64,000 nucleotides of DNA from Thermacetogenium phaeum DSM 12270 (lineage in GTDB: Bacteria; Bacillota; DSM-12270; Thermacetogeniales; Thermacetogeniaceae): assembly GCF_000305935.1 (NCBI RefSeq), contig NC_018870.1:575942-639941 (forward strand), given 5' to 3'. The translations under genes were made by a program, and so were the position numbers. Numbering within the stretch: position 1 is the first letter of the stretch; every line of letters begins with the position of its first letter. Of this stretch, positions 1-64,000 are shown piece by piece. The notes under the pieces were generated by a model. The model made no database searches. It was not told the DNA's origin and saw only the letters and a program-made list of their open reading frames with translations.

Positions 1-408
1 GTGCAGGAGCGGGTGATCTACCTTAATGTTGGGGGAGCGGGACTCCCGGCCCTTCTCTCCCTCTATCTGCTGTTGGGCGGCCGGGCACCGCTGATACCAT
101 CTCTGTTTGCCCTGATTATCGTCACCATCGTAGCTAAGGCCATGGCCAGGCCGCACCCCGGGGTGGGTATCGTTATGCCTGCCTTTATTCCCCCGCTGGT
201 GGCCGCAGCTGCGGCGCTTCTCTTCTCCCCGCCGGGGCAGGCGGCACCTGTTGCCTACGTCGCCGGGACCATGGGCACCCTCATCGGTGCCGACCTTTTG
301 AACTGGAGGGCGATTCAGAATCTCGGGGCGCAGGCAGTAAGCATCGGCGGGGCAGGCATCTTCGACGGGATTTTCCTGGTCGGGGTGATCGCTGCCTTTA
401 TCGGCTGA
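1..408 (+). CDS. DUF1614 family membrane protein, 3' part
   Basis: The visible 135 residues are almost entirely hydrophobic, with several membrane segments, glycine-rich turns and the C-terminal signature GGAGIFDGIFLVG near residues 116-128, as in DUF1614 integral membrane proteins of Clostridia. The family is usually longer, and the first codon of the window is a GTG with nothing upstream to judge it by, so this is probably the C-terminal part of a gene that begins outside the window. The molecular function of the family is unknown. It ends shortly before the MNT/HEPN pair and shows no operon link to it. Confidence 0.6.
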   Translation: MQERVIYLNVGGAGLPALLSLYLLLGGRAPLIPSLFALIIVTIVAKAMARPHPGVGIVMPAFIPPLVAAAAALLFSPPGQAAPVAYVAGTMGTLIGADLLNWRAIQNLGAQAVSIGGAGIFDGIFLVGVIAAFIG

Positions 409-603
409 TGATGGAGCGATTGTGAAAGTTACGGGATCCGTTTTTAAAATAATGGTAAAATAATGGTGAGCGAATTGTACCTGATCCCCCTCTCCACCCT
501 TGTACTCTCCGGAGAACCGTCTGAATTCCTGAAAGAGCGGGAGAAGCGGATTGTACTTGACATCGAGGGGAAAGGATTACCTCTGAGTCGAGGAGGCGTT
601 GCC

Positions 604-975
604 ATGCCTGATGATAAAGGGCCGGATTTTTCGCCGGAATTTATGGATAAATACCGGTTTCTCCAAAGGGAACGGGCTGTGAGAATACGGAAGCTTGAGG
701 AACAGGCCCGGAAGAAAGCAAGAGAAATTGCCGCAGTTCTTAAAGAAAAATATGGAGTAAGCAAGGTTTACCTTTACGGCTCGCTGGCATGGGGCGGCTT
801 CACGGAGGGATCTGATATCGACCTCCTTGTTACCGGTTATCAGGGCCATGATTTTTGGAGGATGTATGTAGAGGTGGAAAGAACGGGAGCGCCGTTCGAA
901 ATCAGCCTGGTTTGCGAGGAAGATGCCCATCCGTCCTTACGGAAGGCGGTTATCGAGAGGGGAATTTTATTATGA
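604..975 (+). CDS. MNT-type nucleotidyltransferase, antitoxin of a HEPN/MNT pair
   Basis: A 123-residue protein with the minimal nucleotidyltransferase core: GSLAWGGFTEGSDIDLLV holds the GS-x10-DxD metal-binding and catalytic motif. In HEPN/MNT modules such proteins AMPylate or otherwise neutralise the partner HEPN ribonuclease. I chose the ATG at 604 because AGGAGG lies at 591-596 with 7-base spacing; the same frame stays open back to 463, but that part has no domain character and no ribosome site. The stop overlaps the next start as ATGA, so the two genes are translationally coupled, antitoxin first. An N-terminal helix precedes the domain, as in larger MNT proteins. The role in neutralising the partner is inferred from the pairing. 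Confidence 0.8.
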   Translation: MPDDKGPDFSPEFMDKYRFLQRERAVRIRKLEEQARKKAREIAAVLKEKYGVSKVYLYGSLAWGGFTEGSDIDLLVTGYQGHDFWRMYVEVERTGAPFEISLVCEEDAHPSLRKAVIERGILL

Positions 976-1481
976 CTATAGAGGAATTTCTTCTTGTTAA
1001 AGCTAAAATAAAACGGGAATTGGAAAATATCTCCCTTTTAGAAGATGAGCTGGCTGGTTATAAACTTTTCCCGGTGATCGAGACTGATTCATTGGGGGGA
1101 TTCTACCTGGAGGACAATGCCGCCTGCAGAATCATTGGTTCTATTCTGCATGATTATTATGTTGCCGTTGAAAACATCTTTAAGGCGGTTGCCAGGAGGA
1201 TTGACGGCGTATTATTAGCGGGTGAACAGTGGCATAAGGAATTGTTGGAGCAAATGACTCTGGATGTTCCCGGGATACGCCCGCCGTTGCTCAGCGGGGA
1301 AACATCGGAAAAGCTTGACAAGTTGAGAGGATTTCGTCACGTATTCAGAAATGTTTACGGTTTCAACCTGGCATCTGAAAGGATTCGTGAGTTGTTGGCA
1401 GAACTCCCGGTAACCTCTTCTTATTTCAAGAGGGATGTGGACGATTTTATAAAGAAAATGGAGAAACTGCTATTTCAATAA
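972..1481 (+). CDS. HEPN (HepT-like) protein, predicted ribonuclease toxin
   Basis: A 169-residue, mostly helical protein. The stretch LRGFRHVFRNVYG, about two-thirds along, carries the arginine/histidine motif of HepT-like HEPN ribonucleases, which cleave or trim RNA in the cytoplasm. The start is the ATG at 972, overlapping the stop of the MNT gene by 4 bases; the frame is open upstream but that part lies inside the MNT gene. The pair is followed by an intrinsic terminator and stands alone, so it is a self-contained two-gene module. Base composition is lower in GC than the bza operon that follows, compatible with acquisition by transfer. Toxicity is inferred from the family. Confidence 0.75.
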   Translation: MTIEEFLLVKAKIKRELENISLLEDELAGYKLFPVIETDSLGGFYLEDNAACRIIGSILHDYYVAVENIFKAVARRIDGVLLAGEQWHKELLEQMTLDVPGIRPPLLSGETSEKLDKLRGFRHVFRNVYGFNLASERIRELLAELPVTSSYFKRDVDDFIKKMEKLLFQ

Positions 1482-1570
1482 TTCATCCATAGGAATGTTC
1501 GGGATTTGATGCTCTTACGCATCGAGTTTCCGCAATATTCTTTGGAGGGATTGACCGGCCTTTTCTGACG

Positions 1571-1608
1571 AACCGCTACTGTTATTCCAGTGGCGGTCTT
1601 TTATTTTG
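1571..1608 (+). terminator. Intrinsic terminator after the MNT/HEPN pair
   Basis: ACCGC-T-ACTG pairs with CAGT-G-GCGGT across a short loop and is followed by CTTTTATTTT. It closes the toxin-antitoxin transcript. Confidence 0.65.
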
Positions 1609-1790
1609 CATGAGCGGGTTCACCACAGCCAGCGACGGCATCCACGAAGTGGTCGACGATGTGGTCTACGCCCGAGCAGTATGGCCGACGAGATAAACCC
1701 GGCAGAGGATCCCCAAAATGAAGATCCCTGGCAGGATCTCTGGTTCTACTCCAACCCCATCTTTGTCAAGGTGGTATGGGCTCGAGTGAG
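1609..1790 (+). pseudogene. Remnant of a metallophosphoesterase/PHP-like gene
   Basis: One frame from the ATG at 1609 gives a short acidic peptide that stops after about 28 codons. A second frame immediately after reads EDPWQDLWFYSNPIFVKV, a C-terminal ending I associate with metallohydrolases of the PHP or metallophosphoesterase kind. The break between the two frames and the lack of a full domain argue for a decayed gene end. The identity is weak; only the tail motif supports it. Confidence 0.3.
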
Positions 1791-1811
1791 CGGGCGAGTG
1801 AGCGCGGGCTC

Positions 1812-1840
1812 TTTACATGGGCCGCAGTGGTGAGTATAAT
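1812..1840 (+). promoter_or_regulatory. Vegetative promoter of the cobalamin-riboswitch operon
   Basis: TTTACA at 1812-1817 and TATAAT at 1835-1840 are separated by 17 bases, close to a consensus sigma-A promoter. It lies just upstream of the riboswitch aptamer. Confidence 0.7.
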
Positions 1841-1867
1841 AGTCGTAAAAAATGAATAGGATTACTT

Positions 1868-2113
1868 TTCAGGTGCCCGCAAGGGAGAATAGGGAATCAG
1901 GTGTAAATCCTGAGCGGTCCCGCCACTGTAAACAGGGACGAACCCGAAGGAGCCACTCGGTTGGCCCACCAGCCGGGGAAGGTTCGGGGGAGAATGAGCT
2001 GTGAGCCAGGAGACCTGCCTGAAAGGTTTATGCCGCCCTCGCGGAAAAGGGTGGGCGTAAGCATGGATGATGGTAAAGTCCACGCTTAGGTTGAGGCGTG
2101 GACTTTATTTTTT
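1868..2113 (+). promoter_or_regulatory. Cobalamin (B12) riboswitch with terminator platform
   Basis: The leader has the cobalamin-aptamer signatures in order: AGGTGCCCGCAAGGG, a GGGAATCAGGTGTAAATCCTG segment, GCGGTCCCGCCACTGTAAAC, and the B12 box AGCCAGGAGACCTGCCT near 2004-2020. It is followed by the terminator hairpin at 2075-2113. Known switches of this layout stop transcription when adenosyl- or methylcobalamin binds. The operon behind it (transporter, cobT, three bza-type methylation genes) would therefore be expressed when cobamide is scarce. Confidence 0.95.
2075..2113 (+). terminator. Riboswitch-controlled intrinsic terminator
   Basis: AAAGTCCACGC at 2075-2085 pairs with GCGTGGACTTT at 2096-2106 and is followed by ATTTTTTT. 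This is the expression platform of the cobalamin riboswitch. Confidence 0.85.
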
Positions 2114-2139
2114 AGCAAATCTAACGGAGGGGATGGTCT

Positions 2140-3513
2140 ATGGAAAAGGTTTACGAAGAAAAGGTGCTGGAGGTGGAGCCTTTTGGAATCGAGCCCATTC
2201 CGAAGCAAGAACGGCACGGGCGCGCCCGACAGCTGTTTACCCTGTGGTTTGCCTCGAACCTCAATGTGGTTACCTGGTTCACAGGCTTCCTGGGAATTGA
2301 GTTCGGGCTCTCTTTAAAATACGCCGTGCTGGCCATCATTATAGGCAATTTGCTGGGTGGTGTTCTGCTCGCCCTGGCCTCCGCGGTGGGCCCGCAGCTG
2401 GGGCGGCCGCTGATTCCCGGAAGCAGAAGAGCTTTCGGGAAGGTGGGAGTGGTCGGACTGTCTTTTCTCAACCTGGTCAACAACATCGGCTGGCTTGCCG
2501 TCAACCTGGTGCTGGCGGTGATGGCCTTCCGGAAGATCGTGCCCTCCCTCGGCTACCACCCTGCCCTGCTGATCCTGACGGTGGCCACCATGCTGATCGC
2601 CGTCTACGGTTACAATTTCATCCATACCTTTGCCCACTGGATGTCTATCGTGATTGGGGCTCTGTTCCTCGCCATGACGGTGATTTCCGTCAGCAACCTC
2701 CCCCATCTGTTGAGCGGAGCTGAGAGCGCGGCAGGGGGGGTTGACTGGGGGATGTTCATCCTCGCCGTTGCCGTCGCCTTTTCCTACCAGATAAGCTACT
2801 GCCCCATCGGCTCTGATTATTCCCGTTATCTCCCGGAAAGCACCCCTCGGGTAAAGGCCTGGTTGGCTACCTACCTGGGCTGTGTAACAGTCTGTATCTG
2901 GCTGGAGATCCTCGGCGCCCTGACGGCGACACTGGGGATGCATGCCGGCCCCATGGATTTCTTCGCCAGGCTGATGGGTGTCTTTACGGTTCCCGCCTTG
3001 ATTGCGGTGATCCTCAGCATCATGCCGATCAACGCCATGGCCGTCTACAGCGGGGGGCTTGCCGCTCTGGCGATGGGGATTCCCATGAAGAGGTGGGTGG
3101 CCGCCCTGGTCACCGCCGGTATCGGCGCTCTGCTCATCTCCTTCGGCGGGGGACACCTGGCCGAAACCTACAAGAACTTTCTGCTGCTCCTCTCCTACTG
3201 GATTGCTCCCTGGCTGGGGGTTGTGCTGTGCGACATCTTTTTCAACCGGCAGCCTGAGGCCGAACGGAACGGCAGCGGCTGGCCGGGGATAGTCTCCTTC
3301 ATCTGCGGGGTGGTGATCTCCATACCCTTTATGAGTTCGGTGCTGTACACCGGCCCCATCGCCAGGAATTATCTGGGCGGGGCCGACATCAGCTATTTCT
3401 TGAGCATGACCGTCACGGCGCTTCTTTACCTGATAATTATCAAGGCCAAGAATGCCGTTAAAAAGGAAACCTTAACGGCACGGGCCCCGGTTGGGGCTGC
3501 CGGAATGGAGTAG
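2140..3513 (+). CDS. NCS1-family permease (CodB-like), predicted benzimidazole importer
   Basis: A 457-residue integral membrane protein with about 12 hydrophobic segments and the fold signatures of the nucleobase:cation symporter-1 family: an early WFASNLNVVTWFTGFLG and a GRPLIPGSRRAFG loop near residue 90. Family members import cytosine, other nucleobases, hydantoins or thiamine by cation symport. The start ATG has GGAGGGG upstream. It is the first gene behind a cobalamin riboswitch and is followed by cobT and three lower-ligand methylation genes, so I infer that it imports a benzimidazole (or purine) lower-ligand base rather than cytosine for catabolism. That substrate is inference from context; the family assignment is firm. 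Confidence 0.85.
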   Translation: MEKVYEEKVLEVEPFGIEPIPKQERHGRARQLFTLWFASNLNVVTWFTGFLGIEFGLSLKYAVLAIIIGNLLGGVLLALASAVGPQLGRPLIPGSRRAFGKVGVVGLSFLNLVNNIGWLAVNLVLAVMAFRKIVPSLGYHPALLILTVATMLIAVYGYNFIHTFAHWMSIVIGALFLAMTVISVSNLPHLLSGAESAAGGVDWGMFILAVAVAFSYQISYCPIGSDYSRYLPESTPRVKAWLATYLGCVTVCIWLEILGALTATLGMHAGPMDFFARLMGVFTVPALIAVILSIMPINAMAVYSGGLAALAMGIPMKRWVAALVTAGIGALLISFGGGHLAETYKNFLLLLSYWIAPWLGVVLCDIFFNRQPEAERNGSGWPGIVSFICGVVISIPFMSSVLYTGPIARNYLGGADISYFLSMTVTALLYLIIIKAKNAVKKETLTARAPVGAAGME

Positions 3514-3525
3514 GAGGGATTCCCG

Positions 3526-3654
3526 GTGAATCAGTTGGAAGGCGCTCTGGCCGCGGATCCGGTATCCCCGGGCAATGGCAGGGATCCCCGGATGCCGGGT
3601 GACTTAAAGTTTTTACGAAGCCTGCAGGACAAGGGGTGTTGGCTGTGGAATTGA
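3526..3654 (+). CDS. Small ORF overlapping the cobT start, possible leader peptide
   Basis: A 42-codon frame begins with GTG at 3526, with a strong AGGAGGG at 3512-3518 spaced 7 bases away. It ends with TGA at 3652-3654, just inside cobT. I recognise no domain. Because cobT itself has only a modest ribosome site, this frame could couple cobT translation to that of the permease upstream. It could also be the relic of a gene lost between permease and cobT, or chance. The tail LKFLRSLQDKGCWLWN is peptide-like but undiagnostic. Confidence 0.35.
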   Translation: MNQLEGALAADPVSPGNGRDPRMPGDLKFLRSLQDKGCWLWN

Positions 3655-4730
3655 AGCTGGAGGATGCGGTTAAAGGGATCAGGCCCGTCGACGGCGAATG
3701 GCGCCGGAGGGCCCGGGAGCATCTGAACAACCTGGCCATCCCGGTGGGAAGCCTGGGACGGCTTCTGGACATCGCCGAACAACTGGCTGCCATCAAGGAA
3801 AGCCTGAAGCCTTCGGTGGGGAAGAAGGTGGTGGTCACCATGGCCGGCGACCACGGTGTTGTAGAGGAGGGGGTCAGCACCTGCCCCCGGGAAGTGACCC
3901 TCCAGATGGTTTACAATTTCGTGGCCGGAGGGGCCGGGATCAATGCCCTGGCCGGAGCAGCAGGCGCCAGGGTGGTGGTCGTGGATATGGGGGTTGCCGG
4001 GGATTTAAAGGAGCTGGTGGAGCAGGGGAAGATCCTTTCCCGCAAAGTGGACTTCGGAACGCGCAACATGACCCGGGGCCCCGCCATGACCAGGCAGCAG
4101 GCGGTGCAGGCCCTGGAGGCCGGAATCGACATCGCCGGGGATCTGGTCCGGGAGGGCGCCGAGCTGCTGGGAACGGGAGATATGGGGATCGGCAACACCA
4201 CACCCAGCAGCGCCGTCCTGGCGGCCCTTTCAGGCCTGCCGGTCCGGCAGGTGACCGGCAGGGGCACCGGGATCGATGATGAAACCCTGGACAGGAAGGT
4301 CCGGGTGATCGAAAGGGCCCTTGCCGTAAACAGGCCGGACCCACAGGACCCGGTAGACGTCCTGGCCAAGGTGGGAGGGTTCGAGATCGGGGGGATTGCC
4401 GGGCTGATTCTCGGTGCGGCTTACTACAGGGTGCCCGTGGTTGTGGACGGCTTTATATCCACCGCCGGTGCCCTCCTGGCGAAACACATCGCTCCCCAGT
4501 GTGTTGATTACATGATCGCCGCCCACCGGTCCATGGAGTACGGCCACCGGTATATGCTGGAGGAACTCGGCCTGCAGCCACTGCTCGATCTCAACATGCG
4601 GCTGGGGGAGGGCACCGGAGCCGCCCTGGCCATGTGCATTGTGGAGGGGGCGGCGCGGGTGATCCGCGAGATGCTTACCTTTGAGGAGGCCGGGGTTGCC
4701 CGGAACAAGTCCAGGGAGTATGCGGTATGA
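3645..4730 (+). CDS. cobT: Nicotinate-nucleotide:dimethylbenzimidazole phosphoribosyltransferase
   Basis: CobT transfers phosphoribose from nicotinate mononucleotide to a benzimidazole base, giving alpha-ribazole phosphate for the lower loop of cobamides. The 361-residue product has the family markers: PVGSLGRLLDIAEQLA near the N-terminus, VVVTMAGDHGVVEEGVS, GAGINALA, the ELLGTGDMGIGNTTPSSA substrate loop and the late EGTGAALAM. I prefer the GTG at 3645, with AAGGGG 8 bases upstream; a GTG at 3636 is also possible. The gene follows the riboswitch-controlled permease and overlaps the next gene by 4 bases. In characterised bza operons cobT likewise sits directly before bzaC. Confidence 0.95.
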   Translation: MELKLEDAVKGIRPVDGEWRRRAREHLNNLAIPVGSLGRLLDIAEQLAAIKESLKPSVGKKVVVTMAGDHGVVEEGVSTCPREVTLQMVYNFVAGGAGINALAGAAGARVVVVDMGVAGDLKELVEQGKILSRKVDFGTRNMTRGPAMTRQQAVQALEAGIDIAGDLVREGAELLGTGDMGIGNTTPSSAVLAALSGLPVRQVTGRGTGIDDETLDRKVRVIERALAVNRPDPQDPVDVLAKVGGFEIGGIAGLILGAAYYRVPVVVDGFISTAGALLAKHIAPQCVDYMIAAHRSMEYGHRYMLEELGLQPLLDLNMRLGEGTGAALAMCIVEGAARVIREMLTFEEAGVARNKSREYAV

Positions 4731-6277
4731 AGAACGGTTTTCTGAAACACGACCCGCAGGATCTTTCCCCGCAGTACCTCGAGGATCTGGCTACCGGCTA
4801 CTGGTTTTCGGAGGTCCTTTTCACCGCGGTGGAGGCCGGGCTGTTTACCCTCCTTGCCGGAGGAGGCATGAGGGCGGCCGAAATCGCTGCAGCCCTCGGT
4901 TTCGACCCGGCGGGGACGGAGCGCTTCCTGAACGCCCTCTGCACCCTGGGCTTGCTCGGCCGGAACGGAGACGTGTTCTTCAATACCCGGCTTTCGGACA
5001 CCTACCTGGTCGGGGGAAGGGAGCACTACCAGGGGAACTCCATCCTCTGGAGGAAATACTTGAGGGAATCCTGGCGCGGCCTGCGGGAATGCCTGGAGGC
5101 GGGGGGGAGGGTGGCCTACCCCCCGCCGGAGGAATCCGGGGAAAACATGCGGCGGCGGGTGGAGATGTACATCCGGGCGATGGACGACGTGGCCGGAACC
5201 AAGGTGCGGGAAATTCTGCCGGTTTTTGAAGGGGTCTTCGGCACCGGCAGGATCCTGGACGTGGGAGCGGGCTCCGGAGCGGTGGCTGCCGGCTTCCTTC
5301 AATGTTTCCCGGGGCTTACGGCCACCCTGGTGGACCTCCCCGAGGTGCTGGAATTCGCTAAAGGGATGCTGGAGGAAAGGGGGCTGGGGGGCCGGTTCAC
5401 CTGCCACCCGGCGAACATCCTGGAGCCTGATGCGCTTCCGGAGGGGCCCTTCGAGCTGGTGATCCTGTCCAACATCGTCCACGCCTATTCGGAGCGGGAG
5501 ATCGCCCTGCTGCTTTCCCGGGCGGCGGGGTGCCTGGGTGCCGGAGGCTACCTGCTCGTGCACGATTTCTTTCCGGAGCACCGGCCGGAAAAGGCGGCGC
5601 TGCTGGATTTGAATATGTTGATCAACACCTACAACGGCAGGGTTTTGTCCGCCGGTTGGGTGCGGGAAGAGCTGGAGGCCCGGGGGCTTTGCTGCACTGA
5701 GCCCGTGCCCCTGCGGACCGATACCGCCCTGGTGATCGCCGCCCGGGATGCCGGGGCCCTGGGGAGGTTGCGGCTGGCGCCGGAGCAGCGCCTGATCTCC
5801 CGCATCAGGTCCCTGGGGTTCCGGGAGGTTCGCTCCATCCCCGCGGCGGAGGTGCATGTTCCCGACTGGGTGGACCTGCGCTGCCGCTACGGCTGCGAAA
5901 ACTACGGCAGGCCGCACTGCCCTCCCCACACCCCGCCGCCGGAGAAAACCCGGGCCGCTCTGAGGGATTTTTCGACAGCCCTGCTGCTGGAAGGGGAGCC
6001 CCCGGCGCGGGACTTTCAGCGGAGGGTCCTGGCCGCGGAGAGGGAGGCTTTTCGGACGGGGTACTATAAGGCCCTGGCGTTCTGGGCGGGGCCCTGCGCC
6101 TTCTGCCCCTCCTGCCCGGAGTCCGGCCCCTGCCGGCACCCCGGGGAGGCCAGACCTTCCATGGAGGGGTGCGGGATCGATGTCTATGAGACGGTGAGGA
6201 GGGCCGGCCTTTCCCTCAGAACCCTGCAGGACCGGCGGGATTACGTCAAATACTTCGCCTTGCTGCTGCTGGAGTGA
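4727..6277 (+). CDS. bzaC: BzaC-like SAM O-methyltransferase fused to a DUF2284 metal-binding domain
   Basis: Residues about 20-90 resemble the winged-helix dimerisation domain of small-molecule O-methyltransferases, and residues 140-330 the SAM-binding Rossmann fold, with motif I DVGAGSGA near 178. By position and family this matches BzaC, which in anaerobic dimethylbenzimidazole synthesis methylates the hydroxyl of 5-hydroxybenzimidazole. From about residue 345 a second, cysteine-rich domain follows, with CRYGCENYGRPHCPPH near 385-400 and CAFCPSCPESGPC further on; this is the DUF2284 predicted metal- or cluster-binding family. The start overlaps cobT by 4 bases. I infer that the fused domain carries a metal centre and assists the methylation genes; its role is unknown. 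Confidence 0.8.
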   Translation: MKNGFLKHDPQDLSPQYLEDLATGYWFSEVLFTAVEAGLFTLLAGGGMRAAEIAAALGFDPAGTERFLNALCTLGLLGRNGDVFFNTRLSDTYLVGGREHYQGNSILWRKYLRESWRGLRECLEAGGRVAYPPPEESGENMRRRVEMYIRAMDDVAGTKVREILPVFEGVFGTGRILDVGAGSGAVAAGFLQCFPGLTATLVDLPEVLEFAKGMLEERGLGGRFTCHPANILEPDALPEGPFELVILSNIVHAYSEREIALLLSRAAGCLGAGGYLLVHDFFPEHRPEKAALLDLNMLINTYNGRVLSAGWVREELEARGLCCTEPVPLRTDTALVIAARDAGALGRLRLAPEQRLISRIRSLGFREVRSIPAAEVHVPDWVDLRCRYGCENYGRPHCPPHTPPPEKTRAALRDFSTALLLEGEPPARDFQRRVLAAEREAFRTGYYKALAFWAGPCAFCPSCPESGPCRHPGEARPSMEGCGIDVYETVRRAGLSLRTLQDRRDYVKYFALLLLE

Positions 6278-6283
6278 AGAGCC

Positions 6284-7654
6284 GTGCGCCTGTTGCTTGT
6301 TCAGACCCCCTCCGTGGAGGTTTTCAGCGCCGAAAAGGTTTATCCCATCGGGATCGTTTCCCTGGCGGGACACCTGCGCGCCGCCGGCCACGAGGTGCAG
6401 ATTCTGGATATGAACCTGCATCCTGACCCCTTCGGGCAGCTTCAGGAGAAGCTCCTGGACTTCCGGCCGGAGGTGGTCGGGCTTTCTTTAAGAAATATCG
6501 ATCCCCTGGGGAACAAAACCAGCTCCCTCATTCCCCAGTTTATCGTCACCGCCAGGATGGTGGCCGCACTTCTTCCCGATGCCCGGCTGATCGCCGGGGG
6601 CACCGGTTTTTCCCTTTTCCCGGAGCGGATTATGCGGGAGGTGCCGGAGCTGGACTACGGGATTGTAGGGGAGGGGGAGAGGTCATTCCCTGCCCTGTTG
6701 GCCTCCCTCGACAGTCCGCCGCCGCTTCCGGGGCTCTGCTACCGGGATAACGGTTCGGTATATATGATGGCGCCGGATCGGGATTTTGATATGGCCGGCT
6801 ATACGCCGCCGGACCGGAGGCTGTGGGACCCCGCTCCTTATGCCGGCATCAACAGCTATGTCCCCGCCATCGGGGTCGAAACCAAGCGTGGCTGCCCCTT
6901 TGCCTGTACATACTGCGTTTACCCGCAGCTCCAGGGCCGCAGGCTGCGCTGCCGCTCCGCCGCCTCGGTGGTGGATGAGATCGAATTCCTGCATAAGGAA
7001 TTCGGGATCCGGAGCTTTCATTTCACCGATCCGGTGCTGAACATCCCCCCGGGCCACCTCGAGGAGATCTGTCGGGAGATCCTGAGAAGAAAGCTGGAGG
7101 TGCGGTGGGACGGCTTTTTCCGGGAGGACCACCTGAACGAGGAGAACATCGTCCTCTTCGAAGCGGCCGGCTGCGAGTGCTTCTCTTTTTCCCCGGACGG
7201 CCTGTGCCAGGAGGCGCTGGAGGTGCTGGGGAAGCAGCTGACCGAGGCGGACATTTTGCGGGCTGCCGGCCTGGCGGCCAGAAGGGAGGCCCTCAGCGTC
7301 TACCACTTCATGGTCAACGTGCCCGGAGAAACCGAAGAGACCTGCCGGAGGGGGATCGAAATGCTGGAACGGATCTACGACCTGCACGCCTCCGGGAAAA
7401 ACCTGGGGACCGTGGTCCTGAACAACATCCGGATTCTGCCCGGCACCGGGATCGAAAGGATCGCCAGGGCGGAAGGGGTGATCGGGCCCGACACCGACCT
7501 GCTTTACCCCGTCTATTACAATCCCAAACCTTTTGACACCTTGAGGTACCGGCTGGAGACGCTCAGCCTCTACCGGAATGTATTCATGTGGAAGGGGGTA
7601 CATGCCGAAAATGAGGGTAGTGTTGCTGGAACACCCCAGGGCGGTCGTGCCTGA
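6284..7654 (+). CDS. bzaD: B12-binding-domain radical SAM protein, BzaD-like
   Basis: A 456-residue protein with an N-terminal cobalamin-binding Rossmann domain (residues about 1-150; GGTGFSLFPERIM and YGIVGEGERSFPAL are typical), then a radical SAM domain with the cluster motif GCPFACTYC near residues 203-211 (CX3CX2C). BzaD and BzaE are predicted B12-dependent radical SAM C-methyltransferases that methylate the benzimidazole ring on the way to 5,6-dimethylbenzimidazole. The GTG start lies 6 bases after the bzaC stop, and the 3' end overlaps the next gene by 53 bases. The order cobT-bzaC-bzaD-bzaE is that of the characterised Eubacterium limosum operon, the main reason for the specific name. 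Which ring carbon it methylates cannot be told from sequence. Confidence 0.75.
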   Translation: MRLLLVQTPSVEVFSAEKVYPIGIVSLAGHLRAAGHEVQILDMNLHPDPFGQLQEKLLDFRPEVVGLSLRNIDPLGNKTSSLIPQFIVTARMVAALLPDARLIAGGTGFSLFPERIMREVPELDYGIVGEGERSFPALLASLDSPPPLPGLCYRDNGSVYMMAPDRDFDMAGYTPPDRRLWDPAPYAGINSYVPAIGVETKRGCPFACTYCVYPQLQGRRLRCRSAASVVDEIEFLHKEFGIRSFHFTDPVLNIPPGHLEEICREILRRKLEVRWDGFFREDHLNEENIVLFEAAGCECFSFSPDGLCQEALEVLGKQLTEADILRAAGLAARREALSVYHFMVNVPGETEETCRRGIEMLERIYDLHASGKNLGTVVLNNIRILPGTGIERIARAEGVIGPDTDLLYPVYYNPKPFDTLRYRLETLSLYRNVFMWKGVHAENEGSVAGTPQGGRA

Positions 7655-9122
7655 GAGGTGCAACGACATCGCCAATACCCCCCTTGCCTCCTGCCTCCTG
7701 ACGGGATACACGGCCGGGGTGCTGCAGGAGGCGGGGCATGAGGTGGAGATCGTGGAGGGCTACCTGGATCACCTATCTTACGAAGAGATCGGGAGGAGGA
7801 TCGGGGATGCCGTTCCCGGCCTGCTGGGGGTCCACATGGTCTACCAGTGGCAGAGGGACCGGCTGCTGTTCGACTTTCTGGAGGGCCTGAAGGCCTCCGG
7901 GGCCGTCCCCTACATCGCGGTGTACGGCTATTACCCCACCTTTGCCTTTGATGCCGTCTTAAGGGAGTGCACGGCGGTGGATGCGGTGGTGGTGGGAGAG
8001 CCGGAGCTCACCTTCGCGGAGCTGGCGGGGCGGCTTGCCCGGGGTGGGGAGATCGGGGGGATTCCCGGCCTTGCCGTGAGGGATGCGGACGGAGGAATCA
8101 GGTGCACCAGACGCGAGCCGGTAAAGGACCTGGACCGGCTCCCCTTCCCGGTGCGCACCCCGGCCATGATGCGGCTTCCCGAGGTGAACCTCCAGGGGAG
8201 CCGGGGGTGCTACGGGGGGTGCACCTTCTGCTACATCAACCCCTTCTACGGGCAGGGTTCGCACTGGCGGGGGCGCAGCCCGGAGAATATCGCCGCCGAG
8301 ATCGACAAGATCCTGGAAAAATGGGGAAAAAGGGATTTCTACTTCACCGATCCCAATTTCTTCGGCCCCGGGGAGCGCGGCCAGAAGAGGGCGCTGCGCC
8401 TGGCTTCTCTCCTTAAAGACCGGGGGGTCCGCTTCGGCATCGAGGCCCGGGTGAACGACATCCGTGACGAAACCATCGGGGCGCTTGTCGCCGCCGGCCT
8501 GCGGAGCATCCTGATCGGGCTGGAGAGCGGCCGGGACGAGTCCCTGCAGAGGATGAACAAGAGAACCACCGTCGCCCAGAACGAAGCTGCCCTGCGGATC
8601 CTCAGGAAGCACGGCATCGAGCCCAACGTCGGCTTTATCATGTTCGAGCCCGACTCCACCCTGGAGGATGTACGGGCCAATTTCGAGTTTCTCAAGAGAA
8701 ACCGGCTGCTGGAAAAGCTGGAGATCACCGCCAACGTGCTCTACCACCACCAGATCGTCTTGAAAGGCACCCCCGCCTACCGGGAGCTGGATAGAAGCGG
8801 GCGTCTGAGGATTTCGGACAATCCCTATGAAGGAACGGCGGTCTACGAAAACGACGGGGTCGCCTGCCTGGCGGAGGTGATGAGGGGCCTCACCAATTTC
8901 CTGTTCACCCGCCTGTCGGGGGTCTGGAGCGGCAGGGTGCAGCCGCCCCCGGAGGCCCCGGAGATCTTCAGGCGGGCTAACGCTCACCTGGTGGAGTGTT
9001 TTGAAACCATCCTTTCCACCCTTGAAGCGGGGGGATGCCTGCAGGAGGCGGAAAGGGATGCCTTTGTGAAGAGGCACGAGCTTCACCTGGCCGGGCTGCT
9101 GGCGGGGATACCGGAGGGTTGA
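7602..9122 (+). CDS. bzaE: B12-binding-domain radical SAM protein, BzaE-like
   Basis: A 506-residue protein built like its upstream neighbour: a cobalamin-binding domain over residues about 1-150, then a radical SAM core with GCYGGCTFCYINPFYG near residue 200, and a C-terminal helical part. By order it matches BzaE, the last methylating enzyme of the anaerobic dimethylbenzimidazole route, acting on a methoxybenzimidazole intermediate. I chose the ATG at 7602, inside the end of bzaD, because GGAAGGGGG lies just upstream; the frame is open to 7578. It ends the operon, and a promoter for flagellar genes follows within 60 bases. Assignment to the C-5 or C-6 position is not possible here. Confidence 0.75.
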   Translation: MPKMRVVLLEHPRAVVPERCNDIANTPLASCLLTGYTAGVLQEAGHEVEIVEGYLDHLSYEEIGRRIGDAVPGLLGVHMVYQWQRDRLLFDFLEGLKASGAVPYIAVYGYYPTFAFDAVLRECTAVDAVVVGEPELTFAELAGRLARGGEIGGIPGLAVRDADGGIRCTRREPVKDLDRLPFPVRTPAMMRLPEVNLQGSRGCYGGCTFCYINPFYGQGSHWRGRSPENIAAEIDKILEKWGKRDFYFTDPNFFGPGERGQKRALRLASLLKDRGVRFGIEARVNDIRDETIGALVAAGLRSILIGLESGRDESLQRMNKRTTVAQNEAALRILRKHGIEPNVGFIMFEPDSTLEDVRANFEFLKRNRLLEKLEITANVLYHHQIVLKGTPAYRELDRSGRLRISDNPYEGTAVYENDGVACLAEVMRGLTNFLFTRLSGVWSGRVQPPPEAPEIFRRANAHLVECFETILSTLEAGGCLQEAERDAFVKRHELHLAGLLAGIPEG

Positions 9123-9151
9123 GAAATACCGGGTGGGCATTTTTCCTTATC

Positions 9152-9180
9152 TTGTTCAACCGCCCGCCTCTTGTTATACT
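9152..9180 (+). promoter_or_regulatory. Sigma-A-type promoter of the yvyF-flgMNK genes
   Basis: TTGTTC at 9152-9157 and TATACT at 9175-9180 are spaced by 17 bases, between the bza operon end and the first flagellar gene. No sigma-D box was seen here. Confidence 0.55.
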
Positions 9181-9233
9181 GGAGGTGGATGGAGCGTTTT
9201 CTGCCGAATGATGGCGTGCCGGGGGGGATCGCT

Positions 9234-9662
9234 ATGGAATTGAGGAATTGTCCGGAATGCGGAAAATTGTTCGCCTTCCTTTCCCGTAATCTATGCCCGG
9301 AATGTGCTGCTCTCGAAGACGAATACGTAAAGAGGATTCAGGAGTATCTCGACGGGCCAGGGGGGGCGACAATAAAAGAGATCAGCGACGCTACCGAAGT
9401 CCCTGAGGAGAAAATAATTTCACTGCTCAGGGAGGGGAGGCTCATAGTCAGAGGGAAGGCGTGTCTGCTGGAGTGTGAGCGCTGCGGGAAACCGATCGAC
9501 AGCGGGCGTTACTGTGCGAGTTGCCGGGCGATTCTGGCGAATTCCTTAAAGGGGAGTTCTGCGGTGTCTCCGAAGCCGATGGCCGGGGAGGAAGAACGGC
9601 CCCAGGGTTGGAAGAAAGCCCGGATGCATACGGCCGGGCTAAGCCGCGCAAGTGACCGGTAA
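9234..9662 (+). CDS. yvyF: Flagellar operon protein YvyF (TIGR03826 family)
   Basis: A 142-residue protein with two zinc-ribbon-like cysteine pairs: NCPECGKLFAFLSRNLCPEC at the start and CERCGKPIDSGRYCASC later. Between them lies a helix-turn-helix-like segment, TIKEISDATEVPEEKI. This matches the TIGR03826 family found ahead of flgM in Firmicutes; its precise role in flagellar regulation is not settled. I start it at the ATG at 9234 behind a run of G residues, because homologues begin right before the first zinc pair. It is the first gene of the flagellar cluster and is followed by a 190-base gap before flgM. Confidence 0.8.
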   Translation: MELRNCPECGKLFAFLSRNLCPECAALEDEYVKRIQEYLDGPGGATIKEISDATEVPEEKIISLLREGRLIVRGKACLLECERCGKPIDSGRYCASCRAILANSLKGSSAVSPKPMAGEEERPQGWKKARMHTAGLSRASDR

Positions 9663-9853
9663 ACTGTCGTATTTCTCCTTTTTTGAGGTGTATGGGCAGA
9701 ACTTGGCTTCATATGAATCTCAAGTTTTTCTGTTTATTGACGAATAGAGTATTGTAAGTGGTTTTAACCGTCACGTTCCGGTATCCGGCGGCTGTTGCTG
9801 CCGCCGGCGGAGCAAATTACGGAGTTTCAGCCCTTGTAAGGAGGGGAAGGGCT

Positions 9854-10171
9854 TTGAACATTTCCGGCGAACAGATGGAGGTGGCGCTGCGCCTTTACGG
9901 AACGCAGAGCGCGGAGCGGCCGCAGGGCCTGAAAAGGCAGCAGCAAAAGGAAGAGGCGGTGGAGCCGCAAGGTGAACAGGGGCTTGACCGGGCCGAGCTG
10001 TCCCCGCAGGCGCTCGATTACCGGAAGATCAAGGAGGCGGTGCTGGCGGCTCCGGAAATCAGGGAGGACCGCGTCCGGGAGATCAGGGATGCTCTGGCCA
10101 AAGGTGATTACCGGGTGGCACCTGAGGATGTTGCCGCCAGGATGCTGGAGCGCCCGGCGGGCGATCTTTAA
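9854..10171 (+). CDS. flgM: Anti-sigma-28 factor FlgM
   Basis: FlgM binds the flagellar sigma factor (sigma-D/FliA) and holds it inactive until the hook is complete. The 105-residue product starts with the typical ISGEQMEVALRLYG and ends with the sigma-binding helices seen as DYRKIKEAVLAAPEIREDRVREIRD in two adjoining pieces; the middle is Q/E-rich and probably disordered. I use the TTG at 9854, which has AAGGAGGGG upstream with 7-base spacing, rather than the longer open frame from 9758, because family members begin at this point. flgN and flgK follow, as in Bacillus and clostridial flagellar loci. Confidence 0.85.
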   Translation: MNISGEQMEVALRLYGTQSAERPQGLKRQQQKEEAVEPQGEQGLDRAELSPQALDYRKIKEAVLAAPEIREDRVREIRDALAKGDYRVAPEDVAARMLERPAGDL

Positions 10172-10207
10172 GCCGTGACCGGCTCCGAGAGAAAGGGTAA
10201 GGAAGCG

Positions 10208-10711
10208 ATGTCCGGTTTGCAGGCTCCTCAGGGGAGCGGCAGGGCGAACTTGCGGGAAGATCCTGCCGCTTTCATCGAAGAGGGAGAACGGCTCTGCGCC
10301 CGCTTGAGAGAACTCGCCTTAAAGAAACGCAACCTCCTGCTGGCCGGTTTGATGGGCGAGCAAGGCGTTGGGGAGCTGGAGCGGATTCAAAAGGAGGAGG
10401 CTTCTCTGTTGCCCGGGTTAAGTGCTCTGGCGGAGCGAGTCCCTCTCTTTTCAGGCGGAACCTCCGCAGGGGGTTCTTCTGACGCCGCAGGGAAGGTCTC
10501 CGGCAGTGTCCGCCTGCGGGCGGCGCTGGAGGAGTTGCAGGACCTAAACCGGAAAAACGGGCTGCTTTTGCAGGGCCTGATGGCCTATGTGGGTTCCGCT
10601 CTGCCCCTTCTCCGGAGGTGCGCGGAGGGTGAAACCTACCGGCAGGTGGGTAATAGGGAAGAGGTTGAAAAGGTGCTCGCGAGGAGAAGCCGCTTCGACC
10701 GGCAGGCATAG
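10208..10711 (+). CDS. flgN: FlgN-family export chaperone for hook-associated proteins
   Basis: A 167-residue, largely helical protein with heptad-like leucines at both ends (FIEEGERLCARLRELALKK and ALEELQDLNRKNGLLLQG) and a G/S-rich centre, as in FlgN. FlgN escorts the hook-filament junction proteins FlgK and FlgL to the flagellar export apparatus. The ATG at 10208 has AAGGAAG upstream; a GTG at 10175, only 3 bases after the flgM stop, is an alternative. The position between flgM and flgK is the main support, since FlgN sequences are weakly conserved. Confidence 0.75.
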   Translation: MSGLQAPQGSGRANLREDPAAFIEEGERLCARLRELALKKRNLLLAGLMGEQGVGELERIQKEEASLLPGLSALAERVPLFSGGTSAGGSSDAAGKVSGSVRLRAALEELQDLNRKNGLLLQGLMAYVGSALPLLRRCAEGETYRQVGNREEVEKVLARRSRFDRQA

Positions 10712-10742
10712 CGGCGCAGGAAAAAGGTCTGGAGGGATGACG

Positions 10743-12230
10743 GTGAGCTCTATTTTTTTCGGCCTGGAGATCGGCCGGCGCGGTCTGCAAGCCCAGCAGC
10801 GCGCCCTTGATGTGACCGCCCATAATGTGGCCAACGCCAACACGCCGGGCTATACCCGCCAGGAGGCGGTGATGGCTGCTGCTGATCCAATCCCTGTGCC
10901 CTCGCTCAACATGCCGTCGGGAGCCGGGCAGTTGGGGACGGGTGTGGAGATAACCGCCATCCGGCGCTTGCGGGACGGCTTCATCGACCTTCAGATACGC
11001 AATGAAAGCATAAGTTTGGGTTATTGGGAGGCGCGCCAGGAGAATCTGAACAAGATTGAAGGGATCTTCAACGAACCCTCTGAAAGCGGCCTGCAGTCCG
11101 TCTTTGAGCTCTTCTGGCAGTCACTGGAGGAGTTGAGCAAAAACCCCGAGAGCCTGGCAGCCCGTTCTTTGGTGCTGGAGCGCGCCCAGACGCTGACGGA
11201 GACCTTCAACCACCTCGATTCCCGTTTGCAGGAACTCCAGCAGGACATCAACGCCACCGTCAAGATCAAGGTGGACGAAATCAATTCTTTAGGGCGGCAG
11301 ATCGCCGATTTGAACCAGCAGATTTTAAAGATCGAGGTCATGGGGGCGCGGGCCAACGACTTGCGCGACAGGCGCGACCTCCTGGTCGACCAGTTGGCGA
11401 AGATCGTTCCCGTGCAGGTCCAGGAGGACGGGCGCGGTGTATTCACGGTCACCCTCGGGGGCTGCCCGCTGGTGGAGGGCGCACAGCTCAACAGGCTGGC
11501 CGTTGAGAACGATCCCGGTGTCTACGACGTGGTTTGGGAAACGCCGAAGGGGCGGGAGGCCGCCGTCGACGGGGGCTACCTGGGTGGGCTGTTGGATATG
11601 CGCGATGATTATATTCCCGATCTTAGGGAGAAGTTGGATAATCTGGCCGCTGAGTTTGCAATAAAATTTAATGAGATCCACCGTCAGGGTGCGGGAGTGA
11701 ACGGTGACACAGGAATGAACTTTTTTATTAATAAGGATGATAATACAGGCGACGGTATTACTGCCGGGAATATCGGTATAAATGAGGATATTGTTGAAGA
11801 CCCGTTGAAGCTTGCAGCAGCTGTTTTTGTTGAAATCACAGATGATCCAAAACTCTACGAGAACAAGATAGAAATCAGTAATATATGGTATACTTGGGAT
11901 ACCGGCGACGGCAGCAATGCCCTCGACCTGGCCGGGTTGAAGCACCAAACCATTGATGGGCTGGGGACCACCTTCGACGACTATTACCGCTCGATGATCG
12001 GCGTGCTGGGCGTGGACGCCCAGCAGGCGGTGCGGATGAAGGAGAATCAGGAGCTGCTGGTCTCCCAGCTGGAGAACAGCCGCCAGGCGGTCTCCGGAGT
12101 CTCCCTCGATGAGGAGATGATCAATATGATCAAATTCCAGCACGCCTACAGCGCCGCCTCCCGCCTGATCACCGCACTGGACGAGATGCTGGAGATCATC
12201 ATCAACCGCATGGGAGTTGTCGGTCGCTGA
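10743..12230 (+). CDS. flgK: Flagellar hook-associated protein 1
   Basis: FlgK forms the first junction ring between hook and filament. The 495-residue product has the conserved N-terminal axial helix GLEIGRRGLQAQQRALDVTA followed by HNVANANTPGYTRQ, and the C-terminal INMIKFQHAYSAASRLITAL that completes the coiled-coil core. I prefer the GTG at 10743, with GGAGGG 6 bases upstream; an ATG at 10737 is in frame but abuts that site. A central stretch, about 11690-11900, is clearly more AT-rich and uses different codons from the rest. It corresponds to the exposed variable domain and may have been replaced by recombination. Confidence 0.93.
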   Translation: MSSIFFGLEIGRRGLQAQQRALDVTAHNVANANTPGYTRQEAVMAAADPIPVPSLNMPSGAGQLGTGVEITAIRRLRDGFIDLQIRNESISLGYWEARQENLNKIEGIFNEPSESGLQSVFELFWQSLEELSKNPESLAARSLVLERAQTLTETFNHLDSRLQELQQDINATVKIKVDEINSLGRQIADLNQQILKIEVMGARANDLRDRRDLLVDQLAKIVPVQVQEDGRGVFTVTLGGCPLVEGAQLNRLAVENDPGVYDVVWETPKGREAAVDGGYLGGLLDMRDDYIPDLREKLDNLAAEFAIKFNEIHRQGAGVNGDTGMNFFINKDDNTGDGITAGNIGINEDIVEDPLKLAAAVFVEITDDPKLYENKIEISNIWYTWDTGDGSNALDLAGLKHQTIDGLGTTFDDYYRSMIGVLGVDAQQAVRMKENQELLVSQLENSRQAVSGVSLDEEMINMIKFQHAYSAASRLITALDEMLEIIINRMGVVGR

Positions 12231-12354
12231 TAACTCGAGTTAAAGGAGGCTTTTACCCTCTCCGGCCTCAATGCCGCCTCCAGGAGGCCGGGCAGATGGC
12301 CGGCCTCCTCAGAACCTGCGGACGTTCCGGCAGCATGAATTGTCCGGCAGGGCG

Positions 12355-12933
12355 TTAATCATCCTTTTCCAGCTCCTCGATCTGGTTGACATAAGTTAGG
12401 CGGTCGGCGGCGTCGGGCAGCAGCGGGAGATTGTACCGGGCTACTGCCAGTGCCGCTTTTTTGCTTCCTTCCGCCAGGCAGCGGGCGGTTTCGGCATCGG
12501 CGCGCACCGGGGGATAGGACTCGGGAAAAGCCCGGTGGATCGCTGCCGCTATCTCGGCGGCGCAGCGGGCGATCTTCAGGGGCACCTCGATCATCCGGAA
12601 GGGCCCCAGGGGGTTTCCCTCCACGAAATCCCTGATGGCAAACCCGTCCTCCTGCGCCAGGGCGAAGGAGCGCTTTGTCAGTGCCAGCGCTTTTTTCAGC
12701 ATCCCCTTCCAGAAGTCTACCCTCTTTTCAGCCCCCTCCCCGTTGCCGGGGAGATCCGCTCTGCTTTCTTCGGCCTTGCGCAGGTTCACCCGGCAGAACA
12801 TGGCGAAGAGGGCCGCGGCATGGGCGGCGGTCATGGCGGCGGAGGAACCGGCGCTCGGATAGAGGGAGTCCTCCGCCAGTCTGGTGAAGTAGTCCGACAG
12901 AGGCAAGTTTTTGATTAAAGGCACCTCATCCAC
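12355..12933 (-). CDS. Cyclodeaminase/cyclohydrolase (FchA-like)
   Basis: The 192-residue product matches the formiminotransferase-cyclodeaminase C-terminal family: YPSAGSSAAMTAAHAAALFAMFCRV near residue 25 (in two parts), a helical centre, and late AARYNLPLLPD-like sequence. In anaerobes, stand-alone members act as methenyl-THF cyclohydrolase (FchA) or formimino-THF cyclodeaminase in one-carbon metabolism. That fits an organism with CO dehydrogenase and methyl-THF enzymes. It reads against the flagellar genes on both sides, so it interrupts flgK-flgL and must have its own promoter. The GTG start has GAAGGGA upstream. Cyclohydrolase against cyclodeaminase cannot be decided from sequence. Confidence 0.8.
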   Translation of the reverse strand: MDEVPLIKNLPLSDYFTRLAEDSLYPSAGSSAAMTAAHAAALFAMFCRVNLRKAEESRADLPGNGEGAEKRVDFWKGMLKKALALTKRSFALAQEDGFAIRDFVEGNPLGPFRMIEVPLKIARCAAEIAAAIHRAFPESYPPVRADAETARCLAEGSKKAALAVARYNLPLLPDAADRLTYVNQIEELEKDD

Positions 12934-13227
12934 TGGAATCCCTTCTTTTTAAAGAGCTGTTATCAGGCTTCAATTTCAGCCCTTAACCTTTTGGCCTTTT
13001 TTACATTCGTGAACGATGAGGCGAATTCCTCCCCAAGATTTTGATCTCTAAGGACGGCCGGCGCCGGATGTTGCTGCTACTGGAGGCAGTTTTGGCCATT
13101 TTAGAAGCGCAGACGCCGTTTACAGGGTGAAATCCGGGGAATATTACGGAAAACGGCCTTTAATATTTTGATCCTGGTGACGATAAAAATAGTAAGATAA
13201 AAAATTCGTCGAAGTGAGGGGGAGCTC

Positions 13228-14130
13228 TTGCGGGTCACTAATCAGATGATAAGCAACAACCTGCTCAGGTGCATCCACACCAACCTCAGTGAACTGGAGC
13301 GCGCCCAGGACCGCCTGGCCTCCGGAAGGGAGATCCGGCGCCCCTCGGATGACCCGGTGCGGGCCGTCATCGCCATGGGCCTGCGCGCCGGGCTGGGCGA
13401 AACCGTTCAGTATCAGAGCAACATTCAGGATGCCCTGAGCTGGCTGGAGGTGACGGAGGGGGCGCTGGCCGGCGCCATTGAGGTTCTCCAGCGGGCACGG
13501 GATCTGGCCGTTCAGGGGGCGACCGACACCCTGCCGCAGGAGTCGCGAGATGCCCTGAAAAAAGAGGTTGAACAATTAAAAGAGCAGCTCGGCACGATCG
13601 CCAACTCCGTTTACGGGGACCGGTATATTTTCGGCGGGACGAAGACGCATAAAACTCCTTATGATGGTAGTACCTGGCAGGGCAATGGTGGTGAAATCAA
13701 GTTTGCGATCGCTCCCAAAGTGGAGATGCAGGTAAATATCCCGGGAATGGAGCTTTTCTGGGAGAAGCAAACTTCAGAAGGCCAAACGGTAAAGGGAGCA
13801 ATTCAGGTGCTCGATGAGCTGGCCGGTTTGCTGGGCGATTCCGGCAAAACGGGTTCCGATATATCCTCTATGATCGGGGAGATCGATCGGGTCCTCGACA
13901 GCTTCATCTCCACCAGAGGGGAAATCGGAGCCAGGGTCAACCGGCTGGAGATGTCCCTGGCACGCCTGGAGCAGACCGGGTTCGAGCAGACGGATCTCCT
14001 CTCCCGGGCGGAGGATGCGGACATCGCCCGCGCCATCATCGACCTCAAGAACCGGGAGAATGCTTACCGGGTCACTCTGGCGGCAGGCGCCAGGATCATT
14101 ATGCCGACGCTGATCGATTTCCTGAGATGA
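13228..14130 (+). CDS. flgL: Flagellar hook-associated protein 3
   Basis: FlgL is the second junction protein between hook and filament. The 300-residue product has flagellin-like ends: TNQMISNNLLRCIHTNLSEL with LASGREIRRPSDDPVRA at the N-terminus, and a C-terminal region rich in E/D/R helices (DLLSRAEDADIARAI) that packs against it. The middle (about residues 135-190) is more AT-rich and variable. The start is TTG at 13228 behind GAGGGGG. It is separated from flgK by the reversed cyclohydrolase gene and about 1 kb, so it needs a promoter in 12934-13227, which I could not define convincingly. Confidence 0.92.
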   Translation: MRVTNQMISNNLLRCIHTNLSELERAQDRLASGREIRRPSDDPVRAVIAMGLRAGLGETVQYQSNIQDALSWLEVTEGALAGAIEVLQRARDLAVQGATDTLPQESRDALKKEVEQLKEQLGTIANSVYGDRYIFGGTKTHKTPYDGSTWQGNGGEIKFAIAPKVEMQVNIPGMELFWEKQTSEGQTVKGAIQVLDELAGLLGDSGKTGSDISSMIGEIDRVLDSFISTRGEIGARVNRLEMSLARLEQTGFEQTDLLSRAEDADIARAIIDLKNRENAYRVTLAAGARIIMPTLIDFLR

Positions 14131-14242
14131 AGGATGAAGTGAGCCGGAAAGCAGCCGGCGGTGGCCGAAGGAGGGCAGCCGCAAGCCTTAAGGGGCTCTG
14201 GAAGGCCGGAAGATCTTCGTCGGAAAAGTGAGGAGAAGAAAG

Positions 14243-14704
14243 ATGCAGGTAAAAACGGCGCGCTTCGGCGTCCTGGATGTCGACCGGGAACGCCTGCTGA
14301 CTTTCCCGCAGGGTATGGTCGGCTTCCCCCATTTGCAGAGGTACTTTTTCGTTCCGGTGCCGGAAAATAACCTTTTTGTCTGGTTGCAGGCCTTAGATGA
14401 CTCCGAAATTGCCTTTTTGATGGTCGATCCCTTTATCTTCTTCCCTGATTATGATGTGCATTTGAGTGAGGCCGACTGTGAATTCCTGCAGCTCGGCCAC
14501 CCCGATGAGGCGACTCTGTTGACGGTAGTTACCATTCCTCCCGACGGGGTGCGGGGGATGACGGCGAATCTTCTTGCCCCTGTGGTGATCAACGTCAGGA
14601 AGGCCCTGGGACGGCAGGTTATCTTGGATGGGAGCGGTTACCGCACCAAACATCCGCTCTTCCGCGGTGTGCCGGAGCCGGCCAGGCGTTGCGCCTGTAG
14701 ATAG
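14243..14704 (+). CDS. fliW: Flagellar assembly factor FliW
   Basis: FliW binds either flagellin or the RNA-binding regulator CsrA; when flagellin is exported, free FliW sequesters CsrA and relieves repression of flagellin translation. The 153-residue product has the family hallmarks LLTFPQGMVGFPHLQRYF and WLQALDDSEIAFLMVDPF near the N-terminus and LLAPVVINVRKALGRQVIL later. The ATG at 14243 has AGGAGAAG upstream. csrA starts 10 bases after its stop, as in Bacillus and Clostridia, so the partner-switch pair is intact. Confidence 0.92.
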   Translation: MQVKTARFGVLDVDRERLLTFPQGMVGFPHLQRYFFVPVPENNLFVWLQALDDSEIAFLMVDPFIFFPDYDVHLSEADCEFLQLGHPDEATLLTVVTIPPDGVRGMTANLLAPVVINVRKALGRQVILDGSGYRTKHPLFRGVPEPARRCACR

Positions 14705-14714
14705 GTGGGCTTTC

Positions 14715-14999
14715 ATGCTGGTTCTTGCCCGCAAAAGAGGCCAGAGCATTATGATCGGGGAAACCGTCAAGGTAACCGTCCTGGACGTGCAGGGGGATCA
14801 GGTACGGCTCGGAGTCGAGGCGCCGCAGGAGCTTCCGGTGCACCGCCTGGAAATCTACGAACAGATCCGGGCTGAAAACATCATTGCTGCCGGAAGCGAT
14901 GGCGGTGCTCTGAAGGGCCTGCAGGAGTTGCTCGAGGGGGAGTTTTTTCAGGTGCCGCAGGACGGCAGACAGGAAAAAGGGGATGACAGCAGGCGCTAG
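14715..14999 (+). CDS. csrA: Carbon storage regulator, mRNA-binding protein
   Basis: CsrA dimers bind GGA-containing hairpins over ribosome sites and block translation, classically of flagellin in Firmicutes. The N-terminal 60 residues match closely: MLVLARKRGQSIMIGE, then VKVTVLDVQGDQVRLGVEAP and VHRLEIYEQI. The C-terminal 30 residues are an extension beyond the usual length of about 60-75, acidic and probably flexible. The start is ATG at 14715. An intrinsic terminator follows within 20 bases, ending the flgL-fliW-csrA unit. Confidence 0.93.
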   Translation: MLVLARKRGQSIMIGETVKVTVLDVQGDQVRLGVEAPQELPVHRLEIYEQIRAENIIAAGSDGGALKGLQELLEGEFFQVPQDGRQEKGDDSRR

Positions 15000-15007
15000 A
15001 TTTGGCG

Positions 15008-15045
15008 ATCAACCCCGGCTCGAATAAGTGAGGCGGGGTTTTGCT
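15008..15045 (+). terminator. Intrinsic terminator after csrA
   Basis: AACCCCG-GCTC pairs with GAG-CGGGGTT over the loop GAATAAGT, followed by TTGCTTT. It separates the flagellar genes from the CO dehydrogenase genes. Confidence 0.75.
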
Positions 15046-15253
15046 TTGCGGTGAGGAGACCTTAAGGCCGCGGCCATTGCCTTCCTTGCCTTAAAGCATC
15101 GTTTCGGTGTCATAAGGCCGCCGGGGCACGTCTGCGGCTTCGCAAGGCGGGCGGCCTCCAAGAAAAATGCCGCTTGAGAGCAGGGATCTCCCCCAGAGCG
15201 GAGAAATAGATCGTTGGGTCAACTTTCCGATTAGCTCCCGAGGAGGTGAGACT

Positions 15254-15742
15254 TTGAAAGAGGTACAGATCGATGTGGGTAAGTGTTTAGGCTGCAAGTC
15301 CTGTGAGATGGCGTGCGCGGTTTCCCACTCACTGTCGCAGGAGCTCTTCGGCGCAATCTTTGAGGATACCCCCCCACGCAAGCGCATTTACGTCCAGGGA
15401 GTAGGGGCGGCTGCGGTTCCCGTCAACTGCCGGCACTGCGAAGAGGCCGGCTGTGTCGGCGTTTGCCCTACCGGAGCCATGTACCGGGATGAGAGGACGG
15501 GTGCTGTGCTGCATAACCGTGACCGCTGCATCGGGTGCGGCTTCTGTGAGCTGGCCTGTCCTTTCGGAGCCATTACCCGTTTACCGGGAAGCAAGGTTGT
15601 GGCTAAGTGTGACCGCTGCCCGGACAGGGAGGTGCCGGCATGTGTTGATGCCTGTCCTACCGGTGCCCTTCTCTTTATCACTCCTGAAGAGGCACAGCGC
15701 AGAAAGCGCCTGCAATTAGCCCGGCAGATGTGTTTGCCGTAG
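15254..15742 (+). CDS. cooF: CooF-like polyferredoxin, electron partner of CO dehydrogenase
   Basis: The 162-residue protein has four cysteine clusters: CLGCKSCEMAC, CRHCEEAGCVGVCP, CIGCGFCELACP and CDRCPDREVPACVDACP. These are enough for four [4Fe-4S] centres, as in CooF/HycB-type electron-transfer subunits. It should carry electrons from CO oxidation to a hydrogenase, NAD(P) reductase or other acceptor in the cytoplasm. The TTG at 15254 has AGGAGGTG a few bases upstream, so I use it rather than the longer frame from 15167. cooS lies 240 bases downstream, which supports the CooF name, but a reversed small frame sits between them, so co-transcription is not certain. Confidence 0.82.
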   Translation: MKEVQIDVGKCLGCKSCEMACAVSHSLSQELFGAIFEDTPPRKRIYVQGVGAAAVPVNCRHCEEAGCVGVCPTGAMYRDERTGAVLHNRDRCIGCGFCELACPFGAITRLPGSKVVAKCDRCPDREVPACVDACPTGALLFITPEEAQRRKRLQLARQMCLP

Positions 15743-15767
15743 GTAGTCTGTTTGGTGTTGTCGGGTT

Positions 15768-15860
15768 TTAGCTTTTCGTCTTGGACTTTCGCAGTATTTC
15801 CCGCAGACTGACCTTTTGCCCCTCGATCCGCTCACACTCCTTGTTGAATTCCGGAAGCAT
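15768..15860 (-). CDS. Possible 30-residue protein between cooF and cooS
   Basis: On the reverse strand an ATG (15860-15858) is preceded by GAAGGAG at good spacing and opens a 30-codon frame, including EFNKECERIEGQKVSLREI, that ends with TAA at 15768. The composition is charged and helical rather than random GC-rich shadow. I recognise no family. It may be a small protein, or the end of a lost gene, in the cooF-cooS gap. Confidence rests on the ribosome site alone. Confidence 0.35.
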   Translation of the reverse strand: MLPEFNKECERIEGQKVSLREILRKSKTKS

Positions 15861-15981
15861 GATTTTTCTCCTTCAAGTGCATGGTTGGAGCGTCGTTTCC
15901 GCCGGACCAAAAAAGGGTGTAGGCCGGCATATCTACCAGCGCAGGAAATCAATTAATCATGGGATGAAGGGAGGATGTTTT

Positions 15982-17847
15982 GTGGGAGAGAGAAGTGTCG
16001 ATCAGGCATCCATAAAGATGCTTAAGAAAGCCGCTCAAGAGGGAATAGAGACTGCCTGGGAGCGTTATGAAAAACAGCAGCCCCAGTGCGGCTTCGGCCT
16101 GTTGGGGATCTGCTGCCGCAACTGCAACATGGGCCCCTGCAGGATCGACCCCTTCGGCGATGGGCCTGAGGAGGGGATCTGCGGGGCGACCGCCGACACC
16201 ATTGCCGCCCGCAACCTGCTGCGGATGATCGCCGCGGGCGCCGCTGCCCACTCCGATCACGGGCGGGACATTGTGACTACGCTTTGGGAAACGGCAGCAG
16301 GGGAGGCCCAGGGATATCAGATCAAGGATGAGGGGAAGCTGCGCTCCCTGGCCGCCGAGTTCGGGATTCCCGTTGAGGGGAGGAGCAAGGAGGAGATCGC
16401 CCGCGACCTCGCCCGGGAGGCCATGGAGGAGTTCGGGATGGTTAAGGGAGCCCTGAAGTTTCTGGAGAGGGCACCGCAGAAGAGGAGGGAAGTCTGGCAG
16501 AAGGCGGGGATTGTCCCTCGCGGTATTGACCGGGAGATCGTGGAGTGCATGCACCGGACGCATATGGGGGTCGACAACGATTACGTCAACCTTGTTCTGC
16601 ACGGGGTTCGCACAGGTTTGAGCGACGGCTGGGGTGGGTCGATGTTCGCCACCGAGTTTTCCGATATTCTCTTCGGCACCCCTGAACCTGTAAGAGGTAG
16701 GAGCAATCTCGGCGTTTTGAAAGAGGACCAGGTGAACATCATCGTTCATGGTCACGAACCCACCCTTTCTGAAATGATCGTCCTGGCCGCCCGGGATGAG
16801 GAACTGCTGGCCGCAGCCCGGGAAAAGGGGGCGGCGGGGATCAACATCTGCGGGATGTGCTGTACGGGCAATGAGATTTTGATGCGCCACGGGGTGCCGG
16901 TGGCCGGCAACTTTCTCCAGCAGGAGCTGGCAGTGGTGACCGGGGCCGTTGATGCCATGGTGGTGGATGTCCAGTGTGTGATGCCTGCCCTTACCGGTGT
17001 CGCCGGCTGTTACCACACGAAGATCATTTCCACCTCCCCGAAGGCGCGCTTTGAAGGAGCGGAGCACATTCCTTTCGATGAGCATCACGCCCTCGATACC
17101 GCCAGAAAGATCGTGCAAATCGCCGTAGACAATTACCCCCGCCGGAAGAAGGAGTTCGTCAGGATCCCGGAGGAGGAAATGGAGTACATGGCGGGGTTCA
17201 GCGTCGAGGCCGTTCTCAAGGCTTTGGGCGGTAGCCTGAACCCCTTGCTGGATGCCATCAAGGCGGGGCAGATCAAGGGAATTGCCGCCGTTGTGGGCTG
17301 CAACAACCCGAAGATCCCCCATGACCGGGGACACCTTCTCCTGACCGAAAAACTCATCAAGAGCGATGTCCTGGTCGTTCAGACCGGGTGTGCCGCCATT
17401 GCCTGCGCCAAGGCCGGCCTGCTGCTACCGGAGGCCGCCGCTCAGGCAGGACCGGGGCTGGGGGCGGTCTGCAGGGCCTTGGGTATTCCTCCGGTTCTGC
17501 ACATGGGGTCCTGCGTGGATATCAGCAGGATCCTGGTAACCGCTGCGGCAATAGCCAACGCTCTGGGAGTGGATATCAGCGACCTCCCGGTGGCCGGTGC
17601 GGCGCCGGAGTGGATGTCGGAGAAGGCGGTTTCCATAGGGGCCTATGTGGTGGGTTCCGGTGTCTTCACTGTGCTCGGCTCGATTCCTCCGGTGCTGGGC
17701 GGAAAGAAGCTGACGGAGCTCTTAACAGAAGGTGCCCGGAGCGTCCTGGGAGCGTCCTTTGCAGTAGAAACCGATCCGGAGAAGGCGGTGGACCTGATTC
17801 TCGAGCACATCGCTGCCAGGCGCAAGGCGCTGGGCCTGGAAGGATAA
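15982..17847 (+). CDS. cooS: Anaerobic carbon monoxide dehydrogenase catalytic subunit
   Basis: CooS oxidises CO to CO2 at a Ni-Fe-S C-cluster (or the reverse). The 621-residue product has the cysteine array for the B/D clusters near its N-terminus, QCGFGLLGICCRNCNMGPCR with GICGATADTIAARN after it. C-cluster ligands follow in ICGMCCTGNEILMRHG, VDVQCVMPAL, VVGCNNPKIPHDRGH, VQTGCAAIACAKAG and MGSCVDISR. The GTG at 15982 has AAGGGAGG upstream with 7-base spacing, and homologues begin there; the frame is open further up. A strong terminator lies 140 bases after the stop. No acsB or accessory cooC/cooT is adjacent, so this is the stand-alone CODH type, here paired with a CooF-like ferredoxin. Confidence 0.95.
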   Translation: MGERSVDQASIKMLKKAAQEGIETAWERYEKQQPQCGFGLLGICCRNCNMGPCRIDPFGDGPEEGICGATADTIAARNLLRMIAAGAAAHSDHGRDIVTTLWETAAGEAQGYQIKDEGKLRSLAAEFGIPVEGRSKEEIARDLAREAMEEFGMVKGALKFLERAPQKRREVWQKAGIVPRGIDREIVECMHRTHMGVDNDYVNLVLHGVRTGLSDGWGGSMFATEFSDILFGTPEPVRGRSNLGVLKEDQVNIIVHGHEPTLSEMIVLAARDEELLAAAREKGAAGINICGMCCTGNEILMRHGVPVAGNFLQQELAVVTGAVDAMVVDVQCVMPALTGVAGCYHTKIISTSPKARFEGAEHIPFDEHHALDTARKIVQIAVDNYPRRKKEFVRIPEEEMEYMAGFSVEAVLKALGGSLNPLLDAIKAGQIKGIAAVVGCNNPKIPHDRGHLLLTEKLIKSDVLVVQTGCAAIACAKAGLLLPEAAAQAGPGLGAVCRALGIPPVLHMGSCVDISRILVTAAAIANALGVDISDLPVAGAAPEWMSEKAVSIGAYVVGSGVFTVLGSIPPVLGGKKLTELLTEGARSVLGASFAVETDPEKAVDLILEHIAARRKALGLEG

Positions 17848-17986
17848 TCGAAGCGGACGATAATTTATGTTTCCCGTCGCCGCTCTTTACTGCCGGGGTT
17901 AGGGATTTGGCCGCTGCCCGGTAGCGGAGAGCTTTGCAGGCCGGCCGGGAGACCGGAGGCAGTTTAAGATCATTTTAAACGAGCTT

Positions 17987-18030
17987 AAGGGATAGATCGC
18001 CATAAAACCTGTGTATCTATCCCTTATTTT
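17987..18030 (+). terminator. Intrinsic terminator after cooS
   Basis: AAGGGATAGAT pairs perfectly with ATCTATCCCTT over a 17-base loop and is followed by ATTTTAT. Confidence 0.75.
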
Positions 18031-18124
18031 ATCTGTGCCCCCGGTCGCCGCTGGCGATCGGTTGCTTACAGCTGCTGTACCTTCTACGAACATCTGCTAT
18101 AATTGCCCCAGGAGGCGCAAGTTG

Positions 18125-18910
18125 ATGGGGATCTATAAAGCGGATGCCGTTGTTCTGCGGAGCCGCGTCTACGGTGAGGCGGACCGCATCCTTACCCTCT
18201 TCACCAAAGAGGCGGGTAAGGTGTCGGCCATTGCCAAGGGGGTGCGCAAACCCAAAAGCCGGCTGCGCGGAGCCGTGCAGCTCTTTAGCCATACCCGTCT
18301 TGTGCTCTATACTGGAAAGAGCCTGGACACGATTTCCCAGGGGGAGGCCGAGGAGGAATTCCTCTATCTGGAAAGGGATTTGGAGCGCTTTGCCACGGCG
18401 AGCTACTGTGCCGAACTGGTAGACCGCCTCACCGCAGCCAACCAGCCCCACCCCCAGGTGTTTTTTCTCCTGCTTTCCGCCTTCCGCTCTTTAGAAAAGG
18501 GGGACCCGGAACTGATCGCCCGGGTGTTCGAACTGAAGCTGCTCTCTCTGCTCGGCTACCGCCCGCGCCTTACGGGATGTGTAGAGGGGAACCATTCCCT
18601 GCAGCCGTCGGGAGGGGGGGCTCCCGGTCCCATCTGGTTCAGCATCTCCAAAGGAGGGCTGCTCTGCCCCGCCTGTGCCACCTCCTGTAAGGATAAGGTC
18701 TCCCTTTCGCCGGAGACCATCGCAGCCCTGAATTATTTCCTGCAGGTGCCTCTGGAGCGGGCCATCAGAGCGCGCCTCGGAGGGAGGAGCCTGCGGGAAC
18801 TGGCCTCTCTTCTGCAGGGCTTTCTGGCCTATCACGGTGAAGTGCACCCGCGCTCCCGCAACTTTTTGATTTCTCTTCGCAACGGAGAGGAACCGCCTTA
18901 CCGGGCATAA
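18125..18910 (+). CDS. recO: DNA repair protein RecO
   Basis: RecO works with RecF and RecR to load RecA on single-stranded DNA at gaps and breaks. The 261-residue product begins with the OB-fold typical of RecO (YKADAVVLRSRVYGEADRIL, then AKGVRKPKSRLRGAVQLF). It contains a zinc-finger-like set, with TGCVEG and LCPACATSC as the candidate cysteine pairs, and ends in a helical domain. The ATG at 18125 follows GGAGGC. A DUF4342 gene and the T-box-glyQS operon follow, the usual clostridial order. No anomaly seen. Confidence 0.92.
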   Translation: MGIYKADAVVLRSRVYGEADRILTLFTKEAGKVSAIAKGVRKPKSRLRGAVQLFSHTRLVLYTGKSLDTISQGEAEEEFLYLERDLERFATASYCAELVDRLTAANQPHPQVFFLLLSAFRSLEKGDPELIARVFELKLLSLLGYRPRLTGCVEGNHSLQPSGGGAPGPIWFSISKGGLLCPACATSCKDKVSLSPETIAALNYFLQVPLERAIRARLGGRSLRELASLLQGFLAYHGEVHPRSRNFLISLRNGEEPPYRA

Positions 18911-18956
18911 AAAGACCTGGGTAGGGAAGATTATTTAAAAAAGGCGGGTGAGGCGA

Positions 18957-19373
18957 ATGGATGAGGCTGCTGCCGGTCTTTTAGAGAAGGTCGATATCAT
19001 CCGCGAGCGGATGGACGTGAGCTATAAAAAGGCCAAAGAGGCTTTGGAGAGGGCGGGGGGCGACGTCGTTTCCGCCCTGGTGATGCTGGAGGAGGAGAAG
19101 GAGAAGCAAAGGGCCGGGAAGCTGGTCGGGCGTTTGAAAGCGGTGTGGGCGAGAAGTGCTACCAGCAGGCTCCGCCTGAAAAGGGGGGACCGCACGCTTC
19201 TGGAGATCCCGGCCAGCGCCGGAGTTCTGGGGCTGGTCGGGATGCTGGTGAGCGGGGAGCTGGCGGTGCTGGGGGCGGTGGGAACGATAACCGCTCTGCT
19301 CAACGGCTGCAGCCTGGAAGTCGCCGCGGAGGAAAGCGGCGACCGCTCGGGGGAAGGTGCTGTTGATGCCTGA
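18957..19373 (+). CDS. DUF4342 family protein with UBA-like N-terminus
   Basis: A 138-residue protein. Residues 5-45 resemble a UBA/TS-N helical bundle (VDIIRERMDVSYKKAKEALE, then GGDVVSALVMLEEEK). Residues 60-110 form a basic stretch followed by a hydrophobic segment, as in the DUF4342 family. The function is not known; the family often sits between recO and glyQ, as here. The ATG at 18957 has GGGTGAGG upstream, and a GTG at 18948 is also possible. It could associate with the membrane through the hydrophobic region near residues 80-110. Confidence 0.7.
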   Translation: MDEAAAGLLEKVDIIRERMDVSYKKAKEALERAGGDVVSALVMLEEEKEKQRAGKLVGRLKAVWARSATSRLRLKRGDRTLLEIPASAGVLGLVGMLVSGELAVLGAVGTITALLNGCSLEVAAEESGDRSGEGAVDA

Positions 19374-19416
19374 GAAGACCCGAAAGGAAGTGCTGCCCGG
19401 CCGGATAGAAACCGTC

Positions 19417-19445
19417 TTGACAGGAAACGGACAAATTGATAAATT
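19417..19445 (+). promoter_or_regulatory. Promoter of the T-box-glyQS operon
   Basis: A perfect TTGACA at 19417-19422 and TAAATT at 19440-19445 are spaced by 17 bases, just upstream of the T-box leader. Confidence 0.55.
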
Positions 19446-19446
19446 T

Positions 19447-19698
19447 GAGAAAACAGGTGATGAAGGGGAGTAGTAGCCATCTGAGGGTCGCCAAGAGAGC
19501 CGGGTTGGGTGCGAGCCGGCCGATACCGGGTGGTGAAGGCGCTCCGGAGCTGCAGGAGGAAACCCCGGGCCGGGGGAGTAAAGCCTGCCGATAATGAGTG
19601 GGCGCTTGAACTAAAGGGTTTAAGCGCCAAACAGGGTGGAACCGCGGGAAATCCCGTCCCTGTAGCCGATTTTGCTGCGTGGGGCGGGTTTTATTTTA
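19447..19698 (+). promoter_or_regulatory. T-box leader (glycine) controlling glyQS
   Basis: The leader has the T-box sequence AGGGTGGAACCGCGGG around 19633-19648, the stem I region with AGAGAGCCGGG and GTGCGAGCCGGC, and a terminator in which CCCGTCCC (19653-19660) pairs with GGGGCGGG (19681-19688) before TTTTATTTT. A GGC codon at 19538-19540, after GAA in the expected specifier position, agrees with glycine. Uncharged tRNA-Gly would stabilise the antiterminator and switch on the two synthetase genes. Confidence 0.93.
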
Positions 19699-19717
19699 TA
19701 CTGAGGGGGTTTTTTCT

Positions 19718-20662
19718 GTGGCCATCTGGACCTTTCAGGAGATAGTTATGGGACTGACCGACTACTGGAGCCGTTACTGCGTCATCCAGCAGCCTTATGA
19801 TGTAGAGAAGGGAGCCGGAACCATGAACCCGGCCACCGCCCTTCGGGCGCTGGGACCCGAGCCGTGGAATGTGGCCTATGTGGAACCGTCGCGCCGCCCC
19901 ACAGACGGGCGCTACGGAGAGAACCCGAACAGGCTTCAGCATTATTATCAGTACCAGGTGATCCTCAAACCCTCGCCGGACGATGTCATCGATCTCTACC
20001 TCAAGAGCCTTTCCTTTCTGGGTATCGACATTAAGTCCCACGACGTCCGCTTTGTCGAGGACAATTGGGAGTCCCCTACGCTGGGCGCTTGGGGGCTGGG
20101 CTGGGAAGTCTGGCTGGACGGCATGGAAATCACCCAGTTCACCTACTTCCAGCAGTTCGGAGGGATCGACTGCCACCCGGTGAGCGCCGAGATCACCTAC
20201 GGGATAGAGCGGATCGCCATGTACATCCAGCAGGTGGACAGCGTCTTTGATGTCGTCTGGACCGATGGCGTTACCTACGGGGACATCCACCACCAGAGCG
20301 AGGTGGACTATTCCCGCTACAATTTCGAGGAGGCCGACACCGAGATGCTCTTCACCCTTTTCGAAATGTATGAGAGGGAGGCGGTGCGGCTGTCCGAAAA
20401 AGGCCTGGCCCAGCCCGCCTATGACTACGTTTTAAAGTGCTCCCATACCTTCAACCTTTTGGATGCCCGGGGGGCGTTGAGTGTTTCGGAGCGCACCTCC
20501 TATATAGGAAGGGTGCGGCACCTGGCGCGCCTCTGCGCCCAGGTCTACCTGGAACAGCGCCGCCGGCTGGGTTACCCCCTGTTGAAGGACGCGGCGGAAA
20601 GGGAGCGCCTCGGCCTGCCGCTTTTGGAGAACACAACGACTGCCGGAAAGGAGAGGGCATAG
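19718..20662 (+). CDS. glyQ: Glycyl-tRNA synthetase alpha subunit
   Basis: GlyQ is the catalytic subunit of the bacterial alpha2beta2 glycyl-tRNA synthetase and forms glycyl-adenylate. The 314-residue product has the class II signatures near its start, [20 protein letters not shown] and [19 protein letters not shown], then [12 protein letters not shown] and [21 protein letters not shown] start it at the GTG at 19718, behind GAGGGGG, because homologues begin with a TFQE motif just after it. The leader T-box ends 20 bases before. glyS follows after 3 bases. Confidence 0.97.
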
Positions 20663-20665
20663 GAA

Positions 20666-22738
20666 ATGGATTATCTGCTGGAGATCGGAGTGGAAGAGCT
20701 CCCGGCCCGCCTGGCGGGCCCGGTTTTAGCCCAGTTCCGGGAACTGGCGGAAAAAATGCTGCGGGAAAACAGGATCGCTTTTGAAGAAGTCAGGGTTTAT
20801 TCTACACCCCGCAGGATTACCCTTCTCGTTAAAGGGATCGCCGGAGTGCAGACCGACCTGGTGGAGGAGGTCAAGGGGCCTCCCCGTAGAGCGGCCTTCG
20901 ACGAGGCCGGACAGCCGACTAAGGCCGCCCATGGCTTCGCCCGTGGCCAGGGTGTTGCGGTCTCCGATCTGGTGGTCCGGGCGACGCCCGCCGGGGAGTA
21001 CGTTTTCGCCCGCAAGCGCATCCAGGGGAGGCCCACTGCAGAGGTGTTGAGGGAGCAGATTCCCGCCCTCATCGGCGGCCTTTCCTTCCCCCGCCCCATG
21101 CGCTGGGGCAACCTGGACTTCCGGTTCATACGCCCGATACGCTGGCTGGTCAGCATCCTGGGTGACGAGGTGGTGGACTTCGAACTGGGCGGCCTGCGCC
21201 CCGGGCGGGTAACTTATGGGCTGCGCAATTTTCATCCCGGTCCCATCGAACTCCGGAATACCGATGATTACTTTGAAAGGATGCAGGAAGCATCCATCGT
21301 TGTGAGCCAGGAGAGGCGCAAGGAGATGATCCGGGAAGCGCTGGATGTGGAAGCGGGGAGGCTCGGCGGCCGGGTGGTTCCCGATGACGACCTGCTCGAG
21401 GAGGTAACCCACCTGGTGGAGAGCCCTCTGCCGATCGTGGGGGAATTCGATCCCCGCTTTTTGAGGCTGCCTCCGGAGGTGGTGATCACTCCCATGAAAG
21501 AGCACCAACGCTACTTTCCCGTCTGGGATGAGAACGGGAGGCTCCTGCCCCGCTTCATCGCCTTTGCCAACGGGCCTGTGGACAGGGAACTCGTTCGCCG
21601 GGGGAATGAAAAGGTCTTACGCGCCCGTCTCCAGGATGCCGAATTCTTTTATCAGGAAGACCTGCGCACACCCCTGGAAAAGAAGATAGAGAAGCTCAAG
21701 AAGGTCGTCTACCTGGAGGGCCTGGGAACGGTTTACGACAGGGTGCAGCGCCTGGTCTCCCTGAGCCGCTACCTCTGCGGGGTATTGGGGCTGACGGAGG
21801 GCCAGAGGGAGACCGCAGAAAGGGCGGCTTACCTCTCCAAGGCCGACCTGGTCACCAGCATGGTCTTCGAGTTTCCCGAACTGCAGGGGATCATGGGAGG
21901 GTATTATGCCCGGGCCGGCGGGGAAAGGGAAGAGGTCTGCCGGGCCATCGAGGAGCACTACCGGCCGCGCTTTGCCGGTGATGAGCTGCCCCAGACGAAG
22001 CCTGGTGCGGTGGTGGCCATCGCCGATAAGATAGACGGGCTGGTGGGCTGTTTTGCCCTCGGTCTGGAGCCCAGCGGCTCCCAGGATCCTTACGCTCTGC
22101 GGAGGCAGGCCCTGGGGATCCTGCACATCGCCCTCTCCCAGGGGTTTGACTTTTCCCTGCGGGAGCTCGTTGCCCGTGCTTACGAGAATTATCAGGGGAT
22201 GGAGCTGCGGTATTCCCTGGCAGAGGTTGAGGACAGGCTGGAGGAGTTCTTCCGGGTGCGCCTGCGCGGCCTCTACCTGGACAGGGGGTACCCTTACGAC
22301 CTCGTAGATGCCGCCCTCGGGCCCTCCTCCGACCGCATCCAGGCCGTGCGGGGACGGCTGGAGGCGTTGGCGGCGGTGCGGCAGGAGCCGGAGATGGATT
22401 CTCTCTTGACGGCCTACACGAGGGCATCCCGCCTTGCCCGTCAGGGTGAGGGGAGAGAGGTGGACCCCGGGCTTTTCCGGGAGCCCGAGGAGAGAGAGCT
22501 CTATGATAGCTGGCTGCGGATCAAGGATGATCTGCTGTGCCTGGTCGCCGGGGGGAAGTACAGGGAAGCACTGCTCACGGGAGCCCGGCTGACCGAGCAC
22601 CTCGACCGCTTCTTCGACAGGGTGATGGTGATGGTGGAGGACGAAGCCCTGCGGAAAAACCGCCTGGGGATCCTCAAGGATATCGCCGCAACCCTGAGGA
22701 TGCTGGGAGACCTGGACAAAATCGTCAGATCGAGTTAA
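20666..22738 (+). CDS. glyS: Glycyl-tRNA synthetase beta subunit
   Basis: The 690-residue beta subunit recognises and binds tRNA-Gly for the alpha subunit. It has the family start LLEIGVEELPARLAGP, the PMRWGNLDFRFIRPIRW segment, the HD-like central domain (VVITPMKEHQRYFPV; AYLSKADLVTSMVFEFPELQ) and the C-terminal DALR-like anticodon-binding end (RASRLAR and ALRKNRLGIL). Start and spacing to glyQ (3 bases) indicate translation from one transcript. Length matches the family. Confidence 0.97.
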   Translation: MDYLLEIGVEELPARLAGPVLAQFRELAEKMLRENRIAFEEVRVYSTPRRITLLVKGIAGVQTDLVEEVKGPPRRAAFDEAGQPTKAAHGFARGQGVAVSDLVVRATPAGEYVFARKRIQGRPTAEVLREQIPALIGGLSFPRPMRWGNLDFRFIRPIRWLVSILGDEVVDFELGGLRPGRVTYGLRNFHPGPIELRNTDDYFERMQEASIVVSQERRKEMIREALDVEAGRLGGRVVPDDDLLEEVTHLVESPLPIVGEFDPRFLRLPPEVVITPMKEHQRYFPVWDENGRLLPRFIAFANGPVDRELVRRGNEKVLRARLQDAEFFYQEDLRTPLEKKIEKLKKVVYLEGLGTVYDRVQRLVSLSRYLCGVLGLTEGQRETAERAAYLSKADLVTSMVFEFPELQGIMGGYYARAGGEREEVCRAIEEHYRPRFAGDELPQTKPGAVVAIADKIDGLVGCFALGLEPSGSQDPYALRRQALGILHIALSQGFDFSLRELVARAYENYQGMELRYSLAEVEDRLEEFFRVRLRGLYLDRGYPYDLVDAALGPSSDRIQAVRGRLEALAAVRQEPEMDSLLTAYTRASRLARQGEGREVDPGLFREPEERELYDSWLRIKDDLLCLVAGGKYREALLTGARLTEHLDRFFDRVMVMVEDEALRKNRLGILKDIAATLRMLGDLDKIVRSS

Positions 22739-22743
22739 AAAGT

Positions 22744-22774
22744 TTGCCTAAAAGGGGAAGGAATTCGTTATAAT
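22744..22774 (+). promoter_or_regulatory. Possible promoter for ccpN-ppsR-ppdK
   Basis: TTGCCT (22744-22749) and a perfect TATAAT (22769-22774), 19 bases apart, lie between glyS and ccpN. The spacing is long, so only the -10 is convincing. Confidence 0.4.
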
Positions 22775-22919
22775 ACGGCGTAATCCGATAATAGTATGGC
22801 ACATTATTTTAATTTACAGGGATCAGAATGACAGATTTTATTATAAAATAATATTAATAAAGCAAACCGGGTCTGCCCCCTTGCTCGAGGGTAGCCCCGG
22901 TCATTGCGGGAGAAAGAGG

Positions 22920-23567
22920 GTGTTCTCTATCGAACTGACGCCGCGCCAGGAGCAGATCATAGAAATTGTAAAAAAGAATACTCCTATTACGGGGGAGAAA
23001 ATCGCCAAGATGCTCAACGTGCGGCGTGCCACTTTGCGCCCCGATCTCGCTGTACTGACTATGGCAGGACTGCTGGAGGCCCGCCCCAGAGTCGGTTATT
23101 TCTATACCGGAAAAACTCCTTACATGCTGATAGCAGAAGAGATCCGCCACTTAAAGGTGAACGATGTCAAGTCGGTCCCCGTTGTTGTTAAGGGGGATAC
23201 CTCGGTCTACGATACCATTGTTACCCTGTTTACCGAAGATGTGGGAACGATTTTCATCGTCAATGAGGAGGGCTGCCTGGAGGGTGCCGTTTCGCGCAAA
23301 GATCTTCTCAAGGTGACCCTGGGGCAAGGGGACATTCACAAGATTCCCGTGCAGGTAGTGATGACCAGGGTACCCAACGTGGTCACCGTTTCCGGGGAGG
23401 AGTCCGTGTACGAAGCGGCGCGCAAGCTCGTGGAACATGAGGTGGATGCTCTCCCGGTGGTAGAAGTGGTCCCACAGGATGATAAGAAAGAAAGGCTGAA
23501 AGTCACCGGAAGGTTCACAAAAACAACTGTTGCACGGGTCTTCGTAGAGTTGGGGGAGAAAAGGTAA
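22920..23567 (+). CDS. ccpN: CcpN-type transcriptional repressor with CBS pair
   Basis: The 215-residue product has an N-terminal helix-turn-helix ([35 protein letters not shown]) and two CBS domains (residues about 75-200). This is the architecture of CcpN/YqzB, a repressor of gluconeogenic genes that senses adenine nucleotides in Bacillus. It lies directly upstream of a PPDK regulatory protein and PPDK, so it probably controls phosphoenolpyruvate-forming metabolism here. The GTG at 22920 is chosen because the protein aligns from that point; GGGAGAAAG lies upstream. Confidence 0.85.
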
Positions 23568-23587
23568 GCCTTGAAAGGAGGAGTTTT

Positions 23588-24409
23588 ATGGAAAGTCCGG
23601 TAATCTACGTTATCTCCGATTCTCTGGGGGAAACCGCAGAATTCGTGGCACGGGCGGCTGCCAGCCAGTTTAATGCCGACCGCAAGTTTGAAATCCGGCG
23701 TGTTCCTTACGTGAACGACAAAGAGACGCTGCGGGAGGTTGTGGAAGAGGCAAGCGGCACCGTGAGCGTCATTGCCTATACTCTGGTGATCCCTGGGCTC
23801 AAGGAGGAGCTGGAGAAGCTGGCGCAGAGCCACAAGATACCTGCGGTCGACATCATGGGTCCGATGCTGGAAGCCCTTACCAAGGTCATTGCAGAGCCTC
23901 CGAAGATGGAGGCCGGGCTGCTCCACCGACTGGATGATCAGTACTTTCGCCGGGTGGAGGCCATCGAATTTGCGGTCAAGTATGACGACGGTAAGGACCC
24001 GCGCGGGCTGTTGTATGCCGATGTCGTCCTCATCGGCGTTTCCCGTACCTCCAAGACCCCTGTTTGCATGTACCTGGCCCATAAAAAGATCAAAGCCGCC
24101 AATGTTCCCCTTGTGCCCGAAGTCGAGCCGCCCGCCGAACTCTTCAAGATTCCATCCCGGAAGATTATCGGACTTACCATTGAGCCCCAGCCGCTCAATG
24201 AGATCCGGAGGGAGCGTCTGAAGGCGCTGGGGCTGGCAGCCGATGCGGAATATGCCAGCATGGAGCGGATCCGGAAGGAGATCGCCTATGCCGACCGGCT
24301 GATGGCTCAGCTGGGCTGCCCGGTTATCGACGTTACCAATAAGGCGGTTGAGGAAACAGCAAGCAAGGTGTTGGAAATTTATTATAAGGGGGAGCGAGAA
24401 GTTGGGTAG
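23588..24409 (+). CDS. ppsR: PPDK regulatory protein, kinase/phosphotransferase (DUF299)
   Basis: This 273-residue enzyme both inactivates pyruvate,phosphate dikinase, by ADP-dependent phosphorylation of a threonine next to its catalytic histidine, and reactivates it by phosphorolysis. It shows the family's start [20 protein letters not shown] and the P-loop-like [15 protein letters not shown] around residue 150, followed by [22 protein letters not shown] precedes the ATG. Its last 8 bases overlap the start of ppdK, so regulator and target are coupled. The equivalent Bacillus pair is yqzB-yqfL without the dikinase. Confidence 0.95.
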
Positions 24410-27062
24410 GAAGTATGTTTACCTTTTCGAAGAGGGAAATGCCTCGATGAGGGATCTCCTCGGAGGCAAGGGGGCCGGTTTGGCGGAGATGACCAATCTG
24501 GGTCTCCCCGTTCCGCCCGGTTTCACCATTACAACCGAAGCCTGCAATGAGTACAGCGCCACCGGGAGGTTCCCCGATGGGTTGGAGGAACAGATTCGGG
24601 ATGCCCTGAAAGTTTTGGAAGAGAAGACGGGAAAGACCTTCGGTGGCCTGGAAAACCCGTTGCTGGTGTCGGTGCGCTCCGGAGCCAAGGTCTCCATGCC
24701 CGGAATGATGGATACTGTTTTAAATCTCGGCCTCAATGACCGGACGGTTCGCGCCTTATCCGGGGTCACCGGGGACGAGCGCTTTGCCCTCGACTGTTAC
24801 CGCCGCTTTATTCAGATGTTCGGCGACATCGTTCTCCACGTGGATTTCAACGGGTTCGAGAGCATCCTGGAAAAGCACAAGAAGCAGCACCGGGCAAGAT
24901 ACGACCATGAGCTTAAACCGGAACACTTAAAGGAGATCATCAAGGAGTATAAGAATCTCATCAGAGAGAAGGTCAGGGAAGAATTCCCCCAGGACCCCTT
25001 TGAACAGTTGAACAGGGCGGTGCGGGCGGTTTTTGAGTCCTGGAACAACCCCCGCGCCCAAGTCTACCGGAAGGTGAACCGTATTCCCGATGACCTGGGG
25101 ACCGCCGTTAACGTTCAGACCATGGTCTTCGGCAACATGGGGGATAACAGCGGAACCGGTGTTGCCTTTACCCGCGACCCGGCAACAGGGGAGAGCACCC
25201 TTTACGGGGAGTACCTGGTTAACGCCCAGGGTGAAGATGTCGTGGCCGGTATCCGAACGCCTCACCCTATTGCCAGGCTGCAGGAGGAAATGCCCGGGGC
25301 TTACGAGCAGTTTCAGAAGACCTGTTCACTGTTGGAAAAGCACTACCGGGACATGCAGGACATCGAATTCACCATCGAGAAGGGGAAGCTCTACATCCTG
25401 CAGACCCGCTCCGCCAAGCGGACGGCTGCCGCCGCCGTTAAGGTGGCCGTCGACATGGTGAAGGAAGGCTTGATTTCCAAAGAGGAAGCCGTCATGAGGG
25501 TGGAGCCGGCTCAGCTGAATCAGGTATTGCACAAGCGCCTCGACCCGAGGGCAGAAATCCGGGTGATCGCTACGGGCCTGCCCGCCTCCCCGGGTGCCGC
25601 CTGCGGAGCAGTGGTATTCGATGCCGATGAGGCGGAGCGCAGGGGGAATGAAGGGGAGAAGGTGATCCTCGTCCGCCTGGAGACCACCCCCGATGACATC
25701 CACGGCGTCGTCGCTGCCCAGGGGGTGCTGACCAGCAGGGGCGGAATGACCAGCCACGCCGCGGTTGTCGCCCGCGGTATGGGGAAGCCCTGCGTCTGTG
25801 GCTGCGAAGCGCTGAGTATCGACTACCGGGAGAAGAGGATGACCGTCGGTGACCTGGTGATTGGCGAGGGGGATCTGATCACCATTGACGGGAGCACCGG
25901 GAAGGTGATTATGGGAGCGGTTCCTCTCATCTCGCCGGAGCTGGGGGAGGAGCTGCGCCTGCTGCTGCGGTGGGCCGATGAGATCAGAAAACTCGGGGTG
26001 CTTGCCAATGCCGACACCCCGGACGATGCCCGGCGCGCCAGGGATTTCGGCGCCGAAGGGATCGGGCTTTGCCGGACCGAACACATGTTTATGTCCCAGG
26101 ACAGGCTTCCCATCGTGCAGAGGATGATCCTGGCCAGAAGCGCCGAGGAGAGGGGAGAGGCCCTGGCCAAGCTCCTTCCGGTGCAGCAGGAGGATTTTTA
26201 CGGCATCCTCAAAGCCATGGACGGCCTCCCGGTTATCATCAGGCTGCTCGACCCGCCTCTCCACGAATTCCTTCCCAAAGTCGAGGAACTGGCCGTAGAG
26301 GTGAACACCCTGAAGTTGAGCGGTGGGGCCTCCGAAGAAATAGCGGCTAAGGAGGAGCTCCTGAAAAAAGCCCGCAGTCTGCAGGAATTCAACCCCATGC
26401 TCGGACACCGGGGGTGCCGCCTGGCGGTTACCACCCCGGAGATTTACGCCATGCAGGTGCGGGCCATCGTTCAGGCCGCAGTGCAGTTGAAAAAAGAGGG
26501 CTACAATCCTGTGGCCGAGATCATGATCCCCTTGGTAATGTCTCCCAAAGAGCTGGAAATTATGCGCGGCCTCTGTATGGAGGTTATCCGGCAGGTTGAG
26601 GAGGAGACGGGCGTCCGGCTGGAGATCCCCATCGGCACCATGATCGAGCTGCCGCGCGCCTGCCTGCTGGCGGATGAAATAGGCAAACATGCTGACTTCT
26701 TCTCCTTCGGCACCAATGACCTGACGCAGACCACCTTCGGCTTCAGCCGGGATGATGCCGAAGGGAAGTTCATCCCCCAGTATATTGAGAAGAAGATCCT
26801 GCCTGACAACCCCTTCGCCGTGCTCGACAGGGATGGTGTGGGCAAGCTGGTGAAGATGGGTGTTGAATTGGGCCGCGGCGCCAACCCCAAGCTGGTGGTG
26901 GGGATCTGCGGAGAACACGGCGGGGACCCCGATTCCATCGAGTTCTGCCACCTGGCAGGGCTGGATTATGTGAGCTGTTCACCTTTCAGGGTGCCCGTTG
27001 CCCGGCTGGCTGCTGCTCAGGCCCAGGTTAAAAATCCGAGGTCAGCCAAACGAAAGAAGTAG
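24402..27062 (+). CDS. ppdK: Pyruvate, phosphate dikinase
   Basis: PPDK interconverts pyruvate, ATP and phosphate with phosphoenolpyruvate, AMP and pyrophosphate. The 886-residue product has the ATP-grasp N-terminal domain ([40 protein letters not shown]), the phosphohistidine domain with [18 protein letters not shown] (His at about residue 452, target threonine two residues before), and the TIM-barrel PEP domain with LCRTEHMF and the C-terminal [10 protein letters not shown] cysteine. I use the TTG at 24402, preceded by AAGGGGGAG, because homologues begin at that point; the frame is open upstream within ppsR. In acetogens and syntrophs it can run in either direction. Confidence 0.96.
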
Positions 27063-27099
27063 TATCGACATAGCTTTCTGGAGCTTATACTTCAAGGGT

Positions 27100-27290
27100 T
27101 AGAAAGCGTTACGATCTCCCGCCGGGGAAGCCCACCCTTTTAAGGGTGGGATGAAAGGCGGCCCTGTAGTATAATATTTCTAGCACAAGCTCTAGGGCCG
27201 GACCAGTCCGAAGTCAAGCCTCCAGAGAGGGAGTCATCCCTCGATGAAAGAGGAAGCCCACCCCTTTAGGAGTGGGAGGAGGTCACGAGA
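27100..27290 (+). mobile_element. IS200/IS605-type right end or omega-RNA-like remnant, no transposase
   Basis: Two copies of a hairpin typical of IS200/IS605 (TnpB) ends occur here: GAAGCCCACCC-TTTTAA-GGGTGGG at about 27128-27150 and GAAGCCCACCC-CTTTAGG-AGTGGG at about 27254-27276, the second followed by AGGAGGTCACGAG. Between them is a GC-rich, possibly structured segment (AGGGCCGGACCAGTCCGAAG). In IS605 elements the right end also forms the 3' part of the TnpB guide RNA. No tnpA or tnpB frame exists nearby, so this is a solitary end, a deletion remnant or a non-autonomous derivative. Confidence 0.5.
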
Positions 27291-27341
27291 AGGGTATTGT
27301 CTTAAAAGTGACTTTCAGAGACAGTACCCTTTCTTATTTTA
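27290..27341 (+). terminator. Strong intrinsic terminator after ppdK and the IS-like end
   Basis: AAGGGTATTGTCT pairs with AGACAGTACCCTT (one G-U pair) over a 16-base loop, followed by TCTTATTTT. It begins exactly where the IS-like end stops. Confidence 0.75.
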
Positions 27342-27412
27342 ATGAGTTTGGCTAGCAGGAATGAGCAACCGAGTGACATTAGAGGATTAAAATCAGTGCC
27401 GGCTGCAATTGC

Positions 27413-27440
27413 TTGTTAAGATTATCTGGAGCAGTATACA
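27413..27440 (+). promoter_or_regulatory. Possible promoter for the small membrane protein
   Basis: TTGTTA (27413-27418) and TATACA (27435-27440), 16 bases apart, lie 60 bases upstream of the small gene. Low-complexity AT-rich sequence makes this uncertain. Confidence 0.3.
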
Positions 27441-27501
27441 AAAAAGAACAGTATTGATAAAATACGATATACTGGACTTTTAATAAGGGAGATGTGAAAT
27501 T

Positions 27502-27693
27502 ATGGATGGTAGAGATGAACAGGATCGACGCCAAATAGAAGAATATAAAAAGAATCCCATGATTAATTTGGCGGATTCCATAAACCGCTCAATGGTAGGT
27601 GACTTGGCGGGTTTAACAAAAGGAGGCTGTCTTACCAGGATAATCACTACAGCTATAATTTTAATTATTGGAACTTTGTTGCTTCTAACTTGA
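27502..27693 (+). CDS. Small single-pass membrane protein, DUF6366-like
   Basis: A 63-residue protein. The first 40 residues are charged (RRQIEEYKKNPMINLADSIN, then RSMVGDLAGL), and residues 45-63 form one hydrophobic transmembrane helix. The EYKKNP-xxN-xx-D-xxNR spacing recalls the DUF6366 small-protein family of Firmicutes; that match is from memory and tentative. The ATG has AAGGGAGATG upstream. It is monocistronic, bracketed by two terminators. Function unknown. Confidence 0.6.
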   Translation: MDGRDEQDRRQIEEYKKNPMINLADSINRSMVGDLAGLTKGGCLTRIITTAIILIIGTLLLLT

Positions 27694-27771
27694 TGATTTT
27701 CTGGTTTTAATCATATTCATCAAGGGGACCGGCCTTTAGAAAGCGGGTGCCAAAGAAGATGGCTGGTGTGG

Positions 27772-27797
27772 GGCAATCCGGGGGATTGCCTCCTTTT
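27772..27797 (+). terminator. Intrinsic terminator after the small membrane protein
   Basis: GGCAATCC pairs perfectly with GGATTGCC over GGG, followed by TCCTTTT. Confidence 0.7.
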
Positions 27798-27909
27798 GCT
27801 CTAGGAATTTAAAGCTGGAATTTAATTCATCCTGAAGGAACATCTGCCGCAAAAGGAGTATATACTATTTAAAGTATTCGTTCTTAGCGAAAGGCAGGAG
27901 GTGAAGAAG

Positions 27910-28509
27910 ATGTTGATTTTGGGGATTAACGGCAGCCCAAACCGCAACGGGAATACCTCCTTTCTCTTGCGGGAGTCCCTGGCGGCGGCCGCGGAGATGG
28001 GGGCGGAAACGCAGCTGCTGCAGGTCGCAGAGATCATCGCGGAGCTCGATTCCCCTTTCTGTGAGCTTTGCACCTCCCCCTGCGATGGAAGTTGTGGTGA
28101 AGGGAAGAGGTTAGGGGAGGCCTTTGAAATCATGCGCCGCGCCGATGGGATCATCGTTGGCAGCCCCGTCTACTTCGGAACCGTTTCCGGACAGCTGAAG
28201 GCCTTTTGGGATAAGACGAGGGTGCTGCGCAGGGAAAAGGCCCTGCTCAACGTGGTTGGCGGGGGGATCACCGTGGCGGGGGCGCGCTTCGGCGGCCAGG
28301 AAACAGCCCTCAGGGCCATCCACGACATCATGCTTGTCCACGGGATGATCGTCGTTGGGGGCGGTTTGCGGGAGTTTGACTGCGGCCACCACGGTGCCTG
28401 CGCCCAGCAGCCTGCCGGCGAGGATGACAACGGGCGCAGAAGGGCTCGCATCCTCGGGAGGCGTGTTGTTCAGGTGGCGGGGGTTACCGCTGATTTGCGT
28501 TTGCGCTAG
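27910..28509 (+). CDS. Iron-sulfur flavoprotein / NADPH-dependent FMN reductase family
   Basis: The 199-residue product has the flavodoxin-like FMN-binding loop [16 protein letters not shown] at its start, a compact cysteine motif [12 protein letters not shown] near residue 55 typical of iron-sulfur flavoproteins, and [20 protein letters not shown] for the FMN ring. Such proteins accept electrons from ferredoxin or reduce quinones and O2-derived species in anaerobes. The ATG at 27910 has AGGAGG 8 bases upstream; the GTG at 27901 overlaps that site. It ends 5 bases before dgt, so it probably heads the dgt-dnaG-rpoD transcript. Physiological partner unknown. Confidence 0.8.
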
Positions 28510-28514
28510 CGGGG

Positions 28515-29534
28515 ATGGTGCCTGTGGGAGATAAAGTGTGCATCAGAGAGGAGATTGAGGCGCGAGAGGAGGCCTACCTTGCGCCCTATGCCACCCTGAG
28601 CAGCAGGACGCGGGGGCGCCTTCGGCCTGAGGAACCCTGCCCCGTCAGAACGGCTTTTCAGCGCGACCGCGACCGGATTATCCACTCGAAGGCCTTCCGC
28701 CGCCTCAAACATAAAACCCAGGTCTTTATCGCCCCGGAAGGGGATCATTACCGCACGCGGAGCACACACACCCTGGAGGTGGCCCAGATCTCCCGGACGA
28801 TAGCCCGCGCCCTCGGATTGAACGAGGACCTTACCGAGGCCATTGCTCTGGGGCATGACCTTGGGCATACCCCTTTTGGACATTCAGGGGAGTATGCCTT
28901 AAACGAGGTGTACCCTCCCGGTTTTCGCCATAATGAGCAGAGCCTGCGGGTGGTCGACGTGCTCGAAGGGGATGGCGGCCTCAACCTGACCTGGGAGGTG
29001 CGCGACGGCATCCTCCATCACACAGGGCCGGAGCCTCCTGCCACCCTGGAGGGGCAGATCGTCAGAAAAGCCGACCGGATTTCCTATATCAACCATGATA
29101 TCGACGATGCCATCAGAGCGGGGATCATTTCGGAGGACGACCTCCCTCCGGACTGTGTCCGCCTTCTCGGCAACCGGCATAAGACGAGGATTAACACCAT
29201 GGTGATGGACATCATCTCTGAGAGCCGGGGAAAGCCGGTGATCCGGATGAGCGACGCCGTCCAGGAGGCCACAGACAAACTGCGCAGCTTTCTTTTTGAA
29301 AGGGTTTACATCGGGTCGGCGGCCAAGAAGGAAGAATCGAAGGCGCGTCGAATTATTAAAATTCTGTATGAGTTTTATCTGGAGAACCCCCATTTCCTCT
29401 CTGAGGAACTCCAGCGGAGGTGCGATTCCGAGGGGCTGGAAAGATGTGTTGTGGACTATATCGCGGGGATGACCGACCGTTTTGCCATGAAGACCTTTGA
29501 AAGGCTGTTCATACCTTCTGCCTGGGCAACATGA
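28515..29534 (+). CDS. dgt: Deoxyguanosinetriphosphate triphosphohydrolase-like HD protein
   Basis: HD-domain dNTPases of this type remove triphosphate from dGTP or other dNTPs. The 339-residue product has the family pattern [40 protein letters not shown] and the metal motif [14 protein letters not shown], then [12 protein letters not shown]. That is the shorter dGTPase-like type found ahead of dnaG in clostridia. The ATG at 28515 has only a weak ribosome site, and translation may be coupled to the flavoprotein 5 bases upstream. dnaG follows after 80 bases. Confidence 0.88.
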
Positions 29535-29615
29535 TTTTAAGCGGAGCAGGAAAATTACTTCCGGGAAGAGAATTTAATAGGGTCTCGATTATTGAGAGCT
29601 GGGGGCTCGGGATAT

Positions 29616-31412
29616 ATGCCTGGTCCTGTACCTGAAGAGTTCATCGACGATGTCCGCAACAGAACGGACATCGTCGATTTGGTCGGTGAATACGTTCCTT
29701 TGAAGAGAAGCGGGCAGAATTATGTAGGCCTCTGCCCCTTCCACCGCGAGAAGACCCCCTCATTCACGGTGTCTCCCAGCAAGCAGATGTTCTATTGTTT
29801 CGGCTGCGGTGTGGGGGGGAATGTTTTTTCTTTTTTGATGAAGATAGAGGGGCTTACCTTTCCGGAGGCCGTAGAGACCCTGGCCCGGAGGTGCGGTCTG
29901 GAAGTACCCCGTTCCCGAACAGCCGGCAAGGAATGGAGCCTTAAGGAAAGGCACAGCCGCTTAAACAGTCATGCCGCCAGGTATTATCATAGAATATTAA
30001 TGCACGAGGCAGCCGGAGAAGTGGCGCGGGAGTACCTGTTGGGGCGCGGCGTTCGGCCCTCTGCCTGGGAGAGGTTTTGCCTGGGCTTTGCGCCGGGCGT
30101 GGGGCTGGAGGGGTTTCTTAAGGAGAACGGCTATGACGGGGATGCGCTGGTGGCTTCCGGTCTCTTTACGGAGCATTACGGCGTGTTGAGGGAGCGTTTC
30201 CGGGGGCGCATCATTTTTCCCATCTATGATGCCCGCGGCCGCTGCCTGGGCTTCGGCGGACGGGCGCTGGATGATGAGGAGCCGAAGTACCTGAATTCTC
30301 CGGAATCCCCCGTTTTCAGCAAGAGCCGCAATCTCTACGGGCTGCATCTGGCCCTGCCGGCCATCCGGGAGCAGCGGAGGGCGATCGTCGTGGAGGGCTA
30401 CATGGACTGCATCGCTGCCCAGGAGAACGGTTTTACCAATACGGTTGCTTCTTTGGGTACGGCCTTCACCCAGGATCAGGCAAGGCTGCTGCTGCGCTAC
30501 ACCAATGAGGTGGTTTTGGCCTTCGACGGGGATGCCGCCGGTTCGGCGGCTGCCATGCGGAGCGCCGGCTACCTCCAGGAACTGGGTGGCAGGGTCTACG
30601 TGCTGGATATGGCGGATGCCAAAGATCCCGATGAGTTTCTGCGATTAAAAGGGAGGGAGGCCTTCCGAGAGGCTCTAGAAAAACGCACCGTTCCCTTTCT
30701 CGAGTTCAAGCTTGAGCGGCTTCTCAGCGACTCTGACCTGAGGGATGTTTTCAAGAAGGCGGAGATTGTTAAGGAATTGATGGCAGATCTGGAGCGCATT
30801 TCCGATCACGTGGTGCGTGAGGGTTACCTCAGGGGGATCGCCAGGAGGCTGAATACCTCCGAGGAGGCGGTACGCCTGGAATTTATGCGCCATCTGGCTA
30901 AAAGGCGGGTTCAGAAGGATAAAAATGAGAATAATAGATATAATATGGAACAAAGCAAACAAACTTTCGAAAACAGGAGGCTTACGGCATTAGATGCGGC
31001 AAAAACCGGGATTTTTCGACTTATGTGTCAGGACCGCCGCATCTGGGAACGGGTTCGGGGTGAAATAGGGTTTTCCGTTTTCACCGACAGGCTGGGGTAT
31101 TACATCAGGCTCTTCGAAGGTTTGGATTGGGAGAGCCCGGCCGAACTGTTGGACAGAGTTGAGGATGGGGACAAGGCAGAGCTGGCCGGGATTTTAATGG
31201 GCGGGGTAGAGCATTCCTTGAGCAAACAGCAGCAGGAAAAAATGCTGGAGGATTACCTCAAGGTCTTAAGAAAGGAGCAGCTTTCCCAAAAGATCGGGGA
31301 AAAACAGGCTGCTTTAAATGAATGTGAAAAAAACGGGAGACAGGAAGGAATTAAAACACTGCTGGCAGAATTACATTCTCTATATGAGGAATTGGAGACA
31401 CTAAAAGGTTAG
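29616..31412 (+). CDS. dnaG: DNA primase
   Basis: DnaG makes RNA primers for replication. The 598-residue product has the N-terminal CHC2 zinc domain (LCPFHREKTPSFTVSPSKQM, then FYCFGCGVGG), the catalytic core, and the TOPRIM motifs VVEGYMDCIAAQ and VVLAFDGDAAGSAAA. A C-terminal helicase-binding region, more AT-rich and charged, follows from about residue 430. I use the ATG at 29616 with GGGGGCTCGGG upstream, since homologues begin with the FIDDVRNRTDIVDLV helix. rpoD follows 49 bases later: the classical macromolecular synthesis pair. Confidence 0.96.
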   Translation: MPGPVPEEFIDDVRNRTDIVDLVGEYVPLKRSGQNYVGLCPFHREKTPSFTVSPSKQMFYCFGCGVGGNVFSFLMKIEGLTFPEAVETLARRCGLEVPRSRTAGKEWSLKERHSRLNSHAARYYHRILMHEAAGEVAREYLLGRGVRPSAWERFCLGFAPGVGLEGFLKENGYDGDALVASGLFTEHYGVLRERFRGRIIFPIYDARGRCLGFGGRALDDEEPKYLNSPESPVFSKSRNLYGLHLALPAIREQRRAIVVEGYMDCIAAQENGFTNTVASLGTAFTQDQARLLLRYTNEVVLAFDGDAAGSAAAMRSAGYLQELGGRVYVLDMADAKDPDEFLRLKGREAFREALEKRTVPFLEFKLERLLSDSDLRDVFKKAEIVKELMADLERISDHVVREGYLRGIARRLNTSEEAVRLEFMRHLAKRRVQKDKNENNRYNMEQSKQTFENRRLTALDAAKTGIFRLMCQDRRIWERVRGEIGFSVFTDRLGYYIRLFEGLDWESPAELLDRVEDGDKAELAGILMGGVEHSLSKQQQEKMLEDYLKVLRKEQLSQKIGEKQAALNECEKNGRQEGIKTLLAELHSLYEELETLKG

Positions 31413-31461
31413 GCGATGTTGGTAGGGATTTTAAGTCGCGCCAGGAAAGGAGGGAAAACAC

Positions 31462-32547
31462 GTGAATGAGGAACAATCAAGAATTGATGCAGTGAAAGAC
31501 TTGATTGAGCGCGGGAAGCAAAAAGGGAGCCTCACCTACCAGGAGATCATGGACACTCTGCAGGGCTTCGACCTGAGCCCTGAGCAGATAGACAGCATTT
31601 ATGAGCATTTCGGGGCCATCGGAATTGAGGTCGGCCCGGACGGCAAGGAGGCGGCGGTAGGTAAGAACGGGGAGGCGCAGGAGGAGGCTGACGTCGACCT
31701 CTCTATCCCCGAAGGTATAGCCATCGATGATCCCGTCCGGATGTACCTTAAGGAGATCGGCAGGATTCCTTTGCTGACGGCAGAGGAAGAGGTCGAGCTG
31801 GCAAAGAGGATCGAACAGGGTGACGAAGAGGCCAAGCGCCGGCTGGCCGAAGCCAACCTGCGCTTGGTGGTGAGTATCGCCAAGCGCTACGTCGGCAGGG
31901 GGATGCTTTTTCTCGACCTGATCCAGGAAGGCAATTTGGGTCTCATCAAGGCGGTGGAAAAGTTTGATTACCGGAAGGGATATAAGTTCAGCACCTATGC
32001 CACCTGGTGGATCAGGCAGGCCATTACCCGCGCGATAGCCGATCAGGCGCGCACCATCCGCATCCCGGTGCACATGGTGGAGACTATCAACAAGCTGGTG
32101 AGGGTTCAGCGTCAGCTTCTGCAGGAGCTGGGAAGGGATCCCATGCCCGAGGAGATCGCCAAAGAGATGGATATTCCCGTCGAGCGCGTGCGGGAGATCA
32201 TGAAGATCGCCCAGGAGCCGGTTTCCCTGGAAACCCCCATCGGCGAGGAAGAAGACAGCCACCTGGGGGACTTTATCGAAGATGAGGATGCCCTGGCACC
32301 TGCGGAGGCGGCGTCGTTCATCCTCCTCAAGGAGCAGCTGGAGGAAGTGCTGGAGACGCTAACCCCCCGGGAGAGGGATGTTCTGCGCCTCCGCTTCGGC
32401 CTGGAGGACGGCAAGGCGCGCACCCTGGAGGAGGTCGGACAGAAATTCAAGGTGACCAGGGAGCGCATCCGCCAGATCGAGGCCAAGGCCTTGCGCAAGC
32501 TGCGCCACCCCAGCCGCAGCAAGAAGCTCAAAGATTATCTGGAGTAA
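31462..32547 (+). CDS. rpoD: Primary sigma factor RpoD (SigA)
   Basis: The 361-residue protein has region 1.1 at the start, region 1.2 ([16 protein letters not shown]), region 2 ([38 protein letters not shown]), region 3 and region 4.2 ([20 protein letters not shown] and [18 protein letters not shown]). It is the housekeeping sigma factor that reads the sigma-A promoters noted in this window. The GTG start has GGAAAGGAGGG upstream. A terminator follows the stop, closing the flavoprotein-dgt-dnaG-rpoD set. Confidence 0.97.
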
Positions 32548-32550
32548 TAA

Positions 32551-32586
32551 TAAGCCCCGCTCAGAATGAAGAGGGGGCTTTTTTGT
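32551..32586 (+). terminator. Intrinsic terminator after rpoD
   Basis: AAGCCCCGCTC pairs with GAG-GGGGCTT over AGAATGAA, followed by TTTTTT. Confidence 0.8.
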
Positions 32587-32589
32587 TGG

Positions 32590-33600
32590 TCTTTTCCCTC
32601 TTTCTGCCCGTCCTTCTTCACCAGCCACTTATAACATCTGCTGCTGCTTCCCGCAGGTACGGGAAAACTTCAGACTGCCTCGCCTTTCCAGCTAACGCTA
32701 ACCCGAACGAGTACAGCTTTCGTCGACTGCGGTGATCTTTCTGCAGCCGACCTTTCGAATTTATTTTTATAAGAGTACTCCGTGAAATATAGTGTCAAGA
32801 AAGAGTGTTGCAATATTTCTAGAAGTAACTATAATATATTTAGTAGAGAACTCTTCTACCGCCCCGCTGATTCGTTCGGAGTGTTGGGACGTCTTCACCA
32901 GAGCGGGCGAGTTTAGGTTGCTTTCGAGAGGGAAAGTCGGAGCTCTGATGAAAAATGCAGCGGAGCCTCTTTCAGAAACAACTTTAAAGTTTTAGCGCTT
33001 TCTGAGCGCTCCGTTCGTGAAAACCACAACGAGCTGCCAGCATTCCCAGTATTTCTTGCTGTTCATTTTATGCTGCCCGGCTTTATTGTACGCCGGTCCC
33101 GTGAATGCTCTGCGAGTTGATGGTGCAGCGATTTCTGTTTCCGGGGCCTAAAGGGATCAGGAGTTAGTGAATTTAATGCAGGGAATTTTGACTCCAATGC
33201 ACCGGGATGGCCAGAGCAAATAGAGCGCTGTTCTTGAATTGGCCCCGGAGCTCATTTTTATACTTAATTTGCAACGCTTAAGGCTACTGATGGAAATAGT
33301 AATTAAGGCTATATAGAAAAATATTACAGAGAGAATAATTACTTCGCTCGCAAGGTTGTTACGAAAGGAGGGGGTAGATCTCGAGGCGTCTGGTTACAGT
33401 ATTCGTTACAGGTACATCAGGCATCTTTCGCTTCAAAAAGCCAGGTGGAGTGTAACAGTGAGAGAGCGGTTTTGCAGCCGGGGGTAAGGAATTGGTGGAA
33501 AGTGGATGAGTTGGTGTATCAAGATAAGGGTTCTTGCGAGGGATAGAGTGAGCTCCTTGTTTTCTTTGGTTAAATAAGAAGTTCATTTTGAGGAGGAAGA
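32590..33600. other. 1-kb gene-free region before the methyl-transfer cluster
   Basis: No credible gene: the frames at 32792-32995 (+) and 33359-33610 (-) lack ribosome sites and domain character. The sequence is more AT-rich than its neighbours. It holds TTGAAT...TATACT (33234-33264, 19-base spacing), a possible promoter for the corrinoid-protein gene, and a short inverted repeat AGCGCT-TTCTG-AGCGCT near 32993-33009. I looked for a sigma-54 site and for a riboswitch or a copy of the structured elements at 37249/38597 and found none. Confidence 0.4.
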
Positions 33601-33603
33601 AAT

Positions 33604-34242
33604 ATGGCATCGATGAATGATGTGGCTCAGGGCGTCATCGAGGGAAATGTTGATAAGGTGAAAGATTTGACCGCCAGCTTGTTAGAATCGGGCATTGATC
33701 CGCTGGAGATCATCAATCAGGGCCTGATTGTAGGAATGAACACTGTGGGAGAGCGCTTCAAAGCCGGTGATATGTTTGTTCCAGAAGTTTTGATGTGTGC
33801 CAAGGCTATGAGCTCCGGTATGGAGCTAGTCAAATCCAGGCTTGCCGGCAGGAAGGTGCAATCGGCAGGTAAGTTATTGATCGGTACGGTTAAGAGTGAC
33901 CTTCACGATATAGGAAAGAACCTGGTGGCAATGATGGTGGAAAGCGCCGGATTTGAAGTGATAAACCTGGGTGTTGATGTTGATCCCGAGAAATTTGTGA
34001 ATGCCATAAAGGAATATCAACCGGATATCGTGGGGATGTCGGCGTTGCTCACCACAACTCTGCCTTATATGAAGGAGACCATCGAGGCCATTGAAGAGGC
34101 CGGTTTGCGTGATCAGGTGAAGATCATCATTGGTGGCGCTCCTGTTACTCAGAATTACGCCGATCAGATTGGAGCAGACGGTTATGCACCCGAGGCTGCA
34201 TCGGCAACGGAGCTCTGCAAAAAGCTGATGGGGGTTGCTTAG
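33604..34242 (+). CDS. Corrinoid protein of a methyl-transfer system (MttC/MtbC-like)
   Basis: The 212-residue protein has the two-part structure of methyltransferase corrinoid proteins: a helical cap (residues 1-90, with NTVGERFKAGDMFVPEVLMC) and a cobalamin Rossmann domain, with the axial-ligand motif DLHDIGKN around residues 99-106, then INLGVDV, GMSALLTTTLPYMK and KIIIGGAPVT. The bound cobalt accepts a methyl group from a substrate methyltransferase and passes it to tetrahydrofolate through MtgA. RBS GAGGAGGAAG precedes the ATG. It opens the cluster that also holds an MttB-like methyltransferase and an MtgA-like enzyme, its presumed partners. Confidence 0.9.
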   Translation: MASMNDVAQGVIEGNVDKVKDLTASLLESGIDPLEIINQGLIVGMNTVGERFKAGDMFVPEVLMCAKAMSSGMELVKSRLAGRKVQSAGKLLIGTVKSDLHDIGKNLVAMMVESAGFEVINLGVDVDPEKFVNAIKEYQPDIVGMSALLTTTLPYMKETIEAIEEAGLRDQVKIIIGGAPVTQNYADQIGADGYAPEAASATELCKKLMGVA

Positions 34243-34388
34243 TTTATCTGGAAGTAATGAAAGGAAGGGGTGTTCTGACAGGTAGTACCGGGAAGCTATC
34301 GGTTGGAACACCCTCTGGAAATTCTGGAAGCAGCACCGCTGATGGGGGATCATCGCAGTCTCCACAACCCTAAATTAATGAACGGCTT

Positions 34389-35669
34389 TTGTCGCCGTCC
34401 ATGATGGGTGCTCTTAGAGTTGGCGATTTATCTTTTTCTATTAATAAGAAGGGGGAAGGGACATTGGATGCAAGTAGAATGCGGCGTCTGGAGCTGCTGG
34501 ATGCGGATAAAACATTTAAGTTGCTCGGTTACGGCCTAAAGTTGCACAGTCTGGTCGAGGATCTGATTCCCACCCTGGAACATTCCTTCCTGCACAGTCA
34601 GATCAAGGAGTTGGTGGAGACATATTATGACATTGGGAAAGTGACCGATGTTTTTGAGATCTTCGGTGGCTATATTAACCGGAGTTTCGGGATCTATACC
34701 GAAAAAGAGGGGAAAAGATATCGATACTTTGTGCGCAAGTACAAAAAGGATATTGAGGAAAAAGAAATTATGCTGGAGCATAATCTTATCACCTGTGCAA
34801 GGGCTAACGGGCTGAGTATCGCTGCCGGGCTCATACCCGCGAAAAATGGGCGGACCTTTGTCAAATTGACAGAAGGTCTGGATGATAACTCGCAAGACTG
34901 GTACTTCGCTGTTTATGATTTCTTGGAGGGAGAAGACAAGTACACCTGGGTAGAGAACGAGTGCACAGATGAAGAATATGAGAGCGCAGCTGAAGTTCTG
35001 GCTGTTTTTCACAACAGTGTACGCAATTTCGATCCCCAGGGGCTGGAAAGGGTGGAGCTAAAAATTCTGGACTTGCTGCCTACGCTCCCAAAGCTCTTTG
35101 AAAGTTATGCAGCAATGGACATTAAGAACCGGTTCCACGATTACTTTAAGAAAAATTTGCCTGCCATCCTTGATGTCATCAATAAGATCAAGATCCCTGC
35201 TGAAGATGTCGCCAAGATGCCGCTTAACCCCATACACTGTGATTTTCATCCTGGTAACCTAAAATTCAAAGATAATAAAGTGGTGGGAATATTCGATTTT
35301 GATTGGTCTAAGATCGATCTGCGAATATTCGAGATAGGGTTGGCTCTTGTTTATTGCTGCAGTTCTTGGGTGGACGAATTGGATGGGGTTCTCCACCTGG
35401 ATCGCTGCAAGGTCTTTTTGCAGGCCTATCAGAAGAAACTGCGGGAACTGGGTGGCCTCCCTCCTCTTAATGAGACGGAGAAGCGGTATTTGCCGGAAAT
35501 GCTGAACGCCGGTAACATCTATTTGATATTCTGGTGTCTGCGTTCTTATTATGATGACCTAAGCCTTAATGTATATGAATACCTGGCATATCTACAGCAC
35601 CAGGTCAAGTGTATGAATTGGGTTGAGCAGCACCGCCAGGAGATTTTGGACATGGTTGAAGCAATTTAG
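34389..35669 (+). CDS. Aminoglycoside/choline kinase-fold phosphotransferase in the methyl-transfer cluster
   Basis: A 426-residue protein with the eukaryotic-like small-molecule kinase fold (APH/choline kinase/CotS type): nucleotide-binding strands near GGYINRSFGIY, a lysine in FVRKYKK, the catalytic loop HCDFHPGNLKF (around residue 283) and the metal-binding IFDFDW. Residues before about 85 are an extra helical region. The start is uncertain: TTG 34389, ATG 34401 or TTG 34464, the last best placed behind AAGGGGGAAGGG. It sits between the corrinoid protein and the MttB-like gene, on the same strand. I infer that it phosphorylates the amine substrate or a product (choline is one candidate); a spore-coat CotS-type role is the alternative. 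Confidence 0.75.
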   Translation: MSPSMMGALRVGDLSFSINKKGEGTLDASRMRRLELLDADKTFKLLGYGLKLHSLVEDLIPTLEHSFLHSQIKELVETYYDIGKVTDVFEIFGGYINRSFGIYTEKEGKRYRYFVRKYKKDIEEKEIMLEHNLITCARANGLSIAAGLIPAKNGRTFVKLTEGLDDNSQDWYFAVYDFLEGEDKYTWVENECTDEEYESAAEVLAVFHNSVRNFDPQGLERVELKILDLLPTLPKLFESYAAMDIKNRFHDYFKKNLPAILDVINKIKIPAEDVAKMPLNPIHCDFHPGNLKFKDNKVVGIFDFDWSKIDLRIFEIGLALVYCCSSWVDELDGVLHLDRCKVFLQAYQKKLRELGGLPPLNETEKRYLPEMLNAGNIYLIFWCLRSYYDDLSLNVYEYLAYLQHQVKCMNWVEQHRQEILDMVEAI

Positions 35670-35785
35670 TTGTGTTGCTGGCGAAATAATCAGGGTTAAC
35701 TGTGCGAGAGATGTTAAGCGGGGTCATTTTGAGATCCTGAGCACGAGGTCTCCAGGAATAACCTTGAGAAAGGGATGAGAGAACT

Positions 35786-37225
35786 ATGTACCGGTTCGCA
35801 AGCTTCTTCTCTCCAGAGGAAATAGAACAAATACATGAGGCTTCCCTGGAGATTTTAGAAGATGTTGGTTTGTTGGTGCGCAATGAGAAGGCACGTAGTG
35901 TTTTTGCCCGGCGCGGATGCCGGGTGGATAACCAGACGACTCTGGTTAAGATCCCGCGTCAGGTAGTTGAGGACTGTCGGAGCTCTTTTGTTCCTAACTA
36001 TAAATTCATTGCTCAAGACCCTCAATATGATGTCGTCCTCCCCGATGACAGGCCGGTAATCGTAACCGGGAGTTCTGCTCCCAATATTATTGACCCCAAG
36101 ACCGGCGAGGAAAGAAGGGCGACATCTACCGACATTGCCAACATTGCCCATCTGATCAACGAACTGCCGGGCTTTGATGTCTTTTCCATCTCTACGCTTG
36201 CCGATGACGCTCCTGAGGGCCAGTTTGCCCTTTCCCGCTTCTACCCCGCCTTGAAAAACTGCAAGAAGCCGGTGAGAAGCAACACACCGACCATTAAGGA
36301 TCTAGAAATGGTACTGGAGCTGGGAGAGATCATCGCGGGGAGCAAAGAAGCATATATGGAAAGGCCATTTATCAACCATCACTACTGCCCGGTGGTTTCA
36401 CCACTCACGATGGATGTGGAATCCACTGAAGCGATAATCTACCTCACCGAGAAGGGACTCCCTGTATACGGGACGATTGTTCCTAATGCCGGGATGTCCG
36501 CACCTATGAGTTTGATGGGGACTCTGGTGCTGGGCAACGCCGAGTTCCTTGCTCTAAGTACATTGATTCAATCAATCCGCCCGGGAGCTCCGATGATATA
36601 TGCGGTTCTATCCACCGTCGCGGATATGCGGACAGGGGACTATGCGCCCGGAGCGATCGAAACCGGTATTCTTCAGATGGCACACACGGAGATGGCAAGA
36701 TTCTACAATGTTCCCTCCGGTGGCTATATCGGCCTTACTAACTCCCATTGTAATGACGCACAGTCCGGGTATGAAACCGGGATGAATGTCACCGCTGCTC
36801 TGCTGGCCGGAGCAGATCTTTTCAATATGGGTGGACTCTTAAGCAGTCTGATGACCTTTGACTATGCCAAAGCGGTTATCGATAATGAGATAGCCTTGAT
36901 GTTAAAGCGAATCACAAGAGGTATGGAATTCAGCAAGGAGAATATGTGCCTGGATCTCATCAAGGAAGTCGGACCCGGTGGGAACTATATGGACAAGATG
37001 CATACGCTCAAGAACATGAAAACGACAGCAGTACTGCCGAAGGTGGCGAACCGGCAGGGGCGCGGGCACTGGGAGGAAGAAGGGCGCCCCGACTCTCATG
37101 CCCGCGCCCTGGCAGAGGCCAAAAAGATTCTCATGCAGGACAATCCCGCCCGCTTCCCGGCAGAACTGGACGCCAAGATCCGTTCCCACTTCCCAGGTAT
37201 TGTCCCCGGGGATTGCAAGTGGTAA
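35786..37225 (+). CDS. MttB-family methyltransferase without pyrrolysine
   Basis: A 479-residue member of the trimethylamine methyltransferase (MttB) superfamily, recognisable by EEIEQIHEASLEILEDVGLL, the glycine-rich barrel strands (GTIVPNAGMSAPMSLMGTLV; SGGYIGLTNSHCNDAQSGYE) and the C-terminal AKKILMQDNPARFP. True MttB needs a UAG-encoded pyrrolysine mid-protein; this frame runs through without an amber codon, so it belongs to the non-Pyl branch that includes glycine betaine (MtgB), proline betaine (MtpB) and carnitine (MtcB) methyltransferases. It should move a methyl group from a quaternary amine to the upstream corrinoid protein. Start ATG has AAAGGGATGAGAG upstream. Substrate not predictable. 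Confidence 0.9.
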   Translation: MYRFASFFSPEEIEQIHEASLEILEDVGLLVRNEKARSVFARRGCRVDNQTTLVKIPRQVVEDCRSSFVPNYKFIAQDPQYDVVLPDDRPVIVTGSSAPNIIDPKTGEERRATSTDIANIAHLINELPGFDVFSISTLADDAPEGQFALSRFYPALKNCKKPVRSNTPTIKDLEMVLELGEIIAGSKEAYMERPFINHHYCPVVSPLTMDVESTEAIIYLTEKGLPVYGTIVPNAGMSAPMSLMGTLVLGNAEFLALSTLIQSIRPGAPMIYAVLSTVADMRTGDYAPGAIETGILQMAHTEMARFYNVPSGGYIGLTNSHCNDAQSGYETGMNVTAALLAGADLFNMGGLLSSLMTFDYAKAVIDNEIALMLKRITRGMEFSKENMCLDLIKEVGPGGNYMDKMHTLKNMKTTAVLPKVANRQGRGHWEEEGRPDSHARALAEAKKILMQDNPARFPAELDAKIRSHFPGIVPGDCKW

Positions 37226-37248
37226 AGTTATGTTATGGCAGACCCTCA

Positions 37249-37430
37249 CGCCGCCTGGGGCGGCACCAACAGAGGAACGAAAAAAGGGTTTATCCTTGCC
37301 GGCGCAGCGACCTGACGGGGGTTGTTACTCACCCTTGACGAAGGAGCAACAAACGGCAGCCGAATCGAGACAGGATGTCGAGATAGGCGACTCTGTGCCA
37401 GGGTAGGCGCATAGGAGCCGGTCGGCTGCT
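37249..37430 (+). ncRNA. Structured intergenic element, copy A
   Basis: A hairpin GCCGCC-TGG-GGCGGC (37250-37264) is followed by ACCAACAGAGGAACGAAAAA. A stem AAGGGT (37284-37289) / ACCCTT (37331-37336) encloses CCGGCGCAGCGACCTGACGG, and an 8-bp stem GCAGCCGA/TCGGCTGC closes the 3' part. The same order, with different stem sequences, recurs at 38597-38760 on the other side of mtgA. Compensatory differences in two stems with fixed loop sequence argue for a folded RNA. No known family recognised. It starts about 25 bases after the mttB-like gene and lies upstream of the predicted mtgA promoter. The strand is assumed from the genes around it. Confidence 0.55.
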
Positions 37431-37527
37431 TATCTATCGACGAGTCTTAGGGCGAGTTAAACCGAAAGATCCGGGAGCAAGCGCAAGGATAAACCGAAAC
37501 GTATTTTCATGACAGCCAAGTGCTTTG

Positions 37528-37556
37528 TTGTTGATGATGTTTTTAAGTAGTATAAC
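37528..37556 (+). promoter_or_regulatory. Predicted promoter of mtgA
   Basis: TTGTTG (37528-37533) and TATAAC (37551-37556), 17 bases apart, lie 36 bases upstream of the mtgA start. Confidence 0.5.
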
Positions 37557-37592
37557 TGCTTTCCGGAAAGAGCAGAGAGAAGGAGGATTCCA

Positions 37593-38390
37593 ATGCTGAT
37601 CGTAGGTGAACTGATCAACGCCAGCCGCAAGCCCATCGCCGCGGCCATAGAGGCACAGGACGTGGAAGCCATCAAGAAAGTGGCCAGGGACCAGTATGAA
37701 GCCGGAGCGGACTACATCGACGTCAACGCCGGCATCTTCGTGGGCAAAGAAGCCGAATACATGGAATGGCTGATCAGGAACGTCCAGGAAGAAGTGGATG
37801 CGCCCTGCTGCATCGACAGCCCCGATCCCAAAGTGATCGAGAGGGGGCTGGCGGTGCATAAAGGAACGGCCATGATCAACTCCATCTCCCTGGAAAAGGA
37901 CCGCTACGACGCCCTTCTGCCCATCGTGGCGGGGACGGACCTGAAAGTTGTGGCCCTCTGCATGAGCGACGAAGGGATGCCGGAGACCGCAGAAGACAGA
38001 GTGAAAATCGCCGAAAAGCTGATCGACGGCCTGGTGCGGAACAACGTCAAACTGGAGAACATCTACGTTGACCCCCTGGTTCAGCCGGTATCCACGAAGA
38101 GCACCTTTGGGGTGGAGTTTCTCAATGCAGTCGAAGAGATCATGGAGAGATTCCAAGGGGTTCACACCATCTGCGGGCTCTCCAACATCTCCTACGGATT
38201 GCCGGTGCGGAAGCTTCTGAACCAGAACTTTGCCGTCATGGCCGTGGCCAAAGGGCTGGACAGCCTCATCATCAACCCTCTCGACAAGCAGATGATGGCC
38301 AATCTCATCGCCGCCGAAGCCCTTGCCGGGAGGGACGAATACTGCGTCAACTATCTGAAGGCCTACCGCCAGAAGAAGTTCGAATTCTAA
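37593..38390 (+). CDS. mtgA: Methyltetrahydrofolate:corrinoid methyltransferase, MtgA-like
   Basis: A 265-residue TIM-barrel of the pterin-binding family, shown by LIVGELINASRKPIAAAI, GADYIDVNAGI, CCIDSPDP, INSISLEKDRYDAL, VDPLVQPVS and GLSNISYGLP. It should transfer the methyl group of the corrinoid protein to tetrahydrofolate, or the reverse as in AcsE, feeding methyl-THF into the Wood-Ljungdahl pathway. The short length and the cluster context suit the MtgA type of glycine betaine systems. RBS GAAGGAGG precedes the ATG. It has its own promoter and terminator and is flanked by copies A and B of the structured element. Confidence 0.88.
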   Translation: MLIVGELINASRKPIAAAIEAQDVEAIKKVARDQYEAGADYIDVNAGIFVGKEAEYMEWLIRNVQEEVDAPCCIDSPDPKVIERGLAVHKGTAMINSISLEKDRYDALLPIVAGTDLKVVALCMSDEGMPETAEDRVKIAEKLIDGLVRNNVKLENIYVDPLVQPVSTKSTFGVEFLNAVEEIMERFQGVHTICGLSNISYGLPVRKLLNQNFAVMAVAKGLDSLIINPLDKQMMANLIAAEALAGRDEYCVNYLKAYRQKKFEF

Positions 38391-38428
38391 CTCCGTCTTT
38401 GAGAGATAACAACCCCCCCTTATTAAAA

Positions 38429-38462
38429 CCCCTCCTCACCGTGAGGAGGGGCTATCTTATTA
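38429..38462 (+). terminator. Terminator after mtgA
   Basis: CCCCTCCTCAC-C-GTGAGGAGGGG is a perfect 11-bp hairpin (38429-38451). The following CTATCTTATTAATT is only moderately T-rich. Confidence 0.65.
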
Positions 38463-38596
38463 ATTATAAGAGATTTTCTTCGGATTAATTCTCGTACCTA
38501 TCGAAAGAGCATCTTTGATTGTTTAAAATGGATTATGAAGCAAACGGGGGGCAAACTGAGGAGAAGGTGTGATTATAAGTGGTAGTAGACTAACAT

Positions 38597-38775
38597 GCCG
38601 CCATCAGCGGCACCAAAAGAGGAACGAAAAATACCCGGCGGGTCTACCGGCGAGCGACCTATGGAAGGCCGGGTAACAGGACAGGCAACTTGTTACGCAG
38701 CATCCCAGAGCTGTCCCGAAGCGAGCCGTCGTCCTGTCCGGCCTGGAATCGGGAGTCGAGCGGCAGACCGGCGGG
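38597..38775 (+). ncRNA. Structured intergenic element, copy B
   Basis: Hairpin GCCGC-CATCA-GCGGC (38597-38611) is followed by ACCAAAAGAGGAACGAAAAA, almost identical to copy A. Stem TACCCGGC (38632-38639) / GCCGGGTA (38668-38675) encloses ACCGGCGAGCGACCTATGG, and GGACAGG/CCTGTCC (38679-38685/38733-38739) follows. It ends about 90 bases before the HAD phosphatase gene and after the mtgA terminator, so it may be the leader of the HAD-PHP transcript or a separate small RNA. Confidence 0.55.
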
Positions 38776-38863
38776 TGAACTTGCTGTATTTTTATAGCAG
38801 TTATGAGAAAGACCGGATGTGAGGGTTAGGATGTATCGGCTGCAGTGAATGAGGAGGATTGTG

Positions 38864-39517
38864 ATGGGCCTTGCGATGTTCGATTATGACGGAGTTATTG
38901 TTGATTCCTTCGATCAGGTGGCGCGCGATTTCGCGGAAGCATGCCGGGCAAACGGCTTTTATGGTATCAATACTAAGGAAGACCTGGCAATTTTGCATGA
39001 CGGCAACTGCTATGAACAAATGATGAAGCTGGGGCTTCCGGAATGGAAGGTGGACAAGATCATTAGGGATTATGAAGCCATTGCTGAGAACCATCTTGAG
39101 GAAATTCCCCTCTTTGAGGGGATGGCCGAGGCCCTTCGGTTGATCGCCGGCCGACATAAGATTGTCATCATTACCTCGAATATTTCAGAGCAGGTGCGGA
39201 ATGTTTTAAAAAAACGAGGGATTACTTGCATTGAGGATGTCATAGGAGCCGAACTCGAGAAGAGTAAGGTAAAAAAGATCCGCAGGGTTATGCAGCTTTA
39301 CTCCATTTTCCCTGCTTACTATATCGGAGATACCGTAGGAGATATTGTCGAAGGGAGGGAGGCGGGGGCTCTTACCGTTGGTGTTGCCTGGGGCTGGCAT
39401 GACCGGGAAAGGTTAGAAAGCGTTTCTCCGGATTATCTCGTGTCCACACCTCAGGAACTGGCAGCGGTTTTGTGCAGCAGGCCGGAGCGGGAGCAGAATA
39501 ACGGGAGGAGGGACTGA
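38864..39517 (+). CDS. HAD-superfamily phosphatase
   Basis: A 217-residue HAD hydrolase with the nucleophile motif FDYDGVIVDS (motif I), a helical cap, motif II VIITSN, motif III lysine near EKSKVKKI, and motif IV YYIGDTVGDIVEGREAG. It belongs to the phosphoglycolate phosphatase/beta-phosphoglucomutase-like group and should dephosphorylate a small metabolite. I use the ATG at 38864, since GAGGAGG at 38851-38857 is well spaced for it, not the longer frame at 38849. A PHP phosphoesterase gene follows 2 bases after its stop. Its neighbours suggest a role with the kinase-containing methyl-transfer cluster, but the substrate is unknown. Confidence 0.82.
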   Translation: MGLAMFDYDGVIVDSFDQVARDFAEACRANGFYGINTKEDLAILHDGNCYEQMMKLGLPEWKVDKIIRDYEAIAENHLEEIPLFEGMAEALRLIAGRHKIVIITSNISEQVRNVLKKRGITCIEDVIGAELEKSKVKKIRRVMQLYSIFPAYYIGDTVGDIVEGREAGALTVGVAWGWHDRERLESVSPDYLVSTPQELAAVLCSRPEREQNNGRRD

Positions 39518-39519
39518 GC

Positions 39520-40239
39520 ATGAAACTGGAGGCGGATCTGCATACTCATACCATTGCCAGCGGACACGCATACAGCACTCTAAATGAAATGGTGGCGACT
39601 GCCCGGGAGAAGGGCTTGAAGATGCTTGCTATTACTGACCACGACAACCGGATGCCAGGTGGACCAGATCTTGAATATTTTTTCAACATGGCCATTTGGC
39701 CGAGAGAAATTCAAGGGGTAAGAGTGCTCAGGGGCGTGGAAACGAATATTGTTGATGATGTCAGGGGCGTCGATCTCCCGGAGGAACTGCTGGACCGAAT
39801 GGACATAGTCCTGGCCGGTTTTCACGCTGATGCCGGGTATCTTGGCCATTCGGTGGAAGAAAATACCAGGGCGATGGTTGCTGCCCTTCGTAACCCTAAG
39901 GTGCACATAATTACCCACCCTGGAAATCCGCGTTTTCCGGTCGATCTGAAGAAGGTTGTTTTGGCTGCCAAGGAATATGGCAAGGTCCTGGAAATAAACA
40001 ACAGTTCCTTTCTGGTGCGGCCCAAAAGTGCCCCTCGCTGTCTGGAGTTGGCCAGACTGGCCAGGCGGTACGGTGTGCCGGTGGCCATCAACAGCGATGC
40101 CCATATCTGCTTTCAGGTCGGGGATTGCAGCGAGGCGGTTCAGTTAGCCGTCCAGGCCGGCATCGAAGAGGATGCCGTTTTGAATTCCTCTGCGGTTCGG
40201 GTGCGGGATTATCTTGCCCGGCACGGAAAAGTTATATGA
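39520..40239 (+). CDS. PHP-domain phosphoesterase (YcdX-like)
   Basis: A 239-residue PHP protein with the metal-binding signatures DLHTHT (near residue 6), AITDHDNR, GVETNI, AGFHADAG, ITHPGNP and NSDAHI, consistent with a trinuclear site as in YcdX and related phosphatases. It would hydrolyse a phosphate monoester in the cytoplasm. The start is 2 bases after the HAD gene, preceded by GGGAGGAGG inside that gene's end, so the two are co-translated. Two phosphatases following a kinase is unusual in a methyltransferase cluster and is discussed under findings. Confidence 0.85.
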   Translation: MKLEADLHTHTIASGHAYSTLNEMVATAREKGLKMLAITDHDNRMPGGPDLEYFFNMAIWPREIQGVRVLRGVETNIVDDVRGVDLPEELLDRMDIVLAGFHADAGYLGHSVEENTRAMVAALRNPKVHIITHPGNPRFPVDLKKVVLAAKEYGKVLEINNSSFLVRPKSAPRCLELARLARRYGVPVAINSDAHICFQVGDCSEAVQLAVQAGIEEDAVLNSSAVRVRDYLARHGKVI

Positions 40240-40506
40240 CCGCAAGAAAATTGTTATCCGATAATATGTACCGATGCCGTTACCGTTGCAAGGCGCTTTA
40301 AGCGCAGCCGGTAGTGGGAACAATTAATTATAGTAGCTTCTTATTAGCATCCTAAAGCAGGAAATGCGGTTTTCTTGTCGAATATCCCAGGAAGTTATGT
40401 GAAAAAAGTATCATAAAAGGCGGGTGACAGCCTGCGTTTCCGGAAAAGCCGCTGTGACTTAAGCGGACGCAACTTGTTGGGGACACCTGCCGGATGCGGG
40501 CGGCAA

Positions 40507-41832
40507 ATGAATTACCAGGAAGCACTCGATTTTCTTACCGGACTCACGAAATTCGGCATCAATTTCGGTCTAGAGCGCATTGAACATCTGATGAGCCTGC
40601 TTGGGAATCCGGAGCGGGCGCTGAAGGTCATTCATGTCGGGGGGACGAATGGGAAAGGTTCTACGGCCGTGATGGTATCGCGCGTCCTGGAGGCGGCAGG
40701 GTTCCGGGTTGGGCTCTTCAGCTCCCCTCACCTGCACTCCTACACCGAGCGCTATCTGATCAATCACCGGCCTATCTCTCAGGAGCGCTTCGCCGGCCTC
40801 ATGGAGCGGTTGAAACCCCTTTTGGAGCGGATGGTGGCCGAAGGGCGGGAGCACCCTACGGAATTCGAGGTCTGTACCGCCCTGGCCTTGCTCTACTTCT
40901 TCGAGGAGAAGGTTGATTACGTGGTCCTGGAGGTCGGGCTCGGAGGGGTTATCGATTCCACCAATGTGGTGCCGAACCCCCTGGTCTCCGTAATCACCAA
41001 TGTGGCCTTTGATCACATGGATTACCTGGGGAACACCATTACCGCCATCGCCGAAAAAAAGGCGGGCATCATTAAAGAAAAGGGTTATGTGGTGACGGCA
41101 GCCTGGTATCCGGAGGCCCTGGCGGTGATCGAGGAGAGGTGCCGGGAGATGGGGGCAACGCTGTTGCGGGTTGGAAAGGAGATAACCTGGGAGCTGCGGG
41201 AATCAACGCCGGAGGCCACCCTTTTTGACTTAAGAAGCCCCTGGGGCTTCTATCAAAATCTCAAGGTGCCTTTGGCAGGACAGTACCAGGCGGTAAATGC
41301 CGCTACGGCACTGGGGGTTGTCGAACTGCTGCGCTATCGACACGGGGTGAGAATCGGGGACGATCACCTTCGACAGGGTCTGGCGAAAAGCCGCTGGCCG
41401 GCGCGGCTGGAGATGATCTCCCGTGCCCCTCAGGTGATCGTCGATGTCACCCACAACCATGACGGTTCTCGGATGCTGAAGAATGCCCTCAGGAACATTT
41501 ACCGTTACCGCAGGCTGATCCTGGTGATGGGGATGCTGGGTGATAAGGAGAGAGAGAAGGTGGTGGCCGAACTGGCTCCCCTGGCTTCGGTTGTGATCAT
41601 TACCAAGCCGCTGAACCCTCGCGCCGGGGATTGGGAAAAGCTGGCCGATGAGGCCAAGCGCTATGTGGAGCAGGTGTTCATCATCGAGAAGATAGCCGAG
41701 GCGGTGGATGCCGCTCTTAAAGAGGCCTCCAACGAGGACCTGGTCTGCGTTACGGGTTCTTTTTATATGGTGGCGGATGCCAGGGCGTATTTGCTGGAGA
41801 GGTATTTTTCAGGAGCAGCAGCTGGCACTTGA
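40507..41832 (+). CDS. folC: Folylpolyglutamate synthase / dihydrofolate synthase
   Basis: FolC adds glutamate to dihydropteroate or tetrahydrofolates. The 441-residue Mur-ligase-type protein has the P-loop VGGTNGKGSTAVMVSRVL near residue 40, SSPHLHSYTERYLIN, the FDHMDYLGNTITAIAEKKAG segment and the C-terminal VDVTHNHDGSRML. The ATG at 40507 is chosen because homologues start with NYQEALDFL; no strong ribosome site is visible. An upstream hairpin, TGCGT/CCGCT with AGCGGACGCA at about 40432-40472, is unexplained. Polyglutamylated folates are the usual cofactors of the one-carbon enzymes in this organism. Confidence 0.93.
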   Translation: MNYQEALDFLTGLTKFGINFGLERIEHLMSLLGNPERALKVIHVGGTNGKGSTAVMVSRVLEAAGFRVGLFSSPHLHSYTERYLINHRPISQERFAGLMERLKPLLERMVAEGREHPTEFEVCTALALLYFFEEKVDYVVLEVGLGGVIDSTNVVPNPLVSVITNVAFDHMDYLGNTITAIAEKKAGIIKEKGYVVTAAWYPEALAVIEERCREMGATLLRVGKEITWELRESTPEATLFDLRSPWGFYQNLKVPLAGQYQAVNAATALGVVELLRYRHGVRIGDDHLRQGLAKSRWPARLEMISRAPQVIVDVTHNHDGSRMLKNALRNIYRYRRLILVMGMLGDKEREKVVAELAPLASVVIITKPLNPRAGDWEKLADEAKRYVEQVFIIEKIAEAVDAALKEASNEDLVCVTGSFYMVADARAYLLERYFSGAAAGT

Positions 41833-41888
41833 GAAATGTGGAGGAAGAAGAGAATGACTGCAGAGGACGCGGTGAGAGGAGGATATTA

Positions 41889-42545
41889 TTGAAAACGCTG
41901 AAGATACCGGAAGCCACAATTATGCGGCTGGCCGTCTACTCGCGCTACCTGGAGCGAGCCGAAAAACAGGGAATTACGACCGTTTCTTCGGCAGCCATAG
42001 CAGATGGGACAGGGGTGAGCCCCGCCCAGGTGCGCAAGGACCTGGCCTACTTCGGCGAATTCGGGACGCGGGGTGTCGGCTACCATACCGGAGAACTGAG
42101 CTCCAATATCAGGCGCATTCTCGGTTTGAACAGGTGCTGGTCGGCGGTGATCGTTGGTGCAGGCAAGCTCGGCTCTGCTCTCGCACTTTATGAGGGATTC
42201 TTAAGCCGCGGTTTTCGGATCGTTGGGGTTTTCGATATCGACCCTAAAATCGTGGGAAAGCATTTGGGTGAGATCGAGGTTCTGCATGTTTCCCAGCTTG
42301 AGGATGTGGTCGCCAGGAAGAAGGCGGAAATAGGGATTATCACCGTACCGGCAAGCGCAGCTCAGGAGGTGGGGGAGCGCCTTGTTAAGGCCGGTGTCAG
42401 AGCCCTTCTGAACTTTTCACCGCATGTGCTTAATCTGGCGAGGGATGTCATCGTGCGCAATGTGGACTTTTCCCTGCACCTGGAGGTCTTGACCTTTAAC
42501 CTCGTTTTTGGAAAGATCAAAAAGGAGGTGGCCGAAGAAAAGTAG
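41889..42545 (+). CDS. rex: Redox-sensing repressor Rex
   Basis: Rex represses fermentation and energy genes and leaves DNA when the NADH/NAD ratio is high. The 218-residue product has the N-terminal winged helix (PEATIMRLAVYSRYLERA; GVSPAQVRKDLAYFGEFGTR), the Rossmann GAGKLGSALALY and the C-terminal domain-swap helix. I chose the TTG at 41889, with GAGAGGAGG 6 bases upstream; an earlier frame overlaps folC by 4 bases but lacks support. No Rex operator was found in the spacers I scanned. Confidence 0.93.
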   Translation: MKTLKIPEATIMRLAVYSRYLERAEKQGITTVSSAAIADGTGVSPAQVRKDLAYFGEFGTRGVGYHTGELSSNIRRILGLNRCWSAVIVGAGKLGSALALYEGFLSRGFRIVGVFDIDPKIVGKHLGEIEVLHVSQLEDVVARKKAEIGIITVPASAAQEVGERLVKAGVRALLNFSPHVLNLARDVIVRNVDFSLHLEVLTFNLVFGKIKKEVAEEK

Positions 42546-42729
42546 CGGCGGCAGACGCCTTAAGAGGAAATAACGCCGTGCCGTCCGGAAAAACCTTGCG
42601 GCAGGTTATTCACCGTTTTCGACCAGAAGTGGAGAATACTTAATAGGGAACCCGCCTTGTATCTTGCCGTCTAAAATGTTAGACTTTTAAACAAATAACG
42701 GCTGTTTGTGCGAAAAGAAGGAGCGTTTA

Positions 42730-42990
42730 ATGAAGGTATCAGCTAGTTATCGAAGTCCTTGGTTGCTGGTGATACTGCTGGTCCTCGGCGGGGTTTTCGG
42801 AAGCCTGGTGGGGGATGTGCTGAGCGGCACACCGGCGCTGGGCTTTTTGGGAACGGCGAGGAGCATCGGACTGCCTGTAACGACACTCGATCTGGATGTG
42901 ATCACCCTGACGTTGGGCTTTACCGTGAGGGTCAATCTTATCGGCTTGATCGGGTTTGTTCTGGCTTTTTTAATTTACCGGCGGCTGTAA
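42730..42990 (+). CDS. DUF4321 small membrane protein
   Basis: An 86-residue protein with two transmembrane segments: residues about 10-30 (SPWLLVILLVLGGVFGSLVG) and 62-85 (VRVNLIGLIGFVLAFLIYRR), the DUF4321 pattern found ahead of maf-radC-mreB in Firmicutes. Function unknown. The ATG at 42730 has GAAGGAGCG upstream. maf starts 3 bases after its stop. Confidence 0.8.
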   Translation: MKVSASYRSPWLLVILLVLGGVFGSLVGDVLSGTPALGFLGTARSIGLPVTTLDLDVITLTLGFTVRVNLIGLIGFVLAFLIYRRL

Positions 42991-42993
42991 GGG

Positions 42994-43599
42994 ATGGTGG
43001 CGTTGCAGGAAATTATCTTGGCCTCCGCTTCCCCCCGGAGAAAGAAGCTTCTGGAGCAGATTGGGCTTAAGTTCCGGGTTATCCCCAGCCGGGTCGAGGA
43101 GATCCCGGAACCCGGCCTGGAGAAGCGGGAGCTTGTATTGAGATTGGCGAATTTGAAAGCAGGATACGTAGCGGGGCTCTACCCCTGGGCGATAGTTCTG
43201 GGAGCCGATACCATCGTTTGCTGCGAAGGGCAGATCCTGGGGAAGCCGCGCGACCGGGATGATGCCGCCCGCATGCTGCGGCTGCTTTCCGGGCGCATCC
43301 ATGAGGTGATCACCGGTTTGGTTCTGCGGCAGGAAAGCAGAGGGCTTGTTAGAACTGAGGCTGTAACCACCCTGGTTCGTTTTCGCGATTTAAGCCAGAG
43401 AGAGATCGACGGTTACATTGCCACCGGAGAGCCCTTTGACAAGGCCGGAGCCTACGGAATCCAGGGGTATGGAGCGTTGCTCGTCGAAAGCATCAACGGG
43501 TGCTATTTCAACGTGGTCGGCCTGCCGTTGAGCAGGCTAGCGGCCATGTTTCGGGATTTCGGGGTGGAGTTGCTGTGCCCGAACCTGAATACCGTCTGA
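42994..43599 (+). CDS. maf: Maf-type nucleotide pyrophosphatase
   Basis: Maf proteins hydrolyse non-canonical or pyrimidine nucleoside triphosphates (dTTP/UTP). The 201-residue product has the substrate-binding LASASPRRKKLLEQIG, the catalytic VLGADTIV, GKPRDRDDAARML, LSGRIHEVITGL and the closing DKAGAYGIQGYGALLVE. It is 3 bases from the DUF4321 gene and overlaps radC by 25 bases, so the maf-radC-mreB series is continuous, as in Bacillus. Confidence 0.93.
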   Translation: MVALQEIILASASPRRKKLLEQIGLKFRVIPSRVEEIPEPGLEKRELVLRLANLKAGYVAGLYPWAIVLGADTIVCCEGQILGKPRDRDDAARMLRLLSGRIHEVITGLVLRQESRGLVRTEAVTTLVRFRDLSQREIDGYIATGEPFDKAGAYGIQGYGALLVESINGCYFNVVGLPLSRLAAMFRDFGVELLCPNLNTV

Positions 43600-44270
43600 C
43601 CATCAAGAGTATGCCTGAGGATATGAGGCCGCGGGAGCGGATGAGGCGGGTGGGCCCCGGCGCCCTGTCGGCGGCGGAGTTGCTTGCCATCATCCTGCGC
43701 ACGGGGACTCAGGAGGAGTCCGCCCTGGAGCTGGCGCACCGCATTCTGTTGGAGCCGCGCGGCCTGCGCTTCCTGGCAGAGGCGACCATTGACGAGCTCT
43801 GCAGCATCAAGGGGGTCGGCCTGGCGAAAGCTGCCCAGGTTAAGGCGGCTTTAGAGTTGGGGAGGCGCCTCTTCTGCCTGGAGCCTGACCTCAAGCCGGT
43901 GATCCGGAGCCCCCAAGAGGCTTCCAATCTGGTTATGGAGGAGATGTGCTACCTGGACCGGGAGCACTTCCGGGTTATTCTTCTCAACACCAAAAACAGG
44001 GTTCTGGGTGTGGAAACGGTTTCCATAGGCAGCCTTAATTCCTCTCTGGTGCACCCGCGAGAGGTTTTCAAGTGTGCGGTGCAGCGCAGTGCTGCCGGTG
44101 TAATCCTCGTCCACAACCACCCCAGCGGTGATCCCACACCCAGCAGCGAGGATATCGAGATCACGCGCCGCTTATCCGATGCCGGAAGAGTGATAGGGAT
44201 CGAGGTTCTGGACCATATTATTATTGGGGATCATCTTTTCGTCAGTTTCAAGGAAAAGGGTCTGATTTGA
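43575..44270 (+). CDS. radC: RadC-family JAB/MPN-domain protein
   Basis: The 231-residue product has an N-terminal helix-hairpin-helix part ([38 protein letters not shown]) and a C-terminal JAB metalloprotease-like domain with [14 protein letters not shown], whose histidines and aspartate would bind zinc. Its role in DNA repair was proposed historically and is not established. The GTG at 43575 lies inside the end of maf with GGGGTGGAG upstream. MreB follows after 31 bases. Confidence 0.9.
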
Positions 44271-44301
44271 TTCCTTATTTTGTAAGGAAGGAGCTAATAT
44301 C

Positions 44302-45321
44302 GTGCTTTTTACCAGAGATTTGGGGATTGATTTGGGAACTGCCAATACCCTCGTACACTTGAAGGGCAAGGGAATCATCCTTATGGAGCCTTCCGTGGTG
44401 GCCATCCGCCGGGATACCGGGGAGATTCTGGCGGTGGGAGAAGAAGCCAAGCAGATGATCGGGAGGACGCCGGGCAACATTGTTGCCATCAGGCCAATGA
44501 AGGACGGGGTTATAGCCGATTTTGATGTTACTCAAAGCATGCTGCGCTACTTTATTCGCCGCGCCCTCCAGAAAAACAACCTGCTGGTGCGCCCGCGGGT
44601 GGTTATCAGCGTGCCCTCAGGAGTAACCGCCGTTGAGGAGCGGGCGGTCAGAGAGGCCTCCCTCCAGGCGGGCGCTAAAGAGGCTTACCTGATCGAAGAG
44701 CCCATGGCCGCTGCCATTGGGGCTGGATTGCCGGTTTACGAGCCTACCGGGAATATGATCGTCGATATCGGTGGGGGTACTACTGAAGTGGCCGTTATCT
44801 CGCTGGGGGGAATCGTCACCAGCAAGTCCATTCGCATCGCCGGCGACGAAATGGATGAGGCCATCGTCCAGCATATCAAGCGCGTTTATAACCTGATGAT
44901 TGGTGAAAGAACTGCCGAGGATATCAAGATTAAGATCGGTTCTGCCCTTCTGGATGGTAAGAAGGAAACCTATGAAGTGCGCGGCCGCGACCTGGTGACC
45001 GGGCTTCCCAAGACGGTGGAAATCACTGCGGAAGAGGTGCAGGCTGCGCTTGCCGAGACGGTGGCGAGCATTGTAGAGGCGATCAAGGTCTGCCTGGAGA
45101 AGACGCCCCCGGAGCTGGCAGCGGATATCATGGACCGGGGGATCGTTCTGGCAGGCGGCGGATCCTTGTTGCACAACCTTGACAAGCTGGTGAGTGAGCA
45201 GACCGGGATACCTGTGTTGATGGCAGAGGAGCCTCTGTACACGGTAGCCCTGGGCACGGGTAAAGCCCTGGAGAACATTGAAATACTGAAGCGTGTGATG
45301 GCTACGCGCAACGTTCGATAG
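44302..45321 (+). CDS. mreB: Rod shape-determining protein MreB
   Basis: MreB is the actin-like filament that positions lateral wall synthesis. The 339-residue product has the nucleotide-binding phosphate loops [18 protein letters not shown] and [20 protein letters not shown], plus the connect region [16 protein letters not shown] and adenosine motif [15 protein letters not shown]. The GTG start has AAGGAAGGAG upstream. mreC follows after 5 bases. Confidence 0.97.
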
Positions 45322-45326
45322 GGTGT

Positions 45327-46178
45327 GTGACCGTTGTGATGAGTTTATCTCTGCGGAAGAAACTGGGGATACTGCTGGGGATAGCCGTTCTCTGTCTTGC
45401 TCTGGCGCGCTATACGGCGGATTTTTCCGGAGGTGTTTTTTTAAACGAGCTGCTGGCGCCTCTACAGGGAACGGTAATGCAGATCTGGCATCGGGCGGAG
45501 GCCGCCTTTGAATATGTGGGACAGGCGAAGAAGATCAGCGAAGAAAATGCTGCCCTCCGGCAGCGCGTCCGGGAGCTGACTTGGGAGAACAACCGGCTCA
45601 AGGAGTATGTTTACGAAAACCAGAGACTGCTCCAACTGCTCGACTTCAAGGAACGCCAGGCGGAACGCTTCACCCTTCTCGGTGCCAGGGTGATAAGCCG
45701 CGCCCCGCACAGCCAATCTGGTATTCTGGTGGTCGACCGGGGGGGAAGGGACGGCGTGACGATGAATATGGTCGCCGTATCGGATGCCGGTTTGGTAGGC
45801 CAGGTGGTGGCAGTTGGGGAGAGCACTTCAAAGGTTCTGCTTATCCTCGACAGGGAGTGCGCGGCCGGGGCGATCGTTCAGGAAACCCGCACCCCAGGCG
45901 TGATCGAGGGAAGCAGAGAGAGCCCCGGTCTGCTGCGGATGGTCGACCTCCCCTATGACGCCCAGCTGGAAGTGGGGCAGGTTGTGGTTACCTCGGGGAT
46001 GGGTGGGATTTTCCCAGGAGGCATCCCTATTGGGGAGATCGAGAAGGTGGAGGGTAGCGCCCTCGATAAGTATGCCGTGGTGCGCCCCTATGTGGACTTC
46101 AACCGCTTGGAAAAGGTATTTTTGATAACCGAGGTGCATAATGTTCCGGAGCCGGCGGACGGCGCTGATGGCTTGTGA
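45327..46178 (+). CDS. mreC: Rod shape-determining protein MreC
   Basis: MreC is a membrane-anchored scaffold between MreB and the cell-wall synthases. The 283-residue product has one N-terminal transmembrane segment (LGILLGIAVLCLALARY), a coiled coil (EENAALRQRVRELTWENNRL) and the beta-rich MreC core with LVGQVVAVGESTSKVLLI and VTSGMGGIFPGGIPIGEIE. GTG 45327 or the ATG 12 bases on could be the start. A 170-base gap without a recognised gene separates it from mreD. Confidence 0.93.
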   Translation: MTVVMSLSLRKKLGILLGIAVLCLALARYTADFSGGVFLNELLAPLQGTVMQIWHRAEAAFEYVGQAKKISEENAALRQRVRELTWENNRLKEYVYENQRLLQLLDFKERQAERFTLLGARVISRAPHSQSGILVVDRGGRDGVTMNMVAVSDAGLVGQVVAVGESTSKVLLILDRECAAGAIVQETRTPGVIEGSRESPGLLRMVDLPYDAQLEVGQVVVTSGMGGIFPGGIPIGEIEKVEGSALDKYAVVRPYVDFNRLEKVFLITEVHNVPEPADGADGL

Positions 46179-46351
46179 GAGCGCTCGGAAGGCAGGATTT
46201 ACCTTTCGGCGGTGCTCTTCCCGCACCCCGGCCTGAAGCTATTCGTGGAGGCGCGAAAACAGCCGCTCTTGAAAGACACCCGGATGTCGCCGCATTTGAA
46301 GGCGCCTGAGGCTATCTGGAAGGCATTTCGAGAAAACGGGAGAGGAAAAGG

Positions 46352-46900
46352 TTGAAAGGGAGATTCTGGCGTGCCACACTCGTCTTGCTTACCTTTATCA
46401 TATCCCTGATCCTTCAAACAACGATCCTTCCGCTTCTCGAGATAGAGGGCGTGATGCCGAACCTGATCCTTGTCCTCGTCGTTTTCACCGCTCTTTTCAG
46501 CAGTGCTTTTACAGGTGGGGTTGTGGGATTTACTGCTGGTTTGGTACAGGATCTGATCATCGGCCGCTACCTGGGGCTTTGTGCGTTTAGCGGGCTGCTG
46601 GTCGGCTGGCTGGTGGGTGAACTGGAAAGCAGGTTCTATAAGGAGAACCCCCTGGTGCCCGTCATTCTCGTTTTTATTGCCACTTTTGTCTACGACCTGG
46701 TCTATTACTTGGGCCGGGGGCTGTGCGGTTCTTTTCCCTTTTCTCTCTCCTATGCCGGTAGAAGCATGCTGCTGGAGGCCGTTTATAACATGGTTCTGTC
46801 CGTTGTCCTCTATAAACCACTGTTGCGCCTCTTCTTACCGGCAGCTGGGGATTATTCCGACAGGAGCAGCGTCCATTTTTTTGATGCCTTTTACAGGTGA
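46352..46900 (+). CDS. mreD: Rod shape-determining protein MreD
   Basis: A 182-residue integral membrane protein with about five hydrophobic segments, matching MreD by hydropathy, length and the GFTAGLVQDLIIGRYLGLCA motif. It assists MreC and the elongation synthase. The TTG start is preceded by GAGAGGAAAAGG. Its stop is 5 bases before the ATG I chose for the PBP2 gene, as expected for the mreBCD-mrdA order. Confidence 0.88.
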   Translation: MKGRFWRATLVLLTFIISLILQTTILPLLEIEGVMPNLILVLVVFTALFSSAFTGGVVGFTAGLVQDLIIGRYLGLCAFSGLLVGWLVGELESRFYKENPLVPVILVFIATFVYDLVYYLGRGLCGSFPFSLSYAGRSMLLEAVYNMVLSVVLYKPLLRLFLPAAGDYSDRSSVHFFDAFYR

Positions 46901-46905
46901 GGAGC

Positions 46906-49152
46906 ATGATCGTCGACAAAAGCCTGATCAAAAAGTACAGAATCTGTCAGGGTATCGTCATCGCCATCTTCGCCGTTTTGGCGCTGCGGTTGATGACACT
47001 GCAGCTGGTGGAGGCGCCTGTTTATAAAACGAAGGCCGAGCAGAACCGCTTTCGCTTCCTGCCCATCCGCGCTCCGCGGGGTGAAATCGTCGACCGCAAC
47101 GGAAGAGTGCTGGCGGCCAATAAAATCGTCAACACCGTCTCCCTGCTCAGGCAGCAGACGGATCAGGAGACGCTGGAGCACACCATCGACCGTCTGGCCG
47201 ATCTGCTGGGGGATGTTTACCCGGAGATAGATGCCGAATACATCAAGAAGCTACTTGATGAACATAAGGAGCGTCCCTACGAACCCGTTGTTATCAAAAG
47301 GGACATCTCCATGGAGGTGGTGGCGCGCCTGGAAGAAAGGAGGCGCGAACTACCCGGAGTGCTCATCGGGAAGGAGATCGTTCGCTATTACCCCGAAAAA
47401 ACCCTGGCCAGCCACATCATCGGGCATATCGGGGAGATCAGCCAAGAGGAACTCGAGGCCGATGATAATAACGAGTATCGGCCGGGAGATCTGGTTGGCA
47501 GGTTCGGCCTGGAAGCCCAGTACGAAAAGTACCTGCGGGGGAAGGATGGCTTCCAGCAGGTGGAGGTGGATGTTTCCGGCCGCCCTGTCGCCAACAGCGA
47601 TCTGATCACGGTGAACCCGGAGCAGGGGAATAACCTGGTGCTGACTCTTGATTACGATCTACAGAAGGTTCTCGAGGAGGCCATGGATAAGGCCTTGGCG
47701 GAGCAGAAGAAAACGGCCGGCGCGGCTGTGGTGATCGATGTCCGCACAGGGGCGATCCTGGCCATGACCAGCCGTCCCAACTTCGATCCCAATGCTCTTG
47801 TTCCGCCGGTTTCGATGAAAGCGGTGCGGGATTACCTCGCCCCTCCGCCGGGCACTGAGCCCACCATGCTGAACAGGGCGATCAGCAGCAAATACCCTCC
47901 AGGCTCGACCTTTAAGCCGATTACCGCTATGGCTGCCCTGGAGGCCGGGGCGATCTCCACCCGGGACACCGTTTTTTGTTCGGGAAAATACCCCCGGCCG
48001 CCCTATACGGGGTGCTGGGGGGTGCATAGGACCGTCGATTTGTTCAAGGCGATGGCCGTTTCCTGCAATGTTTTCTTTATTGAGGCGGGACGACGCGCCG
48101 GGGTGGAGATGCTTTCTAAGATCGCCCATGAATTCCGCCTCGACGAGAAAACCGGGATCGATCTGCCCGGGGAGGTGGCCGGCGCTTTTCTCGATCCGGC
48201 CAAAAAGAAGGCCCGGAATTTGCCCTGGCTGGAGGAGTGGTATCAGAAGGAGCAGCAGGAGCTCGACAAAAAGTACGAAAGGCTGCTTGCCGAGGCCGAT
48301 AGCGAACAGGAGAGGCGGGATCTCCTCTACCGTAAAAAGGATGAGGAGCGCCTTCTGAAATCTCAGTACAACGACAAGTACAATGTTTACGTTAAGTGGC
48401 AGCCTTACGACACCTATTATATGTCCTTCGGACAGGGCGGAAATGAATTCACCCCGCTGGGCCTGGCCAATTACGTGGCCACCCTGGCTAACGGGGGCAA
48501 GGTGATGCGCCCCTACCTGGTGGAGCGCGTCGAGACCCCTGATGGGAAAGTAGTCGCCCGCTTCGGCCCCAAGGTTGTGCACAGGGTGGACGTATCGGAG
48601 AGGTCGATGGAGCTCACCAGGGAGGCGATGGTCCGGGTCTGCGAGCCCGGGGGCACCGCTTACTGGCTTTTCGGAGATTTCCCCGTCAAGGTGGCGGCGA
48701 AAACGGGGACTGCCGAATCCGGCAGGGGGAAGGATCTCTACCACGGCTTGTTTGTGGCCTTTGCGCCGGCCGACGATCCAGAAATAGCCTTTGCCGGCAT
48801 CATTGAATACGGGTACCACGGCTCGGAGTCGGTGGGGCCCGTGGCCAAAGAGGTTTTCCGGGAATACTTCGGCCTCAACAAGGAAGAGATCAAGGAGCAG
48901 GAGGATGTTGCTGAAGAAGGGCCGGATGCCGTGGCTGCTCCGCCGGCACAGCCTGTTACTTCTGAACGGGAAGACCAGGGAACGACGGATGAGACGGAGC
49001 CGGGGATCGCCCAGCCTCCTGCCGGGGAACCGGGTGTGCCGCAGGAGCCTCCGGCGGAGCCCGGGGATAATGGCGAAGGGGAGGCTCCAGGTGGGGTGCA
49101 GGAGTCGCTTCCTGCCCTCCCCGAGGAGAGGGAGCAGCCCCCTTCCGAATAG
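46906..49152 (+). CDS. mrdA: Penicillin-binding protein 2 (class B transpeptidase)
   Basis: PBP2 cross-links lateral peptidoglycan during elongation. The 748-residue product has an N-terminal membrane anchor (residues 10-32), the dimerisation/pedestal domain (RAPRGEIVDRNGRVLAANK) and the transpeptidase domain with active-site SSKYPPGSTFKPI (STFK), a VSCNVF-like SxN and KTGT. A long insertion between the SxN and KTG motifs, rich in E/K/R (about residues 425-490), resembles a coiled coil. The last 90 residues are a P/E/G-rich acidic tail not found in most PBP2s. ATG 46906 chosen; GTG 46897 has no ribosome site. Confidence 0.95.
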   Translation: MIVDKSLIKKYRICQGIVIAIFAVLALRLMTLQLVEAPVYKTKAEQNRFRFLPIRAPRGEIVDRNGRVLAANKIVNTVSLLRQQTDQETLEHTIDRLADLLGDVYPEIDAEYIKKLLDEHKERPYEPVVIKRDISMEVVARLEERRRELPGVLIGKEIVRYYPEKTLASHIIGHIGEISQEELEADDNNEYRPGDLVGRFGLEAQYEKYLRGKDGFQQVEVDVSGRPVANSDLITVNPEQGNNLVLTLDYDLQKVLEEAMDKALAEQKKTAGAAVVIDVRTGAILAMTSRPNFDPNALVPPVSMKAVRDYLAPPPGTEPTMLNRAISSKYPPGSTFKPITAMAALEAGAISTRDTVFCSGKYPRPPYTGCWGVHRTVDLFKAMAVSCNVFFIEAGRRAGVEMLSKIAHEFRLDEKTGIDLPGEVAGAFLDPAKKKARNLPWLEEWYQKEQQELDKKYERLLAEADSEQERRDLLYRKKDEERLLKSQYNDKYNVYVKWQPYDTYYMSFGQGGNEFTPLGLANYVATLANGGKVMRPYLVERVETPDGKVVARFGPKVVHRVDVSERSMELTREAMVRVCEPGGTAYWLFGDFPVKVAAKTGTAESGRGKDLYHGLFVAFAPADDPEIAFAGIIEYGYHGSESVGPVAKEVFREYFGLNKEEIKEQEDVAEEGPDAVAAPPAQPVTSEREDQGTTDETEPGIAQPPAGEPGVPQEPPAEPGDNGEGEAPGGVQESLPALPEEREQPPSE

Positions 49153-49297
49153 ACATAATTTGTCAAAGCGAAGCAAAAAAAGCTGGAAAAACGAGGAATA
49201 TTTTGCTCCGATTTTTATTTTTCACGGCAGGAATAAAAAAGTAGAAGGTAGAAATTATGTATCCGATGAGTGCTACTGGAGGGATTGCAGCCCGAAG

Positions 49298-50191
49298 ATG
49301 AGAGATCTGGTAACATTTAAAGGAAGCCGCGCAGGACTGACGGTAATACTTGACGAGGATGATGATTTCCAAAGAATACTGGACCGGCTTGTGGAGAAAA
49401 TCCAGGAGGCCAACGGATTTTTAGAAGGCTCAGCGATCAGTATCGATGTCGGTGCCAGGGATCTGCAGGATGATCAGCTGGATGCTTTGCGAAGAGTTCT
49501 TGCTGCCAACAACTTGCGCTTGCAACGGGTTTTGGCGGGTAGCGCTTCATCGAGGGAAAAGGGGCGAGCACGTGGACGGGAGGTGAAGAGGTTGGAGCAG
49601 GGAGCGGCTAAGGAGAGGGAACTGGTATTCTGGCGCACCCGAAAAAAGGGGAGAAAAGTCAACAGATCGCAGCAGCTTCTCCAGGGTAAAGAGGAGGCCG
49701 CCGCTAGCGCTCCTGTGGTCGAGGATGGTGTCGCTAAAGAACCTGCGGGGGAAAAGGATGATATCCCTTTGATCCGCTATACCACCAGACGCCAAAGTCG
49801 GGAGGATATAATTTCCCAGGAGCAGACGATTCTCATCCAGCGGACGATCCGGTCCGGTCAGCGGGTTTTTTACCCCGGTAATGTTGTTGTGCTGGGTGAT
49901 GTCAACCCTGGGGGGGAGGTTATTGCCGGCGGCAATATCATCGTCATGGGGGCCTTCCGGGGGGTTGCCCACGCCGGTGCCATGGGTAAGGAGGACGCTG
50001 TTGTGGCCGCATTGCGCCTGGAACCTTCGCAGTTGCGCATTGCCGGGTACATTACGCGGGCGCCTGAGGGTGATATTTCCAGCCCGTATTACCCGGAAAT
50101 AGCACGGGTGCAGGATGGTATCGTCATTATTGAACAATACCAGCCCGGTTCTGACCGGCACCACAGGGGACATGATAAAGGAGGAGCTTAA
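49298..50191 (+). CDS. minC: Septum-site inhibitor MinC
   Basis: MinC blocks FtsZ polymerisation away from midcell. The 297-residue product has the N-terminal FtsZ-inhibiting domain (VTFKGSRAGLTVILDEDDDF), a long charged linker (residues about 90-185), and the C-terminal beta-helical domain with VFYPGNVVVLGDVNPGGEVI and GAFRGVAHAGAMG. I start at the ATG at 49298; the open frame runs back into mrdA but has no MinC character there. minD starts at the base after its stop. Confidence 0.92.
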   Translation: MRDLVTFKGSRAGLTVILDEDDDFQRILDRLVEKIQEANGFLEGSAISIDVGARDLQDDQLDALRRVLAANNLRLQRVLAGSASSREKGRARGREVKRLEQGAAKERELVFWRTRKKGRKVNRSQQLLQGKEEAAASAPVVEDGVAKEPAGEKDDIPLIRYTTRRQSREDIISQEQTILIQRTIRSGQRVFYPGNVVVLGDVNPGGEVIAGGNIIVMGAFRGVAHAGAMGKEDAVVAALRLEPSQLRIAGYITRAPEGDISSPYYPEIARVQDGIVIIEQYQPGSDRHHRGHDKGGA

Positions 50192-50992
50192 ATGGGTGAA
50201 GTCTATGTGATTACTTCGGGTAAGGGCGGAGTTGGCAAGACGACGACCACGGCCAATATCGGCACTTCGCTGGCGATGATGGGGTATCGGGTTGTTTTGG
50301 TCGACGCCGATATCGGATTGAGAAACCTGGATGTGGTCATGGGGCTGGAGAACCGGATTGTTTACGACCTCGTCGACGTAGCGCATGGCCGCTGCCGTCT
50401 GCGGCAGGCTCTCATCCGCGACCGGCGCTTTGAGAACCTCTTTCTTTTGCCAGCTGCCCAGACGAAGGACAAGACCGCGGTCAGCCCGGAGCAGATGAAG
50501 GAATTAATAGAAAATGTGAAAAAAGAGAACGATTATGTTTTTGTCGACTGTCCGGCGGGGATCGAGCAGGGGTTCCGCAACGCTATCGCCGGGGCCGACC
50601 GGGCAATTGTGGTGACGACCCCGGAGGTGGCTGCTGTGAGGGATGCCGACCGCATTATCGGCCTGTTGGAGGCGGCGGAGGTGAAAGACCCCCTTCTGAT
50701 TATCAACCGCATCCGACCCCAGATGGTGAAGAGGGGGGATATGCTGGACGTCGATGATGTCATCGAGCACCTGGCCATCGATCTGCTGGGAATCGTCCCT
50801 GATGACGAATCGATTATCATTTCTACGAACAGAGGGGAGCCTGCCGTCTTGAATTCAAGTTCCAAAGCAGGGGCGGCTTACCGCAACATCTCCCGGCGTA
50901 TTACCGGTGAAGAGGTGCCCTTTCTCAACCTGGAAAACGGCGGCGGTTTTATGGAACGTGTCCGGCGGCTCTTGGGGATGCGTACCGGCTAA
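50192..50992 (+). CDS. minD: Septum-site ATPase MinD
   Basis: MinD is the membrane-associated ATPase that carries MinC. The 266-residue product has the deviant Walker A GKGGVGKTTTTANIGTSLA at the N-terminus, the VDADIGLRNLDVVMGLENR segment, the Walker B FVDCPAGIE and a C-terminal amphipathic helix (FMERVRRLLGMR). RBS AAAGGAGGAG precedes the ATG. Confidence 0.96.
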   Translation: MGEVYVITSGKGGVGKTTTTANIGTSLAMMGYRVVLVDADIGLRNLDVVMGLENRIVYDLVDVAHGRCRLRQALIRDRRFENLFLLPAAQTKDKTAVSPEQMKELIENVKKENDYVFVDCPAGIEQGFRNAIAGADRAIVVTTPEVAAVRDADRIIGLLEAAEVKDPLLIINRIRPQMVKRGDMLDVDDVIEHLAIDLLGIVPDDESIIISTNRGEPAVLNSSSKAGAAYRNISRRITGEEVPFLNLENGGGFMERVRRLLGMRTG

Positions 50993-51008
50993 CTAGGAGG
51001 GATAACCA

Positions 51009-51275
51009 TTGCTGGATTTGCTGCAGCGGATATTCGGAAGAGAAACGCCCAAGAGTAAAAATGTGGCTCAGGAGAGGCTGCGTCTGGTGCTGATGCACGA
51101 TCGCCTTGACCTCTCCCCGCAGTTGCTGGATGCCCTGCGAGCCGACCTTCTCAAGGTTATCCGTGACTACGCTGTAATCGATGAGGATGCCATGGAGATC
51201 GACCTGGAGCGGGGAAAGGGATGCGTTGCTCTGGTAGCCAACATCCCGGTGGTGAGGATGAAGAGGATTTCATAG
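51009..51275 (+). CDS. minE: Division-site topological specificity factor MinE
   Basis: The 88-residue product matches MinE: N-terminal amphipathic helix LLDLLQRIFG-like start, ERLRLVLMHDRLDLSP (the MinD-interacting part) and the C-terminal dimerisation sheet. It stimulates MinD ATPase and sets pole-to-pole oscillation. The presence of all of minC, minD and minE is typical of clostridial rather than Bacillus chromosomes. TTG start behind AGGAGGG. Confidence 0.93.
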   Translation: MLDLLQRIFGRETPKSKNVAQERLRLVLMHDRLDLSPQLLDALRADLLKVIRDYAVIDEDAMEIDLERGKGCVALVANIPVVRMKRIS

Positions 51276-51320
51276 GAGCCTGTTTCACTTTTTCGCCTGG
51301 ATCTTCCTGCCCGCTGGCGA

Positions 51321-51349
51321 TAGACTGCCTGGCTTGAATAACTTATAAT
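51321..51349 (+). promoter_or_regulatory. Promoter for rodA
   Basis: TAGACT (51321-51326) and a perfect TATAAT (51344-51349), 17 bases apart, lie between minE and rodA. It makes an ATG at 51358 an unlikely start. Confidence 0.45.
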
Positions 51350-51378
51350 GAAGCTGGATGGGAAGGGAGAGACGGGCA

Positions 51379-52515
51379 TTGCCTTTTAACAAGCGTCTTC
51401 TGAAAAACCTCGATTATCTCCTGATAGCGGTTATTTTCTGCATCCTGGCCCTGAGCCTGCTGGTGTTGAGCAGCGCTACGGCCAACATCTCTTCCGATCC
51501 TTTATTTTTTGTAAAAAAGCAGCTGTTGGCCATCGGATTGGGGGGGATCTGCGCCGTTTTCATGATGGCCTTCGACTATAACAGGCTTGCCCGCTATCAG
51601 CACTTCATTTACGCCGTCCTGCTCATTTTGCTGGTCATCGTGATGGTGAAGGGCCATGCCTCGCGCGGGGCACAGCAGTGGATCGTCGTCGGAGGCTCAT
51701 TTTTAATCCAGCCTTCTGAGTTCGGAAAGGTTATGATCATCATCAGTTTCGCCTCGTACCTGGCGAAGAGGGAGGGGAAGCTGAACACCCTCCGCGATCT
51801 TTTGCCTTCGTTTTTCTACTTCTCCGTGCCCTTTCTGCTGATCGTGGCCCAGCCCGACCTGGGGACGGCGCTGGTTTTTCTCGCCATCCTCTTGGGGATG
51901 CTGTTCTTTGCCGGTGTCAGGCCCGGCCTCCTGCTCGGCCTCATTGGCGGCGGTCTGGCGGTGGTGGTTACTGCTCTCGCCCTGCATTTCTCCCCCTTAC
52001 ATCTCCCTTTGCCCCTGGAGGAGCACCAGATCAACCGGCTGATCTCCTTTATCGACCCATATCGCGATCCCCATAATACCGGATATCAGGTGATTCAGTC
52101 ACTGGTGGCCATCGGTTCCGGGGGGCTGATGGGGAAGGGGCTTTACCGAGGAACTCAGATTCAGTCTAACTTTCTCCCGGACCACCATACCGACTTCATC
52201 TTTTCAGTGGTGGGGGAAGAGCTGGGGTTCTTGGGAGCCGGATTGGTTCTCCTGCTTTACTTCATTCTAATTTCCCGGTCGCTCAAAACCGCCTTCTTTG
52301 CAGGCAACACCTACGGCAGACTGCTGGTGGGGGGCATCATCTCCATGTGGCTCTTCCATATCTTTGAGAATATCGGGATGACCATCGGGCTGATGCCCGT
52401 TACAGGGATCCCTCTCCCCTTCTTGAGCTATGGAGGGAGCTCCATGCTCACCAATATGGTCTCCGTCGGCCTGGTGTTAAGCGTCCAGTTGCGCAGGGAA
52501 AAGATGTTGTTCTAG
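51379..52515 (+). CDS. rodA: Rod-shape SEDS glycosyltransferase RodA
   Basis: RodA is the peptidoglycan polymerase that works with PBP2. The 378-residue product has about ten transmembrane segments and the SEDS signatures QPSEFGKVMIIISFA, AQPDLGTALVFLAILLGM, SLVAIGSGGLMGKGLYRGTQ and the C-terminal GIPLPFLSYGGSSML. I prefer the TTG at 51379, behind GGAAGGGAG and downstream of the promoter TATAAT, over the ATG at 51358. mrdA lies upstream in the same cluster. Confidence 0.93.
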   Translation: MPFNKRLLKNLDYLLIAVIFCILALSLLVLSSATANISSDPLFFVKKQLLAIGLGGICAVFMMAFDYNRLARYQHFIYAVLLILLVIVMVKGHASRGAQQWIVVGGSFLIQPSEFGKVMIIISFASYLAKREGKLNTLRDLLPSFFYFSVPFLLIVAQPDLGTALVFLAILLGMLFFAGVRPGLLLGLIGGGLAVVVTALALHFSPLHLPLPLEEHQINRLISFIDPYRDPHNTGYQVIQSLVAIGSGGLMGKGLYRGTQIQSNFLPDHHTDFIFSVVGEELGFLGAGLVLLLYFILISRSLKTAFFAGNTYGRLLVGGIISMWLFHIFENIGMTIGLMPVTGIPLPFLSYGGSSMLTNMVSVGLVLSVQLRREKMLF

Positions 52516-52564
52516 TTATATTTCCCCAATCACGGCCATATACAATTTAATGGGAGTGGTCGTG

Positions 52565-53233
52565 ATGAGGAGCGCTTTCTATTTGCCGGGCCGGAATTGG
52601 AGCCGCCGGGCGCGGGGATTCTGCTTACGCCTGGCGGCGGCAGCAGCCCTGTTTGTTTTGATCCTGGGGATCTCCGGCTTCGGAGGGGAGCCGGGGCGTT
52701 TTGTCCGGAGGGCAGTCGACTATGCCCTTACCCGAAATTACGATCTGGCCGGTTATGGGGCGCAGATCGCCCGGGTTCTTCAAGACATCCGGGAGGCAGC
52801 GGTTCCTCAAGGGAAGCAAGGTCTAGAGGTAGAGGTAGCCGCCCCGCAGAGAGAGGAGAGCTATTCGCTGCCGGATCTTCCCGTTTCCGGCAGGCTGGTC
52901 CGGGGTTTCGGGTGGCAGGAGGACGGCAGCGGCTGGCCGCGCTTTTCCGAAGGGATTGAGCTGGCCGTGCAGGAGGGCGCCCTGGTGCGGGCAGCCTTGC
53001 CCGGAAAGGTCAGCAGGGTAGCGGAAGACCGCTCGCTGGGCAAGATCGTCGTCATCGAGCACGGCGGGGCGGGCTCTACCCTCTACGGAAGACTGGGGGA
53101 GGTTGGGGTCAAGGAGGGGCAGGATGTGGCCCAGGGGCAGGTCATCGGCGCCGTTTCCGGCAACCTTTTTCACTTTGAGCTGAAAGAGGGGGACAGCCTG
53201 GTAGATCCGCTGTCCAGGCTCCAGCAGCGGTGA
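52565..53233 (+). CDS. SpoIVFA-like membrane protein with degenerate LytM (M23) domain
   Basis: A 222-residue protein with a transmembrane segment near residues 23-45, a linker, and a C-terminal M23/LytM-like beta fold (residues about 110-215: SGRLVRGFGW, GALVRAALPGKVSRV, VVIEHGGAGSTLYGRL, LFHFELKEG). The zinc ligands of active M23 peptidases are missing: the HxxxD position reads SEGIELAV. This fits SpoIVFA, an inactive LytM protein that holds and regulates the SpoIVFB protease in sporulation and is encoded beside min genes in Firmicutes. The spoIVFB gene that normally follows is absent. ATG 52565 has GGGAG upstream. Confidence 0.65.
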   Translation: MRSAFYLPGRNWSRRARGFCLRLAAAAALFVLILGISGFGGEPGRFVRRAVDYALTRNYDLAGYGAQIARVLQDIREAAVPQGKQGLEVEVAAPQREESYSLPDLPVSGRLVRGFGWQEDGSGWPRFSEGIELAVQEGALVRAALPGKVSRVAEDRSLGKIVVIEHGGAGSTLYGRLGEVGVKEGQDVAQGQVIGAVSGNLFHFELKEGDSLVDPLSRLQQR

Positions 53234-53537
53234 CGCTGCGGTCCCAAACCACTGCTGCGGCGGTTTGCATTCACCGGGAAACTTGCGTCCGCAGGTTTTC
53301 TTTTTTCACTGCCTCGGTTACACTTTTATAGAAAAAGGGGAAAATAGTTTATTGATATATTGTATAAAGAGAGCCGGTGGCCTTTGTACGGGGGAAGTAA
53401 TTCTTTCTGCTCGAGCGGTGGGACAGGGCTATTCTCGAGGACGCCTCAGATCAGGGGGCCGGCCGTGGCTGTTACCCCACCTCCAGAGATGCCCGGCGAA
53501 GAACCGGTGAGAACCATCGATCGGGAGGTCTGGCAAA

Positions 53538-55397
53538 TTGTCGTTTCTGGAAGAGATCCTGAACAAAGAAATCTTGCCGGTCGTGCAGAGGCCGGCCCGT
53601 TACTTAGGGACCGAAGTAAACGCCGTGCATAAGGAATGGGAGAACATCTCCGTGAGGATGGCCTTTGCCTTCCCTGATCTCTATGAGGTGGGGATGTCCC
53701 ACCTGGGATTGCAGATTCTGTACGGGCTGGTGAACGAGCAGGAGGACCTGCTCCTGGAGCGCGTTTTCGCTCCGGCGCGCGATATGGAGGAGGAGCTGCG
53801 CCGGAGGGGACTACCTCTCTTCAGCCTGGAGTCGCATCGGCCTTTACAGGAGTTCGATGTGGTGGGGTTTACCCTTCAGTACGAATTGACCTTCACCAAT
53901 GTCTTGAACATGCTGGATCTGGCCGGAATACCGCTGTGGACGAGGGAGCGGGGGGACGAGCATCCCTTAGTGCTGGCCGGTGGACCTGCGGCTTTCAACC
54001 CGGAGCCCCTCGCCCCTTTCATCGATGCCTTTGTGGTCGGGGAGGGGGAAGAGTGCTTGCTGGAGTTGCTCAGGGTGGTCAAGGAGGTGAAGGGGTGCCG
54101 ATCCCGGGCTTCCCGCAGCGCTCTGCTGGAAAGGCTGGTGGAGATACCGGGAATTTACATTCCTTCTTTCTATCGGGTGGAATACACCCCCGAGGGGAGG
54201 GTGGCGGATATCATCCCTACGCACCCCAGGGCACCGCGAAGGGTGCGGCGGAGGATGGTCTTCGATATGGACAGCGCTTACTTTTCAGTGAAGCCTGTTG
54301 TGCCCCTGGCGGAGGCCGTTCACGAGCGGGGGATGGTGGAGATCTTTCGAGGATGTACCAGGGGATGCCGCTTCTGTCAGGCCGGGATCATCTACCGCCC
54401 GGTGCGGGAGAGGTCGCCGCAGGTGCTCGTGCGCCAGGCCAGGGAGATCATTGAGAATACGGGGTTTGAGGAGATTTCCCTGGTTTCTCTGAGCAGCCTG
54501 GATTACAGCGGCCTGGAGTCGCTGCTTCCGCGGCTTACTCAAGTTTGTTCGGAAAGCCGGACCGGTATTTCTCTCCCTTCTCTCCGGGTGGATTCCTTCA
54601 GCGTGGAGACTGCACGCGGGCTCCCCGGCCGCAGGACCAGCGTCACCTTTGCGCCGGAGGCGGGAACGCAGCGACTGCGGGATGTGATCAATAAGGGGGT
54701 TACTGAGGACGACCTCCTGGATGCCGTGCGGGCGGCCCTCGCTGCCGGATGGAATGCCGTCAAGCTCTATTTCATGGTAGGGCTTCCCACGGAAGAGCGG
54801 GAGGACCTGGAGGGGATAGCCGAACTCGTCCGCAAGGTGCGGCAGATCGGAAGGCAGTCCGGTAGGAGGAAGCTGCGGGTAACCGTCAGCGCCTCCTCCT
54901 TTGTTCCCAAGGCACACACACCATTCCAGTGGGAGGGGCAGAACCCGCGCCCTGTTCTCGCCGATAAGCATAGTTTTCTGCGAGAGCTGATCAATAAGAG
55001 GGGTGGGGAATACAACTGGCACAATGTGGAGATGAGCTTCCTGGAGGCGGTCTTTGCCAGGGGGGATCGCAGGCTGGCGGCCGCCCTGGAGGCAGCCTGG
55101 CGCCGGGGGTGCCGTTTCGATGGCTGGACCGAGTTCTTCCGCTTTTCCTTATGGGAAGAGAGTTTCCGGGAGACCGGTCTCGATCCCGTCGCCTACGCGG
55201 AGAGGTTTTTCTCCTATGAGGAGATGCTCCCGTGGGATGTGATCGACACAGGTGTGAGCAGGGATTTCCTCATCGACGAGCACAGGCGTGCCCTGAAGGC
55301 AGAACCCACGGCCGACTGCCGTTCGGCAGCATGTACGGGCTGCGGGATCTGTCCGGCGTTTAAGGTAAGACCCATCCTGATTCGAGAGAGGGGATGA
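53538..55397 (+). CDS. TIGR03960 family B12-binding radical SAM protein
   Basis: A 619-residue protein with a cobalamin-binding-like N-terminal domain (residues about 20-190: FPDLYEVGMSHLGLQILY, GGPAAFNPEPLAPFID) and a radical SAM domain with CTRGCRFCQAGIIYRPVRER near residue 270. The C-terminal end has CTGCGICPAFKVR. It belongs to the TIGR03960 family that always precedes a DUF2344 (TIGR03936) gene and rng in clostridia. The product is not known; it may act in modifying RNA or ribosomal proteins. The start is TTG at 53538, with GGGAGG upstream. It overlaps the next gene by 4 bases. Confidence 0.88.
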   Translation: MSFLEEILNKEILPVVQRPARYLGTEVNAVHKEWENISVRMAFAFPDLYEVGMSHLGLQILYGLVNEQEDLLLERVFAPARDMEEELRRRGLPLFSLESHRPLQEFDVVGFTLQYELTFTNVLNMLDLAGIPLWTRERGDEHPLVLAGGPAAFNPEPLAPFIDAFVVGEGEECLLELLRVVKEVKGCRSRASRSALLERLVEIPGIYIPSFYRVEYTPEGRVADIIPTHPRAPRRVRRRMVFDMDSAYFSVKPVVPLAEAVHERGMVEIFRGCTRGCRFCQAGIIYRPVRERSPQVLVRQAREIIENTGFEEISLVSLSSLDYSGLESLLPRLTQVCSESRTGISLPSLRVDSFSVETARGLPGRRTSVTFAPEAGTQRLRDVINKGVTEDDLLDAVRAALAAGWNAVKLYFMVGLPTEEREDLEGIAELVRKVRQIGRQSGRRKLRVTVSASSFVPKAHTPFQWEGQNPRPVLADKHSFLRELINKRGGEYNWHNVEMSFLEAVFARGDRRLAAALEAAWRRGCRFDGWTEFFRFSLWEESFRETGLDPVAYAERFFSYEEMLPWDVIDTGVSRDFLIDEHRRALKAEPTADCRSAACTGCGICPAFKVRPILIRERG

Positions 55398-56116
55398 AAA
55401 CCTTGCCCTGGTATCGGCTGGAGTACGCAAAAAAGGGAAAGGCGCGCTTCCTTTCCCACCGGGAGGTGATGACCGCCTTTCAAAGGGCCTTGCGGCGGGC
55501 GGCACTACCTCTGGCTTACAGCAGGGGGTTCAACCCGCGCCCGCGCCTCTCCTTCGGGCCGTCCCTGGCCCTGGGGGTGGCGGGGATGAAGGAATGCCTG
55601 GATGTGGAGCTGAACAGGGTGGTGGAAGCGGAGGAGAGCCTGAGAATCTTGAATTCCGAACTGCCTTCAGGTCTTGAGGGACGGCGTCTGGAGCTCCTGC
55701 CTCCTAATGATCCGGGGCTGGGGAAGATTGTGAATTGTGCCTGGTACAGGGTAAGCCTTCCCCTCAGCTCAGCGGGAGTGGATGTTTTTCAACCGCTGCT
55801 GCGGGAGCTGCAAGATTCTGAAGGTAACTGGGATTACAGAAAACCCGGCGACGGTAAGGTATACGACCTTGCCGCCGGTGTCTTGGAGTGCCGTGTTCTT
55901 GCTGACAGCACCGGGATTTATCTGGACTTTCTTCTTAAGATCGGTAGCGGGGAAGTTCCCCTGCGCGGCCTTTTGGAGGTGCTGGGGGAGAGGGCGGGGC
56001 TGCCCTTTTCCTTACTACCGGCTTTTGTAGAGCGCTGCGGGATTTACCGCCGGGTGGAGGGATGTCTGGTAGACCCCTTCGGCGAGATCAAGGCATTGTG
56101 GGAAGAAGATATTTAG
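55394..56116 (+). CDS. DUF2344 family protein (TIGR03936)
   Basis: A 240-residue protein matching DUF2344: RLEYAKKGKARFLSHREVM, AFQRALRRAALPLAYSRGFN and PRPRLSFGPSLALGV near the start. It overlaps the TIGR03960 gene by 4 bases, and the two families are almost always found together, sometimes fused. It is presumed to form a complex with the radical SAM protein. Function unknown. Confidence 0.85.
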   Translation: MKTLPWYRLEYAKKGKARFLSHREVMTAFQRALRRAALPLAYSRGFNPRPRLSFGPSLALGVAGMKECLDVELNRVVEAEESLRILNSELPSGLEGRRLELLPPNDPGLGKIVNCAWYRVSLPLSSAGVDVFQPLLRELQDSEGNWDYRKPGDGKVYDLAAGVLECRVLADSTGIYLDFLLKIGSGEVPLRGLLEVLGERAGLPFSLLPAFVERCGIYRRVEGCLVDPFGEIKALWEEDI

Positions 56117-56143
56117 AAGGAAAGATATTTAGAGGGGAAGAGA

Positions 56144-57820
56144 ATGCAAAAGGAAGTTGAGAAAGAGATTATCGTGCAGGTGACTAAGGAAGAGACTAGA
56201 GTTGCCGTGCTGGAGAACCACAAGATCGTGGAGTTTTACCTGGAGAGATCTTTTCATAAAAGGCTGGCCGGGAACATCTATAAGGGGAAGGTTGCCAACG
56301 TGCTTCCGGGGATGCAGGCGGCCTTTGTCGATATCGGGCTGGAGAGGAATGCCTTTTTATATGTCGAGGATGTCAAGCTCCACCACGAAAAGGACCTGCC
56401 CATCCAGAATTTGCTGAGAGAAGGGGAGGAGATCCTGGTTCAGGTAACCAAAGAGCCGTTCGGCACCAAGGGCGCCAGGGTGACGACGCTGCTTACCTTC
56501 CCTGGGCGCTACGTGGTTTTTCTCCCCTATCTCGATTCCATCGGTGTTTCCCGTCGCATCAAATCCGAAAAGGAACGGGAGAGGTTAAAAAGGCTGGCTG
56601 AGGAACTGCGCGTTCCCCACAGGGGGTTGATCGTGCGCACCGTTGCCGAGGGTATCAGCAAAGAGGAGATGGAAAAGGATGTCAGGGAGCTGTACGGCCT
56701 CTGGAAGACGGTGCAGGAGAAAGCTCTCCGCAAATCCGCTCCGGCTCTCATTCACCAGGAGCTGGAGCTGGTCTCCTGGATTTTGCGGGATCTCTTCGGG
56801 GATGATGTCGACCGCTTGCTCACCAATGACCCGGAAACCTACGATAGAATTCGGGATTACTTGAGATCCATCGAGCCGTCGTGGGCGACGCGGGTTAAGC
56901 TCGTGGAAAAGGACTTCGACAGCCTTTACGGGCTCGACCAGGAGATCTCCCGCGCTCTGAGGCCGAAGGTGTGGCTGAAGAGTGGGGGATATCTGGTGAT
57001 CGATGAGGCGGAAGCCTTGACGGTTATCGACGTCAATACGGGAAAGTATACAGGGGCTAAGAATTTTGAGGAGACCATTCTGCGCACCAATCTGGAGGCC
57101 GTTCAGGAAATCGTCCGCCAGATCCGCCTGCGCAACCTGGGGGGTATTATCATCGTCGATTTTATCGATATGGAGAAGCAGGAACACCGGGATCGGGTCA
57201 TCCGGCAGCTGGAGGAAGAGTTGAAAAAGGACAAGACCAGAACCTACGTGCTCGGGCTCACCCAACTCGGTCTGGTGGAGCTGACCAGGAAGAAGGTCCG
57301 GCCGAGCCTGAGCAGTTTGCTGGAGCGCACCTGCCCATATTGTGAAGGGACGGGAAGGGTGCTCTCCGAAGAAACGGTGGGGATCAAGGCCTGCCAGGAG
57401 ATCAGGTCGCTGGCGGCCTGCAGTGACGCTCCGGGTATCCTCGTGGAGGTGCACCCCTCTGTGGCTGCCTACCTGATCGGGGGAGGGGGGAGCCACCTCC
57501 GGGAGCTGGAGAGGGAGATCGGCAGGAGGATTATCATCAAAGGAATCGACACCACCCATCTGGAGGAGGTGCGCGTCCGGGGTTTGGCGGGGGAGGAGGA
57601 GCTCTCCCGCCTGTCCTCTCCGGTCAGCACTGGTGAGGTCCTCGAGGTGGAGATCGAGGATGTTCACGCCACCAATCCAAAAGACGGGATAGCGAGGATT
57701 CAGGGCTATATCATCGATGTGGAAGGGGGGAGCGACTGCGTCGGCCGGAGGGTGCTGGTAGAGGTTCAAAAGGTCGACCGCACCTGTGCCAGAGCCCGGA
57801 TATTAAGAGGGGCCGGTTGA
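56144..57820 (+). CDS. rng: Ribonuclease G/E family endoribonuclease
   Basis: RNase G/E cleaves single-stranded RNA in rRNA and mRNA processing. The 558-residue product has the S1 domain (NIYKGKVANVLPGMQAAFVD, RNAFLYVEDV), the catalytic SGGYLVIDEAEALTVIDVNT with aspartates, LGGIIIVDFIDM, and the zinc-link CPYCEGTGRV. A small TRAM-like end follows. The ATG has GAGGGGAAGAG upstream. The usual downstream partners rplU-rpmA-obg are not present here. Confidence 0.93.
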   Translation: MQKEVEKEIIVQVTKEETRVAVLENHKIVEFYLERSFHKRLAGNIYKGKVANVLPGMQAAFVDIGLERNAFLYVEDVKLHHEKDLPIQNLLREGEEILVQVTKEPFGTKGARVTTLLTFPGRYVVFLPYLDSIGVSRRIKSEKERERLKRLAEELRVPHRGLIVRTVAEGISKEEMEKDVRELYGLWKTVQEKALRKSAPALIHQELELVSWILRDLFGDDVDRLLTNDPETYDRIRDYLRSIEPSWATRVKLVEKDFDSLYGLDQEISRALRPKVWLKSGGYLVIDEAEALTVIDVNTGKYTGAKNFEETILRTNLEAVQEIVRQIRLRNLGGIIIVDFIDMEKQEHRDRVIRQLEEELKKDKTRTYVLGLTQLGLVELTRKKVRPSLSSLLERTCPYCEGTGRVLSEETVGIKACQEIRSLAACSDAPGILVEVHPSVAAYLIGGGGSHLRELEREIGRRIIIKGIDTTHLEEVRVRGLAGEEELSRLSSPVSTGEVLEVEIEDVHATNPKDGIARIQGYIIDVEGGSDCVGRRVLVEVQKVDRTCARARILRGAG

Positions 57821-57919
57821 ATGATTGGGATTCAACGCCCGGTAGTGTATGATTTTAGTAGGAGACTAGGAGGAGCAAAAAGAAAAGAGACCTCTAGCAG
57901 CTGGCTGTAGTGGAGGCAA

Positions 57920-57987
57920 CCGACTGCCGGCAAAGGAGATTACAAGTGCAGCCAGGCCGGAGGCGGGGGGTTGCCGGTAACGGTCGG
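57920..57987 (+). other. Unexplained long hairpin after rng
   Basis: CCGAC-T-GCCGGCAA (57920-57933) pairs with TTGCCGG-TAAC-GGTCGG (57971-57987) in a gene-free stretch between rng and the convergent ade gene. It lacks a clean T-run, so it is a doubtful terminator. It may be the relic of the L21-operon leader expected after rng, but I cannot show that. Confidence 0.35.
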
Positions 57988-58087
57988 GTCTGTATTCTGT
58001 TGGTAAGTTTAATAGTTTAGTCCACCAGTGGTAAAGGGGCTGCCCTGGAGAGGGTAGCCGGGAAGAGGGCGGGGAAAGCTCCCGCCC

Positions 58088-59881
58088 TCACGGCATGATC
58101 AGTTCGGCGAACTGGAATTGCACCGTATCCACAAGCCCTCTGTTGGTAAGGCGCAGTTCGGGGAGGACGGGGAGAGAGAGCAGGGACATGGTCATGAAGG
58201 GGGACACGAGACGGCAACCCAGGGCTTCCCAGGCGTGCCGCAGTTGGGCGACTTGCCCGGCTACTTCTTCCACCGGCCTTTCCGACATCAGCCCGGCGAT
58301 GGGCAGGGGGAGCAGAGCCAGAACTTTGCCGTCCCGGACTGCGACCATCCCGCCCCCGCATTCCGCCAGCTTGTTGCCTGCCAGGGCCATGTCACCGTCG
58401 TTCATGCCGACGATGAGGAGGTTGTGGCTGTCGTGGGCGACGGTGGAGGCGACGGCGCCCCCCTGGAACCCGAATCCCTTCACCAGGCCCAAGCCCATGG
58501 TCCCCTTTTTCCCGTGGCGTTCGATAACTGCCACCTTGGCCAGGTCGTGGGCTGCTGAGGCCTCGATCCTCCCATTCGCCACCGGGACTTCGACGGGGAG
58601 GTGTCTCGTCAAAACGCTGGCCTCGACTACCTCCATTGCCCTGACCCGCACCCTGCTCTTGCCGGGAGGAGCGTCGATGCGGAAATGTTCCGGCTTCAGG
58701 GGCTCCTTCAGGTGCACCGAATTGCGGGCGAAGTCAGGGTAGGCAAAAGCCGGGAGTTCGACGAGGAGCTTCCCGCCGGAGGCGATGATCTTCCCGTCCA
58801 CCATCACCATGGCCACCTCAACCTGAGCCAGGTCCTTGAGAAAGAGGATGTCGGCGAAGCGACCTGGGGCGATTGCCCCCAGGTCCTGGTCGACCCGGAA
58901 GCATTCCGCCGTGTTGATGGTGACGGCCTGGATGGCCCGGATGGGGCTCAGTCCTTCGCTGATTGCCCGCCGCACCACGTGGTTGAGGTGCCCTGTGGAG
59001 AGGATGGTCTCAGGGTGCACGTCGTCGCTGACCAGGATCGCCCTGCGGCCGTCGATGCCCGTTTCGGTGAGGCTCTTCACCGTTGCGGCTACGTCGCGCC
59101 AGGCGGAGCCCTCCCGCATCTTGGCGTAGATCCCCAAGCGCATCCTGTTCAGGGCGTCTTCCTTCAGGATCATCTCGTGGTCGGACCTGATGCCTGCGGC
59201 GGCGTAGGCAGCGGCTCCCCGGAAGTCGCCGGGCATGGAGTAATGCCCGGTGATGGGCTTGCCCGCCTCCAGGGTTGCCCGCAGCTCTCCGTGGACCTCC
59301 GGGCTGCCGGCCAGCACCCCGGGGAAGTTCATCATTTCTCCCAAGCCGCAGATCTCCGGCCACTCCATGGCTGCGGCGATCTCGGCAGGACCGAAGGTGG
59401 CTCCGGCGTCCTCAAAGCCGGGGGCGGCGGGGACGCAGGAGGGTATAGTTGCCATAACCTTCAGTGGGAGCTGGCGTCCTTCTTCCAGCATCAGGCGCAC
59501 TCCGTCCATCCCGAGGACGTTGGCGATTTCGTGGGGGTCCATGAAGATTCCGGTCGTCCCGAGGGGGAGCACGGCCCTGGCGAACTGGGTTACCGTCACC
59601 ATACTGCTCTCCACGTGGAGATGGCCGTCGAGGAAGCCGGGGCAGAGGTAGTAACCTGAGGCATCGATGACCTCTGTTGACTGCCCTGTGGTATGGCTCA
59701 CGTCTCCAATGCTGCAGATGCGCTCTCCTTTGATGGCAATGTCCCAGCGAAGGATCTCGCCGGTGAAGACGTTGACGACCTTCCCTCCTTTGATCACCGT
59801 GTCTGCCGGAATTCTCCCTGCCGCTGCCGCCACCAGTTCCTGGGTGACCTCGGCGAGGGGGCGGCGCCTCCTGTCGTGCAT
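58088..59881 (-). CDS. ade: Adenine deaminase
   Basis: Ade converts adenine to hypoxanthine. The 597-residue amidohydrolase has the metal-binding DGHLHVESSMV and GIFMDPHEIANVLG near residues 80-120, then ITGHYSMPGDFRG, ILVSDDVHPETIL and the C-terminal GGMVAVRDGKVLALLPLPIAG. RBS GGAGGAG precedes the ATG on the reverse strand. It is a single gene convergent with rng. The inverted repeat at 59968-59989 lies in its promoter region. No purine riboswitch was seen. Confidence 0.93.
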   Translation of the reverse strand: MHDRRRRPLAEVTQELVAAAAGRIPADTVIKGGKVVNVFTGEILRWDIAIKGERICSIGDVSHTTGQSTEVIDASGYYLCPGFLDGHLHVESSMVTVTQFARAVLPLGTTGIFMDPHEIANVLGMDGVRLMLEEGRQLPLKVMATIPSCVPAAPGFEDAGATFGPAEIAAAMEWPEICGLGEMMNFPGVLAGSPEVHGELRATLEAGKPITGHYSMPGDFRGAAAYAAAGIRSDHEMILKEDALNRMRLGIYAKMREGSAWRDVAATVKSLTETGIDGRRAILVSDDVHPETILSTGHLNHVVRRAISEGLSPIRAIQAVTINTAECFRVDQDLGAIAPGRFADILFLKDLAQVEVAMVMVDGKIIASGGKLLVELPAFAYPDFARNSVHLKEPLKPEHFRIDAPPGKSRVRVRAMEVVEASVLTRHLPVEVPVANGRIEASAAHDLAKVAVIERHGKKGTMGLGLVKGFGFQGGAVASTVAHDSHNLLIVGMNDGDMALAGNKLAECGGGMVAVRDGKVLALLPLPIAGLMSERPVEEVAGQVAQLRHAWEALGCRLVSPFMTMSLLSLPVLPELRLTNRGLVDTVQFQFAELIMP

Positions 59882-59948
59882 TTCTATCTCCTCCGGAGTA
59901 AAGTTTTTATTGGCTTTCCTGTGGAAAGGGATTTAAGAGGTTAAAGAT

Positions 59949-59989
59949 ATTATACCTCGAAACTCGTCGCTCCAGGTATGGCTGGAGCG
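59949..59989 (-). promoter_or_regulatory. Promoter region and possible operator of ade
   Basis: On the reverse strand TATAAT lies at 59954-59949. An 8-bp inverted repeat, CGCTCCAG-GTATGG-CTGGAGCG (59968-59989), covers the -35 area, where no good -35 hexamer is seen. This suggests a protein-binding operator. Confidence 0.35.
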
Positions 59990-60163
59990 TCGAAGACCCT
60001 GCTTCCTCCGAACAGTTTTCCTGGCAATAAATGTTTCCGAAATCTTTTTCATAAAGGAAAGTGTATAATTAGCTTGCTTACAAAAGTCCCGGCCTTGGGC
60101 CGGGGCAGGAAAAACTTTATCCGGAGCGCGAATCTCTGCAGGATTTATAACCCGAATGCAGTA

Positions 60164-60638
60164 ATGAATACATTAGTGTATTTCTCGTCAGGGGGAAGAG
60201 CAGCGGAGCTTAAGCGCGGCTTCAAAACCTCGGAGCTTTCCAGACTGACCGGGCTGACTCCCAGGCAGCCGGACCACTGGGATAGAACCGGCGATTTTAA
60301 GCCGAGCCTGGCCAATGCTGCGGGCAAGGGGAGCACCCGGTTTTATTTTTAGACGTCGTACAGCTTCGGACTGCCGGAGAGCTTAGGGCGGGGGGAGTTT
60401 CTCTGCAGGCTCTCAGGCGGGTTATCGAATGCCTGCAGTCAAAGGGATTGAAACAGCCGCTGGCCGAGGCCAGGCTCGTGGTCAGCGGGAGCGACTTCTT
60501 GCTCCTCAAGGGATAAAGGGAATTGGTCAGCGTTCTCAATGCTCCGGGGCAGGAAGTGCCGGGCAGCGGGTTCTTGATCTTCCCAGGATGCTGAAAAAGA
60601 TAGAGCAGGGGATTGCCAGGCAAAGGGAACCTGCTTGA
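60164..60638 (+). pseudogene. Decayed MerR-family transcriptional regulator
   Basis: Pieces of a MerR-type regulator can be read in three frames. FKTSELSRLTGLTPRQ and DHWDRTG near 60221-60295 give the winged-helix DNA-binding part, ending at TTTTTAG near 60350. AGVSLQALRRVIE-like sequence follows in another frame to a stop at about 60514. LVSVLNAPGQ then leads to a frame break before LKKIEQGIARQ. The order matches one MerR gene of about 150 codons, broken by stops and frameshifts. It lies between ade and the DNA methyltransferase gene. Confidence 0.6.
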
Positions 60639-60690
60639 TTCGCAAAAATTAACTTTATAATATAAACCAGCGAATTAACCGGGAAAGAGG

Positions 60691-61623
60691 TTGAGCGAAA
60701 CCATGGCGACGAAAACGGCTTCCTTTGGATCCCCGAAAAGGGAGGGGCATGATGCCTCGCATTTCTACTCGAGGAGTCTTTACAAGGTAGATTTTGCATC
60801 CCTGCACCGCTTCCTTATCGACACCTGTACTGCTCAACTGGCAGGTCGGGAGAGGAGCGTTCCCCCCAGGCCCTTGATGGATTGGGGTGATCGGATTTAC
60901 TGCCACACATCGGAGGATATGCATCAGATTCCCGATAACAGCGTTGCCCTGGCATTTACTTCACCCCCGTACAACTCCGGAAAGGAATACGACGAAGACC
61001 TCGACCTGCAGATGTACTTCGGTTTGATCGCCAGGGTAGGGGCGGAAGTTTTTAGAGTCCTGAAGCCGGGTGGAAGGTACGTAATCAACATCGCCAACCT
61101 GGGGCGCAAGCCCTACCTTCCTCTTCATGCGTACTTTTACCTCGTGCACATCGGTTTGGGGTTTCTTCCCGCAGGCGAAGTCATCTGGCAGAAGGGAAGG
61201 GGCGCCAGCGGCTCCTGCGCCTGGGGGAGCTGGCTTTCTGCCCGCTCACCCCGCTTGAGGGACATCCACGAATACCTGTTGGTGTTCGTCAAAGAACACT
61301 TTAAGCGCCCGGAGAAGGGAGAATCAGACATATCGAAGGATGAATTCATGTCCTCGACTCTCTCCATCTGGGAAGTGCCGCCGGAGTCCGCCAAAAGGGT
61401 TGGGCATCCCGCCCCCTTTCCGGTGGAGCTGGCCAGCAGGGTGATCAGGCTCTACTCCTACGTTGATGACGTCGTCCTTGACCCCTTCTGCGGCTCCGGG
61501 TCCACCTGCGTTGCGGCCAAAAGGCTGAACAGGCATTGGGTCGGCTACGATATCGTTGAAGAATACTGCGCCCTGGCCGAAGAGCGCCTGACGAAAGAAG
61601 GATTAGGTAAGTGCCGAGCTTGA
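60691..61623 (+). CDS. Beta-class DNA methyltransferase (N4-cytosine or N6-adenine)
   Basis: A 310-residue SAM-dependent DNA methyltransferase with motif [16 protein letters not shown] near residue 90 and, later, motif [20 protein letters not shown] near residue 262. This catalytic-then-SAM-binding order defines the beta class. The TSPPY form is common in cytosine-N4 enzymes but also occurs in adenine enzymes. No restriction endonuclease gene lies next to it, so it looks like an orphan methyltransferase with a possible regulatory or protective role. TTG 60691 or ATG 60703 is the start, behind GGGAAAGAGG. Confidence 0.85.
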
Positions 61624-62283
61624 AGACCGAATGCACGGAACTGGCTTTGGCTTTTAGTAGCGCTGCTATTTAAATTCCATAGTGAGGTAAGGTGGTCCCA
61701 CGGGAATTTCTGCGGGAATCCCGAAGCCAGGCTTTACAAGGAGTTTAGATGGACAGAGGTCCTTTTTTTGAGAGGCTGCACAATGCATGACCGAAGAATA
61801 CGAGAAGGAGGTTTTTGCAGAAACTTTTTGGGCTTGATCCCTAAAGATCTAGAGAGCGAGAACAGTTCAATTGAGAGGTGTAATAAAGCTTGGGGGTAAT
61901 CCCGTCGGCTTTTTTTGTTTGGGGATGTTTTTAACACTACGCTAAGCCGTCCTTTTGTTTGGTTGTTTTTGGCCTGGACGGCGAGAAGGCAGGGAGAAGG
62001 GCCATTTAAAGGCAGCGAATAGGTCCCAAAAGGAAAAAGAGGAGAGAACGCCGAAATTGTGTGGAGATTTGCCAACCAGTTTCAAAGGCGGTTTGCCGGA
62101 AGGGCGCTTTCTGCGGGGACGGCGGAAAGCGGCGGTTCACACTTCAGTGCGGTGGTAGAACTATCCCGCTCTGCGGAATGAATGCCGGGATGCTGTAATT
62201 GTGGTGTTGGGCCGGACGGTCCGGGACTTCAACAGGTTGTGCGAATCATAGCCTTTGCTTTTGGTTCGGGAGGGGAATCTGGA
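61624..62283. other. 650-base gap without a clear gene
   Basis: Between the methyltransferase and the metallo-beta-lactamase gene no frame has domain character. AAGC-TTG-GGGGTAATCCC before GTCGGCTTTTTTT near 61888-61917 may be a terminator. GGTGGTCCCACGGG at about 61691 only superficially recalls a T-box; I do not accept it. Confidence 0.3.
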
Positions 62284-63861
62284 ATGCCGGTCACGCTGAC
62301 TTTCTACGACGGCACCGACTGCATCGGCGGCAACAAGATCCTTTTGGAAGACGGAGGAGCCGCCCTGCTCTTCGACTTCGGCACCAACTTTTCTGCGGAG
62401 GGGACGTACTTCGATGAGTTTCTTCAGCCCAGGAGCAGCTTCGGCCTGTCCGACCTGCTTTGCCTGGGCTTTCTTCCGCCTCTGAGGGGGCTGTACAGAG
62501 AAGATCTGGAGTATCCGGGTACTTGGGAGAAGTACAACGGCCATCCTATGTTCCGCAGCCTTGAGGTTCAGGGCGTTTTTCTTTCCCACGCCCACTACGA
62601 CCACTGCGGCTACTTCCCTTACCTGCGGGAAGACATTCCCGTGTTTATGAGCCTGACCAGCGCCCTCCTCTGCAAGGTTTTGCAGGACACTGGCGGAGGA
62701 AACAGGCTGAACGACATCTGCTACGTGGAGCCCCGGGAGTTAAAGGACGGCCTTATTCAAAAGGCGAAGTCGACAAAGAGCAATCCCAACCCGGCCAGGC
62801 AGCGCCCCCACCGTGCTTTCGGCGGCAGCGCCTCTGCCGGCGTATGCAGCTTCTGGGAGCGCAGCGACTCCTCGCGGGGCCTGATCAGCTGCCCGCTGGA
62901 ATCGTGCGGGGATGCGGCGGAGGCAGGAGGGCTTCAGGTATGCTTCTGGCCGGTGGACCACTCCATACCAGGGGCGGGGGCGTACGGCATCAAGACTTCC
63001 GAGGGCTGGATAATCTACACGGGCGACCTGCGGCTTCACGGAAAATATTCCTATCTGACGAGGCAGTTTATCGGAGCAGCGGCGGAGCTCGGACCGACGG
63101 TGCTCATCTGTGAGGGCACGCACCCCGAAGTCACGAGGCCGGTTGGCGAAGAGCACGTGGCTGCGAACTGCTTTGAGGTGGTGAAGGAAGAAGATGGCCT
63201 GGTTGTGGCCGACTTCGGCCCGCGCAACGTCGAACGGCTGCTGTCGTTCCTGGAGATAGCGGGGGAGACCGGCCGTCTGCTGGTCCTCACAACCAAAGAT
63301 GTTTATCTGCTGGAAGCCCTGCATGCGGTGGGCGGCTTGGGCATCCCGCACCCGTACGAGAGCAGCCAGATCGCCCTTTACGTTCGCCCTCAGGTCGTGC
63401 GGAAAAAATGGGAGAATGCCCTGTTGGACAGGTTCGCAGCGCGAGCGCCCGAAAGGCTTGTTGGCGCAGCGAAGATTAAGGCCGACCCCGGCAGGTACAT
63501 CCTCTGCTTTTCGTACTACGACTTTCACGCCTTGCTAGACATCGAGCCGGAAGGCGGAACGTATATCTACTCTTCCAGCGAGGCATTCAACGAGGAAATG
63601 CTGCTCGACCACGAAAAGGTGCGAAACTGGATAGACCTGTTTGGGTTCAAGCTCTACGGCAGCCTGGGACGGGAAAGAGAAAAGTCCGGCTTCCACGCCA
63701 GCGGCCACATCCACGGCCCGGGGATAGAAGAATTAGTGGAAAGCATCAAGCCGGAAATTCTGATTCCGGTACACACTGAAAGCAGGGATTTTTTCAGGCG
63801 GTTTGAGGATGTCTGCAGGGTGATCTATCCGCAGAAAGGGAAAAGCATAACGCTTAAATAA
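62284..63861 (+). CDS. Metallo-beta-lactamase-fold hydrolase (RNase J/beta-CASP-like)
   Basis: A 525-residue protein with the MBL metal-binding motif FLSHAHYDHCGYFPYL near residue 105, VDHSIPGAGAYGI and IIYTGDLRLHG for further ligands, CEGTHPEV, and the C-terminal ASGHIHGPGIEE with IPVHTES, as in beta-CASP nucleases and related hydrolases. A long insertion, residues about 160-210, lacks conservation. It may act on RNA or DNA or on small molecules; stand-alone members are poorly characterised. The ATG at 62284 has GGGAGGGG upstream. A DUF4213 gene follows after 48 bases. Confidence 0.8.
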   Translation: MPVTLTFYDGTDCIGGNKILLEDGGAALLFDFGTNFSAEGTYFDEFLQPRSSFGLSDLLCLGFLPPLRGLYREDLEYPGTWEKYNGHPMFRSLEVQGVFLSHAHYDHCGYFPYLREDIPVFMSLTSALLCKVLQDTGGGNRLNDICYVEPRELKDGLIQKAKSTKSNPNPARQRPHRAFGGSASAGVCSFWERSDSSRGLISCPLESCGDAAEAGGLQVCFWPVDHSIPGAGAYGIKTSEGWIIYTGDLRLHGKYSYLTRQFIGAAAELGPTVLICEGTHPEVTRPVGEEHVAANCFEVVKEEDGLVVADFGPRNVERLLSFLEIAGETGRLLVLTTKDVYLLEALHAVGGLGIPHPYESSQIALYVRPQVVRKKWENALLDRFAARAPERLVGAAKIKADPGRYILCFSYYDFHALLDIEPEGGTYIYSSSEAFNEEMLLDHEKVRNWIDLFGFKLYGSLGREREKSGFHASGHIHGPGIEELVESIKPEILIPVHTESRDFFRRFEDVCRVIYPQKGKSITLK

Positions 63862-63908
63862 GTACTGAGTGAGCGGAGAAACGATAAAAATTAAAAGGAG
63901 GCGGGAGA

Positions 63909-64000
63909 ATGAGCCTGATTGATGATATTATTGACAGTTTGGTTGGCGACGAAGTTGTCAGGGATGTTCGGGTTGGCCCTTTCTGGACAGGCGTATGGAG
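63909..64000 (+). CDS. DUF4213/DUF364 protein, N-terminal part
   Basis: The first 30 residues, cut by the window end, read DDIIDSLVGDEVVRDVRVGP then FWTGVW. This fits the N-terminus of DUF4213-DUF364 proteins, a family proposed to bind or chelate metals and often near molybdenum, heavy-metal or corrinoid genes. RBS AAAAGGAGG precedes the ATG. Identity rests on this short stretch. Confidence 0.5.
   Translation, partial: MSLIDDIIDSLVGDEVVRDVRVGPFWTGVW

Follow-up and report, generated by a model that had tools for sequence, protein, structure and literature searches.

Choline is an abundant compound whose best-known fate under anaerobic conditions is to be cleaved to trimethylamine. In Eubacterium limosum, MthK phosphorylates choline, and MthB, MthC and MthA demethylate the resulting phosphocholine (Jiang et al. 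2025, PMC12155760). MthB acts on phosphocholine only, one dimethylaminoethanol (DMAE) is released per choline, and the pathway ends at this product (PMC12155760). No phosphatase is needed in the published pathway, because MthK recycles phosphate. MttB proteins without pyrrolysine act on quaternary amines in all cases in which substrates were tested (PMC12155760). The thermophilic, acetate-metabolizing bacterium Thermacetogenium phaeum uses its ethanolamine-utilization (EUT) cluster for growth on ethanolamine (Keller et al. 2019, PMC6436200). It was reported neither to degrade betaine nor to grow on trimethylamine (PMC3551663), and the T. phaeum literature that was searched does not mention choline. 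The genome paper lists Tph_c05860 and Tph_c05880 as tri-/dimethylamine methyltransferases, and these are probably genes of the cluster described here. The genome measures 2,939,057 bp, as published.

Here, a 64,000-nucleotide stretch of this genome (the window) was analyzed. It holds a cluster which likely represents a variant Mth (corrinoid choline-demethylation) system. A previous sequence-only reading of the cluster knew of no described system of such composition; this statement is superseded by the MthK/MthB/MthC/MthA set characterized in E. limosum (Jiang et al. 2025, PMC12155760).

Gene content and order

All features of the window given below lie on the + strand. The six open reading frames that the sequence-only reading had reported on one strand were all found where it had placed them, and its calls of a corrinoid protein, a pyrrolysine-free MttB and an MtgA-like protein agree with the profiles (B12-binding, MTTB without a stop, and PRK07535). 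The corrinoid protein (33604-34242; MtgC/MthC-like) matched Pfam B12-binding and B12-binding_2 and is 72% identical to the copy in the EUT locus of the same genome (L158:10190-10828). In the tree, it groups with the partners of EUT-linked pyrrolysine-MttB and not with MthC-type proteins. The corrinoid proteins of relatives that are linked to the same MttB clade (W, described below) group with MthC with a support of 90. In the relatives, an MthC-type gene lies directly 3' of mttB; at the window locus it is absent, and its site is occupied by a copy (37240-37510) of a dispersed repeat of ~270 bp, identified by motif search and alignment. The repeat motif occurs 32 times in the genome at ≤3 mismatches, and the reversed control gave 0.

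The mtrH gene (37593-38390) encodes a predicted methylcorrinoid:THF methyltransferase of the MthA/MtgA-like type. The protein scored 358.7 bits with PRK07535 (cut-off 259) and is 66-87% identical to the product of the same-place gene in relatives and 38% identical to E. limosum MthA. A strong terminator-like hairpin (38429-38451; -22.8 kcal/mol, z -5.3) is located 3' of mtrH, and a second, divergent repeat copy recognized by alignment (38590-38800) lies between mtrH and the HAD phosphatase gene. The Rfam analysis of the repeats flanking mtrH gave, in the window, just a weak TwoAYGGAY match. Because these repeats flank mtrH and the hairpin follows it, the six genes do not form a tight operon. 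The T. phaeum copy looks rearranged, with the MthC-type gene missing beside mttB and an in-frame TAA in the EamA transporter gene of the EUT locus.

The kinase and the clade-W methyltransferase

The kinase gene (34467-35669) probably starts at TTG 34467, which was favoured over the first-read 34389 by alignment with relatives. Its APH-fold product matched PF01636 as the sole Pfam family, with no match to PF01633 (LicA/eukaryotic-type choline kinase), and is 38% identical to E. limosum MthK over 401 residues (E=3e-104). As the MthK reference we used the only member of this kinase family that E. limosum encodes, whose gene is sited in the published mth arrangement. The catalytic motifs HCDFHPGN and DFDW are strongly conserved in the alignment with relatives, and the AlphaFold model (pLDDT 91) gave Foldseek matches that included choline kinases and the aminopropanol kinase 6ef6. 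The best tree joins E. limosum MthK to the Thermacetogeniaceae kinases at a support of 89/76, which is not decisive. On homology, the window kinase is assigned to the MthK (choline kinase) family. A spore-coat kinase, named by the sequence-only reading as a possible refutation, found no support: the CotS family TIGR02906 gave no match to the window kinase at 1e-3, and an MttB-superfamily gene lies ≤5 kb from the kinase in 47 of 79 kinase loci.

The next gene (35786-37225) encodes an MttB-superfamily protein, a putative phosphocholine:corrinoid methyltransferase, which matched the MTTB profile PF06253 (COG5598 superfamily) with 293 bits at a cut-off of 25. It contains no internal stop or in-frame TAG, and Leu317 occupies the pyrrolysine position. 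The protein is 29% identical to E. limosum MthB, and the tree separated its clade, here called W (100% SH-aLRT), from the MthB clade. No MthB-type gene was found in the T. phaeum genome at E≤1e-80. In a search of the E. limosum family at E≤1e-100, the E. limosum group yielded no orthologue of the window MttB; thus, clade W is not MthB. On this phylogeny, the window MttB is placed in clade W and not among MthB orthologues. Clade-W members, 59-83% identical to the window MttB, occur together with the same kinase family in Thermacetogeniaceae, Desulfosporosinus, Sporomusa, Acetobacterium, termite-gut deltaproteobacteria, Actinomycetota and Chloroflexota. The residues E18, H198, T331 and L355 are common to W and MthB and rare elsewhere; the shared positions are too few, and we do not claim a phosphate site from them.

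An orthologue of the window MttB (79-83% identity) was present in 5 of 20 genomes of the family, where the next-best MttB is 37% identical. The pairing of kinase and MttB is beyond chance, because the kinase is present in all five of these genomes as well. In a sixth genome, only a fragment of the kinase was seen, where a contig ends.

Phosphatases, microcompartment genes and the proposed route

The HAD gene (38864-39517) probably starts at ATG 38864, favoured over the first-read 38849. Its product matched HAD_2, and the motifs DxD, ITSN, K and GDTxGD are invariant in the orthologues of Desulfosporosinus, Sporomusa and the relative G015. We propose that it is the phosphatase for the demethylated amino-alcohol phosphate. 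The adjoining PHP-domain phosphoesterase (39520-40239) is of the YcdX type (E. coli YcdX 1m65, E=3e-56). Locus counts made with tblastn gave HAD in 22/41 W loci versus 4/38 kinase loci without W, and EUT/BMC genes in 23/41 versus 3/38, or 19/24 versus 2/16 among loci of ≥15 kb; these loci are phylogenetically non-independent, with Desulfosporosinus supplying 12 of the 41 W loci. The sequence-only reading had suggested that a phosphorylated compound is made and later dephosphorylated by the kinase and the phosphatases, and had named their co-occurrence in relatives as a check. Co-occurrence was seen for the kinase, kept with MttB across relatives, and for HAD. It was not seen for PHP, which among the other kinase loci was found only in that of G006 (L048), i.e., in 1/41 W loci outside the window; PHP was dropped as a module member, and its gene is probably a passenger.

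Several lineages (Bacillota families, deltaproteobacteria) show the EUT linkage, in differing gene orders, for example EutB-EutC-EutA-PocR-CorP-kinase-MttB-CorP-MtrH-HAD-RamA in Desulfosporosinus. EutB was present in 28/28 non-Chloroflexota W genomes examined outside the window's family and, within it, in 4/5 genomes with W versus 0/15 without W. In T. phaeum, the EUT locus lies ~100 kb from the window cluster and is headed by a TAG-containing MttB, the corrinoid protein that goes with it and a choline/ethanolamine kinase of PF01633; the EUT locus of G006 has the same head, and in G015 the TAG-MttB, corrinoid protein and PF01633-kinase homologue stand beside the W cluster. Pyrrolysine-MttB at EUT genes or in the same cluster was also found in relatives and in several deltaproteobacteria. 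In G008, the genes pylB, pylC and pylSn separate the kinase from EUT; in G015, they come after HAD. Many clusters contain an EamA transporter of the choline-linked type (LicB). Neither the linkage with EUT and pyrrolysine-MttB nor the separate MttB clade had been noticed in the sequence-only reading.

In the route that we propose, the kinase would phosphorylate choline, the clade-W MttB would demethylate phosphocholine to N,N-dimethylaminoethanol phosphate, with the corrinoid protein as methyl acceptor, and the MtrH/MthA-like protein would hand the methyl group to tetrahydrofolate for the Wood-Ljungdahl pathway. Homology and partner exchange (kinases of this one family beside either an MthB-type or a W MttB, both in G015) make these three steps probable, and homology supports the predicted kinase step and first demethylation well. 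The HAD phosphatase would then free the amino alcohol, for which gene neighbourhoods argue with somewhat better than even probability. The same neighbourhoods give an even chance that in genomes with the EUT pyrrolysine-MttB the remaining N-methyls would be removed too, and ethanolamine would enter the EUT microcompartment. Somewhat more tentatively, choline may be converted to ethanolamine wholly as the phosphate, through the kinase, W, an own-clade pyrrolysine-MttB for dimethylaminoethanol phosphate, and then HAD, to EUT. If so, all choline carbons would be used without trimethylamine, and clade W would have arisen independently of MthB. The data point to an undescribed oxygen-free route from choline to ethanolamine. 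In this T. phaeum strain the route may be non-functional, because the MthC-type gene is missing beside mttB, the EamA gene is interrupted by TAA and EUT is distant.

The mth locus of E. limosum, which makes one DMAE per choline, has no HAD; the Acetobacterium W clusters and the G001 cluster also lack it, and B12 is needed by both EUT and corrinoid demethylation. This would suit a single demethylation with excretion of DMAE, as in E. limosum, where HAD, PHP and EUT are incidental or share regulation or B12 supply. Such a scheme is unlikely given the recurrent EUT linkage in differing gene orders, the two different HAD types that accompany the kinase, and pyrrolysine-MttB with pyl genes in the same loci.

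The substrate of clade W might instead be some other phosphorylated amine, quaternary or tertiary (for example, a choline analogue or N,N-dimethylaminoethanol phosphate), with a different kinase specificity. W and MthB are separate clades, only ~29% identical, and G015 has two MthK-family kinases, one adjoining an MthB-type MttB (54% to E. limosum MthB, 28% to the window MttB) and the other adjoining W; with phosphocholine as the substrate of both, this would be a redundancy. However, the kinases of both pairings are ~60% identical in the window's family (61-62% between the MthB-side kinase of G015 and the window kinase), and the tested pyrrolysine-free MttB proteins act on quaternary amines (PMC12155760). 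Moreover, Sporomusa malonica is reported to use choline and to have co-localized mthK/mthB homologues (PMC12155760). Its one MthK-family kinase adjoins a W MttB (75%), and a search at E≤1e-80 gave no MthB-type gene. We consider the other substrate improbable. The loci of relatives agree with the sequence-only reading that the kinase belongs with the methyltransferase, and phosphocholine, demethylated as the ester, is the likely substrate.

The reading assumed in the genome paper, a mis-annotated demethylase cluster for trimethylamine or glycine betaine to which the kinase is unrelated, would fit the best PDB match of the window MttB (glycine betaine methyltransferase 9yce) but is very improbable, given the lack of pyrrolysine, a TIGR02369 (trimethylamine methyltransferase) score of 382 below the cut-off of 525, the reported substrate range of T. 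phaeum (PMC3551663), and the conservation of the kinase with W across phyla.

Should W prove to be a second phosphocholine demethylase, choline use without trimethylamine would be broader than the E. limosum enzyme shows and would cover Sporomusa, Desulfosporosinus, Acetobacterium, termite-gut deltaproteobacteria and Chloroflexota. The link with EUT and pyrrolysine-MttB would unite three separately studied systems as one testable pathway and supply a substrate for MttB clades that are as yet unassigned. It is also a possible reason for the tri-/dimethylamine methyltransferase annotations in an organism that did not grow on trimethylamine.

Comparison with known systems

The cluster resembles the MtgB/MtgC/MtgA module in its pyrrolysine-free MttB fold (9yce being the best PDB match), corrinoid protein and MtgA-like protein, and differs from it in the predicted substrate. 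To our knowledge, the glycine betaine module of MtgB contains no kinase or phosphatase. The aminopropanol kinase 6ef6 is likewise an APH-fold kinase for an amino alcohol adjacent to a microcompartment; it is just 14% identical to the window kinase by fold alignment, and we know of no methyltransferase in its system. The EUT microcompartment of T. phaeum is the proposed downstream acceptor of the demethylated product and adjoins the W cluster in relatives; an earlier connection with choline demethylation was not seen in the literature that was searched. With the Mth system, the cluster shares the kinase family, the set of kinase, MttB-superfamily protein, corrinoid protein and THF methyltransferase, often with EamA, and the predicted substrate phosphocholine. 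It departs from that system in the linkage of W loci to EUT and pyrrolysine-MttB, which is unmentioned in PMC12155760, and, in T. phaeum, in a corrinoid protein of another subgroup sited upstream. The window MttB and MthB fall in different clades, and the cluster has a HAD phosphatase in addition.

Organization of the cluster

ORF calls and profile searches located the six genes claimed by the sequence-only reading at 33604-40239 (+) of the window, which spans 575,942-639,941 on the one contig of the genome (2,939,057 bp). They code for a corrinoid protein, an MthK-family kinase, MttB, MtrH, a HAD phosphatase and a PHP phosphoesterase; the positions held, and only two starts had to be refined, to 34467 (kinase) and 38864 (HAD). 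Thermacetogenium phaeum, a thermophile, is an acetogen that also oxidises acetate in syntrophy. Its mttB in the window has no in-frame stop, and the alignment placed Leu317 at the pyrrolysine position of trimethylamine enzymes. The genome contains seven MttB-superfamily genes of full length, of which two have an in-frame TAG (own-genome loci L162, L003, L006 and L007).

The cluster genes are co-directional, yet loosely packed. An intergenic repeat of ~270 bp with two variants separates mttB from mtrH (37240-37510), and its diverged copy separates mtrH from the HAD gene (38590-38800). Other copies lie in L148-L157. When up to 3 mismatches are allowed, the core motif has 32 occurrences genome-wide, and 21 of these show one mismatch at most. 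Copy L155 scores 48.6 against the Rfam family TwoAYGGAY, above the cut-off of 43, and the others score 30-38. A strong hairpin lies 3′ of mtrH; hence, the HAD and PHP genes may be transcribed as a unit of their own. Elsewhere, the window carries a cobalamin riboswitch (1854-2036, +) and a T-box leader (19451-19664, +).

Kinase, methyltransferase and phosphatases in relatives

The expected co-occurrence of the kinase with the methyltransferase was upheld. A close orthologue of the window MttB (79-83% identity) was found in 5 of 20 genomes of the family, where the next-best MttB is only 37% identical, and all five carry the kinase near it. A sixth genome, G009, has a kinase fragment only, at a contig end. 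The kinase alignment was scanned against 84,980 species genomes, which gave 79 loci; 47 of them have an MttB-superfamily gene within 5 kb of the kinase, and 39 have a member of clade W, the non-pyrrolysine clade of the window MttB, within 3 kb. The kinase and MttB thus belong together. In many clusters (L066-L101), unannotated ORFs of 93-97 aa coding for a small winged-helix-like protein lie between the LicB-like transporter gene EamA and W.

A HAD phosphatase recurs as a companion of this pair (22/41 W loci vs. 4/38 other kinase loci); the motifs of the window HAD are intact and are conserved in orthologues. In Bacillota the gene lies downstream of mtrH; in deltaproteobacteria a different HAD type lies upstream of the kinase. 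The PHP protein, a YcdX relative also proposed as a module member, was found in one other kinase locus and is regarded as a passenger.

Linkage to ethanolamine utilization

Ethanolamine utilization (EUT) or microcompartment (BMC) genes accompany 23 of the 41 W loci vs. 3 of the 38 kinase loci without W, a comparison whose p-values are indicative only because the loci are mutually related. In one of these three the sequence runs no further than the kinase, and a W gene beyond it would have gone unseen. The Desulfosporosinus series reads EutB-EutC-EutA-PocR-corrinoid protein-kinase-W-corrinoid protein-MtrH-HAD-RamA. Acetobacterium has kinase-EamA-W-corrinoid protein-MtrH followed by BMC, EutS, EutP and EutVW genes, and in presumed termite-gut deltaproteobacteria the EUT genes are divergent from pyrrolysine-MttB-HAD-kinase-EamA-W-kinase. 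Among the W genomes examined from outside the family, EutB was present in 28/28 non-Chloroflexota and in 0/3 Chloroflexota; within the family it was present in 4/5 W genomes vs. 0/15 others. The relative G001 combines a kinase-W cluster (L074) with microcompartment shell genes and no EutB; its microcompartment locus (L164) appears unlike EUT.

Ethanolamine supports growth of T. phaeum, and 18 of the 20 EUT genes are induced on it (PMC6436200). In this species, a TAG-containing MttB gene, a corrinoid protein gene (product 72% identical to that of the window), a PF01633 choline/ethanolamine kinase gene and EamA lie ahead of the EUT locus (717-736 kb). The G006 locus has the same head without EamA. 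One 26-kb contig of G008 runs from a second, PF01633-type kinase through EUT and pylB-pylC-pylSn to kinase-EamA-W-corrinoid protein, and in G015 pylB-pylC-pylSn follow HAD. In the MttB tree, the EUT-linked pyrrolysine MttBs form clades of their own, apart from another pyrrolysine group taken to be the trimethylamine enzymes. They would plausibly act on the tertiary amine left by the proposed demethylation of phosphocholine by W.

In relatives W is followed by an MthC-type gene, whereas at the window locus the repeat occupies that place. The corrinoid protein of the window groups with partners of pyrrolysine-MttB, and the EamA gene beside EUT contains an in-frame TAA (L158:12499-12501, genome ~716.5 kb). 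In T. phaeum the pathway may therefore be either impaired or rewired. No mention of choline was found in the T. phaeum literature searched. The EUT locus also has a transposase-like ORF between eutS and eutP and, after EamA, a 93-97 aa winged-helix-like ORF with no Pfam match.

Comparison with the Mth choline system

According to the text of Jiang et al. (2025, PMC12155760), Eubacterium limosum MthK phosphorylates choline, MthB methylates the corrinoid protein MthC using phosphocholine, not choline, and MthA then methylates THF. The authors also noted homologues of mthK and mthB lying together in Clostridia, Negativicutes and deltaproteobacteria; Sporomusa malonica, which uses choline, is among these. 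A search of this text found no HAD phosphatase, PHP phosphatase or Thermacetogenium; ethanolamine and microcompartment appeared in the reference list only.

In a tree of 80 MttB sequences, W has 100% SH-aLRT support and stands apart from the MthB clade on a long branch. The genome taken as that of E. limosum measures 4,422,837 bp, contains more than 40 MttB candidates and has its mth genes in the published order. The window kinase is 38% identical to its MthK, and the window MttB only 29% to MthB; MthB is 54% identical to a second MttB of the relative G015, which has both kinase + MthB-type and kinase + W pairings. S. malonica has one MthK-family kinase, adjoining W, and a search at E ≤ 1e-80 found no gene of MthB type. 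That one kinase family pairs with two unrelated methyltransferases, and that a choline user has W alone, are our main grounds for predicting that W also uses phosphocholine.

The core idea of a kinase-methyltransferase cluster stands, and the claim that no described methyltransferase system has such a composition is contradicted by the published text on MthK/MthB/MthC/MthA. The Mth choline system was already known; the wider ethanolamine pathway is proposed here, as the part worth testing. The T. phaeum cluster is probably a new variant of the Mth system of E. limosum, sharing its kinase family but with an MttB from another clade.
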